The notes beneath the pieces are model-generated. The model saw only the letters and a program-made list of their open reading frames with translations, did no database searches and was not told where the DNA came from. A stretch of 64,000 nt of DNA from positions 62,001 to 126,000 of the forward strand of contig CALDHM010000016.1 of NCBI GenBank assembly GCA_937941455.1, read 5' to 3'. The DNA comes from an uncultured Pirellulaceae bacterium. GTDB taxonomy: Bacteria; Planctomycetota; Planctomycetia; Pirellulales; Pirellulaceae. The translations under genes were made by a program, and so were the position numbers. Of the stretch, positions 1 through 64,000 are shown one piece after another (positions within the stretch are counted from its first letter, which is position 1; every line of letters begins with the position of its first letter).

Positions 1-210
1 GGGCTTTCCATCCCGATAGGCCACCCAAACGGTGCGCCGAGCATGCTGGTAAAACGGATGGTGTCGCGGGTCGAGCTGTAACCACTCCAAACGCTTCAGT
101 GGGATCACGGCGGCAGGATCGTGGCGATACAACTCGGCCTTCACGCGATAAAAATCGTTTCGGGTACGGCGGGATTCGACAGTTTCGATTCGGATCGTTG
201 AACCCTGCAT
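1..210 (-). CDS. GNAT-like N-acetyltransferase family protein, 3' part outside window
   Basis: Reading the reverse strand from an ATG at 208-210 gives 70 open codons running off the left edge. The segment has the look of the N-terminus of a conserved bacterial protein of the GNAT superfamily: a basic start, then a 'YRHDP..VIPL' stretch, and then 'HHPFYQHA' followed by an aromatic strand and 'YRDGKP'. In that family this pattern leads into 'VGRI'. The acetyl-CoA site would lie beyond the window, so the activity cannot be checked. It is divergent from the thioredoxin-like gene to its right, with about 140 bp between the starts. The family call is a recollection, not a search result. Confidence 0.6.
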   Translation of the reverse strand, partial: MQGSTIRIETVESRRTRNDFYRVKAELYRHDPAAVIPLKRLEWLQLDPRHHPFYQHARRTVWVAYRDGKP

Positions 211-348
211 CGGATTAGCTCATGGAAATTGCAAAAAAATGAACCTTCGCAACAAAAAACCTAGGTTATCTCAGTATTGGCTGCAACATCACCGGGTAGT
301 CCGAGTTACAATGCGCCGGGGGCGAGCGTCTCAGTTATCGGTAAAACA

Positions 349-1560
349 ATGGTAATTTTTTCATTGCGAACGTTAAGTCCGATCTTTAATTCGCGAGTCA
401 GCATGAGGTTGGGCCTAACCGCGGGCCTGATCATTTGTTTCCAGGCGAATTCCCCGCTGGTGGCCCAATCCTCAGGCAGCAACGCCCCCAAAACGCGAAG
501 CACGGGGACCGTTACGTCCCAGAATCCTGAACTTTGGCAGGTCGTCGATTCGGAGAATCTCCTGATTCCCCAAACGCTCTTGCCTGTCATTCATTCGGAA
601 GAAGGGCAAGAAGACTTGCGACTCACCGTCGCTGAAAAAGCCGGCCTGATCAAAATTTTTGAAGAAATTGATGGGACATGGTGGCGTTCGAGAAACCTGG
701 AAGAACTCGAACGCCGCAGAGTCGTTGCGGACCTGGAACGTCAGTTGTTGGCATCGTTCTCGAAGATCGTTCCGAACGAGAAAGTGAAACGCCTTCAGCA
801 ACTGGAGTTGCAGGCTCAGGCCATTCGCGGCTTACTGCGATCCGATGTGGCTACGGGGGTGAAGTTGACAGAACGTCAACACGATCAATTACTGGCGCGA
901 GCGCAAGCGACATTGAAATTGAGCCAGGATTCTCTTGACTCTTCTCATGAAAAGAAAAATGACTCGACCTTGCAGCAGCGACTAGCCGACGCACTGGCCA
1001 ACGAAGCGCAACGAGCCTTCCGCGATTTGAGCGAGACTCAAAAATCGGCTTACCAACAAATGCTCGGTGAACTGATTGATCTGAGCCACGCCTCGCGAGT
1101 TTATCCGTTGGCACCCGAATTCGCCGCAGGCTCGAGGTGGTTGGGCCAAGGGCCAGAACGCATGGCGGATCTGCGCGGCAAAGTCGTCGTGGTGCACTTC
1201 TATGCCTTTCAATGCATCAATTGCCAACGGAATTTCCAAAGGTACACGGAACTCGTCCAACGTTTTCAGGATCGCGATGTCGTGATGATCGGCATCCAAA
1301 CCCCTGAACTTCCTGCCGAACGGGATCCCGAACAGGTACGTGCTGCCGCGGAGAAGCATCAATTCACTTTTCCAGTTTTGCATGATGTAGACAATAATAA
1401 CTGGAATGCTTGGGGCAATACCATGTGGCCGACGGTCTATGTCGTTGATCAGGATGGATACATTCGCATGTGGTGGCAAGGAGAATTGAATTGGCAAGGG
1501 GCGAAAGGCGACGAGGTAATTGCCAACGCCATCACCCGTTTGCTTGAACGTGATCGTTAG
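349..1560 (+). CDS. Exported thioredoxin-fold (TlpA/ResA-like) protein with helical N-terminal region
   Basis: The C-terminal third is a thioredoxin-like fold. A strand 'VVVHFYAF' leads to a C-I-N-C redox motif at about residues 289-292, followed by a helix and, later, the cis-Pro region 'MWPTVYVVDQDG'. Redox chemistry outside the cytoplasm is likely, because the start is followed by a basic and hydrophobic signal-like stretch ending near 'LVAQ'. Residues of about 70-230 are charged, helix-rich and of unknown role. The frame opens earlier at a TTG (277). ATG 349 or ATG 403 are better starts; 403 would put the signal peptide right at the N-terminus. It stands alone, divergent from the gene to its left and convergent with glnE. 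Confidence 0.75.
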   Translation: MVIFSLRTLSPIFNSRVSMRLGLTAGLIICFQANSPLVAQSSGSNAPKTRSTGTVTSQNPELWQVVDSENLLIPQTLLPVIHSEEGQEDLRLTVAEKAGLIKIFEEIDGTWWRSRNLEELERRRVVADLERQLLASFSKIVPNEKVKRLQQLELQAQAIRGLLRSDVATGVKLTERQHDQLLARAQATLKLSQDSLDSSHEKKNDSTLQQRLADALANEAQRAFRDLSETQKSAYQQMLGELIDLSHASRVYPLAPEFAAGSRWLGQGPERMADLRGKVVVVHFYAFQCINCQRNFQRYTELVQRFQDRDVVMIGIQTPELPAERDPEQVRAAAEKHQFTFPVLHDVDNNNWNAWGNTMWPTVYVVDQDGYIRMWWQGELNWQGAKGDEVIANAITRLLERDR

Positions 1561-1627
1561 CCCCACGAGGACACGGAATCAACCAATCACCCACAATATC
1601 AGATCCGAGACAAGCAGCCCTGTGACG

Positions 1628-4600
1628 CTAGGAGCAACACGCCAAACTCTCGACACAATCGAGCAGTAATTTGCGGTTGACGGGCAGCAAGTCCGCGAGG
1701 TTGGCCCGCAGGCTATCGACGGGCAGGTTCAACAAGTACGCGACCTTGCCCCATAGCTCCGCGTCGTCCCCGAGGTCCTGCCCCGGGCGGGTCGCTGCCA
1801 ACCGGAGCGCGTTTTCGATGCGTCGCAGCAGACGATAATTCTGGATCAGCGTTTCTCCCGAACGACGATCAATCAGCCCGAGATCCATCTGCTTCTGGAT
1901 CGAACCCACCGTGTTCGACTCGCGCAATTGCGGCAGCCGTGCCAAATGCCGCAACTGGATGAGTTGCGTGATGAATTCGACATCAACTGTCCCGCCGCTG
2001 GCCCGTTTCAAGTTGAATTTGTTCGCCTCGTGTTGCATCCGCAGCCGCATTCCCAGGATCTCTTCCGCCATTTCCCCACGCCAGGGAATGGCGGTAATGC
2101 AATCGGCCAGAGCTCGCTCCACCACCTGGCGGAAGTCGGTTTCCGCACGGGCATCGCCAGGTGTCACCGCCGCGTGCTGGAGGCGGGAAGCAAAAACAAC
2201 TCGCGACTTGCACAGGACCAGGCGCTCCCACGTCTGACCGGCTCCGGATTGAAAATAGCGGCCGAGCTCGACGAGGGACGTGGCCAGCGAACCGCTTTTA
2301 CCCGACGGCCGCAAGCGGCTGTCGAGATCGTACAGTTTGCCGTAGGGGCCGTGCTGCGCGATCCGTTTGGTGACTTCCGCCGCCCACTGGCTGAAGAAAT
2401 GTTGGTTCGACGTCGGAACCGCGTGATCGTTACCGGTCGTCTGCCCCTCGCACTCGAAGACGAAAATCAAATCCAAATCACTTTGGAAATTCAGCTCGGC
2501 CCCCGCCAATTTCCCGCAGGCGACGATGCCGAATCCGCAGGGACGCGGCCCTGCCTCATCGAGGATTTGCGGATCACCGAATTTGGCGCGGATCGTTTCA
2601 TAACAGTTCTCCGCGACCAGCTGCAGACAAGTCTCAGCGATGTGAGTCAGGGCCAGGGAAACTTGCTCGTGGGATTCCTGTCCGACGAGATCGCGGATGC
2701 CGACCCGCAAGCATTGGGCCTGTTTGAAGCGATGGATGATGGGCTCCAATTGAGTCGCACCCACTAACAATTCGCGCAAATGCTGTTCGAGCCACGGTCG
2801 ACTGGGCAGGTCCTGCATCGACAGGGCGTCGACAAGTTCATCAACCATGCCCGGATTGTTGCGGAGAATCTCGGTCAGCGAATCTGCCGCGGCCCCCATG
2901 CGGACGAACAATTGCATGGCTCGCGGTGACATGGCGAACAGTTCCCACAAGACTCCTTTGGCCCCCAAGGTCTCACTGACCGACGCCAGAGCGACCAAAG
3001 TTGCATCCGGATCGGGAGTTCCCTCGATTTCTTTCAACAGCCGCGAGGCAATCGCTGCAAAAAAATGTCGGCAACGATTGGTGGGCAAAAAAGGGGTTGT
3101 TTCTTCCGCGCAGGACAGGAGCAACCGCCCCGCAGCGATCGGATCCCGGAAGCGGTAGCCTGCCAACCCTTGGATAAAGTCTTCCTTAAGAGGATCCGTC
3201 GCGAAAATCAGATCGACGACCGAGGGGATTTCCTCGGCGTCTTCGTCCGAAAACGCGGTGTGCAACAAATGGTCGAGGATCCGCCGATTCAATTCGGTGA
3301 CTTCGCTGAGGTCACGTTGAAATTGCGCCAACGCGTCTTGATCGAACAAATCGACGTAGCCCATGCGGATCGCGATCTTGCGCAGTTCGGCGGGCGCTTC
3401 GGGGAGTTCATGCGTCTGCAAGTCAAACATGATCTGCAGGCGATGCTCCAGCTTCCGCAGCCAGACGTAGTTTTGCGAAAGGATGGCTTCTTCGCTCAGA
3501 GTCAAGCATCCTGCGGATTGCAAACGCTCGATAGCCTTCAGGGTATTGACCGTTTGCACCTGCGGCAAACGTCCGCCATGGAGCAATTGCAAGAACTGGA
3601 TGACGAATTCGATATCGCGAATTCCGCCACGGCCGGTCTTGATGTTGCGATTCTCGACTCCCTCGACGAGGGCCCGTTTTTCGATCTGCCGCTTGAGCGC
3701 CTTGACGCCGGAAATTTCGAAGCGATTCAGGTAGCCGCGATAAATCCAGGGATTCATCCGCTTGAGGATTTCCTGCCCCAGAGCGAGTGAGCCCGCCACG
3801 GGACGGGCCTTGATCCACGCTTGCCGCTCCCAGGTCCGCCCCTTGATGTCGTAGTATTGGAGCAAGCTGTTCATGGAATTCACGATCCGCCCTTTGCTCC
3901 CCTCGGGGCGCAACCGCAGGTCGACACGATAGGCGAATCCCTTGGTGGTGGTTTCGGACAGGAGTTTGGTGAAGTCTCGAGTCATCTCTTCGAAGTATTC
4001 CTGCGCACTGCGTCCGCGCGGACCATCACATTCTCCGGAGCGGCCGTAAGCCATGACCAGGTCGATATCGCTGGAGTAATTCAGTTCCTCTCCGCCGAAT
4101 TTCCCCAAGGCGAAGATCACGAAGGGAATCTCGCCGCCGTATTCATCGCGGGGAACGCCCCACTTTTTCTTCAATTGGCGATCGCAAAATTCGAGCGCAC
4201 AATGGCAAATCGCTTGAGCGACGAACGAGATTTGTTCGGTCACCAGCGACAACCGCTGCTGGGCGATGATGTCGCCGAACGCGATCCGCAAGGTTTCGCG
4301 ATGTTTGAAGCGCCGCAAAATAGACATCGCCTGGCGAGTTTCCGTCGCGCTGCGCATTTCGGCACGCAGGTCGTCAATTAAAATCTGCTGGTCGATCGGT
4401 TGCCCCTCGGTCATCCGCAAGGAGTCGTACGCCTCCGTATCCCGGATCAGCAAATCGGCCAGATATTGGCTGCTCGAAAAGATCCGCAATAGAATCGGGA
4501 TATTCGTGCGGTCGCGATAGAACAGTGCTCCCAAAGCCAGCGGGCTCCGCGATGCCGCGATGAATCGCTCCAGATTGTTCAGCGCCATGTCGGAGTCGCT

Positions 4601-4786
4601 GACCTGCGGGAGTTGCTGCCCAAGTTGCTCGAGCAGCGATTCGCAAAGATCGATTGTCATGCCGGAACGGGCCAGACGCTGCAAATTCGTCTGCCCCAAC
4701 CGCAAATCTTGAATACCCGCCGACCGCAACCAGGGATCGGGATTTTGGAGAACCGCTTCAAGACTGACGGACGTGGCAGTGACCAT
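1628..4786 (-). CDS. glnE: Glutamine synthetase adenylyltransferase / adenylyl-removing enzyme GlnE
   Basis: A 1052-residue protein, close to but somewhat longer than E. coli GlnE (about 950). It has two nucleotidyltransferase domains in tandem. The first has GKFGGEELNYSSDIDL at about 228-243, and the second has the matching 'GKLAGAELNFQSDLDL' near residue 755. Each carries the paired Asp residues for metal and ATP. In the family, the N-terminal domain removes AMP from glutamine synthetase and the C-terminal domain adds it, so nitrogen status sets GS activity. No GS or PII gene is in the window. The gene begins 10 bp after the DEAD-box helicase stop on the same strand, so co-transcription is likely. 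The start is the first ATG of the frame. Confidence 0.95.
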   Translation of the reverse strand: MVTATSVSLEAVLQNPDPWLRSAGIQDLRLGQTNLQRLARSGMTIDLCESLLEQLGQQLPQVSDSDMALNNLERFIAASRSPLALGALFYRDRTNIPILLRIFSSSQYLADLLIRDTEAYDSLRMTEGQPIDQQILIDDLRAEMRSATETRQAMSILRRFKHRETLRIAFGDIIAQQRLSLVTEQISFVAQAICHCALEFCDRQLKKKWGVPRDEYGGEIPFVIFALGKFGGEELNYSSDIDLVMAYGRSGECDGPRGRSAQEYFEEMTRDFTKLLSETTTKGFAYRVDLRLRPEGSKGRIVNSMNSLLQYYDIKGRTWERQAWIKARPVAGSLALGQEILKRMNPWIYRGYLNRFEISGVKALKRQIEKRALVEGVENRNIKTGRGGIRDIEFVIQFLQLLHGGRLPQVQTVNTLKAIERLQSAGCLTLSEEAILSQNYVWLRKLEHRLQIMFDLQTHELPEAPAELRKIAIRMGYVDLFDQDALAQFQRDLSEVTELNRRILDHLLHTAFSDEDAEEIPSVVDLIFATDPLKEDFIQGLAGYRFRDPIAAGRLLLSCAEETTPFLPTNRCRHFFAAIASRLLKEIEGTPDPDATLVALASVSETLGAKGVLWELFAMSPRAMQLFVRMGAAADSLTEILRNNPGMVDELVDALSMQDLPSRPWLEQHLRELLVGATQLEPIIHRFKQAQCLRVGIRDLVGQESHEQVSLALTHIAETCLQLVAENCYETIRAKFGDPQILDEAGPRPCGFGIVACGKLAGAELNFQSDLDLIFVFECEGQTTGNDHAVPTSNQHFFSQWAAEVTKRIAQHGPYGKLYDLDSRLRPSGKSGSLATSLVELGRYFQSGAGQTWERLVLCKSRVVFASRLQHAAVTPGDARAETDFRQVVERALADCITAIPWRGEMAEEILGMRLRMQHEANKFNLKRASGGTVDVEFITQLIQLRHLARLPQLRESNTVGSIQKQMDLGLIDRRSGETLIQNYRLLRRIENALRLAATRPGQDLGDDAELWGKVAYLLNLPVDSLRANLADLLPVNRKLLLDCVESLACCS

Positions 4787-4796
4787 GCGGGTGGCG

Positions 4797-6035
4797 TCAT
4801 AGAGCGCGGCGATACTTCGATTTCGCGGCGGTTCCCAGTTTCATCCCAAGCTTTTCGACCGCCACTCGATCGACCTCGGCTTGCATCGGATCTTGGGCGA
4901 GTTGCCGGTTGATTTTCCGCTCGATTTTGGCCAATTCGGCACGCTGCCAGGGCTCGACCAACGTGAAGGCAACTCCGGTTTTCCCCATCCGCCCGGTGCG
5001 GCCGACGCGGTGCACATAGTCATCGCTCAACTCCGGAATATCGAAATTGATGATATGAGAGATGCCGGTGACGTCGATGCCGCGACCGACAACATCCGTC
5101 GCAATCAAACAGGAGATTTTGCCCTCGCGGAAGTCTTGCATCATGCGATCGCGGGCCGACTGGGCCAGATCGCCGTGAATCGTGCCCAGACCGGCAATGG
5201 CGCCCGACTTGATGAGTTTTCGGTAAAGTCGCTCGGTACCCAACTTCGTGCGACAGAACACGATGCATTGCTGCGGCTGCTCGCGCCTCAGCAGGTCGAG
5301 CAAAACGTCGAACTTCAGCTCCTCGGGAACCAATAGATAGTATTGGTCGATCGTCTCGGCCGCGACTTTATTGAGGGAAAAATTTACCATTTTGGGCTCG
5401 TGCATGTAAAGCTTGGCCAATTCCAAAATGGCCGGAGGGAGCGTCGCGCTGAGCAGCAACGTTTGGCGGCTTTCCGGGCAACGTTTCAGGATGTACTCGA
5501 TGTCGTCGCGAAATCCGATGTCAAGCATCCGATCGGCTTCATCCAAAACCGCAAATTCAATGGCGTTCAACGACAAGGTCCCCCGCTTGAGGTGATCGAT
5601 CACGCGTCCGGGAGTTCCCACGATGACGGCAGCCCCTTTTTTGAGCTGGTCGATTTGCCCCTTCATCGGCTTGCCGCCGTACAGGCAGACAATGGACAAC
5701 TCGCGGTCGCCCGCCAATTTTTGAAATTCCTTGCTGACTTGAACGGCCAACTCGCGCGTGGGCGTGAGGACGATCGCGGCTGGCTTATCCGGCTTCAACT
5801 CGACCAGCTCGAGAATCGGCAAGGCGAATGCCGCAGTCTTGCCGGTTCCCGTTTGCGCCTGGCCGATCAAGTCGAGTTGTTCTAGCGCTAATGGGATCAA
5901 GGCCGCCTGGATAGGCGTGGGCCGCTGGTAGCCGATTTTGGCTAAGGTCTGCAACGTTTCGTCAGAAAGACCGAGTTGGTTGAAGTCGAGGGCTTGTTTA
6001 CGTTTGGTTACCGATTTAGTCACAGACAATATCAT
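4797..6035 (-). CDS. DEAD-box ATP-dependent RNA helicase
   Basis: A 412-residue protein carrying the helicase core in order. There is a Q-motif region 'GYQRPTPIQ', motif I AQTGTGKT at 60-67, Ia PTRELAVQV, Ib 'GTPGRVIDH', motif II D-E-A-D, motif III S-A-T, and motif VI HRVGRTGRMG. The C-terminal tail is short and basic ('AAKSKYRRAL'), without the long RNA-binding extension of DeaD/CsdA. It is therefore closer to the compact RhlE/RhlB-type helicases, which remodel RNA in ribosome assembly or mRNA decay. The specific ortholog is not assigned. The start is the ATG at 6033-6035. glnE follows after 10 bp, and no terminator is visible between them. Confidence 0.92.
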   Translation of the reverse strand: MILSVTKSVTKRKQALDFNQLGLSDETLQTLAKIGYQRPTPIQAALIPLALEQLDLIGQAQTGTGKTAAFALPILELVELKPDKPAAIVLTPTRELAVQVSKEFQKLAGDRELSIVCLYGGKPMKGQIDQLKKGAAVIVGTPGRVIDHLKRGTLSLNAIEFAVLDEADRMLDIGFRDDIEYILKRCPESRQTLLLSATLPPAILELAKLYMHEPKMVNFSLNKVAAETIDQYYLLVPEELKFDVLLDLLRREQPQQCIVFCRTKLGTERLYRKLIKSGAIAGLGTIHGDLAQSARDRMMQDFREGKISCLIATDVVGRGIDVTGISHIINFDIPELSDDYVHRVGRTGRMGKTGVAFTLVEPWQRAELAKIERKINRQLAQDPMQAEVDRVAVEKLGMKLGTAAKSKYRRAL

Positions 6036-6360
6036 TCAGTTTCAACAAATTTAGCATCAAGGACAAGGCGAAAGAGTAGTCGCCACACGCAGGCTCAAGC
6101 GGCAAGCGAGCGGATCTCCATGCCGGCTGGTTCGGCCTCGCGATGACGACGGTTGACGGTCGTCGAAGCTCTACAGCCGAATTTTAGTTCTCACGTCTCA
6201 ATCGGATGGGCAAAGTCGATTTCCGCAAGTCGCCAATTGTTGTGGATGACAACCATCCACTGTCGGCACGGTCGATTTCAACTTCGAATGCGACAATTCC
6301 ATCCACTTAATAACACCGCAATTTCCTTGAATGGATTGTACCGGCCAGCCCCTCGTCACG

Positions 6361-6465
6361 CTAGGCTTTATGCCAAAACTCGTCAGCCGCAGGGCGCTAG
6401 CCCGCGATTCTCCCGAAAACCGGACGCTAGCGCGTTCCGGCTAATCGTTTGGGGACAAAGCCTAG
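6361..6465 (+). repeat. Dispersed palindromic repeat (MITE-like), copy A
   Basis: This is the best-preserved copy of the family. The left end CTAGGCTTT and the right end AAAGCCTAG are perfect inverted repeats. The inversion continues imperfectly inward, with CCAAAAC near the left end against a right-end GTTTGGGG, and CAGCCG against CGGCTAAT. The interior carries GCCGCAGGGCGCTAGCCCGCG and then GAAAACCGGACGCTAGCG, both built around the hexamer GCTAGC. It is 105 bp long, non-coding, and lies between genes. It is shown here as the reference orientation (+). Confidence 0.75.
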
Positions 6466-6679
6466 ATTAACTTTTGGCAATTGAAGATTCTGCGAACCTA
6501 ATTGATTGGCAGCGAGATCGTTACGATTCCGAAGACGCCGCGTCACGATCGGCATCCGCGGCCTTGACGCATCGACTCCCGCCGGATTAGGGTTTTGTTG
6601 AAACCGACCGCGGTGGGGGTGGGGCAATCCCGGCGTCTGATCCGTGGTTCAACGGACCTGACCCTCGGGCGAACTCGAC

Positions 6680-6783
6680 CTAGACTTTGTGACAAAACCA
6701 TTAGCCGCAGGGCGCTAGCCCGCGGTTGTTGTGAAAATCGAATGCTAATGGATTACAGCTGATCGGCTTGGGACAACTCCTGG
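6680..6783 (+). repeat. Dispersed palindromic repeat, copy B
   Basis: Same length (104 bp) and orientation as copy A. The left end CTAGACTTTGTGACAAAACC runs into TTAGCCGCAGGGCGCTAGCC, which is nearly identical to copy A. The right half is more diverged: GTGAAAATCGAATGCTAAT, then CTTGGGACAACTCCTGG. It is separated from copy A by about 215 bp of unrelated sequence. Confidence 0.65.
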
Positions 6784-7026
6784 TTTTTGTAACATTCCAA
6801 CCCTCGGAACAGGCGCGTGGCTCCAGAACGGCTGCAGGTGATAATGATCGGGGCTTACGGCTGATGACTAAACTTTGAAAGGCGTACGTTTAGACTTTCG
6901 GCCAAGCAGACCGCAAAAAATTTGAGAAGAGATTGCAATCGCCTTCCGTTGGCTGGCTTGGTTCCTCCTCTCGCTGTGCTTGGCTTGATTGGCATTGGGC
7001 AACTTTTTTTTTGATGTAAATCCCGC

Positions 7027-8574
7027 ATGACCACAGATCGCGTCGAGCCAGCCTGGCGATACCTTCAAGGAGAATGGACGGAGCCGCCTTCGAATCGGCA
7101 GATGTCCGAATGGTTCCAAAGGCTGACGGCTGATGAAATCCAGGCAGTTTTGCAGTTGGCCAATCAGGCTCTGGAACTTCTTTCCGATCCTCAGGCGTGT
7201 CAGCGGTTCGAACGGGCGGTACCGTACCTGGCGGAGGCCTCGCGACATACCACACTGGATGACGAGCGATTTGCAGGGGACCTGCAGCACTTGTATCGGC
7301 ACACCCGCCCGGCGGCCAATTTGAGGAATGGTTGGCTGTACTGGTTGGCGGTTGTCGGTTCGCCGATCGCTTTGACGACGTGGAGAGACTTGATGCGCGA
7401 CGATCCTCCGGAGTGTCGTGCGGGAATCGTATGGCCTTTCGCGCCGCTATTGAAAAAGGCTGATCTCGGACAGAGCGAGCTGCGTGAGATTCTCGACCTG
7501 AGCATGCCGCATCCGGCCATCGCATCCTGCGCGCTTGACCTATTAAATTTTCGTTTTCGCGAAGGATTGACCGTCCCCCATGCTGCGGATGAGCGTATCG
7601 GCTCCCTCGCCCAGTTGATGGGTAGCCTCGCTCAGCAATTGGCGGCTGTCGAAGAGGGACGATTGCCCGCTAACGCATCCTGCGAACAGATCAGCCGACT
7701 GGTCGGCGATTCGGTCGCTTTGCTGACCTCACTTTGCGATGCCGTAGCTCTGTGCCAGTATCGGGAAGGAGAGGGAAAACTGCGGCAGGTGGCGGCGCTC
7801 AAGCATCGCCGCCTGCAGGTCGAAGCTTATTCGGCGTTGGCTCGCATGGGGTTCGAGGAGGGTCGTGAGGGCTTGATCCAACTGGCCGCGGAACCATCGC
7901 TACGTCTACGTGTGCTGAAATACGCCAGAGAATTGGGCCTGGAATCGCGGATCGATGAGCGATTTCGTACCCCCGAGGCCATGGCGGCCAGCCAGTTGGC
8001 GATGTGGCTGGCCGAGCCGCAGCAAATGGGAATCGCCCCCAGCCGAGTCGAGGTCATCGATCGCCGTCGGCAGTTCTGGCCCGGCTTCGACAATCCGATC
8101 GATTGCTATCTGCTACGCTTCGAATACGGAGCGGGGGAACGTCGCATGGCGAATGTCGGGATCGTGGGCCCGATGGTTTATGCTTTCGATCATGACATTT
8201 CGGGGCTGAGTTTCAATGATCTCTATGCTGCATTCGCGGGCTGGCAAGTCGTCCACGACGAGTTGTATGAAATCTCGATGGATGAAGCCTATCGCACGCG
8301 CGGCCGTGAACTCGAGCGACAACTTCAAACCCTCCGCGAACGAGCTTTTCAGGACATCCAGCCCCAATTTGTAGCTCGGTTTTTTGGCGACTGGGTGTTA
8401 GTTGTCAAGGCCAGCTTGCATCAGAATCGAGGCATCGCCATCGTGGATGACCAAGACGTTACCTGGTATATCGACGACGCGGTCAATGTTGATCCGCAGT
8501 TCGCCTACTGGGTCTATCGCGGAGGACGGCTGCTGCGCTCATTTAATCAAGAAGAGGAACGATCGGAACCTTAA
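7027..8574 (+). CDS. Conserved-looking protein of unknown function, helical (HEAT-like) N-terminal half
   Basis: This is a 515-residue soluble protein that I do not recognise. The first 330 residues are almost entirely amphipathic helices with a repeat-like pattern, for example 'LQVEAYSALARMGFEEGREGLIQLA', which resembles a HEAT-type helix pair. The last 180 residues look alpha/beta ('YLLRFEYGAGERRMANVGIVGP' and 'FGDWVLVVKASLHQNRGIAIVDD'). No catalytic motif, signal peptide or membrane span is apparent. The ATG start at 7027 has no clear ribosome-binding site. The response regulator downstream has its own promoter, so the two are probably separate units. Confidence 0.75.
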   Translation: MTTDRVEPAWRYLQGEWTEPPSNRQMSEWFQRLTADEIQAVLQLANQALELLSDPQACQRFERAVPYLAEASRHTTLDDERFAGDLQHLYRHTRPAANLRNGWLYWLAVVGSPIALTTWRDLMRDDPPECRAGIVWPFAPLLKKADLGQSELREILDLSMPHPAIASCALDLLNFRFREGLTVPHAADERIGSLAQLMGSLAQQLAAVEEGRLPANASCEQISRLVGDSVALLTSLCDAVALCQYREGEGKLRQVAALKHRRLQVEAYSALARMGFEEGREGLIQLAAEPSLRLRVLKYARELGLESRIDERFRTPEAMAASQLAMWLAEPQQMGIAPSRVEVIDRRRQFWPGFDNPIDCYLLRFEYGAGERRMANVGIVGPMVYAFDHDISGLSFNDLYAAFAGWQVVHDELYEISMDEAYRTRGRELERQLQTLRERAFQDIQPQFVARFFGDWVLVVKASLHQNRGIAIVDDQDVTWYIDDAVNVDPQFAYWVYRGGRLLRSFNQEEERSEP

Positions 8575-8624
8575 TCATGTTCGGCGGGCATTCGTAACCC
8601 TTCGCAATTGACCGCGCTACCCGT

Positions 8625-8653
8625 TTGGCGAAATCCTACCCGACCTCTATAAT
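8625..8653 (+). promoter_or_regulatory. Sigma-70-like promoter for the response regulator
   Basis: TTGGCG (8625-8630), a 17-bp spacer and a perfect TATAAT (8648-8653) lie about 120 bp before the ATG of the receiver-domain gene. Spacing and both hexamers fit the housekeeping consensus. Start-site mapping is lacking, so this is inferred from sequence alone. Confidence 0.6.
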
Positions 8654-8772
8654 CGTAAGGCCGCCGGGAGTTGATTGGCCACCGCGTGCCAGCGCCTATT
8701 TTAAGATTTGCAGCAGAGCAGGGCAGTAAAGTGAAACAGCTTGGTCCGCTCTCGAACTTTGAGCAAGCGACG

Positions 8773-9225
8773 ATGAACGAAGCCACAACGAATCGCATCC
8801 TGATTGCGGATGATAATCAAGCCAACTGCGAACTCCTCGAGGCCTACCTCAGTGCCCTCGATTGCGAAATCGAGATCGCCATGGATGGGCAGCAAACCTT
8901 GGACAAGGCCCGCTCCTTTTCGCCGGATTTGATCCTGCTCGATGTGATGATGCCCAAATACAGCGGCTTCGAGGTGTGCGCCAAAATCAAACAGGATCCA
9001 CAGTTGCGCAAGATCATGGTCTTGATGGTCACGGCGCTGAATGAGATCGGCGATATTCAACGGGCGGTTGATGCCGGAACCAACGATTTTTTGTCGAAGC
9101 CGGTCCAAAAGGTCGAACTACTCAAACGCGTCGAAAACCTATTGGCCTTGAAGCATATTTCGGACGAGAACGAACGGCTTCGCCAATACATCCAACGCAT
9201 CGAGGAAACGACGCGGATCCAGTAA
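8773..9225 (+). CDS. Single-domain response regulator (CheY-like receiver)
   Basis: A 150-residue protein consisting of a receiver domain and a short helical tail. The acidic pair is in 'LIADDNQAN', the phospho-acceptor Asp is in 'LILLDVMMP', the switch Thr is in 'MVTAL', and the conserved Lys is in 'LSKPV'. No DNA-binding or enzymatic output domain follows, only a charged helix ('DENERLRQYIQRIEE') that may be a coiled coil. It therefore probably acts by protein contact. No histidine kinase lies nearby. The frame is open further upstream, but the ATG at 8773 places the first strand correctly and sits downstream of a good promoter. Confidence 0.88.
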   Translation: MNEATTNRILIADDNQANCELLEAYLSALDCEIEIAMDGQQTLDKARSFSPDLILLDVMMPKYSGFEVCAKIKQDPQLRKIMVLMVTALNEIGDIQRAVDAGTNDFLSKPVQKVELLKRVENLLALKHISDENERLRQYIQRIEETTRIQ

Positions 9226-9313
9226 GCGTTCAAATAGGCCCCGCCGTCGGTGGGTCGCTGCGGGAACGGCCACTTCAAAACGTTTTCGGGCAACAGGGCA
9301 CGCATTGCGAACC

Positions 9314-10264
9314 ATGGCTAATTCGCAAATCAAAACGGTCGAAGAGTTCGTAAGTTTTCAAAATGCTCTCGCCACCTATCACGTCATTCGTTTGGGCTTC
9401 GAGGTCGGCATCTTGCGCCTGCTCGAGCCCGGGCAAATGACTTCGCCGCAAATCGCGGCCGCGTTGAAACTCGATCCGTGGCGGACTGAACTGTTGTGTT
9501 CGGCGCTGTGCCATACGGGTCTGCTGGAACGTTACGAGGACGATTTCGCGTTGAGCACGATGGCCCGCCTCGTGCTCCATGACGATTGGGATGCAGGGTT
9601 TCGCGGAGCTTTGGAAGTCCTGGCCAAACCGCCTGCTGACGAGGAGCGTTCCGGGACGGGCTTGAATTGGCACGACTGGACGAGGACCCCCGCGGCGATG
9701 GATGCGGCAGAGGCACTGGATTTCGGGAAAACTCGCCGGGGTCTACGCGTGCTGGAAATAGGTGGAGGTTCGGCTGTCTTCAGCTGTGCCCTGGCCCATC
9801 GCGATCCGGATTGCCAAGTGACCGTGCTTGATGCGCCTGAGAACCTGCAGCGTTCCCTGGAGATGGTCGCAAGCGTCGGAATTTCCGGGCAGTTTACGCC
9901 GCTGATCGGCGATCCGAAGCAGCCCAATTTAGCGGCGGAAACCTATGATCTTGTCTTGGTTGTGGGCTTTCTCCATCAGCTTCATCCCGAGCAGGCTGCT
10001 GCCTGGATTCAAAACATCGCCAACTCGATCAAACCGGGTGGGGAACTGGCCATCATCGACTATTTTCATGGCCAGACCAAGGGCAACAAAACTATGGCCA
10101 TGTGGGAACTTGAACTGACCCTGCGGAATCGGTTCGCGAAGCTGCATTCTCCGCCAACCATCCGAAGCTGGATGTTAGCGGCAGGCCTCGACCAGGTTCA
10201 ATTCGCCTTTTTGCCATCGGCTCCCCACGTTTGGGGCCTGGTGCTTGGCCAAAAACCGGATTGA
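9314..10264 (+). CDS. SAM-dependent methyltransferase, O-methyltransferase family 2 type
   Basis: The architecture is typical of the acetylserotonin/small-molecule O-methyltransferase group. An N-terminal winged-helix dimerisation region comes first ('LGFEVGILRLLEPG' and 'TSPQIAAALKLDPWRTELLC'). A Rossmann methyltransferase domain follows, with the SAM loop 'VLEIGGGSAVFS' near residue 145 and acidic strand 2 'VTVLDAPE'. A later 'GFLHQLHPEQAA' and 'LKPGGELAIIDYF'-like segment matches motif post-IV; the actual residues there are 'IKPGGELAIIDYF'. About 316 residues. The substrate cannot be told. ATG 9314 is preferred to the TTG three codons earlier. Confidence 0.82.
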   Translation: MANSQIKTVEEFVSFQNALATYHVIRLGFEVGILRLLEPGQMTSPQIAAALKLDPWRTELLCSALCHTGLLERYEDDFALSTMARLVLHDDWDAGFRGALEVLAKPPADEERSGTGLNWHDWTRTPAAMDAAEALDFGKTRRGLRVLEIGGGSAVFSCALAHRDPDCQVTVLDAPENLQRSLEMVASVGISGQFTPLIGDPKQPNLAAETYDLVLVVGFLHQLHPEQAAAWIQNIANSIKPGGELAIIDYFHGQTKGNKTMAMWELELTLRNRFAKLHSPPTIRSWMLAAGLDQVQFAFLPSAPHVWGLVLGQKPD

Positions 10265-10366
10265 GCCAAGCTTGCGCCGCGTGCGGTGCGGCTCCCTGGC
10301 ATGTGCTGCAGAGTATGAAGTCGGAGGAGTTGGATCTCCCAGTGTTGGGCACTGTTACGGGAAGAT

Positions 10367-11227
10367 TTAATTTGCGTCCCGCGGAAACGATACCGTGCTT
10401 CGGTCCAAATGCGCGAGTCCGTCCATCAAATTTTGGGTTCGCACATGACCGGATTCGGGTATCAATTGGCCAAGGCCCGCAGGAATCCTCGTCGCATCGG
10501 ATCGTCCCCAGTCGATGATGAGCAGCAGGCTCTCCACCATGCGGCGATTCAAATCGGGATTGGCCATCCATTTTTGGCATTGGCCTCTCATACCGTGTTC
10601 TGCCGCATTCAGCCAAATCTCCACTCGCTCTGATGCCAATGCACCACTGTCCTCTTGTTGCTCTCGCTCGTGATCGTGGACACGCTTGGGATCGAAAGCG
10701 AATTGGATCGAGATCTCTGTCCAAGGGATCAGCGACAAGAACAGATCGGTCCATTTTTCCACCAAGTTACGCGTCCGATTGAAACGGGCGAACGCTGCCG
10801 AGTTCGTGTGTTGGAACTCCAACAAAATTCGCAAGGCGCGATTCCGCGATTCGATATGAGTGATGAAGGCACTGCGGGCCAAGAGGCCAAGTCGGTCAAT
10901 CCCAGTTATTTGCGCCAATACAACGCAGAGCGCCGTCCAAATACGGGTGGCTCCCTCCGAGACCAGGACTTCCTCCAGCACGATTTCTAATGCGGGCCAA
11001 GGATCAAAATCTGGTCGAATGCACCGCAAGTCATCTTGGAACGTTTTTAAGGCGATCGCCCAACGATTCGCTCGACTCCTGTGATGCAACCAAAACCTTT
11101 CGAAAGTTTGGATTTGTGTAACGTCGATTCCATCGATGACATCCGCGGCGTGGGCCGCCATCCAACAAGCGATTTCAAATTGGTCTCGGGCATGCATGTC
11201 GAACCAAGCTCCATTCGCCAAATTCAT
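10367..11227 (-). CDS. Unknown helical protein
   Basis: A protein of about 286 residues, not recognised. It is rich in Trp, Arg and Leu and looks all-helical, with no signal peptide, membrane span or obvious catalytic motif. The reading frame is supported by its amino-acid make-up and by the absence of a better frame opposite. The frame extends upstream to 11305, but the ATG at 11225-11227 ('MNLANGAWFDMHARDQFE') gives a more natural N-terminus and leaves a perfect 11-bp inverted repeat just outside the gene. It is convergent with the methyltransferase. Confidence 0.6.
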   Translation of the reverse strand: MNLANGAWFDMHARDQFEIACWMAAHAADVIDGIDVTQIQTFERFWLHHRSRANRWAIALKTFQDDLRCIRPDFDPWPALEIVLEEVLVSEGATRIWTALCVVLAQITGIDRLGLLARSAFITHIESRNRALRILLEFQHTNSAAFARFNRTRNLVEKWTDLFLSLIPWTEISIQFAFDPKRVHDHEREQQEDSGALASERVEIWLNAAEHGMRGQCQKWMANPDLNRRMVESLLLIIDWGRSDATRIPAGLGQLIPESGHVRTQNLMDGLAHLDRSTVSFPRDAN

Positions 11228-11245
11228 AGATTCAAAGAGAAGTTG

Positions 11246-11276
11246 CCGACTCGCCGGTCGGAGGTCGGCGAGTCGG
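11246..11276. repeat. Perfect 11-bp inverted repeat (hairpin) upstream of a reverse-strand gene
   Basis: CCGACTCGCCG and CGGCGAGTCGG are separated by 9 bases. The hairpin ends 19 bases before the chosen ATG of the reverse-strand gene. It could be a leader hairpin, an operator or a terminator; no T-run directly follows on the reverse strand. Confidence 0.5.
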
Positions 11277-11797
11277 CCTTTGGTTTTGCTTGAAGAACAA
11301 AGCAAGCCATGCGCCGAAAATGGTGGACTGACGGTCCTGTTGGTCTACAGCCCAGAAAAGTAGCGAAAAATGGCGGGTTACCCGGTTCTCGCCCAAAATT
11401 TCGGTCTCTTAAGAAAATTTTCATGTTGACGATTGGCAACAGCAGTGCCCGAAAATCAACATTTTGTCGAGAATCAGTGGCAACGCCGCCCCTAGACATC
11501 TGGGGGAGGATGTAGCCGGTCAGGGAATCCGTTCGGTCATAAGTCGGAGTTCTCTGTGGTGCCCGTCGATCGCACAAAACAATTCCAGGCAATAGCGTTC
11601 TCGACGTACCGCCAGCTGTGCGGCCTCGGCGGTATAAGAACCAAGAGAAAGCGCCCACCGATTCACTTCAGTGAGCCCCGAACATGACAAGCCGCGAGTC
11701 TAGAACGATTGTCTCAGACTCAACAGATCGAATCGACTTAAACGGCGCAGCGAAAATTCGAAATTAACGCTCCGATCGAGTTTGTGAGCGTGAGGAT
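11277..11797. other. Gap without recognised gene
   Basis: About 520 bp lies between the unknown protein's leader and the 3' end of the kinase-tubulin gene. The open frames are short and featureless. It must hold the promoter of the reverse-strand unknown gene. No hairpin with a T-tail was found that would terminate the kinase gene. Confidence 0.4.
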
Positions 11798-14700
11798 TTA
11801 GAGGATTTGCTCGATCGGCGTCCAGTTGACGTCGATGCGCGTTCGGATTCGCTTGGCGATATCCAAGCAATTCGGCAGCTTTTCAAGCAAACGGCGGGTG
11901 ATGGTGGGGATTTCCACGTTCTCGGTCTCTTCGATCAACACGAGGCTCCCCGCGGTCGCTTTGACGGATTGGACTTGCAGGTTGACCCAGACCTCGATCG
12001 CCTTGGCGATCATCTGAGTCGGCGATAATTCGGGGATGGCTACCAGCATTCGACTGACCCCGCCGCATTGATCCAGCATCGGACGTGCTTGCCCAACGAG
12101 GATCGTGATCTGGTCTGACAATTCGAGACTTTGCCGGTTGCTAGCTTCGCTTGCCAGCGAGTCGACGTCGAGCGAACGGGCTGCGGCCACGATTTCGTTT
12201 TGAGCGTACAAGGATAACTCCCGGATCGTGGCATCATGGTGAACCGGTTCGTTGACGAGCAATTCGCGGTACGAGCCGAGCGGAGCCACGGCGTTGGTGT
12301 AGAAACGCAGTTCGGTGGCATCGACCAGCGCCGGGAGCTTCGCCGTGAACATCCGCAAGACCTGGCGTTCCCAACCGAAAGCCCGTCGTTCGAGATTCTT
12401 CAGCGGTTCGTCACTAATCACCGTTTTCGCATAAGCATCGAAATGGATTCGGGCTCGTTGAATCGATTCGGCATGCTGACTAAAGTGCCGGGCCATGGTT
12501 TGGCACGTGAGACACAATGCCTCTTGCACAAACAGCTCGTCAAACAGAACGACGGCATCGGCCATAAAATCTGCGATCTTATTGCTGGGAAAAACCTTCG
12601 TCTTCGGCTGATCGCACAGAGCCTGGATCGTCCGCTTGATTTCTTTCAGCTTCAGCCGAAGTTCGTTGGCCTGCGAACGAGCCACCGCCTGCTGCGCCTC
12701 GATTTTCTCGATCGCTGTTTTCGACAACAAAAAGTAAGTAGCGAATGAAAAACGTTTCCCCAAAAAAACTGATTGGAGCCATCGATGGACTTTTTCTCGA
12801 TATTCCTCGACGATATCGGAGGCGCTATCGACCAGGATCGTCGCCAGGTCGAAGTTCGTATTTCCCGGCAGGCAAATGACAGAATCCTGCGCATTGTTGG
12901 CGTTGTCTTGGGGATACATCTTGATGATCTTTTTCCAAACTTTCGCGATATCGTCAGCGACGGCTTCTCGCTTCTTTCGCAACTCGGAAATCGCCTCGTT
13001 CACAACCAGCTTGCCGCGTTGCTGCAATTGTGCCTGGAATGCGGATTGCAGTTGCTGCATGGACAAATCTTCAAGAAAACCGTCAGGCAGTTGTTTGTTC
13101 TCGTCATTCGTTGACGAATAACCGAGCCACCCATCGACGATCGACTTGACAATCAACCGAATTAATAGGGTCGCCGTGTCCGGCGACAGGCCGGCGCTCG
13201 ACAGACCGAATGACCGCAGCGTGAAGGCACCTAATTCGCAATCGAGTTCACGAACACGATCGAGCGCGGTCCCCACGGTGGAGCACGAGTTGTAGAAGAC
13301 GTAGTCGGCGATTTGATCGATTTTCTGCAACATTTCAGGGCCAGCGACATTCTCGCCGAGGTCGATGAAGTACGGAAAGTCGAACGGTAATTCCTCCAAT
13401 ACCTCGGGAAGCAGCACCGTTTTATCCCCTTGATAGCCGACCTGGCCGATATGAGCCAATTCGCTCAGGAAAGCGAGCGTATTCGCTGCTGAAAGATTGC
13501 CATCTCTCTCGTGGACATTCAGCCCATGCAGCAGAATGGCACTAATCGCGTCCGTGGGTAAACCGACTTGGCTGAACAAAGTTTTCACGGCGTAGGCCAG
13601 ATCGATTGTCATGCCACTGCCGACGCCACCTGAAATGGAAGACACGATATACACCCGGGCTTTGCCTCTTTTGAATTCCCGGCCGAGACGTTCCGCAGAA
13701 ATGGCCAGAGAATCCAGAGCCGACAATTTTTCCGCTTTCTCTTCGAGCCGCTTCCAGAAGGCATCGAAATTGTCGATGAACGCGAGTCGGCCCAGAGGGC
13801 GAATTCCCTCCGTTTGCAGATTTTTCGGCACGCTATAAATCCAGCGGCGATTCAACCATTCGCAATGAATCTTAGCTCGGCTGCGATATTCCTCAGGGCG
13901 CCGCAGCGGCAAATGCAGGATCTCATCGTGCCCCAAAAAAGAGGGCGCTTCCTCGGACAGCGGATGATCCAGCGGTGTTCGATCCGCATCCAAGCACAAT
14001 ATCTGAATTGCCGGAATTTCCGGATGAAACAGGGAATTCTCCATGCGCCGTTTCACCCGGCGGCAGACTTCTATCCCGAGACGACCCACGCCGATGATGA
14101 GTGTGGGGATCAGTTCGTTAGGGAGATTTTCCAGGACCGGAAAATCGACGAGTTCCGCTTCGCGTCTTTCCTCTCGGAGCGCATTCTGAGACAACACCAC
14201 CGTGCGATCGACCAACCGCGGGTTGAGCACGGGATTCACGACGGTCGATTTGGTGTCTTCATCCACGGGAATTCGTTCTTTTCGCAGTAACCGCTTTTTA
14301 TCGCGATGCAACGACTTTTGATTTTTGAGAGCCATAACGAAGTCCCGGCACGAACTAAATCGCAATTCAGGTTTTTTTGCAAGGGCTCGCAACATCGCCG
14401 GATGATCAATCTTGGGCATCAGCGACAAATTCGGTTTAGCGCTCAGATGCTGGGCGGTCAGTTGCGCCTGGGATTTCCCATCGAAACAGCGCTCACCCGT
14501 GAGCATTTCGTAAAAGACCAGTGCCAGGCTGTATTGATCGCTGAATGGGCTAGGTCGGCCATCGTACAATTCCGGCGCCGCATAGGCCGGCGTGAGGCCG
14601 GCCATCATCGTGACGCGATCGTCTTGCAAATGTTTGACTAAGCCGAAGTCAGCCAATTTGATATGATTCCCAACCAGCAGCAAGTTTTCAGGTTTGACGT

Positions 14701-15118
14701 CTAAATGCTGCAAGTTATGCTCGACCGCGAGATAGTCGAGTGCTTCGGCAGTTTCGCTGATGTACTGCAAGAGTTCTTCGCGCGGGATGCCCGGCAGACC
14801 TTGCGCTGCATACTCATTGAACAAATCGGCCAGCGACTTATCCGCTAGTTCTGTTATGACGATCAAACGCTGGTCAACGACTTCTATCCGCTCGAGCGAA
14901 AGCAAAAAGGGATGACGCAGCTTCTTGACGGTATCCAGTGCGGCCAGCTCGTTTTGAGCTTTTTTTTCGTCCTGAAATCCACCGACGATTTTCAAGGCTT
15001 TGAGAATTCCGCCGGGAGCCTCGACCTTAAAAACTTCCCCGCATCCTCCGGCACCAATCCTGTCCACAATGCGGTAGCCCAGAAGATTGTCCGATTTGAA
15101 TGGATGTGCGATGATCAC
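11798..15118 (-). CDS. Ser/Thr protein kinase fused to a tubulin-like (Tubulin_2 type) domain
   Basis: An 1106-residue fusion. Residues 12-265 form a complete Hanks kinase: Gly loop IGAGGCGEV (21-29), ATP Lys 43 in 'ALKI', catalytic 'HLDVKPEN' (Asp140, preceded by Leu so non-RD), DFG 157-159, and APE 181-183. After a linker, residues of about 338-720 resemble the bacterial tubulin-like family. The Rossmann start is 'LIIGVGRLGIEV', and a tubulin signature GGVGSG (497-502) sits in 'VSSISGGVGSGMTIDLAY'. The remaining 400 residues are helical. The domains suggest a GTP-binding, possibly polymerising protein under kinase control. The AAA+ ATPase lies upstream on the same strand after a 457-bp gap. 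The tubulin assignment rests on motif order and recalled family patterns. Confidence 0.85.
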   Translation of the reverse strand: MIIAHPFKSDNLLGYRIVDRIGAGGCGEVFKVEAPGGILKALKIVGGFQDEKKAQNELAALDTVKKLRHPFLLSLERIEVVDQRLIVITELADKSLADLFNEYAAQGLPGIPREELLQYISETAEALDYLAVEHNLQHLDVKPENLLLVGNHIKLADFGLVKHLQDDRVTMMAGLTPAYAAPELYDGRPSPFSDQYSLALVFYEMLTGERCFDGKSQAQLTAQHLSAKPNLSLMPKIDHPAMLRALAKKPELRFSSCRDFVMALKNQKSLHRDKKRLLRKERIPVDEDTKSTVVNPVLNPRLVDRTVVLSQNALREERREAELVDFPVLENLPNELIPTLIIGVGRLGIEVCRRVKRRMENSLFHPEIPAIQILCLDADRTPLDHPLSEEAPSFLGHDEILHLPLRRPEEYRSRAKIHCEWLNRRWIYSVPKNLQTEGIRPLGRLAFIDNFDAFWKRLEEKAEKLSALDSLAISAERLGREFKRGKARVYIVSSISGGVGSGMTIDLAYAVKTLFSQVGLPTDAISAILLHGLNVHERDGNLSAANTLAFLSELAHIGQVGYQGDKTVLLPEVLEELPFDFPYFIDLGENVAGPEMLQKIDQIADYVFYNSCSTVGTALDRVRELDCELGAFTLRSFGLSSAGLSPDTATLLIRLIVKSIVDGWLGYSSTNDENKQLPDGFLEDLSMQQLQSAFQAQLQQRGKLVVNEAISELRKKREAVADDIAKVWKKIIKMYPQDNANNAQDSVICLPGNTNFDLATILVDSASDIVEEYREKVHRWLQSVFLGKRFSFATYFLLSKTAIEKIEAQQAVARSQANELRLKLKEIKRTIQALCDQPKTKVFPSNKIADFMADAVVLFDELFVQEALCLTCQTMARHFSQHAESIQRARIHFDAYAKTVISDEPLKNLERRAFGWERQVLRMFTAKLPALVDATELRFYTNAVAPLGSYRELLVNEPVHHDATIRELSLYAQNEIVAAARSLDVDSLASEASNRQSLELSDQITILVGQARPMLDQCGGVSRMLVAIPELSPTQMIAKAIEVWVNLQVQSVKATAGSLVLIEETENVEIPTITRRLLEKLPNCLDIAKRIRTRIDVNWTPIEQIL

Positions 15119-15575
15119 GTCGATTCCCTAGTTGCTTTACAGCTGTTTATGAACGCGTCCCGTTCGGGCAAATCAACCAACAAGCGTTGATTCGGATGCC
15201 TTGATGCGCCCAGATTTAAGATTCGCCTGCGGGTTGATCCTGCAACATGATTGATGAAACTGCCGAGACGAGTTTGTCCGCGGACTTTCAGCAAATCATG
15301 TTAAAACCCCCTAAACATTAGGTTAGAAATTTCACCGCGATTTCTTTTTACAGGCCAAACTCGGCGGCCAGATGATTGGCCAGGGTTATCGGCGTTACGT
15401 ACGTCATAAGCGGACCATGCTCCAGTGGTCTGTATGCCTTAAACTCGATTCGCATTGGGTCGGAGCTTGTCCACATCGCGATTTTCCCGAGTGGAAGCAA
15501 CCGGTCTATGAACAAAATCGTTAGCATTTTCCCGAGCCGAATCAGGGGCGGCGTGCAGCACGGGAAATCTATAAC
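15119..15575. other. Gap between AAA+ ATPase and kinase-tubulin gene
   Basis: This 457-bp stretch separates two same-strand genes and probably holds the kinase gene promoter. A plus-strand frame of 67 codons (15376-15579) has no recognisable content and was not accepted. No terminator hairpin with a T-tail was seen on the reverse strand. Confidence 0.4.
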
Positions 15576-16910
15576 TTAGGACTCCAGTACCGGAGTCAAA
15601 TAACTGGCCATGATGCGGTCGATGTAGTCCTCACGGAGCTCCGGTTTCAGATCGAAATAATGACAAAAATTACTGACTTGCCACAGGATGTCGCGAGGTT
15701 GGCAGCGGCGCAAGCGACGATTCTGCCCAATGTAGTATTTTTCGATGATGTAGTTCACCACGACGGGGTGATATTCAATTTCAACCTTTTCGCAATACAG
15801 CCTGAACAGCCGATGAAACTCTTCAGGGGTCGGATCCTTCATGTAGATTTTGTAGGGAATCCGCCGGAGAAATGCTTCGTCGACCAGATCGTGAGGTTTG
15901 AGATTCGTCGAGAAAATAATCAGCTGTTCGAAGGGGACTTGAATCTTCTTCCCCGTCGACAGCGTCAAAAAATCAATACGATTCTCTAGCGGAATGATCC
16001 AACGATTCAACAGCTCACGTGGCTCGATCCGCTGCCGACCGAAATCGTCGATCAGCAGACTGCCACAATTGCTTTTCATCTGCAGGGGAGCTTCGCTGAT
16101 TTTACTATTCGCATCGAAACGAATCTCTAACGATTCGATGGTCAATTCGCCGCCGACGATGACCGTAGGCCGCTTGATACGTAACCATCTGCGGTCGTAG
16201 TTTTCCAGTTCCAGGCTGGTGTCGCCTTGCTCCGCGGCAACGCGGTGATAGGCCGCATCGTAGAGTTTGATGATTTGACCATCCTCATAAATCGCGTGGG
16301 GAATCCAGACCTCTTGACTGAAACATTGCGTGATCCGCTGCGCAATGGTGGACTTGCCGTTACCCGGCTCTCCGTACAGAAACATCCCGGCACCGGAGTT
16401 GATCGCCGGCCCAAGGTCATCGTACAGGCTTTCGTTGATCGAAATGTCGCGAAAGGCTTTTTTCAATTGCACGGCTTTGGGCCGCTCATTGCGAATCGAT
16501 TGAGCTTCGACCGACAGAATGTAATCGGTAAGCGTCACCGGGGCAGGGCCGACATAAGCACATTGGCGCATGTATTGATGTGCACGTTCTTGGCCGGCCT
16601 CGCTCAATGAATAGTAATAATCATTCAGAGGCGCGGCTCCTCGATGAACGATCATCTGGCGAACACGCAGATGCCTCAGCAATTCTTCGACGATATTGAA
16701 GTTAATGCAGATTTCATTGGCGAGTTGACGGCCGCTATTCTGGCCAGACACCAGCAACCGCTTGAGAATCAAACTATCGATCAAGGTGTGCGGAATGCCC
16801 GTGTCGGCAATCGTCAGCGGATCATGCGGTCGGAAATTTTCCTCCATCATGATGGTTGCCAAAAGGTTATTGGCAAACGACGAGCTGCTGATATTTGATG
16901 GAATGGACAT
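15576..16910 (-). CDS. AAA+ ATPase with N-terminal helical/winged-helix region
   Basis: A protein of about 444 residues. The Walker A motif is GEPGNGKST (about 180-188). The Walker B-like strand is 'LLIDDFGRQ', with a second Asp where many AAA+ proteins have Glu. Sensor-1 Asn is in 'LIIFSTNLKP', and an Arg-rich 'FLRRIPYKI' sits at the expected arginine-finger or sensor region. The first 120 residues include 'GRQLANEICINFNIVEELLRHL', which looks like a winged helix. The family was not pinned down; it may be a remodelling ATPase for its neighbours. The frame is open to 17228, but ATG 16910 ('MSIPSN') fits the conserved-looking start and leaves a 419-bp divergent control region shared with the FHA-EAL gene. 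Confidence 0.78.
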   Translation of the reverse strand: MSIPSNISSSSFANNLLATIMMEENFRPHDPLTIADTGIPHTLIDSLILKRLLVSGQNSGRQLANEICINFNIVEELLRHLRVRQMIVHRGAAPLNDYYYSLSEAGQERAHQYMRQCAYVGPAPVTLTDYILSVEAQSIRNERPKAVQLKKAFRDISINESLYDDLGPAINSGAGMFLYGEPGNGKSTIAQRITQCFSQEVWIPHAIYEDGQIIKLYDAAYHRVAAEQGDTSLELENYDRRWLRIKRPTVIVGGELTIESLEIRFDANSKISEAPLQMKSNCGSLLIDDFGRQRIEPRELLNRWIIPLENRIDFLTLSTGKKIQVPFEQLIIFSTNLKPHDLVDEAFLRRIPYKIYMKDPTPEEFHRLFRLYCEKVEIEYHPVVVNYIIEKYYIGQNRRLRRCQPRDILWQVSNFCHYFDLKPELREDYIDRIMASYLTPVLES

Positions 16911-17329
16911 GATGACACTCGCTAAATGACTACCCAGAAGGGTACCAATTTCCAGATGGCTAGGATCGCTTCGGAGCGTGTAACTATATAAGTCACTTCT
17001 GGAATACTGCCGGGGAAATTCGAAAATCGACCCTTTATCGATGCGGTCCGCGCTGGCCTCGTAAACCGATCGCTTGGAGTTCTCGGCCTGAGCGAGCGGC
17101 GCGGGGTGTTCGGCAGTCCGAGATTTTCCGCAAAAATCGACAAGATCGCTACAGTCGAATTGTGCTGCCATGGGGTGATCTCGCAGCGCCGCTATTTTTG
17201 AGAAAATCCCACCCCTCGGACTCAACAAAACCTAAAAAACAGGGGAACGATCGACTCAAGCGAAGTTGGAGACGATGTTCACTGCTTTTTGACATTGAGA
17301 TTGCGTTTGCACGATTCAGGATCTCGATC
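16911..17329. promoter_or_regulatory. Divergent control region between AAA+ and FHA-EAL genes
   Basis: 419 bp separates the two chosen starts, so both promoters should lie here. A TATATA-rich patch near 16984-16992 is a weak -10 candidate for the reverse-strand gene. TTGACA occurs at about 17289 near the FHA-EAL start, but without a matching -10. The alternative is that the ATPase frame really begins at 17171 or 17228. Confidence 0.35.
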
Positions 17330-18436
17330 ATGCTCGCCCAAAGCGAATCGACGAATAGCAAAGTCATTTGGAAATTGATTGGCCAGACTTCGGAAGATGG
17401 CCAAATGCACCACATTTCCATCACCGGCGAAACATTCACGGTAGGTCGGAACGCCACGTCGAATCTGTGCCTTCCCGTCAGCTCAGTTTCCAGCCGACAT
17501 GCCGAAATGCGGGTTGTTGGCGACCGCCTGTTTGTCAAAGATTTGTCCAGCACCAACGGTACCTACCTCAATGGAACCAAAATCAGGGGTGAAGTCGAAC
17601 TGAAATCGAGTGATTTGATCCAATTCGCCAAAATGGTGTTTCGGGTCAATCGCTGCGGCGCCGACACCGGCAGTCGCACGGTGTCCCATGCGTCCGAAGA
17701 TGGCGCGATGGCGATCATGCAATTCGACCGCTTGATCAACGACGGTGGGTTGCTCCCGTTCTACCAGCCGATCGTCGAGATGTCGAATCGCCAAGTCACC
17801 GGCTTCGAAGTCTTAGGCCGCAGCCGCTTGTATGGCTTGCAAATGCCTGATCAGATGTTCCGCGCGGCCGCGAAGCTCAATATGGAGGCGGAACTGAGTG
17901 AGGGTTTTCGCTATCGCGGAGTTCAAGTCGCCCAATCGCGCCTCGACAAGTACATCCTGTTTTTGAATACGCATCCTAATGAGATCGGAACGACTCGGCT
18001 GTTGCACTCGCTGGCCACGTTGCGCGAAATCGCCCCCAGTCAACCCATTGCCGTAGAAATTCACGAGGCCGCGCGGGCTCAACTGGCCGTCATCAAACAA
18101 CTGCGGATCGTTTTGCGCGACCTCGACATGAGTCTGGCCTTCGACGATTTCGGCGTCGGCCAGTCGAGAATCGTCGAATTGTCGGAAATTCGACCGGACT
18201 ATCTGAAATTCGATATGCAGCTCACCAAGAACATCGATCAAGCCTCGGCCTCTCACCAGGAATTGATTCGTTCGTTCACCAAAATGGTTAACGACCTGGG
18301 GATTGAAACGTTGGCAGAAGGCGTGGAGAACGAAGCCAGCCACCAATTGCTGCAGGACATGGGATTCAAGTTCAGCCAAGGATTTTTGTACGGACGCCCG
18401 CAACCGATCGGAGAACTTCAGCTTCCCAAGTCGTAG
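17330..18436 (+). CDS. FHA domain fused to EAL domain: phosphothreonine-reading c-di-GMP phosphodiesterase
   Basis: A 368-residue protein. The FHA domain (about 35-90) keeps its ligand loop residues: GR (39-40), S-S-R-H (54-57) and NGT..NGT (76-83). These normally bind phosphothreonine peptides. The EAL domain (about 135-360) retains every catalytic residue I could place: E160 of the E-V-L motif, N213, E243, D272-D273 in FDDFG, K293, E330 or E333 in AEGVE, and Q350. It should therefore hydrolyse cyclic di-GMP. The start at ATG 17330 has an upstream AGGAT. It is divergent from the AAA+ ATPase and close to the kinase fusion, the obvious candidate source of phosphothreonine. Confidence 0.9.
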   Translation: MLAQSESTNSKVIWKLIGQTSEDGQMHHISITGETFTVGRNATSNLCLPVSSVSSRHAEMRVVGDRLFVKDLSSTNGTYLNGTKIRGEVELKSSDLIQFAKMVFRVNRCGADTGSRTVSHASEDGAMAIMQFDRLINDGGLLPFYQPIVEMSNRQVTGFEVLGRSRLYGLQMPDQMFRAAAKLNMEAELSEGFRYRGVQVAQSRLDKYILFLNTHPNEIGTTRLLHSLATLREIAPSQPIAVEIHEAARAQLAVIKQLRIVLRDLDMSLAFDDFGVGQSRIVELSEIRPDYLKFDMQLTKNIDQASASHQELIRSFTKMVNDLGIETLAEGVENEASHQLLQDMGFKFSQGFLYGRPQPIGELQLPKS

Positions 18437-18508
18437 TGAACCGCGCAAAATCGTGCGACATTTTTGGTCAATGGTTGCAATTCGCCGACATTTGCCACAC
18501 GACCGGAC

Positions 18509-18537
18509 TTAACTCGACGACACCTTGTTGCTAAAAT
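18509..18537 (+). promoter_or_regulatory. Sigma-70-like promoter for rpmG
   Basis: TTAACT (18509-18514), a 17-bp spacer and TAAAAT (18532-18537) sit about 50 bp before the rpmG ATG. Both hexamers match the consensus in five or four of six positions. Confidence 0.5.
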
Positions 18538-18587
18538 TGCCGGACTGATCAGAAAGCGTTTTCGAAAGCGGTTTACAGGTTCGATCC

Positions 18588-18752
18588 ATGGCCAAGTCTA
18601 AGAAAAAACTCGAAGTCGTGCATCTCGTTTGCGAAGAAACGGGGGATTACAACTACACTCTCCGTCGAAAAACTGGCGGCGAAAAGTTGAAGCTGAAAAA
18701 ATACTGCCCACGACTACGAAAACACACCATCCACAACGAGAAGAAAAAGTAG
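18588..18752 (+). CDS. rpmG: 50S ribosomal protein L33
   Basis: A 54-codon gene. The product has the L33 pattern: a basic start (MAKSKKK), '[18 protein letters not shown]', then '[18 protein letters not shown]' and a Lys-rich end. It is part of the large ribosomal subunit near the E site. Only single Cys residues remain (C15 and C40) in place of the two CxxC pairs of the zinc-ribbon form, so this is the zinc-independent type. A sigma-70-like promoter lies just upstream. The usual neighbours (tRNA-Trp, secE, nusG) are absent. Confidence 0.93.
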
Positions 18753-19281
18753 TTCTCGCGAATCCCCGAAATCCACGGGTCGAATCTTGCGGTTTCGGTC
18801 CGGGGACCGCCCCTTCGGAACTATGGAAACTCCTCAAACCGCCAAAGAGTAAACTCGGGGACTCGGCATTGTCGCTGGCGGACTCCATCGCGATGTTCGC
18901 GTGAGTTAACGAAGCTTTGTTACTCGCCGGAACGTGCTAGCGTCCGGTTTTCTCGTGGCCGGAACGCGCGTGGTCAGCGTTTTCTACCAGCCGGAACACC
19001 CTAGCATCCGGTTTTCGCCAGAACCGCGGTCCAGCGCCCTGTGGATGAGGAGTGCAGCAACAACCTAACCGTTTGAAGCGGAGGCGGAAACCGCCGCGCG
19101 AATTGGTAGCCAGCCGGCATCCTGAAGCGAGTATTTTCTTTCTACCGATAGCGTCCGTACGTTAACGCGCGGTTGCGTCCTCGGCTGCAACCGGTAAACT
19201 TTCCGGAAGGTCGGCACCAGTTCCTTGGTGACGCGATTGACCAACAGCGTCGGCAACACTCGACTGATTCAGGATGCATGG
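18753..19281. other. Gap with reverse-oriented repeat copies
   Basis: 529 bp lies between rpmG and recJ. The left part has no feature that I recognise. The middle holds partial copies of the dispersed palindromic repeat (18911-19050). The right part must contain the recJ promoter. Confidence 0.5.
18911..19050 (-). repeat. Dispersed palindromic repeat, copy C (one and a half copies, reverse orientation)
   Basis: Two units lie side by side. The first, at about 18911-18953, has GCTTTGT, then GCCGGAACGTGCTAGCG and TCCGGTTTTC. The second, at about 18988-19050, has GCCGGAACACCCTAGCATCC and GGTTTTCGCCAGAACCGCGG, then CAGCGCCCTGTGG. Both match the reverse complement of copy A. The second lacks its outer end, which suggests nested or recombined insertions. 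Confidence 0.6.
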
Positions 19282-21069
19282 ATGACGAAACGCTGGGTAA
19301 TTCGACCTCATGATCAACAGGTCGTTGACGATCTCTGCCGCACTCGCGGAATCCATCCCGTGTTGGCCCAAATTCTGGCCAGCCGGAATTGCAGCGGCGA
19401 TAACCTGGATACCTTTTTCAAGAATCGGATGAGCGACCTGCGCTTGCCGACTGAATTACCCGGAGTCGATGCGGCAGTCCCCATCATCTTGGATGCCGTT
19501 CGCGACCGCAAGCGGATCGTAATCTATGGAGACTACGATTGCGATGGCATGACGTCCACGGCCATCATGGTTCAATGCTTGCGGCAGCTGGGAGCTAACG
19601 TCGGGTATTTCGTGCCCAACCGAGTCGATGACGGTTATGGATTGAACTGTCAGCAAATCCGCAGACTGCGGGAAATCGGGACAGATCTTGTCGTGACCGT
19701 CGACTGCGGCATCGCGAGTCTGACCGAAGTCGAATTGGCTAGAGAGTTAGGTCTGCGGATCGTGATCACGGATCACCATCTCCCAGGGGCTTCACTGCCG
19801 CCAGCAAACGCCATCGTACATCCGGCGTTGCCGGGGACCCATTACCCCTTTGCCGGACTTTGCGGCGCAGCGGTCGCATTCAAGTTGGCGTGGGCCGTAT
19901 GTCAAAAACACGCGGGAGCCGTCAAACTGCCGCCGGATCTGCGCGACGTGTTGCTTCGTGCCTGGGGGCTGGCCGCGATCGGCACTATTGCGGATGTTGT
20001 ACCACTGGTCGATGAAAACCGACTCATGGTGATGCACGGCCTCAAATTACTGAAGACTCACGCTTCGGCCGGCCTACGAGCCTTGATGCGATTCGCCAAG
20101 CTCGATCCCGAGAAAGATTTGTCCAGCGAGGATATCGCCTTTTCCCTCGGGCCGCGACTCAACGCGGCGGGACGACTCGAGCAGGCTCAGCTCGGGGTCG
20201 AACTGCTGTTGTGCGACGATCCGGAGCGTAGCCGCGAACTCGCCGAGTATTTGGATAATCTGAACAAGAGCCGCGACAGCTTGGAAAAGGCGATCTTACG
20301 AGACATCAAAAAACAAATGGATCGGGACTTCGATCCCAAACACGATGCAGCCTTAGTATTTGCCGATCCAGTTTGGCACCAGGGAGTTCTCGGCATCGCA
20401 GCGGGAAGGCTGGCGGAGAAATATAACCTACCCACTATTGTACTTCGCAATGATCCGCAAACGGGTCCCCACGCGACGGGTTCGGCCCGGTCCATCCCTG
20501 GCCTCAACCTCTACGAAGTTTTGCAAGATTGTTGCGAGCATCTCGTGAGTTTTGGCGGACATGCGGCCGCCGCAGGCTTAACTCTTCTGCACGATCAGAT
20601 TCCGGCGTTTCGCGAATCGTTCTGCGAAGCGGTGCTGCGACGGCGCAGGCCGGAGGATAATCAGCCCGAGTTGAGGATCGATGCCGAAGTCGCTCTCTGT
20701 CAACTCAACGTGGACGCGGTGAAGTGTATCGAGCAACTCGCGCCGTTTGGGCAGGGCAATCCACGACCGGTACTCTGCGTGAATCGAGTGCAACTGGTCG
20801 ATGAACCGAAGACGCTGGGCAGTGACGGCCAGCATCTCGCGGTGACGATTCGCCAGGCCGATGTCTCCCTGCGCTGCGTGGCGTTTGGGCAAGGGGCCTG
20901 GGCGGAAGATTTGCAACGAGAATCGCACTACGATTTCGCCTTCAAGCCAGTGATCAACGAATTCCGCGGCTGGTCCAGCGTGGAACTGCATCTACTGGAC
21001 TACCGTCTATCGTCTACTGATCGGCGGCTCGTCGAGACGGCCACGGGTTGCCCAACCAATCTGTCCTGA
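19282..21069 (+). CDS. recJ: Single-stranded-DNA-specific exonuclease RecJ
   Basis: A 595-residue protein with DHH-family phosphoesterase motifs. The metal-binding 'YGDYDCDGMTS' is near residue 84, 'VTVDCGI' follows, and DHH is in 'ITDHHLPG' near 163. The C-terminal DHHA1 signature region is 'SFGGHAAAAGL', preceded by 'GSARSIPGLNLYE'. RecJ degrades single-stranded DNA 5' to 3' in recombination and mismatch or base-excision repair. The start is ATG 19282, which gives the usual length; the open frame reaches 19225. The next gene, a uracil-DNA glycosylase, starts 15 bp after the stop, so the two repair genes are probably co-transcribed. Confidence 0.95.
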   Translation: MTKRWVIRPHDQQVVDDLCRTRGIHPVLAQILASRNCSGDNLDTFFKNRMSDLRLPTELPGVDAAVPIILDAVRDRKRIVIYGDYDCDGMTSTAIMVQCLRQLGANVGYFVPNRVDDGYGLNCQQIRRLREIGTDLVVTVDCGIASLTEVELARELGLRIVITDHHLPGASLPPANAIVHPALPGTHYPFAGLCGAAVAFKLAWAVCQKHAGAVKLPPDLRDVLLRAWGLAAIGTIADVVPLVDENRLMVMHGLKLLKTHASAGLRALMRFAKLDPEKDLSSEDIAFSLGPRLNAAGRLEQAQLGVELLLCDDPERSRELAEYLDNLNKSRDSLEKAILRDIKKQMDRDFDPKHDAALVFADPVWHQGVLGIAAGRLAEKYNLPTIVLRNDPQTGPHATGSARSIPGLNLYEVLQDCCEHLVSFGGHAAAAGLTLLHDQIPAFRESFCEAVLRRRRPEDNQPELRIDAEVALCQLNVDAVKCIEQLAPFGQGNPRPVLCVNRVQLVDEPKTLGSDGQHLAVTIRQADVSLRCVAFGQGAWAEDLQRESHYDFAFKPVINEFRGWSSVELHLLDYRLSSTDRRLVETATGCPTNLS

Positions 21070-21083
21070 TTTCGGTCGAGCCC

Positions 21084-21812
21084 ATGCCCCTGCCGTTTGC
21101 CGAAAGTTTTCCGTATGCTTCGACTTGGGGACGGGAGCTACGCGATGTTCTCGATACCCCGATGATGCGTACGCTGGAGGAACGACTTCGGCAAGCTCGG
21201 CAGCGCGCTGTCATTTTCCCAGCCGAGCAGGATGTCTTTCAAGCGTTTTGGTTGACTCCGCTGGAACAGGTGCGTGTGGTCATCGTTGGCCAGGACCCTT
21301 ACCATGGTCAAGGCCAAGCCCATGGTCTGAGCTTCTCGGTAAGGCCACCCACGAAGCCTCCCCCATCACTGCGCAATATTCTCAAGGAACTGGCGGCCGA
21401 TTTAGGGGCTCCTCCGCGAGTGGACGGCGATTTAACCTCGTGGGCTCGCCAAGGGGTGTTATTGCTGAATACGATCCTCACTGTTGAACAGGCTCAACCT
21501 TTATCCCACGCCTCGTACGGTTGGCAAGCGTTCACGACGGCGGTCATTCGGCGACTTGCCGCACGGCCTCAGCCGATTGTGTTTGTGCTGTGGGGACGCG
21601 ATGCTTGGCAGGTCGAAACATTGCTTGACGGCACAGCCCATGTGGTCCTTAAGGCTCCTCATCCTTCGCCGCTGTCGGCCCATCGGGGCTTCTTTGGCAG
21701 TCACCCTTTTTCGCAAATCAATCGGTACTTGTCCGAGTTCGGCGTTTCCCCAATCGACTGGCTAATTGTCGAGCGGGACGCGATCGCGAGCCATCCGCCG
21801 CGCTGCCGTTGA
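21084..21812 (+). CDS. ung: Uracil-DNA glycosylase, family 1
   Basis: A 242-residue enzyme that removes uracil from DNA. The water-activating motif is GQDPYHGQGQAHGLSFSV, with catalytic Asp at about residue 71, and the minor-groove loop is 'HPSPLSAHRGFFG' near the C-terminus. Both are hallmark family-1 motifs. A TTG-started frame would overlap the recJ stop; ATG 21084 gives the standard N-terminus 'MPLPFAESFP'. It lies between recJ and a CPBP protease gene. Its TGA overlaps the next ATG by one base (TGATG), a typical coupled junction. Confidence 0.95.
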   Translation: MPLPFAESFPYASTWGRELRDVLDTPMMRTLEERLRQARQRAVIFPAEQDVFQAFWLTPLEQVRVVIVGQDPYHGQGQAHGLSFSVRPPTKPPPSLRNILKELAADLGAPPRVDGDLTSWARQGVLLLNTILTVEQAQPLSHASYGWQAFTTAVIRRLAARPQPIVFVLWGRDAWQVETLLDGTAHVVLKAPHPSPLSAHRGFFGSHPFSQINRYLSEFGVSPIDWLIVERDAIASHPPRCR

Positions 21813-22582
21813 TGGAACTGCTTATGAACCGCGACGCCACCAACTCAATCCTGCTCAGCCGATTGAATCGGCACTATGCCGCGCAGACTCGCCGTCCTGC
21901 GATGGCGATATTTTGGATGCTGCCGCTGTTGCTCGTTTATGAAATTTGGGCCTTCACTTCGGGGCGCCCGATGAACCGCAGCGGTATCGAGTGGCTGATG
22001 TTTTCTTGGGCCGGCTTCGTGCCTGCACTCGTCATGCCGGCTGCTTGCCTGGCCTTGGTCGCTTGGTGGCATCGTCGTGTCGGCGATCACTGGGACATTG
22101 ATGCCCGGCATTTGGGATTGGCAGCCGTGGAATCGCTGCTCCTGGGGGCCATGATTTATTTTGCGACATGCGCCATCCAACTGGGATTCACCAATTCAAT
22201 CGAGGGCCGTCAGGTGGCGGATGAGCAGCGTTGGTTGAACGATTTGGACGCGGTCGCGCGGTTCTGCGGAACCAGTGTTTTTGAAGAAATCGTCTTTCGG
22301 TTCTTGCTGATGATGGGCCTGATTCACTGGTTCGCTCGTTTTGTGCAATCATCAGCAGTGAGGGTAACTCTGGCTGTGATCCTGTCGAGCCTGCTGTTTT
22401 CTGCATTTCATTATTCGGTGCTAAATCCTGCGGGAGACCCCTTCGAGTGGCTCGGTTTCGTCTGCCGATTCTTGGTGGGAATCGCCTTCACGCTGGTCTA
22501 TCTGCGCCGCGGGCTCTCGATCGCCGTGCTAGCTCATCTGTTCTACAACCTGATGTTTTTGATCGTTTGGCGCAACTGGTGA
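21812..22582 (+). CDS. CPBP-family intramembrane metalloprotease (CAAX-type)
   Basis: An integral membrane protein of 256 residues with about seven hydrophobic segments. The family's putative metal and active-site motifs are present in order: EExxxR in 'VFEEIVFRFLL' near residue 157, FxxxH in 'LLFSAFHYS', and HxxxN in 'VLAHLFYNLMF'. Members cleave or process membrane-associated peptides, but the substrate here is unknown. The start ATG shares a base with the ung stop codon, so translation is probably coupled. ATG 21824 is a possible alternative. Confidence 0.88.
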   Translation: MELLMNRDATNSILLSRLNRHYAAQTRRPAMAIFWMLPLLLVYEIWAFTSGRPMNRSGIEWLMFSWAGFVPALVMPAACLALVAWWHRRVGDHWDIDARHLGLAAVESLLLGAMIYFATCAIQLGFTNSIEGRQVADEQRWLNDLDAVARFCGTSVFEEIVFRFLLMMGLIHWFARFVQSSAVRVTLAVILSSLLFSAFHYSVLNPAGDPFEWLGFVCRFLVGIAFTLVYLRRGLSIAVLAHLFYNLMFLIVWRNW

Positions 22583-22879
22583 ATCGATGCGGCAAGATCG
22601 CGGAGGTTGCACGAAGAAGTTTGTCAAGCGGCGAAAATCTCGCTTCACGAATTGTTAACGACTACGTTGCGTTACACTCGGCGCGAGACCACAGGGACTG
22701 GCCCCCATCGGCAAATCGTGTAGATTTCTGGAGACAATTTGAAGAAAAAATGTTTCTATTCCCCTGCCTGGATCGACGATCTATAATGCAGGAGATCACC
22801 AAGTATCGGAAACCCTTTGCGGTCTCAGTCGACGGTGTCCCATGGATTCGTTGTCCTTACTTTTTCGTGTTGAATTGCC
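22583..22879. promoter_or_regulatory. Leader region of the DUF2617-like gene
   Basis: About 300 bp without a gene. A perfect TATAAT at 22782-22787 is a plausible -10 box, but the -35 position (TTCCCC) is poor. No strong hairpin was noticed. Confidence 0.4.
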
Positions 22880-23425
22880 GTGTTGTTCGTTCGTCCGAAA
22901 ATCTCTGAAATGGGGATCCACCTGCTGGGCAGGTCGGTGCATCCGGAATTGTACGAAACGTGCAGTACACGCGTTGTCGAGCGGGAGCACTATCGATTAA
23001 CGGTCCGGATTATGACAACCGGGCATCTGATCAGTTTTCAAACTCAAAAGCACTTTGTGACCGAGGTCTGCTGCGGCAATCATCAGTTGCTTCCCTCCCG
23101 CGGCGTCCTGTTTTCGCAGCGGCTCGATTCATCGCATTTTGAACGAATCGCTGGTCAGGACGGTCCCATCTGGGAGTCCCATTTTGAGATGGAAAGCGTG
23201 AACCCGCGGTTGTTTTTGATCGTGCAGCAGCATGCAGCCCAAGCGCGGGAATTCGAGGGCTTGCTGAATCGATTCGCTTCGAACGGACGTGGCCCGCTGG
23301 GAGCGATCAGCTATGTGAATGTGCAGGCCTTCCGCCGACACGTGAACATCATGTCCTTCCATACCTTCCCCGACACGTGTTCGATCGTGCGGGCCGAGAG
23401 CCGATTTTCATTACGGGACCAGTGA
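22880..23425 (+). CDS. DUF2617-like conserved protein
   Basis: A soluble protein of 181 residues that matches my memory of the DUF2617 family, which is common in planctomycetes and actinobacteria. It opens with 'LFVRPKISEMGIHLLGRSVHPELYE', then a basic strand 'YRLTVRIMTTGHLISF' and 'VTEVCCGNHQLLP'. No function is known for the family. The GTG at 22880 places the conserved 'VRPK..' pattern at the N-terminus and is preferred to the internal ATG at 22910. It stands alone; the region downstream is non-coding and hairpin-rich. Confidence 0.72.
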   Translation: MLFVRPKISEMGIHLLGRSVHPELYETCSTRVVEREHYRLTVRIMTTGHLISFQTQKHFVTEVCCGNHQLLPSRGVLFSQRLDSSHFERIAGQDGPIWESHFEMESVNPRLFLIVQQHAAQAREFEGLLNRFASNGRGPLGAISYVNVQAFRRHVNIMSFHTFPDTCSIVRAESRFSLRDQ

Positions 23426-24117
23426 GCGGTTGCTCGGAAACGCTCCGAGTAACGTAATTCTGTATGTTTCTTGGGCGATAATTACGGGTTCGGCGAGGCT
23501 CTCGTTCCAGCCGTCCTCGTGGTCAGCCGATAGTTGTTGCGATTATCTTGAACAGGGTCGGTTGCCAAGGCATTGTGGTGCGGCCGAGCCATTCTGGAGT
23601 GGTCGCCCCAACGGGGCGGAAACAGTTCAGACCAGGGCGAAGCGGAACGCCGCCCTGGGAAAGGAGCGTACATCCCCCCCCACGGCCCTGAAAGGGCGTC
23701 ACAATCGCCGCTCCTGTTTGTGCCGCCCTTTCAGGGCTGGTTCGTCATGAGAGATGAATACCCAGGGCTGCGGCGAGGCTCGTAAAGCTCGCCTCGTCTG
23801 GCCCTAGGCTAGACCTCTGTTGCAGCCCCTTCGGGACGCATCGATGGCAGCCGTCCTGGCGGAGCAACATGAATAAAAAAAACGGGCGAGCCACGCGAAG
23901 GGCCGTCGGCGCAAAATGATATTCTAACGAATTCGACTACCGGCGCCGGGCCGCGAGAGATTTCGCAGCCGGCGACTGGTGGTCACAAGACCACTTCTCC
24001 GCAAACGGCCCAAGGGATGCACCGCAGCGGGCGATGGTAGGGTTGTTGGCAGTGGATCATCGACGTCGCCCGCTCGGTGATCCTGGGGGTTCGCCCCAGG
24101 GTTATTGCAGCGAGCCG
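23426..24117. other. Intergenic stretch rich in hairpins
   Basis: Nearly 700 bp contains no convincing gene. The centre is an array of GC-rich hairpins (next entry). The right part, up to the stop of the membrane-protein gene, has another short GC-rich inverted motif (GGGTTCGCCCCAGGG near 24089) but no clear terminator with a T-tail. Confidence 0.5.
23604..23840. repeat. Array of at least five short GC-rich hairpins
   Basis: Perfect short inverted repeats follow one another. They are CGCCCC/GGGGCG (23604-23618), CCAGGGCG/CGCCCTGG (23632-23658), GCCCT/AGGGC with a GAA loop (23685-23697), GCCCT/AGGGC with a TTC loop (23725-23737), and GGCGAG/CTCGCC (23772-23793). A weaker CCC/GGG hairpin follows. 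The third and fourth hairpins are complementary to each other. The look is of an intergenic palindromic element and not of a protein gene. Confidence 0.6.
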
Positions 24118-24618
24118 TCAAGAAACATCGGTGGCAGGCTCAATGGCTCGAGAGCCGATCACGAATGAAGTCGGCACCAGCAGCGAAAGCAGCAAATTCA
24201 GCCAGCGCATCGGCGCGTCCGGCCCCAAGAATTGCTGGAAGTACATCAGAAATAGCAACAAGGTGACGAGCCACAGCATGGACCTCGCACGTTGATGAAG
24301 CAACTTCCGAGCGACGATTCCCAGACCATAGGCGAGAACGACGAGGCAGGCCGTAACCAACCACCAGAACGCTGGCGAAATATTCGGCAGCGACTCTTTG
24401 AGATTTGTCCCCAAAAAAGCGTTGAGAACATCGGGAAACGCCAGCCAAGCTACGCCAGCGATGACCAAATACTGCCCAACCAGCATAGTGATCATGCAAA
24501 ACACCACCACGGTGAACACTTTGACCAACAACGCTGGCGACGCGGAGAGTACCAAATCACGATCTGCGTCGGATGAAACGTCCTCGGCCGCGGCGTCCAA
24601 ATCCCGATTTTTCGTCAT
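24118..24618 (-). CDS. Small integral membrane protein, unknown
   Basis: 166 residues: an acidic soluble N-terminus of about 28 residues and then four hydrophobic segments. These are roughly 'VFTVVVFCMITMLVGQYLV', 'FWWLVTACLVVLAYGLGIV', 'MLWLVTLLLFLMYFQQF' and 'LLLSLLVPTSFVIGS'. No family was recognised. The membrane pattern makes this strand far more credible than the opposite long frame. A repeat copy (24644-24750) lies just upstream of its ATG, within the likely promoter. Confidence 0.72.
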   Translation of the reverse strand: MTKNRDLDAAAEDVSSDADRDLVLSASPALLVKVFTVVVFCMITMLVGQYLVIAGVAWLAFPDVLNAFLGTNLKESLPNISPAFWWLVTACLVVLAYGLGIVARKLLHQRARSMLWLVTLLLFLMYFQQFLGPDAPMRWLNLLLSLLVPTSFVIGSRAIEPATDVS

Positions 24619-24643
24619 GCAGATTTACACTGTTGAATCGCAA

Positions 24644-24750
24644 CGAAATTTTGTCACAAAACTATTCGCCGAAAAGACATTCAGCTTCGCGCTTGCGCGA
24701 GCACCGCGTGTTTGCTCCCTGCGGCTGACGGATTTTGGCACAACGCCTAA
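24644..24750 (-). repeat. Dispersed palindromic repeat, copy D
   Basis: Reverse orientation relative to copy A. The end CTCCCTGCGGCTGACGGATT followed by TTGGCACAACGCCTAA matches the reverse complement of copy A very closely. The opposite end TTTTGTCACAAAACTATTCG is the diverged partner. It is about 107 bp long and begins 26 bp upstream of the membrane-protein start. Confidence 0.65.
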
Positions 24751-24958
24751 TTCCGCCGCACGACCGGAGGTCCCAGTGCGCACGAGGCGCCATCCCGTGA
24801 TGATCACGGCAAATGCAGATCGGGCGTTAATTGTTGGTGCGGCAACTCTCAGATATCGGCGTGCTACTGCCTGGGCGACACCTTGGAGACTGAATAGATT
24901 ATCGAGCAAGGAGCCCTGCGACGCCAGAGGTTTTACCGTGGGGAACCGGCTCGAAGCT

Positions 24959-25031
24959 TGCTTTGTCCCGAGCGCTATGAGCCGCAGGGCCCTGATCTGC
25001 GGATCAGACCGCCGACGCTTCGTGGACTAGA
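24959..25031 (+). repeat. Dispersed palindromic repeat, copy E (partial)
   Basis: The left half only: GCTTTGTCCCGAGCGCTATG, then AGCCGCAGGGCCCTGATCTG, decaying into a GACTAG end. Orientation as copy A. Confidence 0.5.
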
Positions 25032-25138
25032 TTAGGCAGCCCATCCCGACGTAAAATGCAGTGATCAAGGAGCATCTTCCGCTGGCCACGATGCCGATCG
25101 CAACCTTCAACTTTTTCAACCTTCGCAAGGTTTTCTCC

Positions 25139-25693
25139 ATGAGCACTCCGATAACTCCTCCGTTTAATCTAATGCTGTGGATCGAAGAACATCGCCATGA
25201 ATTCAAGCCCCCGGTAATGAATCGGCAGTTTTACAAGGAAGCCAATGATGTGATCGTCTTCGTTTCCGTGGGCCCGAACACACGCAACGATTACCATGTC
25301 AACCCGACGGAGGAGTTGTTCTATCAGTTGGAGGGTGACATTGCGGTTCGCGTTCGTCCGCTGGATGGTTCGCCACCGCATGACGTCGTGATCCGCGAGG
25401 GAGAGATGTGGCTCTGTCCGCGGATGGTGCCCCATCGTCCGCAGCGTCCAGCAGGGACTATCGGCTTGGTCGTCGAATTCCCGCGGCCGGCGGGAACCAA
25501 AGATCAACTGCGGTGGTATTGCCCCGACGACATTCATCTGGTCTACCAAGCGGAATTCCGCCTGTCGCACATCGACCAAGACTTGCATCGGATCATGGAC
25601 GACTTTTGGAATGGCCCCGTCGAACGAAGGACCTGCAAAGAGACGGGCAAGGTGATTGAACGGGCGACAACGTTCGAACTAGCCAACCGTTAA
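25139..25693 (+). CDS. 3-hydroxyanthranilate 3,4-dioxygenase
   Basis: A 184-residue cupin that opens the ring of 3-hydroxyanthranilate on the way to quinolinate and NAD. The iron ligands are in place: H53 and E59 in 'YHVNPTEELFYQ', and H99 in 'MVPHRPQRP'. Substrate arginines appear at R49 and near R103. Bacterial family members usually have a second, rubredoxin-like iron site of two Cys pairs near the C-terminus. Here each pair keeps one Cys only (C128 in 'YCPDD' and C166 in 'TCKETG'), so that site is probably lost. ATG 25139 has an AAGG upstream; the frame opens at 25061. No other kynurenine-pathway gene is nearby. Confidence 0.9.
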   Translation: MSTPITPPFNLMLWIEEHRHEFKPPVMNRQFYKEANDVIVFVSVGPNTRNDYHVNPTEELFYQLEGDIAVRVRPLDGSPPHDVVIREGEMWLCPRMVPHRPQRPAGTIGLVVEFPRPAGTKDQLRWYCPDDIHLVYQAEFRLSHIDQDLHRIMDDFWNGPVERRTCKETGKVIERATTFELANR

Positions 25694-25733
25694 GCCCGCA
25701 GCAGGGCAGGGGAGGGGGAACAGAAGCTTGCCG

Positions 25734-26234
25734 TTACCGTCTGGACTTCATCGCCCGCTGGATTGAGCGTTGCGCTTCGGCCGATTTGATCGATTGTCGT
25801 TTGTCGTGAGTTTTCTTCCCCCGACCGACGCCGACGATCAGTTTTACGATCCCGCGTTCGTTGAAGAAGATCTGCAGAGGAACCAGCGTAAAGCCTTTTT
25901 CTTGAGCGCGCGCCGTCAGCTTGCCAAGTTGACGTTTATGCACGAGCAATTTGCGGAGGCGACGGCGATCGTGATTCCAGATCGTGGCTTGTTGGTACTC
26001 GGCGATGTCAGCACCGACAAGCCAAAGTTCATTCTGACGCACTTTGACGTAGGCCTCGTCCATTGAAATTTTGTTTTCGCGCAGACTTTTCACCTCGCTG
26101 CCGACCAGCACGATCCCGCACTCGATTTGCTCATGAATTTCGTACTTGAATCGGGCCTTGCGGTTTTCGGCAATCGTCCGTTTTTGTCCTGCGGGCTCCG
26201 ATTTTGGCGGAGATGATTTCTTTTTTGCGGCCAT
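25734..26234 (-). CDS. smpB: SsrA-binding protein SmpB
   Basis: 166 residues. It binds tmRNA and helps rescue stalled ribosomes. The family core is clear: 'NRKARFKYEIHEQIECGIVL', 'GSEVKSLRENKISMDEAYV', 'HKRQLGKLTARAQEKGFTLV' and 'GRGKKTHDKRQSIKSAEAQR', followed by a basic tail that would enter the ribosome. A Lys/Pro/Ser-rich extension of about 20 residues precedes the core. It is convergent with the dioxygenase, with 40 bp between stops. No tmRNA gene was found in the window. Confidence 0.95.
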   Translation of the reverse strand: MAAKKKSSPPKSEPAGQKRTIAENRKARFKYEIHEQIECGIVLVGSEVKSLRENKISMDEAYVKVRQNELWLVGADIAEYQQATIWNHDRRRLRKLLVHKRQLGKLTARAQEKGFTLVPLQIFFNERGIVKLIVGVGRGKKTHDKRQSIKSAEAQRSIQRAMKSRR

Positions 26235-26663
26235 GATGAAGTTGTTTGAACCGATGCGTCTTTGGAGCGACCTCCGGGTCCACGCGGCAGCAGGCGACCA
26301 GTCTTGTCCATCGGCGAGCTGATATTGCTGTACGCAGCCACCCTTCGATGACGTGAAAGTACGGTTTCGCCGTCAGTTACCTGAGCGTCGTACCCAGCTC
26401 CCAACCGCGGGGCACATGCCTGCGATTCGTTTGAAAGTCGGACGCCGTCGCGTTCCGGCTGGTCGTCTCGGGATAATGTCTAGTTCGACTTTGTCCCTAA
26501 AATGTCGCAAAGTCAAGGGACATTTGGCAAAACGCCGAGTGTTTCTCATAATGGTCATGGGGAACTTGGTGCTGCAGATCGCTTTTCGCGTTTGCGTCAG
26601 TCCATCTGCGTGCCGGTCTCCCGAAACATCTGCACAAAAATTTCGTGGCATCACCGAGACGTC
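26235..26663. other. Divergent gap between smpB and lipA with repeat copy F
   Basis: About 430 bp. The lipA frame is open through its right part, but the sequence before ATG 26664 does not look like protein. A degenerate repeat copy lies at 26388-26483. No tmRNA-like sequence or clear promoter was recognised. Confidence 0.45.
26388..26483 (+). repeat. Dispersed palindromic repeat, copy F (degenerate)
   Basis: The interior AACCGCGGGGCACATGCCTG runs into CGATTCG, and GTCGGACGCCGTCGCGTTCC is followed by GGCT and a final CTAG. This lines up with copy A over about 95 bp. The left inverted end is not preserved. Confidence 0.5.
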
Positions 26664-27605
26664 ATGGCTCAACTACCGATCATTCCCGCTGCAAGCACCT
26701 CCGGCTGTTCTTCTTATTCAGAATCGGGCAGCACCGAACCTAACGATACAAGACGTCGATTGCCGAAATGGCTGAAGCGGCAGGTGCCCAAAGGCAACGT
26801 CAACAACTTCACAGAAAACCTGCTTAATGAGCTTCGACTCGAAACGGTCTGCGACAATGCCCGTTGCCCGAATCGCATGGAATGCTATTCGCAAAAAACG
26901 GCGACCTTCATGGTGATGGGAAACATATGCACGCGACCTTGCGGATTTTGCGCGGTGGGGCGAGGGCGTCCTGCACCGCTGGAGACCGACGAGCCGCAGC
27001 GTGTGGCCGAGGCCGCCTTTCGTCTCGGCTTGAAACATGTCGTCATCACCTCGGTGACTCGCGATGACTTGCCGGACGCTGGAGCTGAGCATTTCTATCA
27101 ATGCGTGATGGCCGTGCGTGAGCGAACCGGGGCGACCATCGAAGTCTTGACCCCGGACTTCATCAGCAACAAGCCAGCATTGAACCGGGTGATCGAGGCG
27201 GCGCCAGAGGTATTCAACCACAATACGGAAACGGTGCCCCGGCTCTACCGTCGTGTGCGTGGCCCGAAAAGTGACTACAATTGGACGCTTGAACTGCTGC
27301 GCCGCGTCAAACAACAAAATCCGGCCATCAAGACAAAAAGCGGCTTGATGCTGGGCTTGGGGGAAACCACCGAAGAAGTCCTCGACGTGTTGGCCGACCT
27401 GCTGGAAGCCGAGTGCGATTTTCTCACCCTCGGACAATACTTGCAGCCCGACGAAAAACGCTACCTTCCTGTCGTTCGTTATGTTCATCCTGACGAGTTT
27501 CAGGCGCTGGGCGAGCAGGCCAAGGCGATGGGATTTAAACGAGTCGCCAGCGGCCCTTTTGTGCGCAGCAGTTATCATGCCCGCGACATGGCCGAGAGCT
27601 TTTGA
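26664..27605 (+). CDS. lipA: Lipoyl synthase (radical SAM)
   Basis: A 313-residue enzyme that inserts two sulfurs into octanoyl groups on lipoyl-dependent proteins. Both iron-sulfur sites are visible: the auxiliary cluster C63, C68, C74 in 'CDNARCPNRMEC', and the radical-SAM cluster C89, C93, C96 in 'CTRPCGFC'. The C-terminal Ser of the auxiliary cluster is in 'VRSSYHARDM'. ATG 26664 gives the usual length; the frame begins at 26502. thiS starts 11 bp after the stop, and thiG follows. This is probably one operon with a shared sulfur-insertion theme. Confidence 0.95.
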   Translation: MAQLPIIPAASTSGCSSYSESGSTEPNDTRRRLPKWLKRQVPKGNVNNFTENLLNELRLETVCDNARCPNRMECYSQKTATFMVMGNICTRPCGFCAVGRGRPAPLETDEPQRVAEAAFRLGLKHVVITSVTRDDLPDAGAEHFYQCVMAVRERTGATIEVLTPDFISNKPALNRVIEAAPEVFNHNTETVPRLYRRVRGPKSDYNWTLELLRRVKQQNPAIKTKSGLMLGLGETTEEVLDVLADLLEAECDFLTLGQYLQPDEKRYLPVVRYVHPDEFQALGEQAKAMGFKRVASGPFVRSSYHARDMAESF

Positions 27606-27616
27606 AGGTGCAACGA

Positions 27617-27841
27617 ATGGCAAACGGTATCCCCGAGGCGATTCACGTCCGCATCAATGATCAGCCGCGCGAGATTGCGGCAGGCACCACGCTGGCAGAA
27701 TTAGTTCGCAACCTGGACCTGAATCCGCGGCAAATCGCGATCGAAAGAAATTTGGAAATCGTCTCGCCGTCACTGTTTGCATCCACGGTGCTGCAAGCGG
27801 GAGATAGCTTGGAAATCGTCACGCTCGTCGGTGGCGGATAA
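27617..27841 (+). CDS. thiS: Sulfur carrier protein ThiS
   Basis: 74 residues with the ubiquitin-like ThiS pattern: 'VRINDQPREIAAGTTLAELV', 'IAIERNLEIV', and a C-terminal 'EIVTLVGGG'. Its final Gly-Gly is the site of adenylation and thiocarboxylation. It hands sulfur to ThiG for the thiazole ring of thiamin. ATG 27617 has GAAGG about 8 bp upstream, straddling the lipA stop. thiG begins 3 bp after its stop. No thiF or thiH lies in the window. Confidence 0.93.
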   Translation: MANGIPEAIHVRINDQPREIAAGTTLAELVRNLDLNPRQIAIERNLEIVSPSLFASTVLQAGDSLEIVTLVGGG

Positions 27842-27844
27842 TCG

Positions 27845-28732
27845 ATGCGAAGCCCTATGATGAATCCTGTCGACAAGCCGCAAACGTCAAGCTCCGCCGA
27901 AATCGCTGACGCCCCGCTGATGGTCGGTGGCATCCCCTTTCGACAGCGTCTGCTGATGGGATCCGGCCGGTATTCCTCGCTCGAAATCATGCAGGCCGCA
28001 CTGGTCGCCAGCGAAACCGACGGAGTTACCGTGGCCGTGCGGCGGGAACGGTTGAGTGACGGCAAGGGCCGGAATGTTTTGGATTTTTTGAACGCACGTG
28101 CTTGGCAGCTGATTCCGAACACCGCCGGTTGTTACGACGCCGCCACCGCGATTCGCTGTGCCAAAATGGGACGCGAAATTTTACGATCGATTGAGGCCCG
28201 CTGCATCGACTTGGTGAAACTTGAGGTACTTGGCGATAGTCACACGCTGCTGCCCGACCCGCTGGAAACCCTCAAAGCAACGGAAGAACTGGTCGCCCTC
28301 GGCTTCAAAGTCATGTGTTACTGCAGCGACGATCCGATTCTTGCTCGACGTCTGTACCTCGCCGGAGCTGCTGCCGTAATGCCCGCAGGCAGTCCGATTG
28401 GCTCAGGGGGGGGAGTCAGCAACCCGAATCACTTGCGGATCATCATCGAGGATCTCAAGGCCAGACAAGAGAATTTTCCCGTGATCGTCGATGCGGGAAT
28501 TCGCACGCCGAGCGATGTCGCCCGCGCGATGGAAATCGGAGCCGATGCTGTCTTGTTGAACTCAGCGGTGGCGAAGTCGCGTCATCCTATCGCTATGGCA
28601 CGAGCGATGAGTTTGGCTGCCCGGGCGGGACGCGCAGCGTTTTTGGCTGGGCCAATGGTGGCCAGTCGCTTTGCTGCCGCAAGCAGTCCCGAATTCGGCG
28701 TGATCACTTCAAAGTCCTCGGTTCACAGTTGA
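27845..28732 (+). CDS. thiG: Thiazole synthase ThiG
   Basis: A 295-residue TIM-barrel enzyme that builds the thiazole phosphate from deoxyxylulose 5-phosphate, dehydroglycine or iminoacetate, and ThiS-thiocarboxylate. The imine-forming Lys is in 'DLVKLEVLGD'. The phosphate loops are 'VMPAGSPIGSGGGVSN' and 'VIVDAGIRTPSDVARAMEIG', followed by 'VLLNSAVAKSRHPI'. The N-terminus has an extra 25 residues before 'LMVGGIPFRQRLLMGSGRY'. The start ATG is 3 bp after thiS. It is the last gene of the lipA-thiS-thiG run. Confidence 0.95.
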   Translation: MRSPMMNPVDKPQTSSSAEIADAPLMVGGIPFRQRLLMGSGRYSSLEIMQAALVASETDGVTVAVRRERLSDGKGRNVLDFLNARAWQLIPNTAGCYDAATAIRCAKMGREILRSIEARCIDLVKLEVLGDSHTLLPDPLETLKATEELVALGFKVMCYCSDDPILARRLYLAGAAAVMPAGSPIGSGGGVSNPNHLRIIIEDLKARQENFPVIVDAGIRTPSDVARAMEIGADAVLLNSAVAKSRHPIAMARAMSLAARAGRAAFLAGPMVASRFAAASSPEFGVITSKSSVHS

Positions 28733-29475
28733 GGACGCATCCACTTTACCGCGACGAGCCACCAACCAACAAGCAATTCGGCGTGCTCGCCTGGGAACTT
28801 GCAAGTTGATTCTGTCCAGAGGCTTCGAGGGAAATTCGGCCAAGTGCTGACTAGAAAGCTGCTAGACACCTTGGTTCCGAAGACTTTTTTGTTGGTATCG
28901 CGGGAATCCATTAACCCGGGGCTGTGGACTCCAAACGAATTGCGGGATTGCGATCGGGCCAACGTCCGGCGGACACACGGCCACCGCACCGGACCGTCGG
29001 CCTCCTCAAAATATGCGGAAAAAACGGCAACTACGAGAACTTTAAGGCGACGTCTTGTCGATGACTGGGCAATTTTTTGGTCTAAATGCTGCGAAAACTC
29101 CGATAGCATTACAGAGATAGCCGGAAAAACCGGGTGCGGCCAAACAGTCGTTTAGCAACATTCCATTGATCCAAAGCCAAAGCTATCCCCCGTTTTTTTC
29201 GAATTTTTGCACCTATTTGAAGATTTTTTGAGAACAAATATGATTTTTTGGGGAAATTATTTGCTAGGGAGAAAAAGGCAACTATGCTATTAGCGTTCGT
29301 TCGCGTCTCCATCTGACGTGGCGCAACATTTTTTCCTATTTTACCCCATTTGACGGCTTGACTCTGAGGGTGGGGTAGACTTTAATTAAAGTCGAAGTCG
29401 TGGAGTTTTCCTCCAAACTTCTGCCATTCGATCCCCAAGACTTGTCCAAAATCCTAGAAAAACTTGGTGACAACT
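28733..29475. other. Long gap ending in a promoter
   Basis: About 740 bp with no convincing gene; candidate frames on both strands are short and featureless. The right part is AT-rich with several T-runs (about 29190-29270) and leads into a sigma-70-like promoter. The length leaves room for an unrecognised small RNA, but no specific structure could be supported. Confidence 0.45.
29358..29386 (+). promoter_or_regulatory. Sigma-70-like promoter for the exported two-module protein
   Basis: TTGACT (29358-29363), a 17-bp spacer and TTTAAT (29381-29386), about 90 bp before the ATG. An AT-rich upstream region could serve as an UP element, which fits a highly expressed secreted protein. Confidence 0.6.
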
Positions 29476-30696
29476 ATGCAAGAATTCCTTTCCGTTTTCC
29501 GTTTGGCTGTAGCGGTGTTAGCCCTGCCCCTTATCGCTACCGCCGCCGTGAGCAGTCACAGCTATTTGGTTGAGAATCAACCGACATTGGTTGGCAAGGG
29601 GCCACTGACAGAACTTCTCAGTTCGGTCAAGTCACCCTCGTTGCTATCAGGCACGTTCCGCAACCACACAGTCGCGATCGATGCTGATGGCGTTGTTCGC
29701 GGCCGCATCGGCAAAGCTTTGGGGGGCGAACGATCGGGCATCGGCAACTTAAAGGTATTCTTTCTTCGCGATGGCAAAATCGCTTATCAAGGTTACTCGG
29801 CTGAGGACGGCACCTTTCAAGCTGCTGGTCTGGAACCTGGCGCTTACTCGTTTGTCGCTACCGGCGCACAAGGCTTTGCTGCCTTCGGCGTTCGCTTATC
29901 CGACAACCACAATCCTGAAACTAACAACCTTATCGAAGTGTCTCCGGCAACTCCCGATTTCGATCGCGTGTCGTCGATCTTGGGCGAAGATTTAGGACTG
30001 CCCGCTGCGATTCGCCAAGAGTTGTCTGTTGTTGACAACGGTTCGTCTCCGGCACCGGGATCGAACTTGGTCGCAATCCGGGATGGTGTTCTGGTTGGAA
30101 CCTTGAGCACTCTAGTGGACAGCAATTCGAACGAACCGGCTCAAGTTCACTTGCTCCGGGATAAAGAAGTGATTGGCAGCCAGGCTGTTGCCGATGACGG
30201 CAGCTTCCGCTTCGAAGGGATCGAACCTGGCGTGTATGAATTCGTCTCGAAGGGACCGGAAGGCATTGCTGTTCTGAGCTTCGAGGCTGTCGAGCAAGAT
30301 TCCGTGGTCGTTCCTGGCAGCGAGGTTGTTCCCAGTGGCAATCACGTTTCTCCGGCCCTGGATGTGACCTCGACGACCGTGAATGATCAAGGTGTCGTCA
30401 GCGAACAACTCAGTTATGCGACGGATGTTGGCGTTCTCCCCGCCGACCAATGCTGCGGTTCGTTCGCGGGTACCGAAGTTGGCTGCGGTGTTGCCGCAGG
30501 CGGTTGCTGCGGCGGAATGGGTGATTGGGGTGGCTTTGGCGGCTGCTGCGGTGGCGGTGGCTTTGGCGGTGGACTCGGTGGTGGCTTGGCCTCGATCGCT
30601 CGCTTCGCCATTCTCGGCTGGATTTTGACTGAACTGTTCGACGAGATCGATTTCAGTGCCAAACCAGCTGATCCAGTATCCCCGATCAAACCGTAG
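29476..30696 (+). CDS. Exported protein with two repeated beta-sandwich modules and Cys/Gly-rich tail
   Basis: A 406-residue protein with an N-terminal signal peptide ('FRLAVAVLALPLIATAAVSS'). Two homologous modules follow, at about 55-155 and 195-285. Each has the form 'G.V.G.I..L.....VHLLRD', then 'A.DGSF.FEGIEPG.Y.FV..GPEGIA'. This is the carboxypeptidase-regulatory or SpaA-like fold, which often serves as a stalk or carrier domain. The C-terminal 80 residues are rich in Cys and Gly, with a short hydrophobic stretch ('IARFAILGWILTELF') and an acidic end. The first ATG after the TTG/GTG candidates was chosen. A strong promoter and a strong terminator frame it as a single-gene unit. Confidence 0.78.
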   Translation: MQEFLSVFRLAVAVLALPLIATAAVSSHSYLVENQPTLVGKGPLTELLSSVKSPSLLSGTFRNHTVAIDADGVVRGRIGKALGGERSGIGNLKVFFLRDGKIAYQGYSAEDGTFQAAGLEPGAYSFVATGAQGFAAFGVRLSDNHNPETNNLIEVSPATPDFDRVSSILGEDLGLPAAIRQELSVVDNGSSPAPGSNLVAIRDGVLVGTLSTLVDSNSNEPAQVHLLRDKEVIGSQAVADDGSFRFEGIEPGVYEFVSKGPEGIAVLSFEAVEQDSVVVPGSEVVPSGNHVSPALDVTSTTVNDQGVVSEQLSYATDVGVLPADQCCGSFAGTEVGCGVAAGGCCGGMGDWGGFGGCCGGGGFGGGLGGGLASIARFAILGWILTELFDEIDFSAKPADPVSPIKP

Positions 30697-30723
30697 TCTC
30701 ATTCAGATTACCAAATAGTCTTT

Positions 30724-30756
30724 AAGCCGCTGCGATTTCGCAGCGGCTTTTTTTAT
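30724..30756 (+). terminator. Rho-independent terminator
   Basis: AAGCCGCTGCG and its complement CGCAGCGGCTT, with a short loop, are followed directly by seven T's. It lies 28 bp after the stop of the exported two-module protein gene. Confidence 0.9.
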
Positions 30757-30849
30757 TGAAGTTCTTGACTGATTTGAATTCAGTTTTGAAGTTGGTCCTG
30801 TGGCACGACCAGCACCAGAAAAGCTATCGAGCTCGGCCTCTATCGCCGC

Positions 30850-31614
30850 TCACGAAGTCTTGTCTAACAATCCCAACGGCACGTAGAACTTGCGATAGCG
30901 ATTGCCATCGGAGTATCGGGGACCTGTCACATCGGGTACCAAGACGGTCGCTCGTGATGTGATCCGATTGACCTTGCCGACCAAAGTCTTGCCTGCGCAG
31001 GGAAAGCTCACGGTCTGTCCCACGCGAATCGCAAACCGTTTAGCGGCCCTTTCGGAAGGCGTCAACAGTCGATGTGTCGACTCACGATGGCCGAACCACC
31101 GTTCTGCCAACAATTTGAATCGGCGGCGAGCACAACTCGATTCATTCCACAAAGCCATCTCGAGCAAATGCAACGTTTCATGTTCCATGATCCTCGTCAA
31201 CGCCTGCAACGGATCAGCGCAGACATTGCCGGTCACCACGGCCGTCCTCTGGACCGCGAAGGTTTCAAAAATCAGCCGCGGTGCAATCGCGATCTCAAAA
31301 TCTTTTTTCGACGAACCGTTGGTGACACGCGTCGTGGTTTTGCCGCCGCAGTGGGTCATGCGCCGCGATAAACGAAACGTCAAGCGATGTCCTGCGTCGT
31401 TGAGCAAGTCGCAGATCCGCCCCGCAAAAGCATGTTGATCGATCAAATTGAACAACAAGGCGAGATGCTTGGCGGACAAGGTCGTGTACTGCCCCTCCCG
31501 AAACTTCGGCTCTACGTCATGCATTTTGTTCTTGATGGCCGCTTGCCGCTCGAAAATCGCGTCGGGGCGAGGAAATTCCTGGAGCAAACTGCGGGCGAAG
31601 GCGTGGGCATCCAT
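30850..31614 (-). CDS. SprT-like zinc metalloprotease family protein
   Basis: 254 residues. A zincin-type motif H145-E-T-L-H149 sits in a helix ('IMEHETLHLLEM'), with further candidate zinc ligands H176 and H181 in 'FGHRESTH'. The order and spacing resemble SprT/Spartan-type domains. The N-terminal half is helical and basic. The last 60 residues form a beta-rich segment ('RVGQTVSFPCAGKTLVGKVN') that may bind nucleic acid. No signal peptide is present, so it is probably cytoplasmic. The family call is moderately certain. It is convergent with the exported-protein unit. Confidence 0.65.
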   Translation of the reverse strand: MDAHAFARSLLQEFPRPDAIFERQAAIKNKMHDVEPKFREGQYTTLSAKHLALLFNLIDQHAFAGRICDLLNDAGHRLTFRLSRRMTHCGGKTTTRVTNGSSKKDFEIAIAPRLIFETFAVQRTAVVTGNVCADPLQALTRIMEHETLHLLEMALWNESSCARRRFKLLAERWFGHRESTHRLLTPSERAAKRFAIRVGQTVSFPCAGKTLVGKVNRITSRATVLVPDVTGPRYSDGNRYRKFYVPLGLLDKTS

Positions 31615-31860
31615 GGCTTGAAAAGCGGCGATTGGTAATTGTCGACAACTTGTTCACACTGCATTATTGGAAATTTACCAATTTTGCCAATCGAGAATTT
31701 TGGCCCCCAGCGCCGCTCAATCCATTCCTCATCGAAGTGCAAACCTACGTTTGAACTTGGGATCAGTCAAAGGAGCTCGGCCCGATTTTGCGCTGGGTTA
31801 CTTTTCAAGCCGCAAAATTCTGTTACGATTTGGCCCGATCGCGACCGATAATTAGACCGA

Positions 31861-31876
31861 ACACAAAATGTTGTAT
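31861..31876. promoter_or_regulatory. NrdR-box-like site 1
   Basis: ACACAAAATGTTGTAT agrees with the recalled NrdR consensus (ACACWATATATWGTGT) at 13 of 16 positions. It abuts and overlaps the -35 box of the nrdA promoter. Confidence 0.55.
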
Positions 31877-31903
31877 TGACAAGCCCAAAAGCATCGATAT
31901 ATT
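31876..31903 (+). promoter_or_regulatory. Sigma-70-like promoter for nrdAB
   Basis: A perfect TTGACA (31876-31881), a 16-bp spacer and TATATT (31898-31903). Both hexamers are touched by the NrdR-like boxes, as is typical of repressible ribonucleotide reductase promoters. Confidence 0.6.
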
Positions 31904-31907
31904 GGGG
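31892..31907. promoter_or_regulatory. NrdR-box-like site 2
   Basis: CATCGATATATTGGGG has the ATATAT core and about 10 of 16 consensus positions. Its start is 31 bp from that of site 1, the three-helical-turn spacing expected for a cooperative NrdR pair. It covers the -10 box. Confidence 0.45.
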
Positions 31908-32321
31908 CAAGTTTCGGTCAGGATCGCTAGCACTCAACGGTTAAAATCTCGCGAAATTCCAATGAATATCGCGAGAAATTCTGCTGGCGGGAGGCAAGGG
32001 CGGAAATCATTGGCTATTTCTAAAGTCATTGAATTAACCGCGGTTGTCGGACCCCAGCCAACTCGCTGAAGGTGCTGAACGGGAGCGACCAGATCAACTT
32101 AGCGGGAGAACGAGGAAAACATAGCCGCGGAAGGGATTCTTGGCGCACGGAGGCACTTCTTGAGCTCGAGCTGTCGCTCTTGCATGACCTAACGTGTCCA
32201 AGTGATCGGCCACGGTGGCATGGCTTTCGGTCGATTCGCCACGCAGATTGTACGCTCGACATTATTTCCGGCTGAAAAAGAACGAGCTTTCAATATTTCA
32301 ATATCCAAGGAGCAAGATGCC

Positions 32322-35189
32322 ATGTTGAAGGAAGTGGAAACCAAGCTGGTCATTCGCAAACGAGACGGGCGGATGGTCGATTTCGACCGCACGTTGATTG
32401 CTCGGGCCATGGCCAAAGCCTTTTGTGCCGACAAAGGACTCGAGGACGCCAAGCTCCTTGATGCTTCGATCCTCCAAAAAATCGACGCGATGACCGAGGA
32501 AGTCGTCGTCGAGGCCGTTCAACGTGCCAATCGCGGCGAGGCTGTTACCGTCGAGAAAATTCAAGACCTGGTGGAAAGCGAACTGATGCGCGGTGAGTTC
32601 TACTCCGTCGCCCGGCGTTACATCCTGTACCGCGCTGACCACGCCAAAATGCGGAAACTGCGTTCGCCCGGTGCGGGATCCAGCCTCGAAGATCCACCTT
32701 TGTCGATGATCAACAGCGACGGCGAAACCGAAGTGCTCGACTTTAATCGGCTCCGCAGCCAAGTCGACCGAGCTTGCGAGGGCCTAGCCATCGATGTCGA
32801 TTCGGATGCGTTGACACAAGACGTCGCCAACCAGATCTACAACGGCATCACCAGTTCCGAAATCGCTCGGGCGATGGTCCTGGCGGCTCGCGCGAAAATC
32901 GAGAAAGATCCACTGTTTGACAAGGTCGCCGGGCGTTTGGTTTTGAACATCATCTATCGCGAGTCGCTAGAGAAGTCCCCCAAGGATGATGATCTGGAAA
33001 CTCGTTATCGCCAGCGGTTTGCCAATTACATCCGGATCGGGGTGGAAAACGGTCGCTTGTCGCCTGAGCTGGAGCAATTCGATTTGCCGATGCTGGCCGA
33101 TGCGATCGTGCCGCAACGGGACGAGAAGTTCCCGTATCTGGGTTTGCAGACGATCTACGATCGTTACTTGTTGCATGTCAACGGTCGCCGTTTCGAGGCG
33201 CCGCAGTACTTCTGGATGCGGGTCGCCATGGGACTTGCGCTCAAGGAAGGAGTTCAGAAAAATGAGCGAGCAATCGAGTTTTACAACCTGCTGTCTACCT
33301 TCCGGTTTACCTCGGCCACGCCGACACTGTTCAATTCGGGAACGTTGCATCCGCAGCTGAGTTCCTGCTACTTGAGCACCGTCGCCGACGATCTTGATAG
33401 CATCTTCAAAGCGATTTCCGACAACGCCAAGTTGTCCAAGTGGGCTGGTGGATTAGGAAACGACTGGACCAACATCCGCGCCACGAACTCCCATATCAAA
33501 GGAACCAACGGCCAAAGCCAAGGTGTGATCCCCTTCCTCAAGGTCGTCAGCGATACTGCGGTGGCGGTCAACCAAGGCGGCAAACGCAAAGGGGCAGTGT
33601 GCTCGTACCTCGAAACCTGGCATTTAGACATCGAGGAATTTCTCGATTTGCGAAAAAACACTGGTGACGATCGGCGGCGCACGCACGACATGCACACGGC
33701 GAACTGGATCCCCGACCTGTTCATGAAACGGGTTATCGAGGGAGGGGAATGGACCCTGTTCAGCCCCGACGAGACCCCCGATTTGCACGACCTGGTGGGC
33801 CAGGCCTTCGAGCGCCGGTATTGCGAATACGAAGAACTTGCTCGCCAAGGCAAACTGCGGTTGCATCGCACGATCCCGGCGGTGGATTTGTGGCGCAAAA
33901 TGCTGACCCGGCTGTTCGAAACGGGACATCCCTGGATCACCTTCAAGGATCCCTCGAATGTCCGCTCGCCGCAGGACCATTGCGGGGTCGTCCACAGCAG
34001 CAATTTGTGCACCGAAATCCTGCTGAACACGTCAGCCGATGAAATCGCCGTCTGCAATCTGGGCTCCATCAACCTGCTGGAGCATATCCGGGACGGGCAA
34101 CTCGATCTGGAGAGTCTGCAAGCTACCGTGACCACGGCCGTTCGAATGCTCGACAATGTGATTGATATCAATTTCTACCCGACTCCCGAGGCGCGGAATT
34201 CCAATTTGCGGCACCGCCCCATCGGGCTGGGACTGATGGGATTCCAAGACGCGCTGGCCGCTTGTGGGATCAGCTACGCCAGCCAAGCGGCCGTCGAATT
34301 CGCCGATCACAGCATGGAAGCAATTTCCTACTTCGCGATCATGGCCTCCAGCCAATTAGCGAAGGAACGGGGCGCCTACTCCACCTATCCGGGTTCGAAG
34401 TGGGACCGGGGGTTGTTCCCGATCGACACCATTGCGTTGCTGGAGCAGGAGCGCGGGATGCCGGTCGACATGGATCGCTCCGCGTCAATGGACTGGACTC
34501 CGGTTCGCGACCATGTCCGCCAATACGGAATGCGGAACAGCAATGTGATGGCGATTGCGCCGACCGCCACAATCTCGACGATCATTGGCGTGACCCAATC
34601 GATCGAGCCGACTTACAAGCATCTGTTCGCCAAGAGCAATCTGTCAGGGGAGTTTGTGCAGGTCAACATCAACCTCGTCAATGAACTCAAGGAACGTGGC
34701 TTGTGGTGCGATGACCTGCTGGAGGCCATCAAGTACTACAACGGTTCGCTCGGAGAAATCCCTGGCTTGCCGCAAGACATCAAGGACCGATACGCGACGG
34801 CCTTCGAAATTGAGCCGAAGTGGTTGATCGAGTGCGCGAGCCGACGGCAAAAATGGATTGACATGGGCCAGTCCCTCAATCTGTATCTCGGCCAACCCAG
34901 CGGCAAAAAGTTGGACGAGATGTATCGGCTGGCTTGGCAGAAGGGACTCAAGACGACGTATTATCTGCGGACGTTAGGGGCCACGAACGTGGAGCAATCC
35001 ACTGTGGACATCAACAAATTCGGCGTGCAACCGCGCTGGATGAAGAGCAAGAGCGCCTCAGGGGACGTGCAGGTCCAGCGGCAGTCGGGCGCGACAGAGC
35101 AACGGTCCGACGATTTCCGGTTCGCGGAAAGGCAACCGGAAGTCAAAGCCTGCAAAATCACTGACCCGGACTGCGAGGCCTGCCAATAG
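32322..35189 (+). CDS. nrdA: Ribonucleoside-diphosphate reductase, alpha subunit (class I)
   Basis: A 955-residue catalytic subunit that reduces ribonucleotides with the partner NrdB. Two ATP-cone-like segments are stacked at the N-terminus: '[20 protein letters not shown]', and then the variant '[20 protein letters not shown]'. The catalytic barrel shows '[12 protein letters not shown]' and the redox Cys in 'LSSCYLS'. The radical Cys is in '[11 protein letters not shown]'. The C-terminal redox pair is C951/C954 (C-E-A-C-Q at the very end). ATG 32322 has AAGGAG 9 bp upstream, deciding it against the longer frame from 32202. nrdB follows after about 110 bp. Probable repression by NrdR is described at the promoter. 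Confidence 0.96.
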
Positions 35190-35297
35190 CAACCGCCTCA
35201 CCGCGGGTCGCGACTTCCAAACCTCGGGAGACCGACCCGACCAGGATACTAAATTTTTCATTTTCGTTTCTAAACTCAGAGCATGGAGAGATTTGAG

Positions 35298-36365
<1,068 letters not shown>

Positions 36366-36411
36366 ACGCATGATTGACGGCTTTCCGGCCCTAGCGATCC
36401 GGTAAATTGCG

Positions 36412-36447
36412 ACCGGGTGAACGCCTTGGCGATCACCCGGTTTTTTT
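36412..36447 (+). terminator. Rho-independent terminator after nrdAB
   Basis: ACCGGGTGA and TCACCCGGT form a perfect 9-bp stem around a 12-base loop, followed by a run of seven T's. It lies about 45 bp after the nrdB stop. Confidence 0.9.
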
Positions 36448-36592
36448 ACTGGGCGGTTGGCATAACTGGTATAACCGCAGCGATTGGACAGCGATCGTCG
36501 ATTCGCGGGTGGCAACCATGGGCTGCCGCCCCGCCTCAATGATCCTGTAGGCCATATTTGGGGCGTAATTATTCGGTTAGGATGGTCTCGGA

Positions 36593-37417
36593 ATGTCTGT
36601 ATCTGCCTATCAACCAACTTTTGGTCAACAACTGGACATCATCTTGCAGAGGTTCGCTAATCTCGACTCGCTGGTTCACGAAGAACTCGAACAGTACCAA
36701 TCCGCGCCGAACACCGAGGAGTCGCCGCACACGACGCTGGTGACAGTAGTCATTCCCGTCTACAACGAAGAGACGTCGATTGCCCGCGTGATCAGCCGAA
36801 TCGCCGCGTTGCCTTTCCACAAGGAAATCGTCGTCGTGGACGATTGCAGCACCGATCAAACGCGGGAAATTTTGCAGCGACTGGAGGGACTCGACAGCGT
36901 GCGGCTGATCTTCAAACCGAAGAATCAGGGAAAGGGCGCGGCCCTCCGGGATGGGTTCGCTGCGGCCCGTGGGGATATCGTCGTCGTGCAGGATGCTGAC
37001 CTGGAATACGACCCGCAGGACATTCCCGAGTTGCTCGTACCGATTCTCAACAACGAAGCGGATGTGGTTTATGGCAGCCGATATATCGGCGACAAAAGCC
37101 GTGACAACTCGGCCATCCACCGTTTCGGCAATTGGTTGCTGACCTCCGCCTCAAATTTGTTCAACGGGGTAGCACTGACTGACATGGAAACCTGCTACAA
37201 GGTTTTCCGCCGCTCCGTACTTGATGGCTTGCAACTCAAGCAAGAACGATTCGGCATCGAGCCGGAAATCACAGCCAAGATCGCCCGCCGCGGCTACCGA
37301 ATTACTGAACGTCCGATTAGCTATCAGCCCCGTGGCTTTCGCGATGGTAAAAAAATCGGCATCAAAGACCTCTTCAAGGCTGTGTACTGCATCGTTCGGT
37401 ACGGAATTTGCGACTAA
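36593..37417 (+). CDS. Family 2 glycosyltransferase, dolichyl/polyprenyl-phosphate mannose synthase-like
   Basis: A 274-residue GT-A enzyme. It has an N-terminal extension of about 45 residues, then 'VTVVIPVYNEETSI', 'EIVVVDDCSTDQT', 'NQGKGAALRDGFAAARG' and the metal-binding 'VVQDADLEYDP'. Later comes 'VVYGSRYIGD', then 'DMETCYKVFRR' and 'GIEPEITAKIARRGYRI'. This arrangement is typical of enzymes moving a sugar from a nucleotide to polyprenyl phosphate. There are no C-terminal membrane helices, so it is the soluble DPM1-like form. The acceptor is unknown. The gene stands alone after the nrdAB terminator. Confidence 0.85.
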   Translation: MSVSAYQPTFGQQLDIILQRFANLDSLVHEELEQYQSAPNTEESPHTTLVTVVIPVYNEETSIARVISRIAALPFHKEIVVVDDCSTDQTREILQRLEGLDSVRLIFKPKNQGKGAALRDGFAAARGDIVVVQDADLEYDPQDIPELLVPILNNEADVVYGSRYIGDKSRDNSAIHRFGNWLLTSASNLFNGVALTDMETCYKVFRRSVLDGLQLKQERFGIEPEITAKIARRGYRITERPISYQPRGFRDGKKIGIKDLFKAVYCIVRYGICD

Positions 37418-37689
37418 CTGCTGCCAACGGCCGTTGTTCTGCTGGCGCGAAAAACCGAACCTTGCTGACGAACCTCTTTGCGGGCCTCCTTTTTTCGGCA
37501 TTGACAGTGAACTACAATTTGCGCATTTGCCAGCGCAACCGGGGCCCCTACTGGCATCTCGTCGTTGAACTGCGTTCCAGAGCGAATCTGACGCCAAGAA
37601 CTTGAATCGATCGAAGTATCGCAATCGCCAGATTCGGGACGAGGAGTGTGGCTGAAGTGTGAACGGTTACGTACCGACCGAGATTCTTT

Positions 37690-38736
37690 TTGTGCAGTGA
37701 GCAGATTGCCTTGATACGTTTCCTTTTGCTTGGTGTCGTCACCGCCTTCGGCTGTTGGGTCACCACGGTCGTCTCCGGTCAAACTCGATCGGTTCACGTG
37801 GAAATCGTCGTCGGATCCGACGAAATGCCTGGTGTTGAGCATGACATCATGCAAAACCTGGAGCGAGCGGGGCTGGATCATTTGAAATTCACGCGACGAG
37901 CCGAACTTCCTCGCCCAAAAGCCGAGGAAATTGTGGCAGGCCCCGTCGTGACGATTCGCCTTACCGCCGTGGTTCAAGGTAAACATATCTTTTTCCCCAA
38001 CGCCAAAATCGCCAAATCCGATGTGGCGGGTATCTCCGCTTACGTTCAGAAACTTCGCGACGATGGGGTAACGGTCGCGTTGGCGGAAAAAAAAGCTTTT
38101 GGACTGACCAGCGAGCAGTTGGTCGCCTTGAATGAGGAACTAAGCCGACCTTATCCGCAGGCCACGCAAAATGTGAGCACTCAGGAAGTGATCAGAACGA
38201 TCCAAGCCGCACTAACGACCAAATTATCGTTCGCTGATGATCCTCCTGATGCCGAGATTTTGGCCACACCGATCGCCGATGAACTGCAAAACCTCGCGAT
38301 GGGAACCGTTCTGGCGGCCAGTCTGCGACCGTTAGGATTAGTACTGGTACCGCAGCGAGAGCAGGGCAGGGGGGTCGAACTGCGCATCAAAAGCAGCAAG
38401 GAAGCGAAAGAGTTTTGGCCTGTAGGCTGGCCGCACGAGGGAAAACTGAGCGAGGTCGCGCCCTCGATCTTCGACAAACTGGACATCAACATTCAAAACT
38501 ATCGTTTGGCCGACGCGCTGCCAGCTTTGCAGCGCAGGATCGGCATACCGATGATTATCGACCACAACTCTTTGGCAGAAAAGCGAATTGATTTGACGGC
38601 CGTCGAGGTGACGTACGAGCGCAAGAAATCGCCGCATTTCGTAACGCTGGAAAAACTTCTGTTGCAGGCCAAACCTCCGCTGCGTGCAGAAATCCGCGTG
38701 GACGAGGGCGGTCGCCCCTTCATTTGGATTTATTGA
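37690..38736 (+). CDS. Exported protein of unknown function
   Basis: A protein of about 348 residues starting with a hydrophobic signal ('FLLLGVVTAFGCWVTTVVSG'). The mature part is mixed alpha/beta. The C-terminal 'RLADALPALQRRIGIPMIID' followed by 'LTAVEVTYERKKSP' and 'VTLEKLLLQAKPPLRAEIRV' recalls the short secretin/TonB N-terminal (STN-like) fold that planctomycete exported proteins often carry, but this is weak. No catalytic motif was found. The start is uncertain: no ATG fits, and TTG 37690 or TTG 37711 would be used. Its end overlaps the convergent Q/N-rich gene by 7 bp. Confidence 0.65.
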   Translation: MCSEQIALIRFLLLGVVTAFGCWVTTVVSGQTRSVHVEIVVGSDEMPGVEHDIMQNLERAGLDHLKFTRRAELPRPKAEEIVAGPVVTIRLTAVVQGKHIFFPNAKIAKSDVAGISAYVQKLRDDGVTVALAEKKAFGLTSEQLVALNEELSRPYPQATQNVSTQEVIRTIQAALTTKLSFADDPPDAEILATPIADELQNLAMGTVLAASLRPLGLVLVPQREQGRGVELRIKSSKEAKEFWPVGWPHEGKLSEVAPSIFDKLDINIQNYRLADALPALQRRIGIPMIIDHNSLAEKRIDLTAVEVTYERKKSPHFVTLEKLLLQAKPPLRAEIRVDEGGRPFIWIY

Positions 38737-41700
38737 TCGCGGCGCGGGTCGAGGCGATTGAGATTGCGAAGGAATTGCTGAAAATTCTCTTCTACCTCGG
38801 CCGGTGGGCGGCTGGCTGCCCCCCCCTCGCTAAGATTTTCCATGCGTTCCGTTCGTCCCTTGATCTGCGAACGGCGGTTTTTGAGCCCCAAAGAACGCAG
38901 AGCTCGCTCGTACTGCTGCTGAGCCTTAGAGTCACCGGTTTTGGCCCGCTCGGCCATCTGCTCCCAGCGTTGCATGAATTCCGCCAATTGACTTTCCGTC
39001 ATATTGAGCTGCCGCAGCAATTCGTCCCGCTCGGGCCCGGGCGGCTGGTCTTTGAGATATTTCAGGGCCAAATCGGTCGCCTCACGTTTGAAATTCAGTT
39101 GCTCACGCTCCTCGGGGGGGAGGTTCTCGCTGAAGCCGCGGCCCGACAATTCGCGTCGCGCGTGATCCGCGCTCGTTGGTGTGCTGGAGCCGCCGGGAGC
39201 ATCCCCTCCTCCTGAACCGCTGCCATCGAACGACTTGGAATTCGAGGGACTCGACGCGTTCGGATCTTTTTCACCAGAGGGATTGTCAGACCGAGCCGGC
39301 GCGGGTTGCCCGTCGACAGGACGCTCCGCTTGGCCTTGGCCTTGCTTGGCATCGCCGGTTTGCTCTTGGCCAGCGGCGCCAGCCGATTGATTCCGCTGGT
39401 TCCCGTCGCTGCCATTTGGATCACGTCTCGAATTCGAAGATTTGTTCTGCTCGGATTTGCCCTCTTCCGATTTCGGCTGATCGTCCTCCGGGGGTGGGTT
39501 CGTCTCTTCGCCATTCGCATTGGATTTGGAATTCGGAGGAGTCTGCGGCTTTGATTCGTCGGATTTTTTATCAGATTTTCCGGGCGACTTGCCTTCGTTT
39601 TTCTCTTGGCCAGGTTGCTCCTTGGAATCGCCGCCCCCTTGATTCCTTTTTTCTTGCGATTCCGGGGCTGCACGATTTTCAGACGATTGATTTTCGGGCA
39701 AGGAGTCTGTTTTCTGGGACTGGTTCTCCGGTATCGCGGACTGTTTAGGATCGGTCGCTTGCCGTAGATCTTGACCTTGATTCGGTCGATCGGGTGGTTC
39801 AGACGCGTTGAAATCGGAGCGCTGATTCTCTTGATTCTGATTTTCGTTATTTGCCTGATTCTTTTGCTGCTGTTGTTGTTTGTCCATCATCTGCCGGATT
39901 CGCTCGAAGCGTTCCGAGTCAGTTGCATCCTCGTCGAGCGGCCGCTGTTCGCCGTCCTTGAGCTGCGTATCGCGTTCACCATCCTTGACATTATCAGTTG
40001 GCTTTTGACCGTCAGGTTGACCATCGTTGGATTGATTCTTCGGCTGGATCTGGGGCTCGCCGCCGTCGTTCTTGCCTGCGGAGGCGTCTTTGGAAGCGGT
40101 GTCCTTCTGCGGGTTATTTTGGGGGTCAGCCGACTCTCCAGACCCTTGTGCATTTTTGCCACCTTGGCCTTCGTTTTGCTCGCTCGTCGCCGAAGATTGC
40201 TGCTCGGCCTCACCTTTGGATCGATTGCCCTGATCCTCTCCTGATTGGCCGTCGGAGGTTTCACCCTTCGATTGGTCGTTCGATTTGCCGTTATCTGTTT
40301 GATTTTGGTTGGCCGATTGATCGTCACCTTGTTGTTGGTTGTCGTCAGCGTCTTGATTTTTATTGTCGGATCTCTGGTCGTCGTTTTTGGTGTTTTCTTC
40401 ACCTTGTTCAGACGGCGGTTCCTGCGGTTGATCAGATGGTGGCTCGACGATCAAACGATAATTCTCCGTGCGCGCTTCGTTGGGTTCCGGGATATCCAAA
40501 ATGGGTGCGTGGCGATTGTCGGCAGCCTTCGCAAAGAACAACGCTTGATCGCCGGGCTTGAGCTGCAGTTTTTTGGGTGAAATTTCGAAGCGTCCCGGCA
40601 ATGTGCGTCGGTCGGAATCGGCAGGGAAGGAGAGCGACTCTGTCAACAATGTCGCTCCGCGATGTTCAACGACTAGCTTCACCGAGTCCAGAGCGTAATC
40701 CAGATCGCTCGCCACGACCTCGATACTCGCTTGCCGATTCACCGGAATTCGAATCTCTTTCTCGGATGGTTTTACGATGCGGATTTCAGGCCCCAAGTCA
40801 GGAACGACCCGGATGGCGTAAACGTTGGTGATTTCGTTACGATCCCCTGAAACCGCGGTGAACCGCAACTGAAAGTGGGTGAAATCCGGTTGATTCGCGC
40901 GGCGGTTGAAGGTGAGAACGAATTCCCCCACCGCTTGGTTTTCCGCTGCAGTCATTTTGACGGTTGAAACCACTGTTCCGGTTTGATCGATCGCGGGATC
41001 GGGCAAATTCAGCAGTTCGATACTCGCGGTCGCAATCGGCAAATTGGCAACGGCCGAGACAGTGATTCGCGCACCCTCGACACCGCTCAAATTGGAAAAG
41101 GAGGTGAGTGTTCTTTCGGGAATTTTCGTGTAAGCTGGCGATTTGATCTTGATCGAATCCACGCTGATCGTGGGATTCATATTGACCTTCACGTGATACT
41201 CTCGTGTTTGCCCGTCTTTGGCTTCGATTCGGTAACGAAACGACGTATCTATCCCCTTGGGTGACGTGGTCAATTCGGCTTGATAGCTTCCTGAAATTTC
41301 TCCAGTCGGAGACATGGGCTGCCGCACGTCGATGAGCCGGCCATCCTCAGTCGACAGCACGACCACTACCGATTCGGGATCGTGTTTCCCTTTGACCTGG
41401 CAGCTAACCAACAAGCGGCGGCCGAAGAAGACCTCGGTATCTCCCGGTTGCACCTCGACGATCGACACAGACGCCGGGCGCTGAATATCGGCGTTGGGGA
41501 GGCAGATGCGAGCGATGGAGACCCATGGACTCTTGGAAGAGAAAATCGTGTAAACGACGAACAGTCCCACCAACGCGGCTAACATCGCGCCCAGGCGAAT
41601 CACGCCGGAGCGATCGACGCGCTCCAATCCGGCTACCTGAGACAAATCCTGGGCGGCCTTTTGGGTGACTACCTGCAAGACATGTTGGTTGACCTCGCGC

Positions 41701-42095
41701 TCTCCGGCTTGCAAGTAAGTGTAATTCAACAGGCTATTGTGAAATTTCTCTTTGGACTTTTCGATCATCACGGCGGAGTAGGCCGGATTGATTCGACGGA
41801 AAAAAATCGGATAGAGACAGTACAGTAGCCAGCCGAGGATCCCTACCAGGAGTACGATGAGGGCGCCCCAGCGCATGGAAATGGTCAGGGGGATCACCCA
41901 GGCGTCGATGACGATGCAGAAGACGAACCAACCGACAATCCAACTGAGGACTCCGACCAAAGTCAGCACGATATCATTCGCAATCACTTGGCGGCCCGTT
42001 TGCAGCAATTGTCTTTCGACATATTGCTGGGCCTGGGTGCGAGATTCTCCCTGAGAGCCTGAACCAGTCCCGATCGTCGGTGCTTGAGTCGTCAT
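38730..42095 (-). CDS. Giant membrane-anchored protein with long Q/N/E/K/S-rich disordered region (DUF4175-like layout)
   Basis: About 1121 residues. The N-terminus has two adjacent hydrophobic helices ('VLSWIVGWFVFCIVI' and 'ALIVLLVGILGWLLYCLYPI') and a third near residue 180 ('GAMLAALVGLFVVYTIF'). Beta-rich extracytoplasmic repeats follow to about residue 560. After these come some 430 residues of very low complexity, dominated by Gln, Asn, Glu, Lys, Asp, Gly and Ser, then a short helical C-terminus. The layout resembles the DUF4175 type of protein. Function is unknown. ATG 42095 was chosen over the frame start at 42200. It lies downstream of the anti-sigma gene on the same strand, across a 650-bp gap. 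Confidence 0.78.
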   Translation of the reverse strand: MTTQAPTIGTGSGSQGESRTQAQQYVERQLLQTGRQVIANDIVLTLVGVLSWIVGWFVFCIVIDAWVIPLTISMRWGALIVLLVGILGWLLYCLYPIFFRRINPAYSAVMIEKSKEKFHNSLLNYTYLQAGEREVNQHVLQVVTQKAAQDLSQVAGLERVDRSGVIRLGAMLAALVGLFVVYTIFSSKSPWVSIARICLPNADIQRPASVSIVEVQPGDTEVFFGRRLLVSCQVKGKHDPESVVVVLSTEDGRLIDVRQPMSPTGEISGSYQAELTTSPKGIDTSFRYRIEAKDGQTREYHVKVNMNPTISVDSIKIKSPAYTKIPERTLTSFSNLSGVEGARITVSAVANLPIATASIELLNLPDPAIDQTGTVVSTVKMTAAENQAVGEFVLTFNRRANQPDFTHFQLRFTAVSGDRNEITNVYAIRVVPDLGPEIRIVKPSEKEIRIPVNRQASIEVVASDLDYALDSVKLVVEHRGATLLTESLSFPADSDRRTLPGRFEISPKKLQLKPGDQALFFAKAADNRHAPILDIPEPNEARTENYRLIVEPPSDQPQEPPSEQGEENTKNDDQRSDNKNQDADDNQQQGDDQSANQNQTDNGKSNDQSKGETSDGQSGEDQGNRSKGEAEQQSSATSEQNEGQGGKNAQGSGESADPQNNPQKDTASKDASAGKNDGGEPQIQPKNQSNDGQPDGQKPTDNVKDGERDTQLKDGEQRPLDEDATDSERFERIRQMMDKQQQQQKNQANNENQNQENQRSDFNASEPPDRPNQGQDLRQATDPKQSAIPENQSQKTDSLPENQSSENRAAPESQEKRNQGGGDSKEQPGQEKNEGKSPGKSDKKSDESKPQTPPNSKSNANGEETNPPPEDDQPKSEEGKSEQNKSSNSRRDPNGSDGNQRNQSAGAAGQEQTGDAKQGQGQAERPVDGQPAPARSDNPSGEKDPNASSPSNSKSFDGSGSGGGDAPGGSSTPTSADHARRELSGRGFSENLPPEEREQLNFKREATDLALKYLKDQPPGPERDELLRQLNMTESQLAEFMQRWEQMAERAKTGDSKAQQQYERALRSLGLKNRRSQIKGRTERMENLSEGGAASRPPAEVEENFQQFLRNLNRLDPRRDQ

Positions 42096-42751
42096 GGATT
42101 TAGAATTAGTAAAACAAGGTTCAAACCACTGCCGCATCGATTTGCGAAATTCGAGCCAACTGAATCGAATTGGCGGGCAAGTTGATAAAATCTGCGGCAA
42201 GGCTTGAACAAGGCCCTCGCAGCCTGCAGTATCGACAAGGCGTAGCGAAAACCTTGCTTGCCCGTCGGGTTTCCTTGACGGCGAAAAGCTCGCTTGGATC
42301 CACGAGTTTGCCGCGAAAGCAACCAGAACAGGGCTTCGTGGCCGAGTTCACTAAACCCGAGTTTAGTTTTGAAACAGTCCTTAGCCATTACCGATTACTT
42401 GGCTTTGTTTCAAAACCCGTTAAACACGGGGACGAGCTTGCCATCCTCGCGAAAACTGGACGCGAGCCCGTTCCCAATCATGGTTTTGGAACAGAGCCTA
42501 AACTCTTGGACGCCCGGTCGAACGCAAGCGTTCTCGCCGACAAACGTTTTCCTCTTGGGTTTCGTCAAACGCGCGCAAGCGAGTTCTTTTCTCTTACCAA
42601 TCGAAAATTTGCAGCTGCACTTTGCGTTGAGCTTTCTCGGCGCAGCTCATTATCGATGGCGCACCCTCCTTTTCCGTACAACTGCAACAGGTTGCCGTGC
42701 GAGCAATTATAGGCTGGGGAGTGCCCGGCACCAAATCTTGCCAAGCACGCG
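42096..42751. other. Gap upstream of the giant membrane protein, with repeat copy G
   Basis: About 655 bp without a recognised gene. It contains a perfect ACTAAAC/GTTTAGT inverted repeat (42350-42367) and repeat copy G (42398-42502). The promoter of the reverse-strand membrane-protein gene is presumably near 42100-42200. Confidence 0.5.
42398..42502 (+). repeat. Dispersed palindromic repeat, copy G
   Basis: The left end TTGGCTTTGTTTCAAAACCC and the right end GGTTTTGGAACAGAGCCTAA are good inverted partners, better matched to each other than to copy A. The interior is diverged (ACGGGGACGAGCTTGCC, GAAAACTGGACGCGAGC). 105 bp, the same length as copy A. Confidence 0.6.
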
Positions 42752-44053
42752 CTATTGTCTCCGCGGAGGTTGGATCAATAGTTTCCGCCGCATGTAGAGT
42801 TCCCGCACTCGGTTTTTCATGACTTCCGGCGACAATCGATCGAGTTCTTCGCGTTCCTTGGGAGTCAATTCCTGGAAATAGAAATTTTCCAGCTTTTCTT
42901 GAGAAATTTCGGGGCGCATCAGCATTTGCACGACGAAATCATCTTGCGTTTCCCGCGAATCCCCCATCATTTTCTGACCTTCAGGGGACAACCGCTCGCG
43001 CAAGGTCGCGTACTCACTGGCCAGTTCGTTGGGGCGGTCGAGGCGGACCGTTCGCAGATAGGTTCTGACCGCCACTTCAGGATCATCGTTGATAGCCTTC
43101 AGGAGTCGTTCACGGGTCTCAGGGTTGCGAATGTTTTGAAACCATTCGCTCAAGATCGCTTTGAGTCGATAGCCGTGTGTTTGTCCTACGGCGTTCAACC
43201 ATTCGTTGAACACTTTCATGTCGTTGTCGGGGAGTCGGTCGACTTGACTCGATAATTCATTTCGAAGCTTCGTGAAGATTTCGAACTTTTTCTCTGTATC
43301 AGTTTCTACGAGCAGTTGGACCTGTTCCTCATAGGGGATCGTCTTCAACCATTCGTAGAACCGTTTGATCGCCGAATACAACTTCGCAGCATCGACTTGA
43401 TGAGTCAATTCTCGATGAAACTTGCGAATCCGTTCGCGTTCTTCCGCGTTGAGATTGTTGTACTGATTCTGCCGCAATTTGATGTCGACCAGTTTTTCCT
43501 CCGGCAGAGTGCGCAGCAAACGTTCGCTGGCCTCAGGATCATCCTCGAGCACTACATTATTCTGAGCAGGACTTTTCATCGAGTCATGCTCGAGTTCGTC
43601 GGCGATTTTGCGCACGAAGTCGAGATTCAAATCGACTTTGCGGTACAGATCGAAGTTTTCAATAATCCGAAATTCGTTAACCAACTGCCGCAACGGGTAC
43701 AGCCGTTGATACCGCGTCAGCAGATAGCTCGCAGCAAACACGCACAATGGAATCAAACCGAAGAAGACCACACCGCGCCAGATCGTCCGCCGATCGGCAG
43801 TTGGCCGTTTCTGGACGGTTGACACAGCTAGTTCGATGGTGGATTGGGTGAACCTGGCATCGGGATTCGCGGTCGGCAAGACATCCAGCAAATCCCAAGT
43901 TTGCTCGAGTTCGCGCAATTGGTTCCGATACTCCAGGTCCGTCGCCAGGCGTCGCTCGACGGCTTCGTTGGCCTCGGGAGAGAGTTCACCGTCGAGGTAG
44001 GCTGTTAGCTCTTCGAGATCGGGATTCTGTTTCGATGTAGGTTGATTACTCAT
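42752..44053 (-). CDS. Putative membrane-anchored anti-sigma factor with large C-terminal domain
   Basis: 433 residues. The N-terminus ('LEELTAYLDGELSPEANEAV') has the helical pattern of the anti-sigma domain that clamps an ECF sigma factor, but lacks the zinc Cys/His set, so it would be a non-zinc type. One membrane helix follows at about residue 95-115 ('VVFFGLIPLCVFAASYLLT'). The remaining 310 residues are charged and helical, would lie outside the cytoplasm, and may sense or bind a signal. The ATG lies inside the end of the sigma gene (8-bp overlap), so the two are translationally coupled. That pairing is the main reason for the call. Confidence 0.72.
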   Translation of the reverse strand: MSNQPTSKQNPDLEELTAYLDGELSPEANEAVERRLATDLEYRNQLRELEQTWDLLDVLPTANPDARFTQSTIELAVSTVQKRPTADRRTIWRGVVFFGLIPLCVFAASYLLTRYQRLYPLRQLVNEFRIIENFDLYRKVDLNLDFVRKIADELEHDSMKSPAQNNVVLEDDPEASERLLRTLPEEKLVDIKLRQNQYNNLNAEERERIRKFHRELTHQVDAAKLYSAIKRFYEWLKTIPYEEQVQLLVETDTEKKFEIFTKLRNELSSQVDRLPDNDMKVFNEWLNAVGQTHGYRLKAILSEWFQNIRNPETRERLLKAINDDPEVAVRTYLRTVRLDRPNELASEYATLRERLSPEGQKMMGDSRETQDDFVVQMLMRPEISQEKLENFYFQELTPKEREELDRLSPEVMKNRVRELYMRRKLLIQPPRRQ

Positions 44054-44771
44054 GGCTGTGGCCTTCGTCTTCATCAGTTGATTCTTCGGCGCTGGGCGCT
44101 GGCAGAACGCCGGCATTGACGTACGGGGCCAGCAAGGATTTGAGGTTGATTCTTGCGCGTGACACCAAGGACTTGACCGCCTGCGGTGTCATGCCCAGGG
44201 CTTCACCGATTTCCTGATAGCTCATCCCTTCGAATTTGCTCATCAAGACGGCCATCCTTTGCCGTTCGTTCAAGGACTGAATTGCCAGTCGCACAATATC
44301 TTGAATCTCTCGCCGATCGAGTTGCCTCGTCGGCATTTGCCCGGAAGCAGACAAGGCGAGATTTTCGAGATTGACCGCTCCGGACGGCTGTTCGCGGGTC
44401 TGTAGTTGCACCTCGACGTTGCGCGATTTTTTGCGAATTGCATTGCTGGCCACGTTGTGCATGATCGTGAACAGCCACGTCGCGAACCGCGCTCCTGGCT
44501 CGTAGCTTTCCCGAGCTCGAAAGACGCGCAAGAACACTTCTTGAGCCAAATCCTCCGCCTGATCGGGCGAGACCATATGCTCAAGAAAGCTCACCACTCG
44601 ATGCTGATATTTCTTGACGATTTCTTCGTACGCTGCGGCGTTTCCGTGCCGCACCTGGAGCATCAAGCGCACATCGGGGTCGAGCAGCTCGTAGTTCGGT
44701 ACTCGATTGGCCGAAGATTCAGAGACAGACAAGTTGGCTGGTCCTTCTAGCAGAGCATCGTTGTGGATCAC
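44046..44771 (-). CDS. ECF-type RNA polymerase sigma factor
   Basis: 241 residues. Region 2 is clear ('AYEEIVKKYQHRVVSFLEHM', 'AEDLAQEVFLRVFRARESYE', then 'RFATWLFTIMHNVASNAIRK'), and region 4 has a helix-turn-helix ('LNERQRMAVLMSKFEGMSYQ', 'EIGEALGMTPQAVKSLVSRA'). The N-terminus has about 35 extra residues, and the C-terminus ends in an acidic and His-containing tail. It directs RNA polymerase to a stress or envelope regulon. The anti-sigma gene overlaps its 3' end. Autoregulation is likely in such pairs, but no promoter motif could be fixed upstream. Confidence 0.93.
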   Translation of the reverse strand: MIHNDALLEGPANLSVSESSANRVPNYELLDPDVRLMLQVRHGNAAAYEEIVKKYQHRVVSFLEHMVSPDQAEDLAQEVFLRVFRARESYEPGARFATWLFTIMHNVASNAIRKKSRNVEVQLQTREQPSGAVNLENLALSASGQMPTRQLDRREIQDIVRLAIQSLNERQRMAVLMSKFEGMSYQEIGEALGMTPQAVKSLVSRARINLKSLLAPYVNAGVLPAPSAEESTDEDEGHSHE

Positions 44772-44945
44772 TCTATCCTAACGTGCATCTGGTTCGAGTT
44801 GGCAGGGTAGGGCAGGGGGGCCCGCGATTGACAAACATGCTCGACTCCTAACTGCGGCAGCGATCGGTTTGCTCGGCCAGTATGTATGTTTTGAACCCAT
44901 CACGCGAGCGCAGGAATCGCAGATTTTGCAGGTGGTAGAGCGAAT

Positions 44946-46013
44946 TTAAGAATTCGCGGCCTGCTCGGGCGAGACAATGGACAGTGCCCCCGAGGCGACG
45001 CTACGGCGCAATTGGCCGCATGCGGCATTGATATCGTCCCCTTTGCGCTGGCGAATTTTGATGACGATACCCCGACTTTGAAGAATCTCCCGAAATCGCG
45101 CGATGGCTTGGCGGCTCGGCGTGCGATAGGGCAGTCCCGCCACAGGATTGTAGGGAATCACGTTCAGCAATGCCCCCCTCCCCGAGAGCAAATCGGCCAA
45201 CTCTTCGGCCTGTACCGGTTGGTCATTGATCCCGGCCAGCAGGACATACTCGAACGTCAATCGCCGGCCTGTCTTTTCGAAAAAATACTCGGCAGCGTCG
45301 AGAATCGCAGCAATCCCGATTTTCGCATTTACTGGCACCAATTTTGTACGCAACTCATCATTGGGGGCATGCAAGCTAATCGCCAAATGATAGCGGCAAT
45401 CCATATCGGCGAGCTTGCGAATGGCGGCCGGAATGCCGACGGTAGAAATCGTAATTCGCCGCGCGCTGATGCCTAGCCCCTGGGGAGAACTGGCCCAGGC
45501 GAGTGCTCCGAGTACCCCTGGTAAATTGGCGAGCGGATCACCCATTCCCATCATTACGATATGGCTTATCCGCTCATCGGTTGGCAACAAGCGAGATAGC
45601 CGCAGCATCTGCTCGATAATTTCACCATGCGTCAAGCTCCGTTCGACGCCATTCAGCCCGCTAGCGCAAAATACACAACCCATCGCGCAGCCGACCTGAC
45701 TGCTGACGCAAATCGTTCTGCGAGCTCCATCCCGCAACAGGACGCATTCAATGTCGCCGCGGTCAGCCATCCGCAACAAAAGTTTTTCTGTGCCATCAGA
45801 CGAACGCTGATGGGCCAGTACAGTCGACGACCACAGCGAAAATTCTTGCGACAGCCTCTCCCGCAGCGGCCGCGGTAAATCGCTCATTTCGGCGAATGAA
45901 GTCACTCGGGAATCGAACAACCATTTCACGATCTGCCGCGCGCGAAATTTCGGTTCACCGAGCCCCGCTAGACGCTCCGACAGGTCATCAAGTTGATTGA
46001 GTATCGAATTCAA
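44946..46013 (-). CDS. rlmN: 23S rRNA (adenine-2503-C2)-methyltransferase RlmN
   Basis: A 355-residue radical-SAM enzyme that methylates A2503 of 23S rRNA and A37 of some tRNAs. The radical-SAM cluster is C109, C113 and C116 (CAMGCVFC), preceded by 'ICVSSQVG'. 'MMGMGDPLANLPGVL' is the family's SAM region. The methyl-carrying Cys is near residue 336 in 'GDDINAACGQLRRS'. Length and order are standard. The start ATG at 46011-46013 gives the usual 'LSERLAGLGEPKFRARQI'. It is divergent from the BFD-like gene. Confidence 0.96.
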   Translation of the reverse strand: MNSILNQLDDLSERLAGLGEPKFRARQIVKWLFDSRVTSFAEMSDLPRPLRERLSQEFSLWSSTVLAHQRSSDGTEKLLLRMADRGDIECVLLRDGARRTICVSSQVGCAMGCVFCASGLNGVERSLTHGEIIEQMLRLSRLLPTDERISHIVMMGMGDPLANLPGVLGALAWASSPQGLGISARRITISTVGIPAAIRKLADMDCRYHLAISLHAPNDELRTKLVPVNAKIGIAAILDAAEYFFEKTGRRLTFEYVLLAGINDQPVQAEELADLLSGRGALLNVIPYNPVAGLPYRTPSRQAIARFREILQSRGIVIKIRQRKGDDINAACGQLRRSVASGALSIVSPEQAANS

Positions 46014-46160
46014 AGCAGGCCGCGCACCGGTTGGGATCAGGAGTTTATGAGTTTCTCGGCTCGGGGTACTCTACAATGTTACGATACACCGCAGACTGGC
46101 ATCGGCCAAGTCTTCCACTCCACGACACACCGTCGGTTACCCAGCGTAAAGCCAGCAGTT

Positions 46161-46454
46161 ATGCCCGAACCTGAGCACGATCCCGAAGTCTGCCTATGCT
46201 TCCACGTGCAGCGTCGGAAGCTCATCAATTGGATTCGTATCGAACGGCCGCGTCGCGCTGCCCAACTGAGCGAATGTTTCGGAGCCGGCACGGGGTGCGG
46301 CTGGTGCCGGGCCTATCTCGACCAATTGTTCGCTGCTGCTAAGGCTGGCGAGCCGTTTCCAGACCTGCCAGATTCAGAAACCTATGCGAAACAACGGGCG
46401 GACTACCTCAGGCGAAAGAAAAGACCTGACGACGGGGCTGGCCAGCCGTCTTAA
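46161..46454 (+). CDS. BFD-like [2Fe-2S] protein
   Basis: A small protein of 97 residues. The four Cys follow the bacterioferritin-associated ferredoxin spacing: C11 and C13 (C-x-C), 32 residues, then C46 and C49 (C-x2-C, in 'GAGTGCGWC'). Such proteins carry a [2Fe-2S] cluster and pass electrons, classically to bacterioferritin to release iron. No bacterioferritin gene is nearby, so its partner is unknown. The tail is basic and charged. The frame is open to 45993, but ATG 46161 puts the cluster motif near the N-terminus as in the family. Confidence 0.82.
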   Translation: MPEPEHDPEVCLCFHVQRRKLINWIRIERPRRAAQLSECFGAGTGCGWCRAYLDQLFAAAKAGEPFPDLPDSETYAKQRADYLRRKKRPDDGAGQPS

Positions 46455-46699
46455 ATCTGGACAGTTCCCGAGTAGAAGGCCCCCTACAAAACCAAGCTCC
46501 TAACAAAGCGCGGTACTAAAGAATCTCTCGGAAGAGAGCCGCAAGACTGGCCCAAACCCCGCCCAAACGCTATCTTATTGGTGTTGAAGGGCTCGCCACC
46601 GCGGTAGCCTTCTGTGCAGGGTTTTCGGGGCTGCAAGCAGGCCGGACAGCGCCCGAGGTCGATGATATCCGGCAGATGCAACGAGACAAATTAAACTCC

Positions 46700-47044
46700 A
46701 TGGCAACCAAAAAGAAATCCAAGACGAAAACGGACGACGCGGCAGACGGCAAAGAGACCAAAAAAAAAGCCAAAAAAACCAGCGAGAAAAAGGTCGCCGC
46801 AGATAAAGCCGCCAAGCCTAAGCGAAAGAGTAAAGCGAAAAAGGTCGACGCCCCCGATCGCATGAAGTTGTATTGGGGAGTATTCAATCACGCCCTGAAG
46901 CGAGTCGCTCTCTTTGAATTCAATCAACGCAAGGCAGCCGAGAAGAAAGCGCACGAGTTGAGTGAAGGGGGCAAGCCACCCCACTTTGTCCAAAAAGTCA
47001 AAGAAGTTATTGTCGCAAAACCCAATGACGACGCAGCCGAATAA
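46700..47044 (+). CDS. Small protein with Lys-rich histone-like N-terminal tail
   Basis: 114 residues in two parts. Residues 2-54 are a low-complexity basic tail dominated by Lys, Ala, Thr and Asp, similar in composition to histone H1 tails. Residues 55-114 look like a compact alpha/beta domain ('MKLYWGVFNHALKRVALFEF', 'RKAAEKKAHELSE', 'PHFVQKVKEVIV'). The tail suggests binding to DNA or RNA, but no known fold was recognised. ATG 46700 is used; the open frame begins at 46676. It lies alone between the BFD-like gene and the lipoprotein gene. Confidence 0.7.
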   Translation: MATKKKSKTKTDDAADGKETKKKAKKTSEKKVAADKAAKPKRKSKAKKVDAPDRMKLYWGVFNHALKRVALFEFNQRKAAEKKAHELSEGGKPPHFVQKVKEVIVAKPNDDAAE

Positions 47045-47171
47045 TCATCTCGGCAGCAAGACGCCACCCGCACCGCTAGCACAAATGCCCTTTACCGTGT
47101 CGTAGACGATCGCTACGATTCCGCCGAAATTTATTAAAGTTTCGGATAAGCATCACGGCGAACGGCTGATC

Positions 47172-48146
47172 ATGCGATTGTGGCTGCTTTTAACCATTGG
47201 CTTGATTCTGGGGCAACTCGGTTGTCGCCAACCCATGCCTTGGCAAGGCACCGCTGGTGGTTCGGTCGCCGCCAATGGCAACCCTTGGAGGCTTTCTACC
47301 CCGCGATGGGCACAGCGGAACCAAGACTCCTACAATTGGTTTGGCCGACGCGATTCGATCGCCGGCGCTGATCCCCAGCAAATGCAGATGTTTCAGGGAT
47401 TGGGGGAGCAAGTCGAGAATTTGACACGGCGGTTGGGGCAATTCGATAGCGACAATCAACAACTCCTAACCGATCTGGCGACGACTAAGCAGAAACTCCA
47501 GTCGGCCAACGAATATAACTATCAACTCAAACAACAGTTGACCGATTCCATCGCTCAAGTTCAGCAATTGCAGAACGCCAAAAGTAGCCTCGAACAGCAA
47601 TTGGCTTCAGCACAAATGCGGGCTAGCAACGCAGGGATGCTGCCCGTTAATTCGAGTGGCTCCCCGCCGACCCAACTCGCTGGCACCGCGCCGCTGCGGG
47701 CCAACAACAGCCTGCTGCAAAAGATCAATCTCATCCAATTGCCGGGCGTCACCACGCGGATGGATGGTGACGTCATTCGCGTCGAACTGCCGTCAGATCA
47801 ACTATTCGAACCTCAGAGTTACACGATCAACCCCAACTACGGTCAGATCCTCCAACAAGTCGCCGCGGCAGTTAAAACTCATTTTTCGGATCAAATTGTG
47901 GGCATCGAGGCGCACTGGGACCAAACTCCCATCCAACCGGCCACGGTCACGCATCACCAACTGACCGCCTCGCAATCCTTGGCCGTATTCGATTACCTGC
48001 GTCGCGTTGGACTTCAGGAAAAACAACTTTTCACAATGGCCGTGGGCAGCAACCGCCCTCGCTACCCCACCTCGACAGGGACGAGCGGCAACTCGAATCG
48101 CCGCGTCGAAATCGTCATCTATCCGGAAACTTATCTCGGGCAGTGA
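47172..48146 (+). CDS. OmpA-family lipoprotein with coiled coil
   Basis: 324 residues. The start is a lipoprotein signal: a basic residue, a hydrophobic run and the lipobox L-G-C with lipidated Cys at about residue 18. A coiled coil spans roughly 78-160 ('LGEQVENLTRRLGQFDSDNQ' onward). The C-terminal 110 residues form an OmpA-like domain ending in 'GSNRPRYPTSTGTSGNSNRR' and 'VEIVIYP', which normally binds peptidoglycan. It is probably an outer-envelope anchor or spacer. ATG 47172 fits the signal exactly. It lies upstream of the kinase-accA pair, with a 258-bp gap. Confidence 0.85.
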   Translation: MRLWLLLTIGLILGQLGCRQPMPWQGTAGGSVAANGNPWRLSTPRWAQRNQDSYNWFGRRDSIAGADPQQMQMFQGLGEQVENLTRRLGQFDSDNQQLLTDLATTKQKLQSANEYNYQLKQQLTDSIAQVQQLQNAKSSLEQQLASAQMRASNAGMLPVNSSGSPPTQLAGTAPLRANNSLLQKINLIQLPGVTTRMDGDVIRVELPSDQLFEPQSYTINPNYGQILQQVAAAVKTHFSDQIVGIEAHWDQTPIQPATVTHHQLTASQSLAVFDYLRRVGLQEKQLFTMAVGSNRPRYPTSTGTSGNSNRRVEIVIYPETYLGQ

Positions 48147-48404
48147 TCACCGCGATGGTTGGATTGGAACGGCCTAATGCGTTCTCGGTAGCCAACAGCG
48201 ATCAACCACGGTTCATCGTCAATCCGAAACCTAATCGGGGCGGATCTAACTCGGCTCAGCAGAACTCTCGGCTGAACCGCAGCGTCGCTGCAGAGCAGGG
48301 GAGGGGGCAGTACCAGAGGGGGCAACTCTGGAATAAAATGAGAGGTTGGGAACGTCTGCCTTGCGCCTCTTTCCCGAACTCTAGTAACACAAGGAATCAA
48401 GCCC

Positions 48405-49265
48405 GTGGGTGTAGGCCGGGATTTCATTGGCCCCTTTCAACTGATTCGATTAATCCGCGCCGGAAATACGACTCAAGTTTGGGAGGCGCTGCGCGACGGA
48501 CAAACGGAACGAGTCGCATTGAAAATCCTGATGCAGAGTCATGCCAAAGACAAACAGGAAATCGAGCAACTCAAGCATGAAACGATGGTGGCCAAACACT
48601 TTGACCACCCGAATGTGATCAAAATCTACGACTACCATGACACTTATGGCATCCCGTTCATCTCCATGCAGTTGTTCAATGCGAAGAACCTCAAACTTGA
48701 AATGCGTGAGCGTCCTGAATTTTTGGACCTGAACCTCCAAGAAATCGTGCGCCGCTGCGCTGAGGGACTGGCTCATGTCCACGAGCGGGGCTGGCTGCAT
48801 TGCGACATCAAGCCTGACAACTATCTGGCTGATGAGCAGGGCAACGTGAAGTTGATCGACTTCTCGATCGCCCAATCGCTCAAGACCAAATTCAGCTTGT
48901 TCGGTCGCAGGAGTTCCTTGATTCGCGGCACCAGAAGCTATATCTCTCCCGAACAAATTCGCCGCGATCGCCTGGACGTGCGTTCCGACGTCTATTCGTT
49001 CGGCTGCATGCTATACGAACTAGCCAGCGGAAAACTGCCCTACACAGCCGCCAATCCCAATGAGCTGCTCAACAAACATCTCCGGGGACCGATCCCTTCC
49101 TTGCAAGCGGCCAATCCGAACGTTAACGTAGAATTCGCCAATCTTGTCTCGCGCATGTTGGCCAAACGGCCTGATGACCGTCCCAGTGATATGAAGGAAT
49201 TCCTTCTGCAATTCAACCGCCTGCGCATGTTCCGCGGTGGGGTTCGCAGACGGACGAATGAATGA
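48405..49265 (+). CDS. Ser/Thr protein kinase with unusual Gly loop and DFS motif
   Basis: A 286-residue protein, a kinase domain only, without a membrane anchor. The ATP Lys is K40 in 'VALKIL', the catalytic loop is HCDIKPDN with Asp134, the metal motif is D-F-S at 152-154 instead of DFG, and SPE at 181-183 replaces APE. The Gly loop ('IRAGNTTQVWEA') lacks the usual GxGxxG. Catalytic Lys and Asp remain, so activity is possible but not assured. GTG 48405 is the start. Its stop overlaps the accA start (ATGA), so the two proteins are made together. Phosphorylation or binding of AccA is an open hypothesis. Confidence 0.88.
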   Translation: MGVGRDFIGPFQLIRLIRAGNTTQVWEALRDGQTERVALKILMQSHAKDKQEIEQLKHETMVAKHFDHPNVIKIYDYHDTYGIPFISMQLFNAKNLKLEMRERPEFLDLNLQEIVRRCAEGLAHVHERGWLHCDIKPDNYLADEQGNVKLIDFSIAQSLKTKFSLFGRRSSLIRGTRSYISPEQIRRDRLDVRSDVYSFGCMLYELASGKLPYTAANPNELLNKHLRGPIPSLQAANPNVNVEFANLVSRMLAKRPDDRPSDMKEFLLQFNRLRMFRGGVRRRTNE

Positions 49266-50245
49266 CCATGGATTACTTGAGTTTCGAACAGCCTATCGCC
49301 GATCTGCAAAGCGAACTGGATGCCTTGACCAAAGCCGAAGTCACCACTCCAGAACTCGCCGAGCAAATTCGCCAACTCCGGCAAAAACTGACGCAGACGA
49401 CGCGCGAGATCTATGACAACCTGACCCCTTGGCAGATCGTCCAAGTAGCACGCCACAAAAATCGTCCGTACACGACCGATTATCTGGCGATGGTCTTTCG
49501 CGAGTTCGTCGAACTGCATGGCGACCGAAAGTTCGGTGACGACCGCGCGCTACGCGTCGGCTTCGCTCGACTAGATGAGCAAAAGGTGCTCGTGCTGGGG
49601 CATCAGAAGGGTCGCGACTTCAAAGAACGTTCGCAAAACTTTTTTGGGTGCGCTCACCCCGAGGGCTACCGCAAAGTCATGGCCAAAATGAAGTTGGCTG
49701 CCAAGTTCGGGCTCCCCATCATTACTTTCATCGATACACCGGGCGCTTACCCGGGAATCGGCGCAGAGGAACGCGGACAAGCTCAAGTAATCGCGGAGAA
49801 CATGTTCGAAATGTCACGACTGCCGACCCCGATCATCTGCGTGGTCATCGGCGAAGGCGGCAGCGGCGGCGCCTTGGGAATCGGTGTCGGTGACCGCGTG
49901 GCCATGTTGCAATATTCCTACTATTCGGTCATCAGCCCCGAAGGCTGCGCGGGAATCCTCTGGAAAAGTCACGAATACGCCCCCAAAGCGGCCGACTGCC
50001 TGAAATTCACGTCGAAGGATCTGAAAGGCTTCGGGATCGTCGACGACGTCATCGAAGAACCGCTCGGCGGCGCGCATCGCGACCACCAGCACATGGCGGC
50101 AACGCTGCGAAGCTACCTCAAGAAAAATCTCAAGGAACTACTGACGGTTCCTGTCGCAACCTTGCTGGAGCGACGCTACGAAAAGTTCCGCCGTATGGGA
50201 CAGTTCTTGGAACTGCCCGCGGCTCAAACGACCGCACCGACTTAG
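49262..50245 (+). CDS. accA: Acetyl-CoA carboxylase carboxyltransferase subunit alpha
   Basis: 327 residues. Together with AccD it transfers carboxyl from biotin to acetyl-CoA, the first step of fatty-acid synthesis. The family core is clear: 'FREFVELHGDRKFGDDRA', 'HPEGYRKVMAKMKLAAKFGL', 'TFIDTPGAYPGIGAEERGQ' and 'VVIGEGGSGGALGIGVGDRV', then 'ISPEGCAGILWK'. The N-terminal helical segment is typical. The first ATG overlaps the kinase stop (ATGA). The ATG two codons on (49268) is an alternative. accD and the biotin carrier are not in the window. Confidence 0.97.
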   Translation: MTMDYLSFEQPIADLQSELDALTKAEVTTPELAEQIRQLRQKLTQTTREIYDNLTPWQIVQVARHKNRPYTTDYLAMVFREFVELHGDRKFGDDRALRVGFARLDEQKVLVLGHQKGRDFKERSQNFFGCAHPEGYRKVMAKMKLAAKFGLPIITFIDTPGAYPGIGAEERGQAQVIAENMFEMSRLPTPIICVVIGEGGSGGALGIGVGDRVAMLQYSYYSVISPEGCAGILWKSHEYAPKAADCLKFTSKDLKGFGIVDDVIEEPLGGAHRDHQHMAATLRSYLKKNLKELLTVPVATLLERRYEKFRRMGQFLELPAAQTTAPT

Positions 50246-50569
50246 CCGCGCCGCGAAAACGTCGCCGCTTCACCCAAACGCACCGCGTCCCAAAGCGATT
50301 CGGAATACGGCTTCTACAAAGAAACGCAACCAGCAGAGCACCATCACCGGGCTATCTTTCCAGCGTTTTTGGCGCCGCCTCCCAACGTCCGATAATGTTT
50401 CTTATGTTCGGTTGGAACCTTGGATTTTCCGCGGTATTTTGAAAAGCTGTTGATTTTTCGAGTTTCCCTGCTCGACGAGAAATTCGCGGCCTGCTGCTGC
50501 CAATCTGCTGGGGCCTACCACTCGCCGCACAACCCGCTCGGCAGGTACCGCTGCCGACATGGCCGACGG
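50246..50569. other. Convergent gap, no gene seen
   Basis: 324 bp between the stops of accA and the CvpA-like gene. No open frame of interest and no obvious T-tailed hairpin for either gene. Confidence 0.4.
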
Positions 50570-51313
50570 TCAAAATTTCTTGCCCGAGTCCCGTGGCCCG
50601 TTGAGCTGATGCACGGCCCGTTCGGGATTGATTTGAACCTTGACACCCGGACCGAATTCAAAGGAACGGTCGCCGAACGAAAATCCGCCGAGCTGCGAGG
50701 CATCTTCCGCCTGGCTGGCTTGACCCGGCTTGGCCGGCGAAAACGAACCGAACCAAGACGTTTCCGCATCTGCTGGTGGTAGCGGCTGCGCTAGGCGATT
50801 GTTGAAATCGCTCACCAGCGGATCGATAAACTGATGAATCTCTTTGGGTACCAAGGCATTCAAGCGATTGATGGTCCGTGCGATCGTCGCTCCCGAGTGT
50901 GATTGCATGATGCTGCGGCGAACTCCATCGCCCAACAACGAGACGGCAAACATCGTGATGACCATACACAGCAATGCCCCTTTGACGGCCCCGACCAACG
51001 CACCGATCTGCGAGTCGAAGCTCTTCAGATGCATCCTCTCGATCGAGAAACGGACGTAGCCGTAAGCCAACCAGATCGCCATGCTCGTCACCACATACAG
51101 AATTAACATGGACAAAAACGGAGCCCAAGGCTGATCGACGCCAAGCATCTTGGTCAGCGGATCACGGAATTGTACAGCGACGAAGTAACTCGCTACGAGT
51201 GCGGCCAGCGATGCGACTTGCCATGCCAATCCCTTCCACCAGCCGAATAAAATCGCGCCGCCAAAAACCAAGAGCATCAAGACGTCGTAGGACACAATCC
51301 AACCCTGAATCAT
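50570..51313 (-). CDS. CvpA-family membrane protein
   Basis: 247 residues. Four hydrophobic helices lie in the first 170 residues: 'VLMLLVFGGAILFGWWKGLA', 'VASLAALVASYFVAV', 'FLSMLILYVVTSMAIWLAYG' and 'ALVGAVKGALLCMVITMFAV'. The pattern of Gly and charged residues is that of CvpA-type proteins, which are linked to colicin V production and membrane or envelope homeostasis. The C-terminal 75 residues are soluble, Ser/Pro-rich and of no known domain. The start ATG is at 51311-51313. Convergent with accA. Confidence 0.8.
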   Translation of the reverse strand: MIQGWIVSYDVLMLLVFGGAILFGWWKGLAWQVASLAALVASYFVAVQFRDPLTKMLGVDQPWAPFLSMLILYVVTSMAIWLAYGYVRFSIERMHLKSFDSQIGALVGAVKGALLCMVITMFAVSLLGDGVRRSIMQSHSGATIARTINRLNALVPKEIHQFIDPLVSDFNNRLAQPLPPADAETSWFGSFSPAKPGQASQAEDASQLGGFSFGDRSFEFGPGVKVQINPERAVHQLNGPRDSGKKF

Positions 51314-51684
51314 GCGTGACTGGAAATGGGATACACCGCTGCCGGATTAAAGACGATTTGGTGATCCCGTTCAAGCGGATTCGGGCCGAGTGGTCGCCGA
51401 ACGCTGTCACGTGCTAGCAGCTAACAGCTCGCTGCTGGCGAGCCGAGATCGTGGAAGGGGAGTCTACCCGGAGCATCGGCCGTTTTGCCAATCGCCGAGG
51501 TAACGTCAACCAATCCGAGGGAGTCATACGCGAAGAGTTCAGAACCCATGGACGATTCGTTGACCTACATCGGCGGGATTCGGCTTGGCGCTGGGCATCG
51601 CTCGCTGCCCGATTTGACCTTGGAACAATTCGCGAAAATCATCACGATATCGCCATCGCTTGAAACGTAAGGATGGAATCCAGC
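51314..51684. other. Divergent gap, no gene seen
   Basis: About 370 bp between divergent starts. A 70-codon frame (51451-51663) lacks any recognisable feature. Promoters for both flanking genes must be here but no good -35/-10 pair was found. Confidence 0.4.
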
Positions 51685-52407
51685 ATGGCTGACTTCAAAA
51701 CCCACATTACCACCAGTTCTATGTTGGGGATAGCTTATGGAGCGGCCGGCTACTTCATGTACGATATTTCGCTGCCACACTGTATCGTGGCGGGCACGCT
51801 CTGCAGCGTCGCGGGCATGTTGCCCGACCTGGACAGTGAGTCTGGCGTCCCGCTCCGCGAGATGTTGAGTTTTGTTGCAGTGCTGGCGCCGATGCTGATG
51901 CTGAGGCGGTTCAACAATTTCGGTTGGACACCTGAGACGATGGTGTTCGTTGCCGTCCTGTTGTATCTGGGGATCAGATTCGGAATCGGCTCGTTATTTC
52001 GACGCTTCACGCGACATCGTGGCATGTGGCATAGCATTCCCGCTGCGCTTATCGCGGGCATGCTCACCTACCTGTTAGCTCTATCACCAGAAATTGAAAT
52101 CCGGGCTTTCAAGGGCTGGGCCGTCGTTCTCGGCTTTTTATCTCATCTACTGTTGGACGAGATTTACTCCATCGACCTATATGGCAGACAGCTTTTAAAA
52201 AGCTCTGCCGGTACGGCGATGAAACTTTACGATTCGCGCATGCTTCCCAACATTCTGTCGTATGTCGCGGTGATCGGTCTGGGCTACTTGGTGTTGGTTG
52301 ACAGAGGGATCGTCGAGGAATTCCCGATGTCCCAACTTGCTGACAAACTTCATAACTTGACAGAAAAAATCGAACGGACCTCGGAATTGATCGCACCGCG
52401 TCGCTGA
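51685..52407 (+). CDS. YdjM-like membrane-bound metal-dependent hydrolase
   Basis: 240 residues, polytopic. The likely metal-binding residues of this family are in place: His in 'MADFKTHI', 'GMLPDLDSE', 'TRHRGMWHSIP' and 'GFLSHLLLDE'. Hydrophobic helices alternate with these. In Gram-negative bacteria the relatives are SOS-linked or of unknown role. ATG 51685, with GGATG upstream, gives the family's N-terminus and is preferred to ATG 51673. It is convergent with dtd. Confidence 0.8.
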   Translation: MADFKTHITTSSMLGIAYGAAGYFMYDISLPHCIVAGTLCSVAGMLPDLDSESGVPLREMLSFVAVLAPMLMLRRFNNFGWTPETMVFVAVLLYLGIRFGIGSLFRRFTRHRGMWHSIPAALIAGMLTYLLALSPEIEIRAFKGWAVVLGFLSHLLLDEIYSIDLYGRQLLKSSAGTAMKLYDSRMLPNILSYVAVIGLGYLVLVDRGIVEEFPMSQLADKLHNLTEKIERTSELIAPRR

Positions 52408-52430
52408 GCTGATCGACCCGCTGATGCGTT

Positions 52431-52883
52431 CTAGAACAATTTGCGACTGTCGAGCAGGATCGTCACTGGTCCCTGATTGATCAGGGCCACCTGCATCTCC
52501 GCCCCGAATCGTCCGGTGGCCACCTGGGGTACTCCCCTGCCCTTCACAAATTCGACGAAATAGTTGTACAGCGATTGGCCGACCTGCGGTGACGCGGCTC
52601 GGATGAAGCTGGGACGTTTTCCCTTTCTCGCATCGCCAAGTAGCGTGAATTGGCTGATGATCAGCATGCCGCCGTCAACATCCTCGAGTGCGAGATTCAT
52701 CTTGCCGTCAGGATCGTCGAAAATACGCAAGCCGATGACCTTGTCCGCCAAAGCTTGGGCGTCGACCTCAGTATCCCCGATTTCGACCCCCAGCAGTACC
52801 ACCAGCCCCCGCTCGATGCGCCCGACGACTTCGCCGTCGATGGTCACGGATGCTGACAAACAACGTTGGACAACAGCACGCAT
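52431..52883 (-). CDS. dtd: D-aminoacyl-tRNA deacylase (DTD)
   Basis: 150 residues. It removes D-amino acids (and Gly) wrongly charged to tRNA. The family pattern starts at '[20 protein letters not shown]', with the conserved SQFTL in '[20 protein letters not shown]' (family SQxxL) and the cross-subunit Gly-Pro in '[15 protein letters not shown]' (family NxGPVT). ATG 52883 gives the standard start; the frame runs up to 52931. Convergent with the YdjM-like gene, 23 bp between stops. Confidence 0.94.
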
Positions 52884-53365
52884 CGGTTGGGCACTCGCTA
52901 GAACAGTTCGTTTATTCGGATACGACTTCAAGGTGAGCGGCGGATACGTAGCTAACGTCGCCGGATGGTTGCTACCAAGCTAGACTACAGTCTGGCGACG
53001 GTACCTACGGTAAGTTTCCCATTGCCGCTCGCCCAACGGCTGATCAGTTTAACCTGAATTCGGTCGCGTGGCAGCGGCAGAGTCATCGTGAGCAGACTCG
53101 ACGCACTTGACGATCGTCAGGCCCAGATCGAGACTGAAGGTTGAACGTTGATCTGCTCTGCCTGACCACGAACCGGGCATTGTCGCCAAACCGTGATCAA
53201 CTGCAGAACCTCGGACGGCGGTGTCGTGAAAACCGGATACTTATGCATGCAGGGCTTTAGTATTGGAGCAGAGCTTGGCGAGGATTGATCAGAACCTCGC
53301 CGCTTCGATAGACTGGTAGAGTAGTGCTCCCAGCAAAACGATAACCCTTTAGCCACTGTTAAAGC
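52884..53365. other. Divergent gap between dtd and pdxA
   Basis: About 480 bp with no recognised gene; it contains a possible degenerate repeat copy (53177-53278). The promoters for both genes should be here. Confidence 0.4.
53177..53278 (+). repeat. Possible dispersed palindromic repeat, copy I (very degenerate)
   Basis: ATTGTCGCCAAACCGTGATC, then GTCGTGAAAACCGGATACTT and finally TTGGAGCAGAGCTTGG follow the order and approximate spacing of copies G and H. Similarity is limited, so this may be chance. Confidence 0.3.
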
Positions 53366-54415
53366 ATGACAACGCACAATCCGCGGCTGGCGATTACCAT
53401 GGGCGATCCCGCCGGAATTGGTCCCGAGATCATCGCCCGAGCTTGGTCTCGAATCCGAACACAGCCGAGCGTGGCGGACTGTTTTGTTGTGGGTTGTCCG
53501 CGGGTCATGGAACAAGCTATTGCGTTAATCGATGCGGACCTGCGTGTCGAAGTGATTCAGGATTGCGGACAAGCCTCAGAGGATCCTCATGTCTTGCCAG
53601 TGCTGGCCATCCGCACCCCGGCTCACGAGGCCCCGCGTTGTCAAATCAGCGGCCTTGCCGGAGCCGCTGCTGCCGAGGCCTTATTGACCGCCGCCGACTT
53701 GGCATTGGCTGGCACGATTGGGGGGATCGTCACTGCACCCTTGAACAAGGAATCGCTGCGGGCAGCGGGCATCGACTTCCCGGGTCACACGGTACTTTTG
53801 GCCCATCGCTGCGGCGTCAACAACTTCGCCATGATGTTATACCTCCCCCCTGCCCCGTCGCTGCGAGGCGACATCGGTTTAGGAGTTGTCCACGTGACCT
53901 TGCATACCGCGTTACGCCAAGTATTTCATGAGTTGTCTGCAGCTGCGATCGTCGAAAAATGTCGGCTTGCGACGAATTTCGCGCGGGCCATGTTGGCCGC
54001 TGCGCAGCTCGAGCGTTCGCCGCGAATCGGGGTGGCGGCACTCAATCCGCATGGGGGCGAACATGGTTTGTTCGGGGATGAGGAACTGACCCTGATTGGC
54101 CCGGCGGTCCAGCGAGCGCTGCGGGAGGGCTGCCCCGTCACCGGTCCCCTGCCCTGTGACACGCTCATGTATCGAGCTGCGACGGGGGAATTCGACATGG
54201 TTGTCGCGATGTACCACGATCAGGGGCACATCGCCTTGAAGCTGCTTGGCCTCCATCGCGCGGTCAACGTCACGCTTGGCTTGCCGATCTTACGAACAAG
54301 CGTTGCCCATGGTACGGCACTGGACATCGCTTGGCAAGGCCGAGCCCAATGCGATAGCCTGCTACAGGCCATCGACGTCGCACGGCACCTTGCTCATCAC
54401 CGCATCAAGGGATGA
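53366..54415 (+). CDS. pdxA: 4-hydroxythreonine-4-phosphate dehydrogenase PdxA
   Basis: 349 residues. It oxidises 4-phosphohydroxy-threonine in the DXP-dependent route to pyridoxal phosphate. Family segments in order are 'RLAITMGDPAGIGPEII', 'GGIVTAPLNKESLRAAG', 'FPGHTVLLAHRC' with a metal His, 'ALNPHGGEHGLFGDEE', and 'MYHDQGHIALKLL' with another metal His. 'VAHGTALDIAWQG' closes the active site. The ATG start matches the family. Its 3' end overlaps the convergent exported-protein gene by 19 bp. No other pdx gene is nearby. Confidence 0.95.
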   Translation: MTTHNPRLAITMGDPAGIGPEIIARAWSRIRTQPSVADCFVVGCPRVMEQAIALIDADLRVEVIQDCGQASEDPHVLPVLAIRTPAHEAPRCQISGLAGAAAAEALLTAADLALAGTIGGIVTAPLNKESLRAAGIDFPGHTVLLAHRCGVNNFAMMLYLPPAPSLRGDIGLGVVHVTLHTALRQVFHELSAAAIVEKCRLATNFARAMLAAAQLERSPRIGVAALNPHGGEHGLFGDEELTLIGPAVQRALREGCPVTGPLPCDTLMYRAATGEFDMVVAMYHDQGHIALKLLGLHRAVNVTLGLPILRTSVAHGTALDIAWQGRAQCDSLLQAIDVARHLAHHRIKG

Positions 54416-55425
54416 AACAAGAAGCTTTTGATACGATTCAAATAATCGTTGGTCGCATCGTTCGAAACAAAGCCTTCGGCGGAGACTTGAAATACCTCGG
54501 GATCGATGGACCGCTCGACGGTCATTTGAGTAACTTGAATCGAAGCGACAAGCGTACGAATTCGCGGACGTCGCTTACCTGCACGGCGATATTGGTAGAT
54601 CGATAATCGGGAGGGAAACGTCGGATGCGAGGCTCCCGATGTTAAAGTGATCTCGATTTCATGGGGGATCTGGTGCGGCAGCCGCTCCCACTGAATGTCT
54701 CCGGCGATCCAAGCGGGATCGATCTGATCGCGGAGCAGTTGCAGCAGACTCTCCGGTCGCCAGGAACCCACCAGCATTACCTGGCGCGTCTGGGTTTCGC
54801 CAGAACTAGGAGCCGCTGATTCGAGCGGGGTCGCAAATTGGAAGGAACAAGCCAGGTGCTCGAGCATCACGGGCCAGGACCCAGTACCGAACCAACCGCG
54901 CAGGCCGGCAACGGAGGCTACGCGCGGGGTCGATAGGCTGGCAACACCCAACTGATCGATGTAGGTCAGTTTTTGTGCTCCCCCCCGGGTCTCGAGCAGG
55001 TAATAAAAGCGGCCATCAAAGACTTGGGTGACCAGCGGCGGCGATCCGGATTCGGCGCTGATATCGAGTCGCGATTTGGGCGCCCCCTCCCCTGCCTGAC
55101 GATAGGTTCCCATCAGCATGATGGGCTCGTCAAAATAATCGAATCGCACTTCCAGCTCGGCCCGCAATGGCGGAGCCTGGCGCAGGCTAGCGATCGCGTC
55201 GAGCAGTTCTCGAGGCGCGTGATTGTCCGTTGCTGACTCGGCAATCTGGTTGGTCAACTTGAATTCGCTAGCATTCTTAGCCAATTCGATCGGCGCAGCA
55301 TTACTGCGGAAGTTTGAGGCCGATCCGTCCGGCAAGTCGCTCGGCCGCCAAGGATTGAAGCGAGGGTAGTTCGCTAGCAGCACCCCTGCTATCACAAGGA
55401 ACACCAGGGTTAATTCTCGCTTCAT
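54397..55425 (-). CDS. Exported or membrane-anchored protein of unknown function
   Basis: 342 residues. It starts with an uncleaved-looking signal anchor ('MKRELTLVFLVIAGVLLANY') and then continues as a soluble, beta-rich domain. Segments such as 'LRAELEVRFDYFDEPIMLMG', 'VTQVFDGRFYYLLE' and 'EIEITLTSG' recall the layout of LolA/LolB-like lipid-binding folds, but no family was established. ATG 55425 places the signal at the N-terminus; the frame is open to 55521. Convergent overlap of 19 bp with pdxA. Confidence 0.65.
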   Translation of the reverse strand: MKRELTLVFLVIAGVLLANYPRFNPWRPSDLPDGSASNFRSNAAPIELAKNASEFKLTNQIAESATDNHAPRELLDAIASLRQAPPLRAELEVRFDYFDEPIMLMGTYRQAGEGAPKSRLDISAESGSPPLVTQVFDGRFYYLLETRGGAQKLTYIDQLGVASLSTPRVASVAGLRGWFGTGSWPVMLEHLACSFQFATPLESAAPSSGETQTRQVMLVGSWRPESLLQLLRDQIDPAWIAGDIQWERLPHQIPHEIEITLTSGASHPTFPSRLSIYQYRRAGKRRPRIRTLVASIQVTQMTVERSIDPEVFQVSAEGFVSNDATNDYLNRIKSFLFHPLMR

Positions 55426-55742
55426 GATGGGGATATTCCGGTTTTTCCAAAGATTCAAGTAAATCTGCGCCGAACATATAACTACAACCAACTCCTGCGC
55501 AGCGTTGCGCTGGAGGGTCATGAATGCCTTGACGATCCGATGGACCCAGAATTATTGACGGCAGCGGCATTGTACGAAAGCCTTTTGAAAATGGTCTACG
55601 CCAAATTTATAGGCCGATTCATTCGCTGACTTCGACGGTGCCTGAGGCTGGACGCAGGTTCATGACTTGGTTTTGGCTTGCTGGCCGCGACAGTCGATCG
55701 GCGGGCGGCAAAATTGCTCAAACTGCTTAAGGGGGGAATCTC
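55426..55742. promoter_or_regulatory. Divergent gap upstream of the Gly/Pro-rich exported protein
   Basis: 317 bp without a gene. It ends in a strong ribosome-binding site, AAGGGGGG (55729-55736), 6 bp before the ATG at 55743. That is unusual in this window, where most starts lack one. No clear promoter hexamers were fixed. Confidence 0.5.
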
Positions 55743-56873
55743 ATGTTAACTCGTTTTTCGACGGGCTTGGTTGTCCTGGCCATGGCCTCCGTTGCCATGG
55801 GTCAAGGCGGCTTTAAGATCCGTTCGGGCCATCCGGTCAGTCACAATCTGCCGCCAGCTCAAATGTTGATGGAGCCTGGTCCTGGCGTCGGTGGTCCGGG
55901 TCCGGGCGTCTTGGCTCCGGCCGCTTACATGGGGGCTGGTTATGGCTCCGCGGGCATGGCTGGTGGCGGCATGGGTCCGGCACCAGGGATCGGCAACGTA
56001 GTCCAGGTGTTGTTCGATCGTCCCGAAAAAATGAATATCAACTGGGATGTGACTGCTGTTGGAATGTATGACTCGAATACGTTGATCGTTCCCGGCCGTC
56101 AAAACTTCTTGCAAGGTGCCATTTATCGCTTGAAGATTTCGAACATCGAAGGGCGACCAGGACTGGAATTGTATCCGACCTTGGAAATCGGCCCGCCGTC
56201 CAATCGCACGGCGGCTTATCTGGCCCATGCGGCAGTTCCCATCCAATTCAACCAGGAAGATTTCGACCAAGTCTCCGCCGGTAACTTCGTCACGAAGGTC
56301 ATTTACGTGCCCGATCCCGAGTATCAAGAATTGGCGTTGGCTGGTGTCGACACGCTGGTCAGCACCCGTTTGGACCCAGGGATCGACCCCATCGTCGAGG
56401 CCGATCGTCGCGGTTCGATCTTGGCGATCATCCGCATCGGCAACAAGGACCTGCAAGGAGCTGGTGCTGCCGGGAACTTCGGTGGCATGATGCCTGGCAT
56501 GGGTGGCGGCGGTATGGCCGGAACCTACATTTCCGGTGTGAACGGCCCGAACTATGGAATGCCCTGGACTGGCACACAAATCGGTTTGCCCGGCCCCCCC
56601 CACATTCCACTGGGCGGCCCGGCTGGTCTTCAGAATTACTCGATGCACAACCACACTGCTATGTCGATCCCCGGACCGACTCCGCGTGTGAATGTGCACG
56701 TCAAACAAAAGCCTGGACTGTCCTATCCGCGTCCGGCTGATACGGTCCTGATCCAAGAGAATACGATCCGACCGCCGCACTACAATCAGCAACCACCGGC
56801 TGACATGGTTCACGGGATCGTTCCCGCGGACTGCAACAACCAAGGCTCGGGGGGTCTTGGTCGTCGCGACTAA
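55743..56873 (+). CDS. Exported Gly/Pro/Met-rich protein sharing a module with its neighbour
   Basis: 376 residues. A signal peptide ('TGLVVLAMASVAMGQG') leads into a Gly/Pro/Met-rich segment (about 45-85). A folded module follows at about 90-235 ('VQVLFDRPEKMNINWDV', 'YRLKISNIEGRPGLELYP', 'FVTKVIYVPDPEYQELAL' and 'AIIRIGNKDL'), and then a second low-complexity tail. The module recurs in the next gene (57234-59054), so the two are paralogous in that part. Function is unknown, but the composition suggests a cell-surface structural protein. The start is certain because of a strong AAGGGGGG ribosome-binding site. Confidence 0.78.
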   Translation: MLTRFSTGLVVLAMASVAMGQGGFKIRSGHPVSHNLPPAQMLMEPGPGVGGPGPGVLAPAAYMGAGYGSAGMAGGGMGPAPGIGNVVQVLFDRPEKMNINWDVTAVGMYDSNTLIVPGRQNFLQGAIYRLKISNIEGRPGLELYPTLEIGPPSNRTAAYLAHAAVPIQFNQEDFDQVSAGNFVTKVIYVPDPEYQELALAGVDTLVSTRLDPGIDPIVEADRRGSILAIIRIGNKDLQGAGAAGNFGGMMPGMGGGGMAGTYISGVNGPNYGMPWTGTQIGLPGPPHIPLGGPAGLQNYSMHNHTAMSIPGPTPRVNVHVKQKPGLSYPRPADTVLIQENTIRPPHYNQQPPADMVHGIVPADCNNQGSGGLGRRD

Positions 56874-56921
56874 TTCTTGGCGATCGTCAGGCTGAAAATT
56901 CTTGGCGATCGTCAGGCTGAA
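56872..56921. repeat. Perfect 25-bp tandem duplication over a stop codon
   Basis: Two identical 25-bp units (56872-56896 and 56897-56921), each beginning AATTCTTGGCGATCGTCAGG, lie head to tail. The first unit starts inside the TAA stop of the exported protein gene, so the second copy does not affect coding. Confidence 0.9.
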
Positions 56922-57233
56922 CCTGAATCGCGGACGATGCGATGATGGTTTGGCTGAGTTTGAGCAAGTCGTTTCCAGAAAAACGAGCCGCGCTGAGCAC
57001 CCTCGCCTCGCGGCTCGTTCTTTCACAATCGGAAGAACAGACCAGCCGCGCCCTGCCTCCTCCTTGGGGCCAGGCATTGGCGAAGGTGAATCCGGGAGCG
57101 AAGCTGAACCCGGGCAATTCATTCTGGCTAAATTCAGAGTCAAAGACCTTGGTTCGCTTCATTCGGCTGACCCTGACATTTAAGGTTGGACCCAGCACTA
57201 GACTATCGATCCTTTGGCTTTGGGAGTCGTCCT
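56874..57233. other. Gap between the two paralogous exported protein genes
   Basis: 360 bp. Apart from the 25-bp duplication at its left edge, no gene or strong signal was recognised. The gap may hold a promoter for the second gene. GGGAG at 57222-57226 is the latter's ribosome-binding site. Confidence 0.4.
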
Positions 57234-59054
57234 ATGTTTACTCGCCCGCTTTCAAAACACATGGGGACTGTCATCCTGCGGTGCTTACTGCTGAGCTGCC
57301 TCGCGGCCAGTTGGTGCTTGGGCATTGTGGGATTCGGTCAAACGGGAACTCCCCCGATTCGTCATTACTTTGCGGGTGGTAATGCCATTCCCGGCGAAAT
57401 CGCCTTCCAATCATTGCTCGCTAATCCCCACTGGCGAGCCAAAATTCAACCGGTGCGAATCGCGGTCCCGGAGGGCTGCATTATCTCCGTTTGGAATCAG
57501 ACAGGATTTGAAGAAACTCTTGATCCGGCCCCAACTGTGGGCGCTGCGGTGGGCCCCATTTATCGCTTTCGCATCACCAACATTCCGGAGCAACCCGGCG
57601 TGACGATCTATCCATCGCTCGAGTTGATCAACCAGCTAACGCCGCCGGACGGTTTGGCAATGCGATTTCCTGTGCCGCTGTACTTTTCCCTCGATGACTT
57701 ACGGGCAGCCGCCGCAGGTCGCATGGTCATCAAAATCATCTACGTCGAAAACCCTGAAACCGCCCTGCCCTACCGTCAAATGGTCGACGATCAACCATTC
57801 TTCGACGTCGGCGATGCGGAGGATCCGCTGCGAACGGCAGAGCGACTGGGCCGCCCCATTGCGATCTTGCGATTGGGCTCTCGCGTACCGACCTTCGATG
57901 AATTGAACGCTGCCTACTCGGCCAGCGGCATCCCCCTGACGTTATTTCCCAGCGAATACTCGCAACAATTGGCGGCACAAAAACTGATGGCGGCCCAGGT
58001 GTCGTTCTCGGCAGGTAGCCCGCCAAAGCAGGACTGCCCACCGGCGCCGCAATTCAACACTTGTAATGCTTGTCCGCAATGGCCCGGGTTCAGTTGCCCC
58101 CCTACCCTTTGGCCAACCGGCATGGAGGTCATGGAAACCGGCAAGGCCAATCGCGATGAATACTTGTGCGACGGCGGGGATCGAAACTTCAAAGTCAAGG
58201 TGCGGGACGATGGTAGCGTCGGTGGCCTCGATCTCGAAGACACTGTCGGTCACTTCCGTACTTTTGACGGCAAGCTTCTGACGACCGAAAGCAATCAAGT
58301 CTGTATCTACTCACCCCGTTTCGCTGCGGTGCGAAAGGTCTCCCAGACGGCCGTGAGCGAGAAGGTTTCGCGACTATCCAGTTTCGCAGATCGCGTCGAG
58401 TTGGAGGGGACCCGCGGCCGCGAGTTTTCCTCGACCACATTGCAAAATGTGCAAACCAAGGGGCATCAAATCGCCGCACGAGCGAGCAATCTCATGGATC
58501 AAACACGCGGTGTCCTGGCCGATCAAGTGCTCGCGCCCGAAGGCTTCGTAACCCGCTTCCAAGCCTACGAGAATCTCGCCCTAATCCGCTATGGCAAGCA
58601 TCGCGCGACCGAGAGCGCTCGGCTCAATATCGCGATGCAGGCTGCTTCGGTCTGGCTCGATCAACTCGGGTTGCAGGTCGCCGAGAAGAATATTCAACCC
58701 GTCATCACGCGTGACCCGCTTAAGGTCCAAGAATTGAGCGCGGTCGAAACGGAACATAAATCCCAATTGCGGTTATGCAAGGTCGCTGACAAGATCGCCG
58801 CCTCGCCCGGAGAGATCATCGAATTCACTATTCGTTTCGACAACATCGGTGCCAAAGTGATCGACAAGGTCACGATCATCGACAACTTGACGACCCGCTT
58901 GGAATACGTGGAAGATTCCGCCGAATGCTCCATGCAGGCCAAGTTCTCCCAGGCGGCCAACGAAGGCGAATCCCTCATATTGCAATGGGGAATTGCGGAG
59001 CCGATTCCGGTTGGCCAAGGCGGTATCATCCGGTTCAAATGCCGCGTGCGATAA
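57234..59054 (+). CDS. Exported multi-domain protein with C-terminal DUF11-type domain
   Basis: 606 residues. The N-terminus has a signal peptide ('VILRCLLLSCLAASWCLG'). The module at about 60-220 is the paralogue of the one in the preceding gene ('YRFRITNIPEQPGVTIYP', 'MVIKIIYVENPET', 'AILRLGSRVP'). A Cys-containing segment follows ('PQFNTCNACPQWPGFSCP'), then a helical part, and finally a beta-sandwich of the DUF11 type ('ASPGEIIEFTIRFDNIGAKV', 'IDKVTIIDNLTTRLEYVEDS'), common in surface-layer-like proteins. Function is unknown but clearly extracellular. ATG 57234 has GGGAG upstream; the frame starts at 57186. Confidence 0.75.
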   Translation: MFTRPLSKHMGTVILRCLLLSCLAASWCLGIVGFGQTGTPPIRHYFAGGNAIPGEIAFQSLLANPHWRAKIQPVRIAVPEGCIISVWNQTGFEETLDPAPTVGAAVGPIYRFRITNIPEQPGVTIYPSLELINQLTPPDGLAMRFPVPLYFSLDDLRAAAAGRMVIKIIYVENPETALPYRQMVDDQPFFDVGDAEDPLRTAERLGRPIAILRLGSRVPTFDELNAAYSASGIPLTLFPSEYSQQLAAQKLMAAQVSFSAGSPPKQDCPPAPQFNTCNACPQWPGFSCPPTLWPTGMEVMETGKANRDEYLCDGGDRNFKVKVRDDGSVGGLDLEDTVGHFRTFDGKLLTTESNQVCIYSPRFAAVRKVSQTAVSEKVSRLSSFADRVELEGTRGREFSSTTLQNVQTKGHQIAARASNLMDQTRGVLADQVLAPEGFVTRFQAYENLALIRYGKHRATESARLNIAMQAASVWLDQLGLQVAEKNIQPVITRDPLKVQELSAVETEHKSQLRLCKVADKIAASPGEIIEFTIRFDNIGAKVIDKVTIIDNLTTRLEYVEDSAECSMQAKFSQAANEGESLILQWGIAEPIPVGQGGIIRFKCRVR

Positions 59055-59402
59055 TGCATTAGCATGCCTCTTTTGGACAGGGCGGCCATCGGGCTAATGT
59101 CTTGAGCCATCCGCTGGCGATGACCTAATACGACAAGACCTTCGCGCTGTCATCGCTTACGAGTAGTCGAAAAAGCGACTCGAATCTTTATCCCAAAAAC
59201 CGTCAACCGCTGGGGCAATGGTCCGTTGCTCTTGTGAAAACCGTACGCTAAGACGTTCCGCGCTAATCGTTTTGAGACAAAATCTAGGACGGCGATCTTT
59301 ATCCTTTCATCCCCGTCCCGCGCTGCGGTAAAATCACGAGCAGCGTTCGCTCATCGCTCAGGTCCTTTGAGCCCTTCGTGTTTCAACTTTGTAGGCGTTC
59401 CG
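59055..59402. other. Gap with repeat copy H
   Basis: About 350 bp; the only feature recognised is repeat copy H at 59180-59287. No terminator hairpin with a T-tail was found for the preceding gene. Confidence 0.5.
59180..59287 (+). repeat. Dispersed palindromic repeat, copy H
   Basis: The left end CTTTATCCCAAAAACCGTCA and the right end CGCTAATCGTTTTGAGACAA, then AATCTAGG, are inverted partners. The interior has GTGAAAACCGTACGCTAAGA. About 108 bp, same orientation and layout as copy A. Confidence 0.6.
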
Positions 59403-61517
59403 GTGGCAAGGCACAACACCTCGATCTGGTTTCTTCGGTTATTGTTTGTCGTCTTGGTAATTTTCTTGGCCTCCCCCGACACTCTACAGGCCGGCGGCGG
59501 TGCCGAGAATCTCTTGTTGGTGGTCAATGCCGATTGCCCCACCTCCAAAATGGTAGCGAACCATTACATTCGACTCCGCAATCTTCCGCCGCAGAATGTT
59601 GTCTATTTGTCCAACATACCTCAACCCTTGCGAATCAAACTCAAGACATTCGAGGAGCGGATCCTCCGCCCAATCGTCGAATACGTGCAACAGGCCAAGC
59701 TCGACAAACAGATCGACTACATCGTCTACTCTACCGGATTTCCCACGACCGTCGATATTTCCGAACATCAAAAAACGATTCTCGAACAAGTCGTCAAGGA
59801 ACAAGGCAAGGCGGCCGGCGATCAGTTCAAAAATATCTTTCAGCCTCAAGCGTCGATTACATCCCTGACTTACTTTGCCATTCATATTCTTGGGAACAAC
59901 CCGCATTACCTCGGATTGGAGTCGAATCAGTATTTTCGAAAACCGGCCGCGGCACTTCTCCAAAACCCTTTCCCACCACCGTGGTCGGAGATCTATGCTT
60001 CAGCCCGCCAAGCGATCCGTGACGACAAAGTGGACGACAAGATCATCAAATCACTCGAGGACTTGTATCGCCAGCACCCAAGCCAATTGGCCGTCAGCTA
60101 CACACTCGCTCAGGCCCATGCACAGCTGGGGGACGCTCCAGCGACGGCCAATTGGTTGGCCCGTGCGATCCGCCTGGGCTGGTGCTACCGAACGCAAACC
60201 AAATCCGATCCCGCTTTTGCCAAAGTCATCAACGATCCACTAACAAACGTCTTGATCGAGCGGATGCCGGATATCCCCTACGACTATGTGCCAACCTTGG
60301 GATTCTCCTCATCGTTCCTGTGGGCACCCAATGGCGGCATCAACAACCAACCGGGATCCGGAATGAATTATTTTCTGTCTACGATGCTGGCGGTTCATGC
60401 CCAGTTTGGCATGACGGAGCGAGACATTTTGCTCTATCTGCAGCGGTCGGTGAATGCCGATTACACGAAGCCCCACGGGCAATTTTTGTTTGCCGAAACT
60501 GGCGATGTGCGTACGCAAACCCGCAAGCCGTTTTTCGACAAGACCATCTCCCAACTCCAGGCGCTCGGCGCCGATGCGTCGATCGTCAAGGCGGTCTACC
60601 CAAAAACCGGCCAGCTCAGCGGTCTGCAAATCGGTTCGTCTACCTTCGATCCCCACGCATCGATGGCCAAGTTGTTACCCGGCGCGATCGCTGATAACTT
60701 GACCAGCTACGGCGGCGATTACACGCGGGAGGGGCACACCAAGCTGACGGAACTGATCAAGGCGGGTGCCGCCGGTTCCAGCGGTACCGTGATCGAGCCC
60801 TACGCCATTCCACAAAAATTCCCGCATCCCATGCTGCACGTCCACTATCGGCGCGGTTGTTCCCTGGCCGAGGCGTTTTACCAAGCGGTCGCAGGACCGT
60901 ATCAATTGCTGATCGTCGGCGACGCCTTGTGTCAACCTTGGGCCGAACCACCTAAGTTCGAACTCTCCGGACTCGAACCCTTGCAATCGGTTTCCGGTAA
61001 CGTCGAAGTTAAAATTTCCACCGACGATGCCACCCGTATCGACGTCATCGACGTTTTTATGAATGGGCAACTCGTCACCCGTCAGCCACGCCTGGAAAAT
61101 TTCCGCTTCAATTCGCAGCAATTGCCTGACGGTTATCACGAATTGCGATTCGCGGCCGTGGCCAACACTCCGATTCAAACGCGAGCATCCAAATCGGTGC
61201 CCTTTCGAGTCAACAACGCCAATCAATCTCTTACGCTGTCTACCGCAAGTGACAGCTTTCACGTCGAGGAAACTATCGAGGTCGCGATCGAATCAAACTT
61301 GCCCGGCCCCGTCGAAATCCGCAGCAATTCCCTAAAGTGCGGTGAAATCGCCGCAGGTTCGGGAAAACTTTCCATCCCAGCCAGCCTGTTGGGGCGCGGC
61401 CCAGTCCGCCTGCAAGCCTTCGTCAAGGCGGGAGACGGCAAAGATCACCAGAGCGATCCACTCGAGCTGACGATCAAGGGTCTCGTGTCCGACGAATTAC
61501 CGGCCAGCGGAGGTTAA
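59403..61517 (+). CDS. TIGR03790-like exported protein
   Basis: About 704 residues. A signal peptide ('FLRLLFVVLVIFLASPDTLQ') is followed by 'ENLLLVVNADCPTSKMVANH', 'YIRLRNLPPQNVVYL' and 'IDYIVYSTGFPTTVDI', the opening pattern I associate with TIGR03790, a family of unknown function seen in planctomycetes and related phyla. A tetratricopeptide-like helical patch lies at about 200-270 ('LAVSYTLAQAHAQLGDAPAT'), and the last 180 residues look like two beta-sandwich domains. GTG 59403 puts the signal first; TTG 59367 is the other candidate. It overlaps the convergent DUF1499-like gene by 21 bp. Confidence 0.75.
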   Translation: MARHNTSIWFLRLLFVVLVIFLASPDTLQAGGGAENLLLVVNADCPTSKMVANHYIRLRNLPPQNVVYLSNIPQPLRIKLKTFEERILRPIVEYVQQAKLDKQIDYIVYSTGFPTTVDISEHQKTILEQVVKEQGKAAGDQFKNIFQPQASITSLTYFAIHILGNNPHYLGLESNQYFRKPAAALLQNPFPPPWSEIYASARQAIRDDKVDDKIIKSLEDLYRQHPSQLAVSYTLAQAHAQLGDAPATANWLARAIRLGWCYRTQTKSDPAFAKVINDPLTNVLIERMPDIPYDYVPTLGFSSSFLWAPNGGINNQPGSGMNYFLSTMLAVHAQFGMTERDILLYLQRSVNADYTKPHGQFLFAETGDVRTQTRKPFFDKTISQLQALGADASIVKAVYPKTGQLSGLQIGSSTFDPHASMAKLLPGAIADNLTSYGGDYTREGHTKLTELIKAGAAGSSGTVIEPYAIPQKFPHPMLHVHYRRGCSLAEAFYQAVAGPYQLLIVGDALCQPWAEPPKFELSGLEPLQSVSGNVEVKISTDDATRIDVIDVFMNGQLVTRQPRLENFRFNSQQLPDGYHELRFAAVANTPIQTRASKSVPFRVNNANQSLTLSTASDSFHVEETIEVAIESNLPGPVEIRSNSLKCGEIAAGSGKLSIPASLLGRGPVRLQAFVKAGDGKDHQSDPLELTIKGLVSDELPASGG

Positions 61518-62021
61518 CTCGCGAGCGATCTGCTCGGTCAACTCTCGCATGCGACGCCGATTCCGCCCCAAATCAGAATATCCCGTCCGAGCAACAGCGC
61601 GAAAGTGGATCACTCGCTCCCGGGGCACAATGAGAAACTCGATATCATCGACAAACTGCAAAACGAAACCGCGGGCTTCGACATGCAAGTAATCCTCGCG
61701 CTGCGAGACGATCGCCATGCGGGATTGTCGATTGATCACGCGTGTCAGACCAGCCATTGCCTCGCGGGCACTACCCTCATATGGAATCGGCGACATTGCT
61801 TGACTGTCGATTACCGCCTCGGTGGAGACTCCGCTAGGGGTTGTCGGCAGCGGGTACAGCCGCCCATTCAACAAGCCCAAGTTTTGCGGCCGCACTGCCG
61901 ACAGATTCATGGCCATGATCATGGCGATCGCAGCTATCGGCAAAAACATTAACCGAAAGCGAAAGCGCCGCCACCGCCAACCACTGCGACTTTGGGAAGC
62001 GACTTCTGTCTCTTTAGCCAT
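61497..62021 (-). CDS. DUF1499-like membrane-anchored protein
   Basis: 174 residues. A basic N-terminus and one membrane helix ('LMFLPIAAIAMIMAM') precede a domain with the DUF1499 pattern: 'GSAREAMAGLTRVINRQSRM', 'DYLHVEARGFVLQFVDDIEF' and 'VIHFRAVARTGYSDLGRNRR'. The family has no established function. ATG 62021 is preferred because a GAGGG stands about 9 bp upstream; ATG 62030 is possible. It is convergent with the preceding gene, overlapping it by 21 bp. Confidence 0.78.
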   Translation of the reverse strand: MAKETEVASQSRSGWRWRRFRFRLMFLPIAAIAMIMAMNLSAVRPQNLGLLNGRLYPLPTTPSGVSTEAVIDSQAMSPIPYEGSAREAMAGLTRVINRQSRMAIVSQREDYLHVEARGFVLQFVDDIEFLIVPRERVIHFRAVARTGYSDLGRNRRRMRELTEQIARELTSAGR

Positions 62022-62164
62022 GGGGAACATCCCTCACATCCGCTACAAATACACCTGCACCCTAACGGTTGTACGGGTTTTTTCCCAGTGGGTGGAGAAC
62101 CAAGTTCTGGTTGTCGAATCAACCGATAAAGGTGCTCGCGTCTTTCCATCGAGTTGGTTGCAAC

Positions 62165-62716
62165 ATGTGGTGTCCCGGTTGTCAAAGTGAATCACCGATG
62201 GTAGCCGTGCATGACACAGGGCTGATTTGCGCCGTATGCCACGGCGAGGTCGAGTCGCATCAAACAACCGGCCAGCCAGCACCAAATCCACCTTCGGCAG
62301 CGCAGAAGCCAGCCCCACCCGCTCGTTCGCCCCACCAGCGACTCTATCGATTTGACGCTCCGCATCCGCCGAAATCGTCGGGGGATGCTGAACAGCAACC
62401 GCTGAGCCGAAGTTCGCACTTACGCGAAATTTCTCCGCAACTCGCACAGAGCGATTCGCCTCAACTCCTGTCATTCTTGCTCTTGTTTTTTGTCGGACAA
62501 ACGTTGGTGGTTTGGGCCTTCTTCCAGGCCAACGTCCAAGCCCTCGGTATCGGCATCATCACGTCGATCAGTGCTGTGGGCCTCGCCCTTCAGTCGGTCA
62601 ACCGCGCTGAGGTCATCAAGCAGGCCATCGAAAAGCAAAAGCCGATAAAATCCCCTCGCAATGCCCCTCAAAAGAGCCCAGCCCGAGTCCGAGTCAACCC
62701 CGCTCGCGACGACTAA
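62165..62716 (+). CDS. Small zinc-ribbon membrane protein
   Basis: 183 residues. The N-terminus is a zinc ribbon with C3, C6, C22 and C25 (CPGC and CAVC). A Pro/Gln-rich linker of about 90 residues follows, then two close hydrophobic helices ('LLSFLLLFFVGQTLVVWAFF' and 'GIGIITSISAVGLAL') and a basic Lys/Arg/Pro-rich tail. No function is known. ATG 62165 begins directly at the ribbon; the frame is open to 62069. Its last 4 bp overlap the convergent transporter gene. Confidence 0.68.
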   Translation: MWCPGCQSESPMVAVHDTGLICAVCHGEVESHQTTGQPAPNPPSAAQKPAPPARSPHQRLYRFDAPHPPKSSGDAEQQPLSRSSHLREISPQLAQSDSPQLLSFLLLFFVGQTLVVWAFFQANVQALGIGIITSISAVGLALQSVNRAEVIKQAIEKQKPIKSPRNAPQKSPARVRVNPARDD

Positions 62717-64000
62717 TCCGGCAACGGTTGCCCTTTCGTTTCCGGCGCGAACGGCAAGGCCGCCAGCCCAACCAGAAAGACGACGCACATCGTTACCGCC
62801 GCCCAGCGGAACCCCTCTTGGAATCCACGGGCCTCGGTGAAGACATACCGCGTCAACAATCCCAACACCAGCGGACCGACCGCCGCAAACACGCGCCCCA
62901 CGTTGTAGCAGAAGCTCGTCCCCGTCGATCGCAGCCGCGTCGGAAACAACTCAGGGAAATAGACCGCGTATAGCCCGAAGATCGACAACTGGCAAAACCC
63001 CATCAGCGGCACCATCCAAAACAAATCGGCGATCCGCTGCAGGAACGCGAACGTCATGACCGTGCTGATCAGCGCGGCTGAAAAGGCGACGGCAAAGGCC
63101 ATTCGCCTGCCGACCCAATTTGCGAAAAAGCTCGAAAAATACATGCCCAGGAAACCGCCACCATTCATCAGCAGCGACGCCAACCCGACCCAAAAGGCCA
63201 CGCGGCCATCAATCTCGGACGGCGGTGTCGCCACGCTGATCAGATGTTTTCGAATCACTCCACTGAACAGGTCGAAGATAAAAAAGCCGATTCCCCACAA
63301 CCCAACGATTCCAGACGTTCCGAGCACCAGGCCGACGATGGCATGGCGCCGCCAACGGCAATCGCCGAAGAGTTCGGCATACGATCCCATACGGCCTTGG
63401 GAGATGTCTCCTGCCAAAGCCCGCTGCCTCGCCGCCACCCACGTTTCCGGCTCTTTAAGGTTCCAGCGAATCACAATCGCTAACAGCGCCGGCAGTGCGC
63501 CGATCACGAACAGCAATCGCCACGTGGTCATCTGAAAACCCCAGAGCTGCCAATTTTGAAATTCGCCCAGGCTTTCCAAGTGCCCCAAGTACATGCTCAA
63601 TACCGCCGCAAGCGAATTGCCGATCGTCGACGAGGCTTGCAACAATCCCAAGGCATACGTGCGGACATGACCCGGGATTACCTCCGCCACCAAAGCGACC
63701 CCGACAGCGAATTCCCCCCCAACTCCCAAACCCGTCACAAACCGGTACGCGCAAAAATCCCAGAATCCCCGCGAGAAGGCACTCAAACCCGTGCACAGCG
63801 AATAAATCAAAATGGTCCACAGCATCACCCGCGCTCGTCCGACCCGATCTCCGAGCACTCCGAAAATCAGGCCACCAAGCGCCCATCCCACCATAAAGAT
63901 CGACGTACTGATCGTGGCGTAAAAGTTCACCTCGGCTTCCGATGGCGGTCTCTCGACCGCTCGGCCTTGCTCGTCGATGTAACGCTCACTCAACAACGCC
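62713..64000 (-). CDS. Major facilitator superfamily transporter, N-terminus outside window
   Basis: About 430 residues are visible, and the frame is open to the right edge, so the true start lies beyond it. Hydrophobic helices alternate regularly. The MFS signature is seen in 'GVLGDRVGRARVMLWTIL', with 'YRFVTGLGVGGEFAVGVALV' as in the sugar or aromatic-acid:H+ symporter branch. The second-half counterpart is 'ANWVGRRMAFAVAFS', and 'PELFPTRLRSTGTSFCYNVG' is a further branch marker. The substrate is unknown. The first membrane helix is probably missing. Convergent with the zinc-ribbon gene. Confidence 0.88.
   Translation of the reverse strand, partial: ALLSERYIDEQGRAVERPPSEAEVNFYATISTSIFMVGWALGGLIFGVLGDRVGRARVMLWTILIYSLCTGLSAFSRGFWDFCAYRFVTGLGVGGEFAVGVALVAEVIPGHVRTYALGLLQASSTIGNSLAAVLSMYLGHLESLGEFQNWQLWGFQMTTWRLLFVIGALPALLAIVIRWNLKEPETWVAARQRALAGDISQGRMGSYAELFGDCRWRRHAIVGLVLGTSGIVGLWGIGFFIFDLFSGVIRKHLISVATPPSEIDGRVAFWVGLASLLMNGGGFLGMYFSSFFANWVGRRMAFAVAFSAALISTVMTFAFLQRIADLFWMVPLMGFCQLSIFGLYAVYFPELFPTRLRSTGTSFCYNVGRVFAAVGPLVLGLLTRYVFTEARGFQEGFRWAAVTMCVVFLVGLAALPFAPETKGQPLPD

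Follow-up and report, generated by a model that had tools for sequence, protein, structure and literature searches.

Organisation of the locus

Three genes lie together within the window, the 64,000-nucleotide stretch of an uncultured Pirellulaceae genome that was analysed as a whole, and their open reading frames occupy 11798-15118 (minus strand), 15576-17228 (minus strand) and 17162-18436 (plus strand), exactly as first annotated. The first gene encodes a kinase-tubulin fusion (11798..15118, minus strand; 1106 amino acids, GTG start) in which Pkinase and Tubulin_2 both exceed their cut-offs. The second encodes an AAA+ ATPase, the coding sequence of which likely starts at M107 of the longer frame (15576..16910, minus strand) according to motifs and relatives' alignments, most of which begin at about residues 105-130. 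The third encodes an FHA-EAL protein, likely read from M57 of its frame (17330..18436, plus strand). Given likely starts near 16910 and 17330, the ATPase and FHA-EAL genes diverge from an intergenic stretch of about 420 bp (16911..17329). The gap from the ATPase to the kinase-tubulin gene has a median of 39 nt (92 pairs, redundant loci counted) and measures 458 nt in the window by the same measure, owing to which a single operon is less sure here.

Domains and fold of the kinase-tubulin protein

The Hanks-type kinase domain covers residues 15-266 (14321..15076, minus strand) as delimited by Pfam and residue conservation, with the Pkinase match itself at residues 15-231 (E 2.6e-32). It is a non-RD kinase in which HLD replaces HRD and the catalytic Lys, Glu, HxDxKxxN and DFG are all present; K43, E57, H138-L-D140, K142, N145 and D157-F-G are kept in 98-99% of 109 sequences. 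Tubulin_2 matches residues 340-614 with 97.1 bits against a cut-off of 27 (E 1.6e-27), and the GTP-binding T4 loop of tubulin, GGVGSG, is found at residues 497-502 (13613..13630, minus strand), its glycines being conserved at 100% (G497), 99% (G498), 90% (G500) and 96% (G502) in the same 109 sequences. The fusion of a Hanks kinase to a tubulin-like domain, as described in the initial annotation, is borne out by both profiles and by this loop, and the middle domain takes a tubulin fold in a model of pLDDT 86.

The canonical FtsZ/tubulin profile PF00091 remained below its cut-off of 33, its best score on the protein being 11.5 bits (E 0.58) at the T4 region. When solved structures were searched with a profile of the tubulin-plus-helical alignment, coiled-coil and helical-bundle chains came out on top and no tubulin was present among 51 matches up to E 1; the tubulin part alone gave six matches, all above E 0.3, CetZ and TubZ among them. 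Fold comparison was used in place of this structure-profile search for the tubulin assignment. The kinase-tubulin model (pLDDT 86.4, pTM 0.82) matched CetZ best (3zid, Z 26.5 over 296 residues), followed by FtsZ 2r6r with Z 22.0 over 290 residues.

In the model, the first part of the tubulin fold, S1 to H9, comprises residues 338-666 (13121..14107, minus strand; VIA-align with CetZ) and is followed by a poorly conserved helical insertion of about 350 residues (residues 667-1014; 12077..13120, minus strand) and by a conserved C-terminal part (residues 1015-1106; 11801..12076, minus strand) recognised by model, fold comparison and conservation. With its elements provisionally named in the order S8-H10-S9-S10-H11, the C-terminal part would complete the tubulin fold, and the model points to a complete tubulin fold that is interrupted by approximately 350 helical residues. 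By sequence the catalytic T7 loop appears incomplete, its one acidic position being D620, an Asp in 69 of 109 sequences, which makes GTP hydrolysis doubtful.

A threonine motif in the linker

Kinase and tubulin domains are joined by a variable linker (residues 267-337; 14108..14320, minus strand) with a mean top-residue frequency of 0.20 over residues 267-335. It carries T306-V-V-L-S (14189..14203, minus strand), an instance of the motif T-x-x-hydrophobic-[SDGN] and the predicted phosphothreonine dock for the FHA domain. The motif was chosen after inspection of the linkers and the count was then repeated on 14 held-out linkers. It is present in 60 of 94 thinned linkers, against a mean of 22.5 and a maximum of 37 in 2000 shuffles, and in 9/14 held-out linkers against 3.5 expected, a number reached by 5 of 5000 shuffles; it is absent from 34/94 and 5/14, respectively. 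Of two cultured relatives, Botrimarina hoheduenensis (locus L212) has T at the motif position and Lacipirellula limnantheis (L203) has A. The serine version is not enriched (27/94 against 25.5 in shuffles; 6/14 held-out against 3.8, reached by 734 of 5000 shuffles), and serine sites were rejected as additional docks on these two linker sets.

FHA-EAL protein and the REC-GGDEF-CBS gene

The FHA domain lies at residues 93-155 (17438..17626, plus strand; PF00498, 63.3 bits against a cut-off of 20.7, E 2.9e-17) and the EAL domain at residues 189-413 (17726..18400, plus strand; Pfam E 2.4e-39). Phosphothreonine-binding FHA domains are characterised by the residue set G-R, S-x-x-H, N-G and N, and EAL c-di-GMP phosphodiesterases by a set of nine catalytic residues. 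All nine are present in the window, in agreement with the earlier description of a divergent FHA-EAL protein with every catalytic residue in place. Among 102 non-redundant modules, 99, including that of the window, have the complete FHA set (G, R, S, H, N, G, N), and two of the three remaining modules have no letters at those positions. Across the same 102 modules nine EAL catalytic residues are found in 60, eight in 2 and five or fewer in 40, so that the EAL domain is intact in 62 and not intact in 40 (39 degenerate, 1 cut off).

Loss of the EAL residues goes with a neighbouring degenerate REC-GGDEF-CBS gene, termed F3: 34 of the 102 modules are dead with F3 and 61 intact without it, and the EAL state matched the expectation from F3 in 11/11 held-out modules. 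The link shifts with the threshold set for F3: an F3-like gene accompanies 4, 1 and 0 intact modules at 100, 150 and 250 bits. In the FHA-EAL tree the association amounts to one split, and the kinase-tubulin tree holds four EAL/F3 changes with only one well-supported independent pair, for which reason no phylogenetic significance is claimed; a Fisher value for the association takes no account of kinship and is disregarded.

Individual loci depart from the two main arrangements. A dead EAL domain with no F3 seen occurs at L084 and L186, and at L116 and L119 the gene with the intact EAL domain has a neighbour on the same strand whose GGDEF domain is intact too (F3 scores of 224 and 136; only L116 lies above 150 bits). 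Intact EAL domains with F3-like scores of 141 and 120 occur at L155 and L163, L087 has a second F3 copy with GGEEF, and at L085, L192, L196 and L223 the gene is cut off or at a contig edge.

Conservation of the module in Pirellulales

Linkage was counted on six frames at 45 named loci where the kinase-tubulin gene is flanked on both sides by 5 kb or more of sequence, and at 47 other loci, the two sets overlapping. The FHA-EAL gene adjoins the kinase-tubulin gene in 43/45 named and 44/47 other loci, with none within 5 kb in 2/45 and 3/47, and the ATPase gene is nearby in 37/45 and 35/47. Gene order and strand vary between loci and the partners stay. The three genes are thus a conserved module in Pirellulales, linked across the order and not scattered, and, judged from the count, chance does not explain an FHA-EAL neighbour in 43 of 45 loci. 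The genes had initially been described as unusual; they proved rather common in the order, the family being present in 141 of 396 genomes at E <= 1e-30. It is absent from 131 of the 253 genomes that are at least 90% complete and no more than 5% contaminated. A relative of recJ, which adjoins the module in the window, was found in 15/61 named loci with FHA-EAL and in 4/59 and 5/30 in other sets.

The AAA+ ATPase

No Pfam AAA model exceeded its cut-off on the ATPase (best AAA_5, 0.0019). It has the AAA+ feature set of Walker A, Walker B, sensor 1 and arginine finger; across 82 sequences, conservation is 96-100% at the key positions of Walker A, Walker B (DDFG) and sensor 1 (STN) and at a paired arginine. 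Its profile is nearest, weakly, to classical AAA proteins such as spastin and Vps4/CdvC among the best 60 of 146 matches. The N-terminal part (16560..16829, minus strand) is modelled as a winged helix with a pLDDT of about 85-95, and Foldseek matches to the ATPase model include the small regulators ZitR and AdcR, which, given without query range, should by their length fall on the winged-helix part. An AAA+ ATPase with a winged-helix-like N-terminus on the strand of the kinase-tubulin gene (minus), as initially described, is hence upheld by motifs and model. The whole model is weak (pLDDT 66.9, core poor) and, apart from the winged helix, is given little weight.

The ATPase could be a DNA-binding or transcription factor that is there by accident, which we regard as rather unlikely. 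Two further paralogues in the window's genome, 16 neighbourhoods of second ATPase copies elsewhere in which the ORF caller labelled no kinase-tubulin or FHA-EAL gene, and the absence of the ATPase within 5 kb in 25/40 modules without intact EAL (short contigs included) speak for this, whereas its presence within 5 kb in 61/62 modules with intact EAL speaks against it.

Proposed mechanism and alternative readings

On balance, we lean towards the view that the kinase-tubulin protein phosphorylates its own linker and the FHA-EAL protein docks there, forming one signalling unit on a tubulin-superfamily protein. The kinase-tubulin protein would bind nucleotide and probably self-assemble, which may bring kinase heads together and lead to phosphorylation of linker threonines such as T306 in the window. 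Judging by residue and motif conservation, the FHA domain of the partner would dock on the linker phosphothreonine and place the EAL domain on the tubulin protein. The EAL domain of the window and of most relatives should hydrolyse c-di-GMP, which would make the unit a link between local c-di-GMP and the state of a cytoskeletal protein; the ATPase probably serves to remodel the complex or to release it. A second branch pairs a dead EAL protein with the degenerate REC-GGDEF-CBS protein, and the two may act there as a sensor or scaffold; FHA-EAL proteins of this F3-linked type should be inactive and may still bind c-di-GMP. The initial proposal that the FHA domain reads the mark of the kinase and recruits a phosphodiesterase is favoured in its first part by the near-invariant FHA residues and the threonine-specific linker motif; active phosphodiesterase recruitment is not the universal output, since the EAL residues are not intact in 40/102 modules. 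The initially suggested remodelling of a tubulin-like polymer by the ATPase is conjectural.

A more elaborate picture is possible and is put forward tentatively: a tubulin with a built-in kinase, its fold interrupted by a 350-residue helical arm, would assemble, phosphorylate its own linker threonine motif, recruit a c-di-GMP phosphodiesterase through FHA and be reset by a dedicated AAA+ ATPase, making a filament that sets where c-di-GMP is destroyed, and in the sister branch both c-di-GMP enzymes would have lost active-site residues together to become a sensor pair. As far as is known, planctomycetes manage both cell division and cell shape in the absence of FtsZ, and the module provides a defined partner set for a remaining planctomycete tubulin-like protein. 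If true, a cytoskeletal protein, a Ser/Thr kinase and c-di-GMP would be tied into one unit, and modules in which EAL and GGDEF active sites were lost together would allow a natural comparison between enzymatic and sensing versions of the same module.

Alternatively, the genes may constitute one co-regulated signalling locus in which FHA-EAL reads phosphothreonines on other proteins and the tubulin is a non-polymerising, nucleotide-sensing regulator of the kinase. We regard this account as rather unlikely. The incomplete-looking T7 loop and the linkers lacking the threonine motif are in its favour; against it, the threonine-specific enrichment sits in the linker of the kinase-tubulin protein itself and FHA-EAL is linked to that very gene.

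We consider it quite unlikely that the module serves defence or conflict through a tubulin-family protein that assembles on infection, after the manner of the GTPase/tubulin systems (PMC7159879). Published conflict systems of that kind do contain tubulin proteins, as far as the part of PMC7159879 drawn on here goes; the kinase part matches PADLOC kinase models (mad6, 4.7e-39; PD-T4-6), the ATPase weakly matches the anti-phage ATPase IetA (PADLOC 1.5e-7; NCBIfam 25 bits against a cut-off of 510), and presence is patchy. Against it, the 25 PADLOC matches listed out of 29 cover the kinase and extend no further than residue 313 in the linker; in the six window ORFs scanned, no Pfam match to a GTPase, HSP70, vWA or nuclease domain passed its cut-off, and no effector domain was seen; and the recJ relative hints weakly that the setting is stable. 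A stand-in for FtsZ in cell division, for which the modelled tubulin fold and the lack of any PF00091 match over cut-off in the window's genome (control search positive in 13/14 genomes) could be cited, is very improbable, and a general replacement is rejected on distribution, as 255 of 396 genomes of the order are without the family at E <= 1e-30 and yet these bacteria divide.

Relation to known systems

No record in print was found of the FHA or ATPase link of the kinase-tubulin protein, of retained FHA residues where EAL loss goes with a REC-GGDEF-CBS gene, of threonine-motif enrichment in the linker or of the split tubulin fold. The TRAFAC GTPase and HSP70 partners of conflict systems are absent from the six window ORFs scanned, in which no vWA or GTPase domain exceeded its Pfam cut-off. 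The gene setting of YfiN, a diguanylate cyclase, is unrelated to the module. YfiN acts as a division inhibitor and ties a c-di-GMP enzyme to division, as proposed here, with different domains and with neither kinase nor FHA mentioned in the part of the source used (PMC4992967). The GAP1-N2 GTPase-centred conflict systems resemble the fusion in joining tubulin domains to C-terminal helical regions and differ, in the sections of the paper considered, in their GTPase, vWA and FNIII partners and their occurrence in firmicutes and actinobacteria (PMC7159879).

Among the domains found solely in cytoplasmic planctomycete Ser/Thr kinases, the tubulin-like domain is reported to be the commonest associated one, and gene context, an FHA-EAL partner and the ATPase go unmentioned in the portion of that work consulted (PMC11032199). 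The kinase-tubulin fusion was itself already published in 2010 by Makarova and Koonin (PMC2875224) and is also in print in PMC9871819. The excerpts of the former used here record an N-terminal kinase in four planctomycete proteins of the FtsZl1 family (Tubulin_2, PF13809) and, in a reviewer's remark, a diguanylate phosphodiesterase (Psta_0487) adjoining FtsZl1 in Pirellula staleyi. As excerpted, FtsZl1 is like the window's protein in its Tubulin_2 domain, long coiled coil and conserved C-terminal part, and the neighbours stressed are vWA, kinase and GTPase, in contrast to the FHA-EAL and AAA+ partners here (PMC2875224). The C-terminal domain of FtsZl1 is given there as mostly helical, whereas our model puts the C-terminal part inside the tubulin fold.

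Conserved gene partners of the kinase-tubulin fusion

The positions given by the initial annotation for three neighbouring ORFs in the window were borne out. The kinase-tubulin gene (11798-15118, minus strand) encodes a 1106-aa protein matched in Pfam by both Pkinase (2.6e-32) and Tubulin_2 (1.6e-27; 97.1 bits, cut-off 27), in agreement with the proposed fusion, and the 424-aa ORF (17162-18436, plus) is likewise matched by FHA and EAL. The 550-aa ORF (15576-17228, minus) is an AAA+ protein for which no Pfam model exceeded its cut-off. Since alignment with relatives points to likely starts near M107 for the ATPase and near M57 for FHA-EAL, overlap of the two ORFs is not required for this divergent pair. 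The module is neighboured by a response-regulator receiver protein (8671-9225, plus) and a methyltransferase (9305-10264, plus), both assigned by Pfam, and by a RecJ-type DHH protein (19225-21069, plus) and a uracil-DNA glycosylase (21048-21812, plus).

Linkage was assessed with HMM profiles over all six frames in three locus sets that share genomes in part, a qualifying locus being a kinase-tubulin gene with at least 5 kb on either side. The genome scan gave 138 stretches, 122 of them confirmed, and the best 80 loci formed the named set (45 qualifying, 35 excluded). The second set held the window and 71 of 80 stretches from relatives (66 with kinase-tubulin, 47 qualifying), the other nine having been retrieved because of FHA-EAL or ATPase copies at other sites; the third comprised 40 later stretches, 25 qualifying. 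The suggested three-gene linkage held in the named set, with FHA-EAL in 43 of 45 loci, the ATPase in 37 and both in 37, and recurred in the second (44, 35 and 35 of 47) and third sets (24, 20 and 20 of 25). A further gene, F3 (REC-GGDEF-CBS), was found in 10, 18 and 5 loci, respectively, and relatives of a 312-aa gene without Pfam match downstream of the module (10367-11305, minus) lay within 5 kb in 15, 3 and 7.

The partners are kept while gene order varies. Divergent FHA-EAL, ATPase and then kinase-tubulin was the layout of 25 named and 23 second-set loci; co-directional FHA-EAL upstream, with divergent F3, that of 10 named (5 with ATPase) and 18 second-set loci (10 with ATPase); and ATPase, kinase-tubulin and FHA-EAL on one strand, that of 6 named, 1 second-set and 10 third-set loci. 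ATPase and kinase-tubulin genes generally lie near each other, their gap having a median of 39 nt (92 pairs, redundant loci counted); it is 458 nt in the window. One relative carries a split module (L090/L091, G070 contig 1), the kinase-tubulin lying about 26-28 kb from an FHA-EAL/ATPase pair that adjoins genes related to recJ and udg of the window. Tubulin_2 matches in other gene settings were seen at L092, L098, L110 and L111, where the ORF caller labelled no kinase-tubulin fusion; L092_7, the only one of them scanned with Pfam, has Tubulin_2 without a kinase.

Of 396 genomes of the order, 141 contain the family's tubulin part at E <= 1e-30; among the 253 with completeness of at least 90% and contamination of at most 5%, the figure is 122. 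When the phylum was sampled evenly, 18 genomes out of 392 had it at E <= 0.001, ten of them scoring below 1e-70 (the window's own genome, six of its taxonomic family and three of its class). PF00091 (FtsZ/tubulin) gave no match over cut-off in the window's genome and was present in 13 of 14 control genomes. Planctomycete titles accompany 78 of the 80 named loci, the exceptions being L169 and L215; the L169 contig is labelled Candidatus Nealsonbacteria and is likely a mis-binned planctomycete contig.

The module is real, conserved and partly known already. PMC2875224 describes the FtsZl1 family and, within it, four proteins of planctomycetes that carry a kinase at the N-terminus, and a reviewer's remark therein places the diguanylate phosphodiesterase Psta_0487 of Pirellula staleyi beside FtsZl1. 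Excerpts of PMC9871819 report the N-terminal kinase position in Planctomycetes, and those of PMC11032199 a common tubulin-like domain in cytoplasmic kinases; excerpts of PMC5147048 and PMC4672568 hold nothing further on gene partners. Among the matches listed from open-licence literature, no paper dealt with the links to FHA-EAL or to the ATPase, with the linker motif or with the split fold. What is new is the partner set, the paired enzyme decay and a predicted, testable docking motif.

Two states of the FHA-EAL protein

Modules holding both kinase-tubulin and FHA-EAL numbered 160, reduced to 102 at one per 80% kinase-tubulin identity group. Nine EAL catalytic residues were scored, and all nine were retained in 60 modules, eight in 2 and five or fewer in 40. 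At an F3 cut-off of 150 bits, 61 intact modules lacked F3 and 1 carried it, whereas 34 non-intact modules carried F3 and 6 lacked it. Four of these six (L085, L192, L196 and L223) are truncated or lie at a contig edge, L192 retaining the first five EAL sites, which leaves L084 and L186. The sole intact module with F3, L116, has a neighbour with an intact GGDEF domain (Pfam 2.1e-39) and a CBS match below cut-off; L119 resembles it (GGDEF 1.4e-41) but scores 136 for F3. Intact modules with an F3-like gene number four at 100 bits (L116, L119, L155 and L163) and none at 250. Of 35 F3 proteins, one (L116) has an intact GGDEF motif and another has no letters there, and the receiver Asp is retained in 30. 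From these counts and the GGDEF motif state, active-site residues of the EAL and GGDEF domains tend to be retained in both or missing from both. Full FHA binding residues persist in 99 of 102 modules, and an ATPase gene is present at 5 kb or less in 61 of the 62 intact modules and in 15 of the other 40. In L116 and L119, the intact GGDEF protein, intact FHA-EAL, ATPase and kinase-tubulin form one same-strand run.

The rule that absence of F3 means an intact EAL and its presence a dead one, set on earlier modules, was right in all 11 held-out modules, which are counted within the 102 and whose kinase-tubulins are less than 80% identical to earlier ones. The eight without F3 kept nine of nine residues (seven modules) or eight (one), and the three with F3 kept one or two. 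Four further novel kinase-tubulins (L228-L230 and L271) lie on short stretches from which FHA-EAL is absent. The dead set forms one side of a single branch in the FHA-EAL tree, while on the kinase-tubulin tree the EAL/F3 state needs four changes with just one independent pair well supported; the pattern therefore amounts to a single main split, perhaps accompanied by some exchange.

Linker motif and tubulin fold

Residue conservation of kinase-tubulin was 0.71 in the kinase, 0.49 in the first tubulin part, 0.23 in the helical part and 0.41 in the C-terminal part, and 0.20 in the linker joining kinase and tubulin domains. The motif T-x-x-[LIVFM]-[SDGN], chosen after inspection of linkers, occurs in 60 of the 94 linkers left after thinning of 109, against a shuffled mean of 22.5 (maximum 37 in 2000 runs), and its Ser version in 27 of 94 against 25.5. 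Held-out linkers (14 after thinning, from 15 novel proteins among 49) gave 9 of 14 for Thr against 3.5 shuffled, a count reached in 5 of 5000 shuffles, and 6 of 14 for Ser against 3.8, reached in 734 of 5000. As phosphothreonine is the preferred ligand of FHA domains, this Thr-only signal is the trace expected of an FHA dock, the predicted dock in the window being T306. The kinase-tubulin would phosphorylate its own linker, on which the FHA domain of FHA-EAL could then dock; the tubulin part may polymerise, and the module could affect c-di-GMP.

The tubulin part was modelled over residues 326-1106 with 46 sequences (mean pLDDT 86.4, pTM 0.82). The modelled fold is that of tubulin, CetZ ranking first in VIA-align (Z 26.5, 296 residues, model 11-761) and FtsZ 2r6r giving Z 22.0 (290 residues, model 12-781). 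Elements S1 to H9 occupy model residues 14-340, followed by helices to about 693 and by a strand-helix-strand-strand-helix run at 696-755, which we take to be tubulin S8-H10-S9-S10-H11. Because the tubulin element order is kept and the aligned ranges run almost to the C-termini of the solved structures, our reading is that the tubulin fold is complete and that its H9-S8 connection carries a helical insertion. Conserved residues of the last part are G1019, G1020, R1023, E1064, R1090, R1094, D1096 and W1099, and the catalytic T7 loop, judged from sequence alone, seems to retain one acidic position only, D620.

The ATPase

The structure model of the ATPase has an N-terminal winged helix, and key AAA residues are 96-100% conserved. 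Its profile is weakly similar to classical AAA proteins, spastin leading and Vps4/CdvC included (NCBIfam CdvC, 29.5 bits where the cut-off is 650), and the protein may act in remodelling. Weak matches to the anti-phage ATPase IetA slightly raise the chance, still slim, that the module is a conflict or defence system. ATPase paralogues occur elsewhere, two more being found in the window's genome (G000) at G000:C22:140272-141522 and G000:C7:44042-45286.
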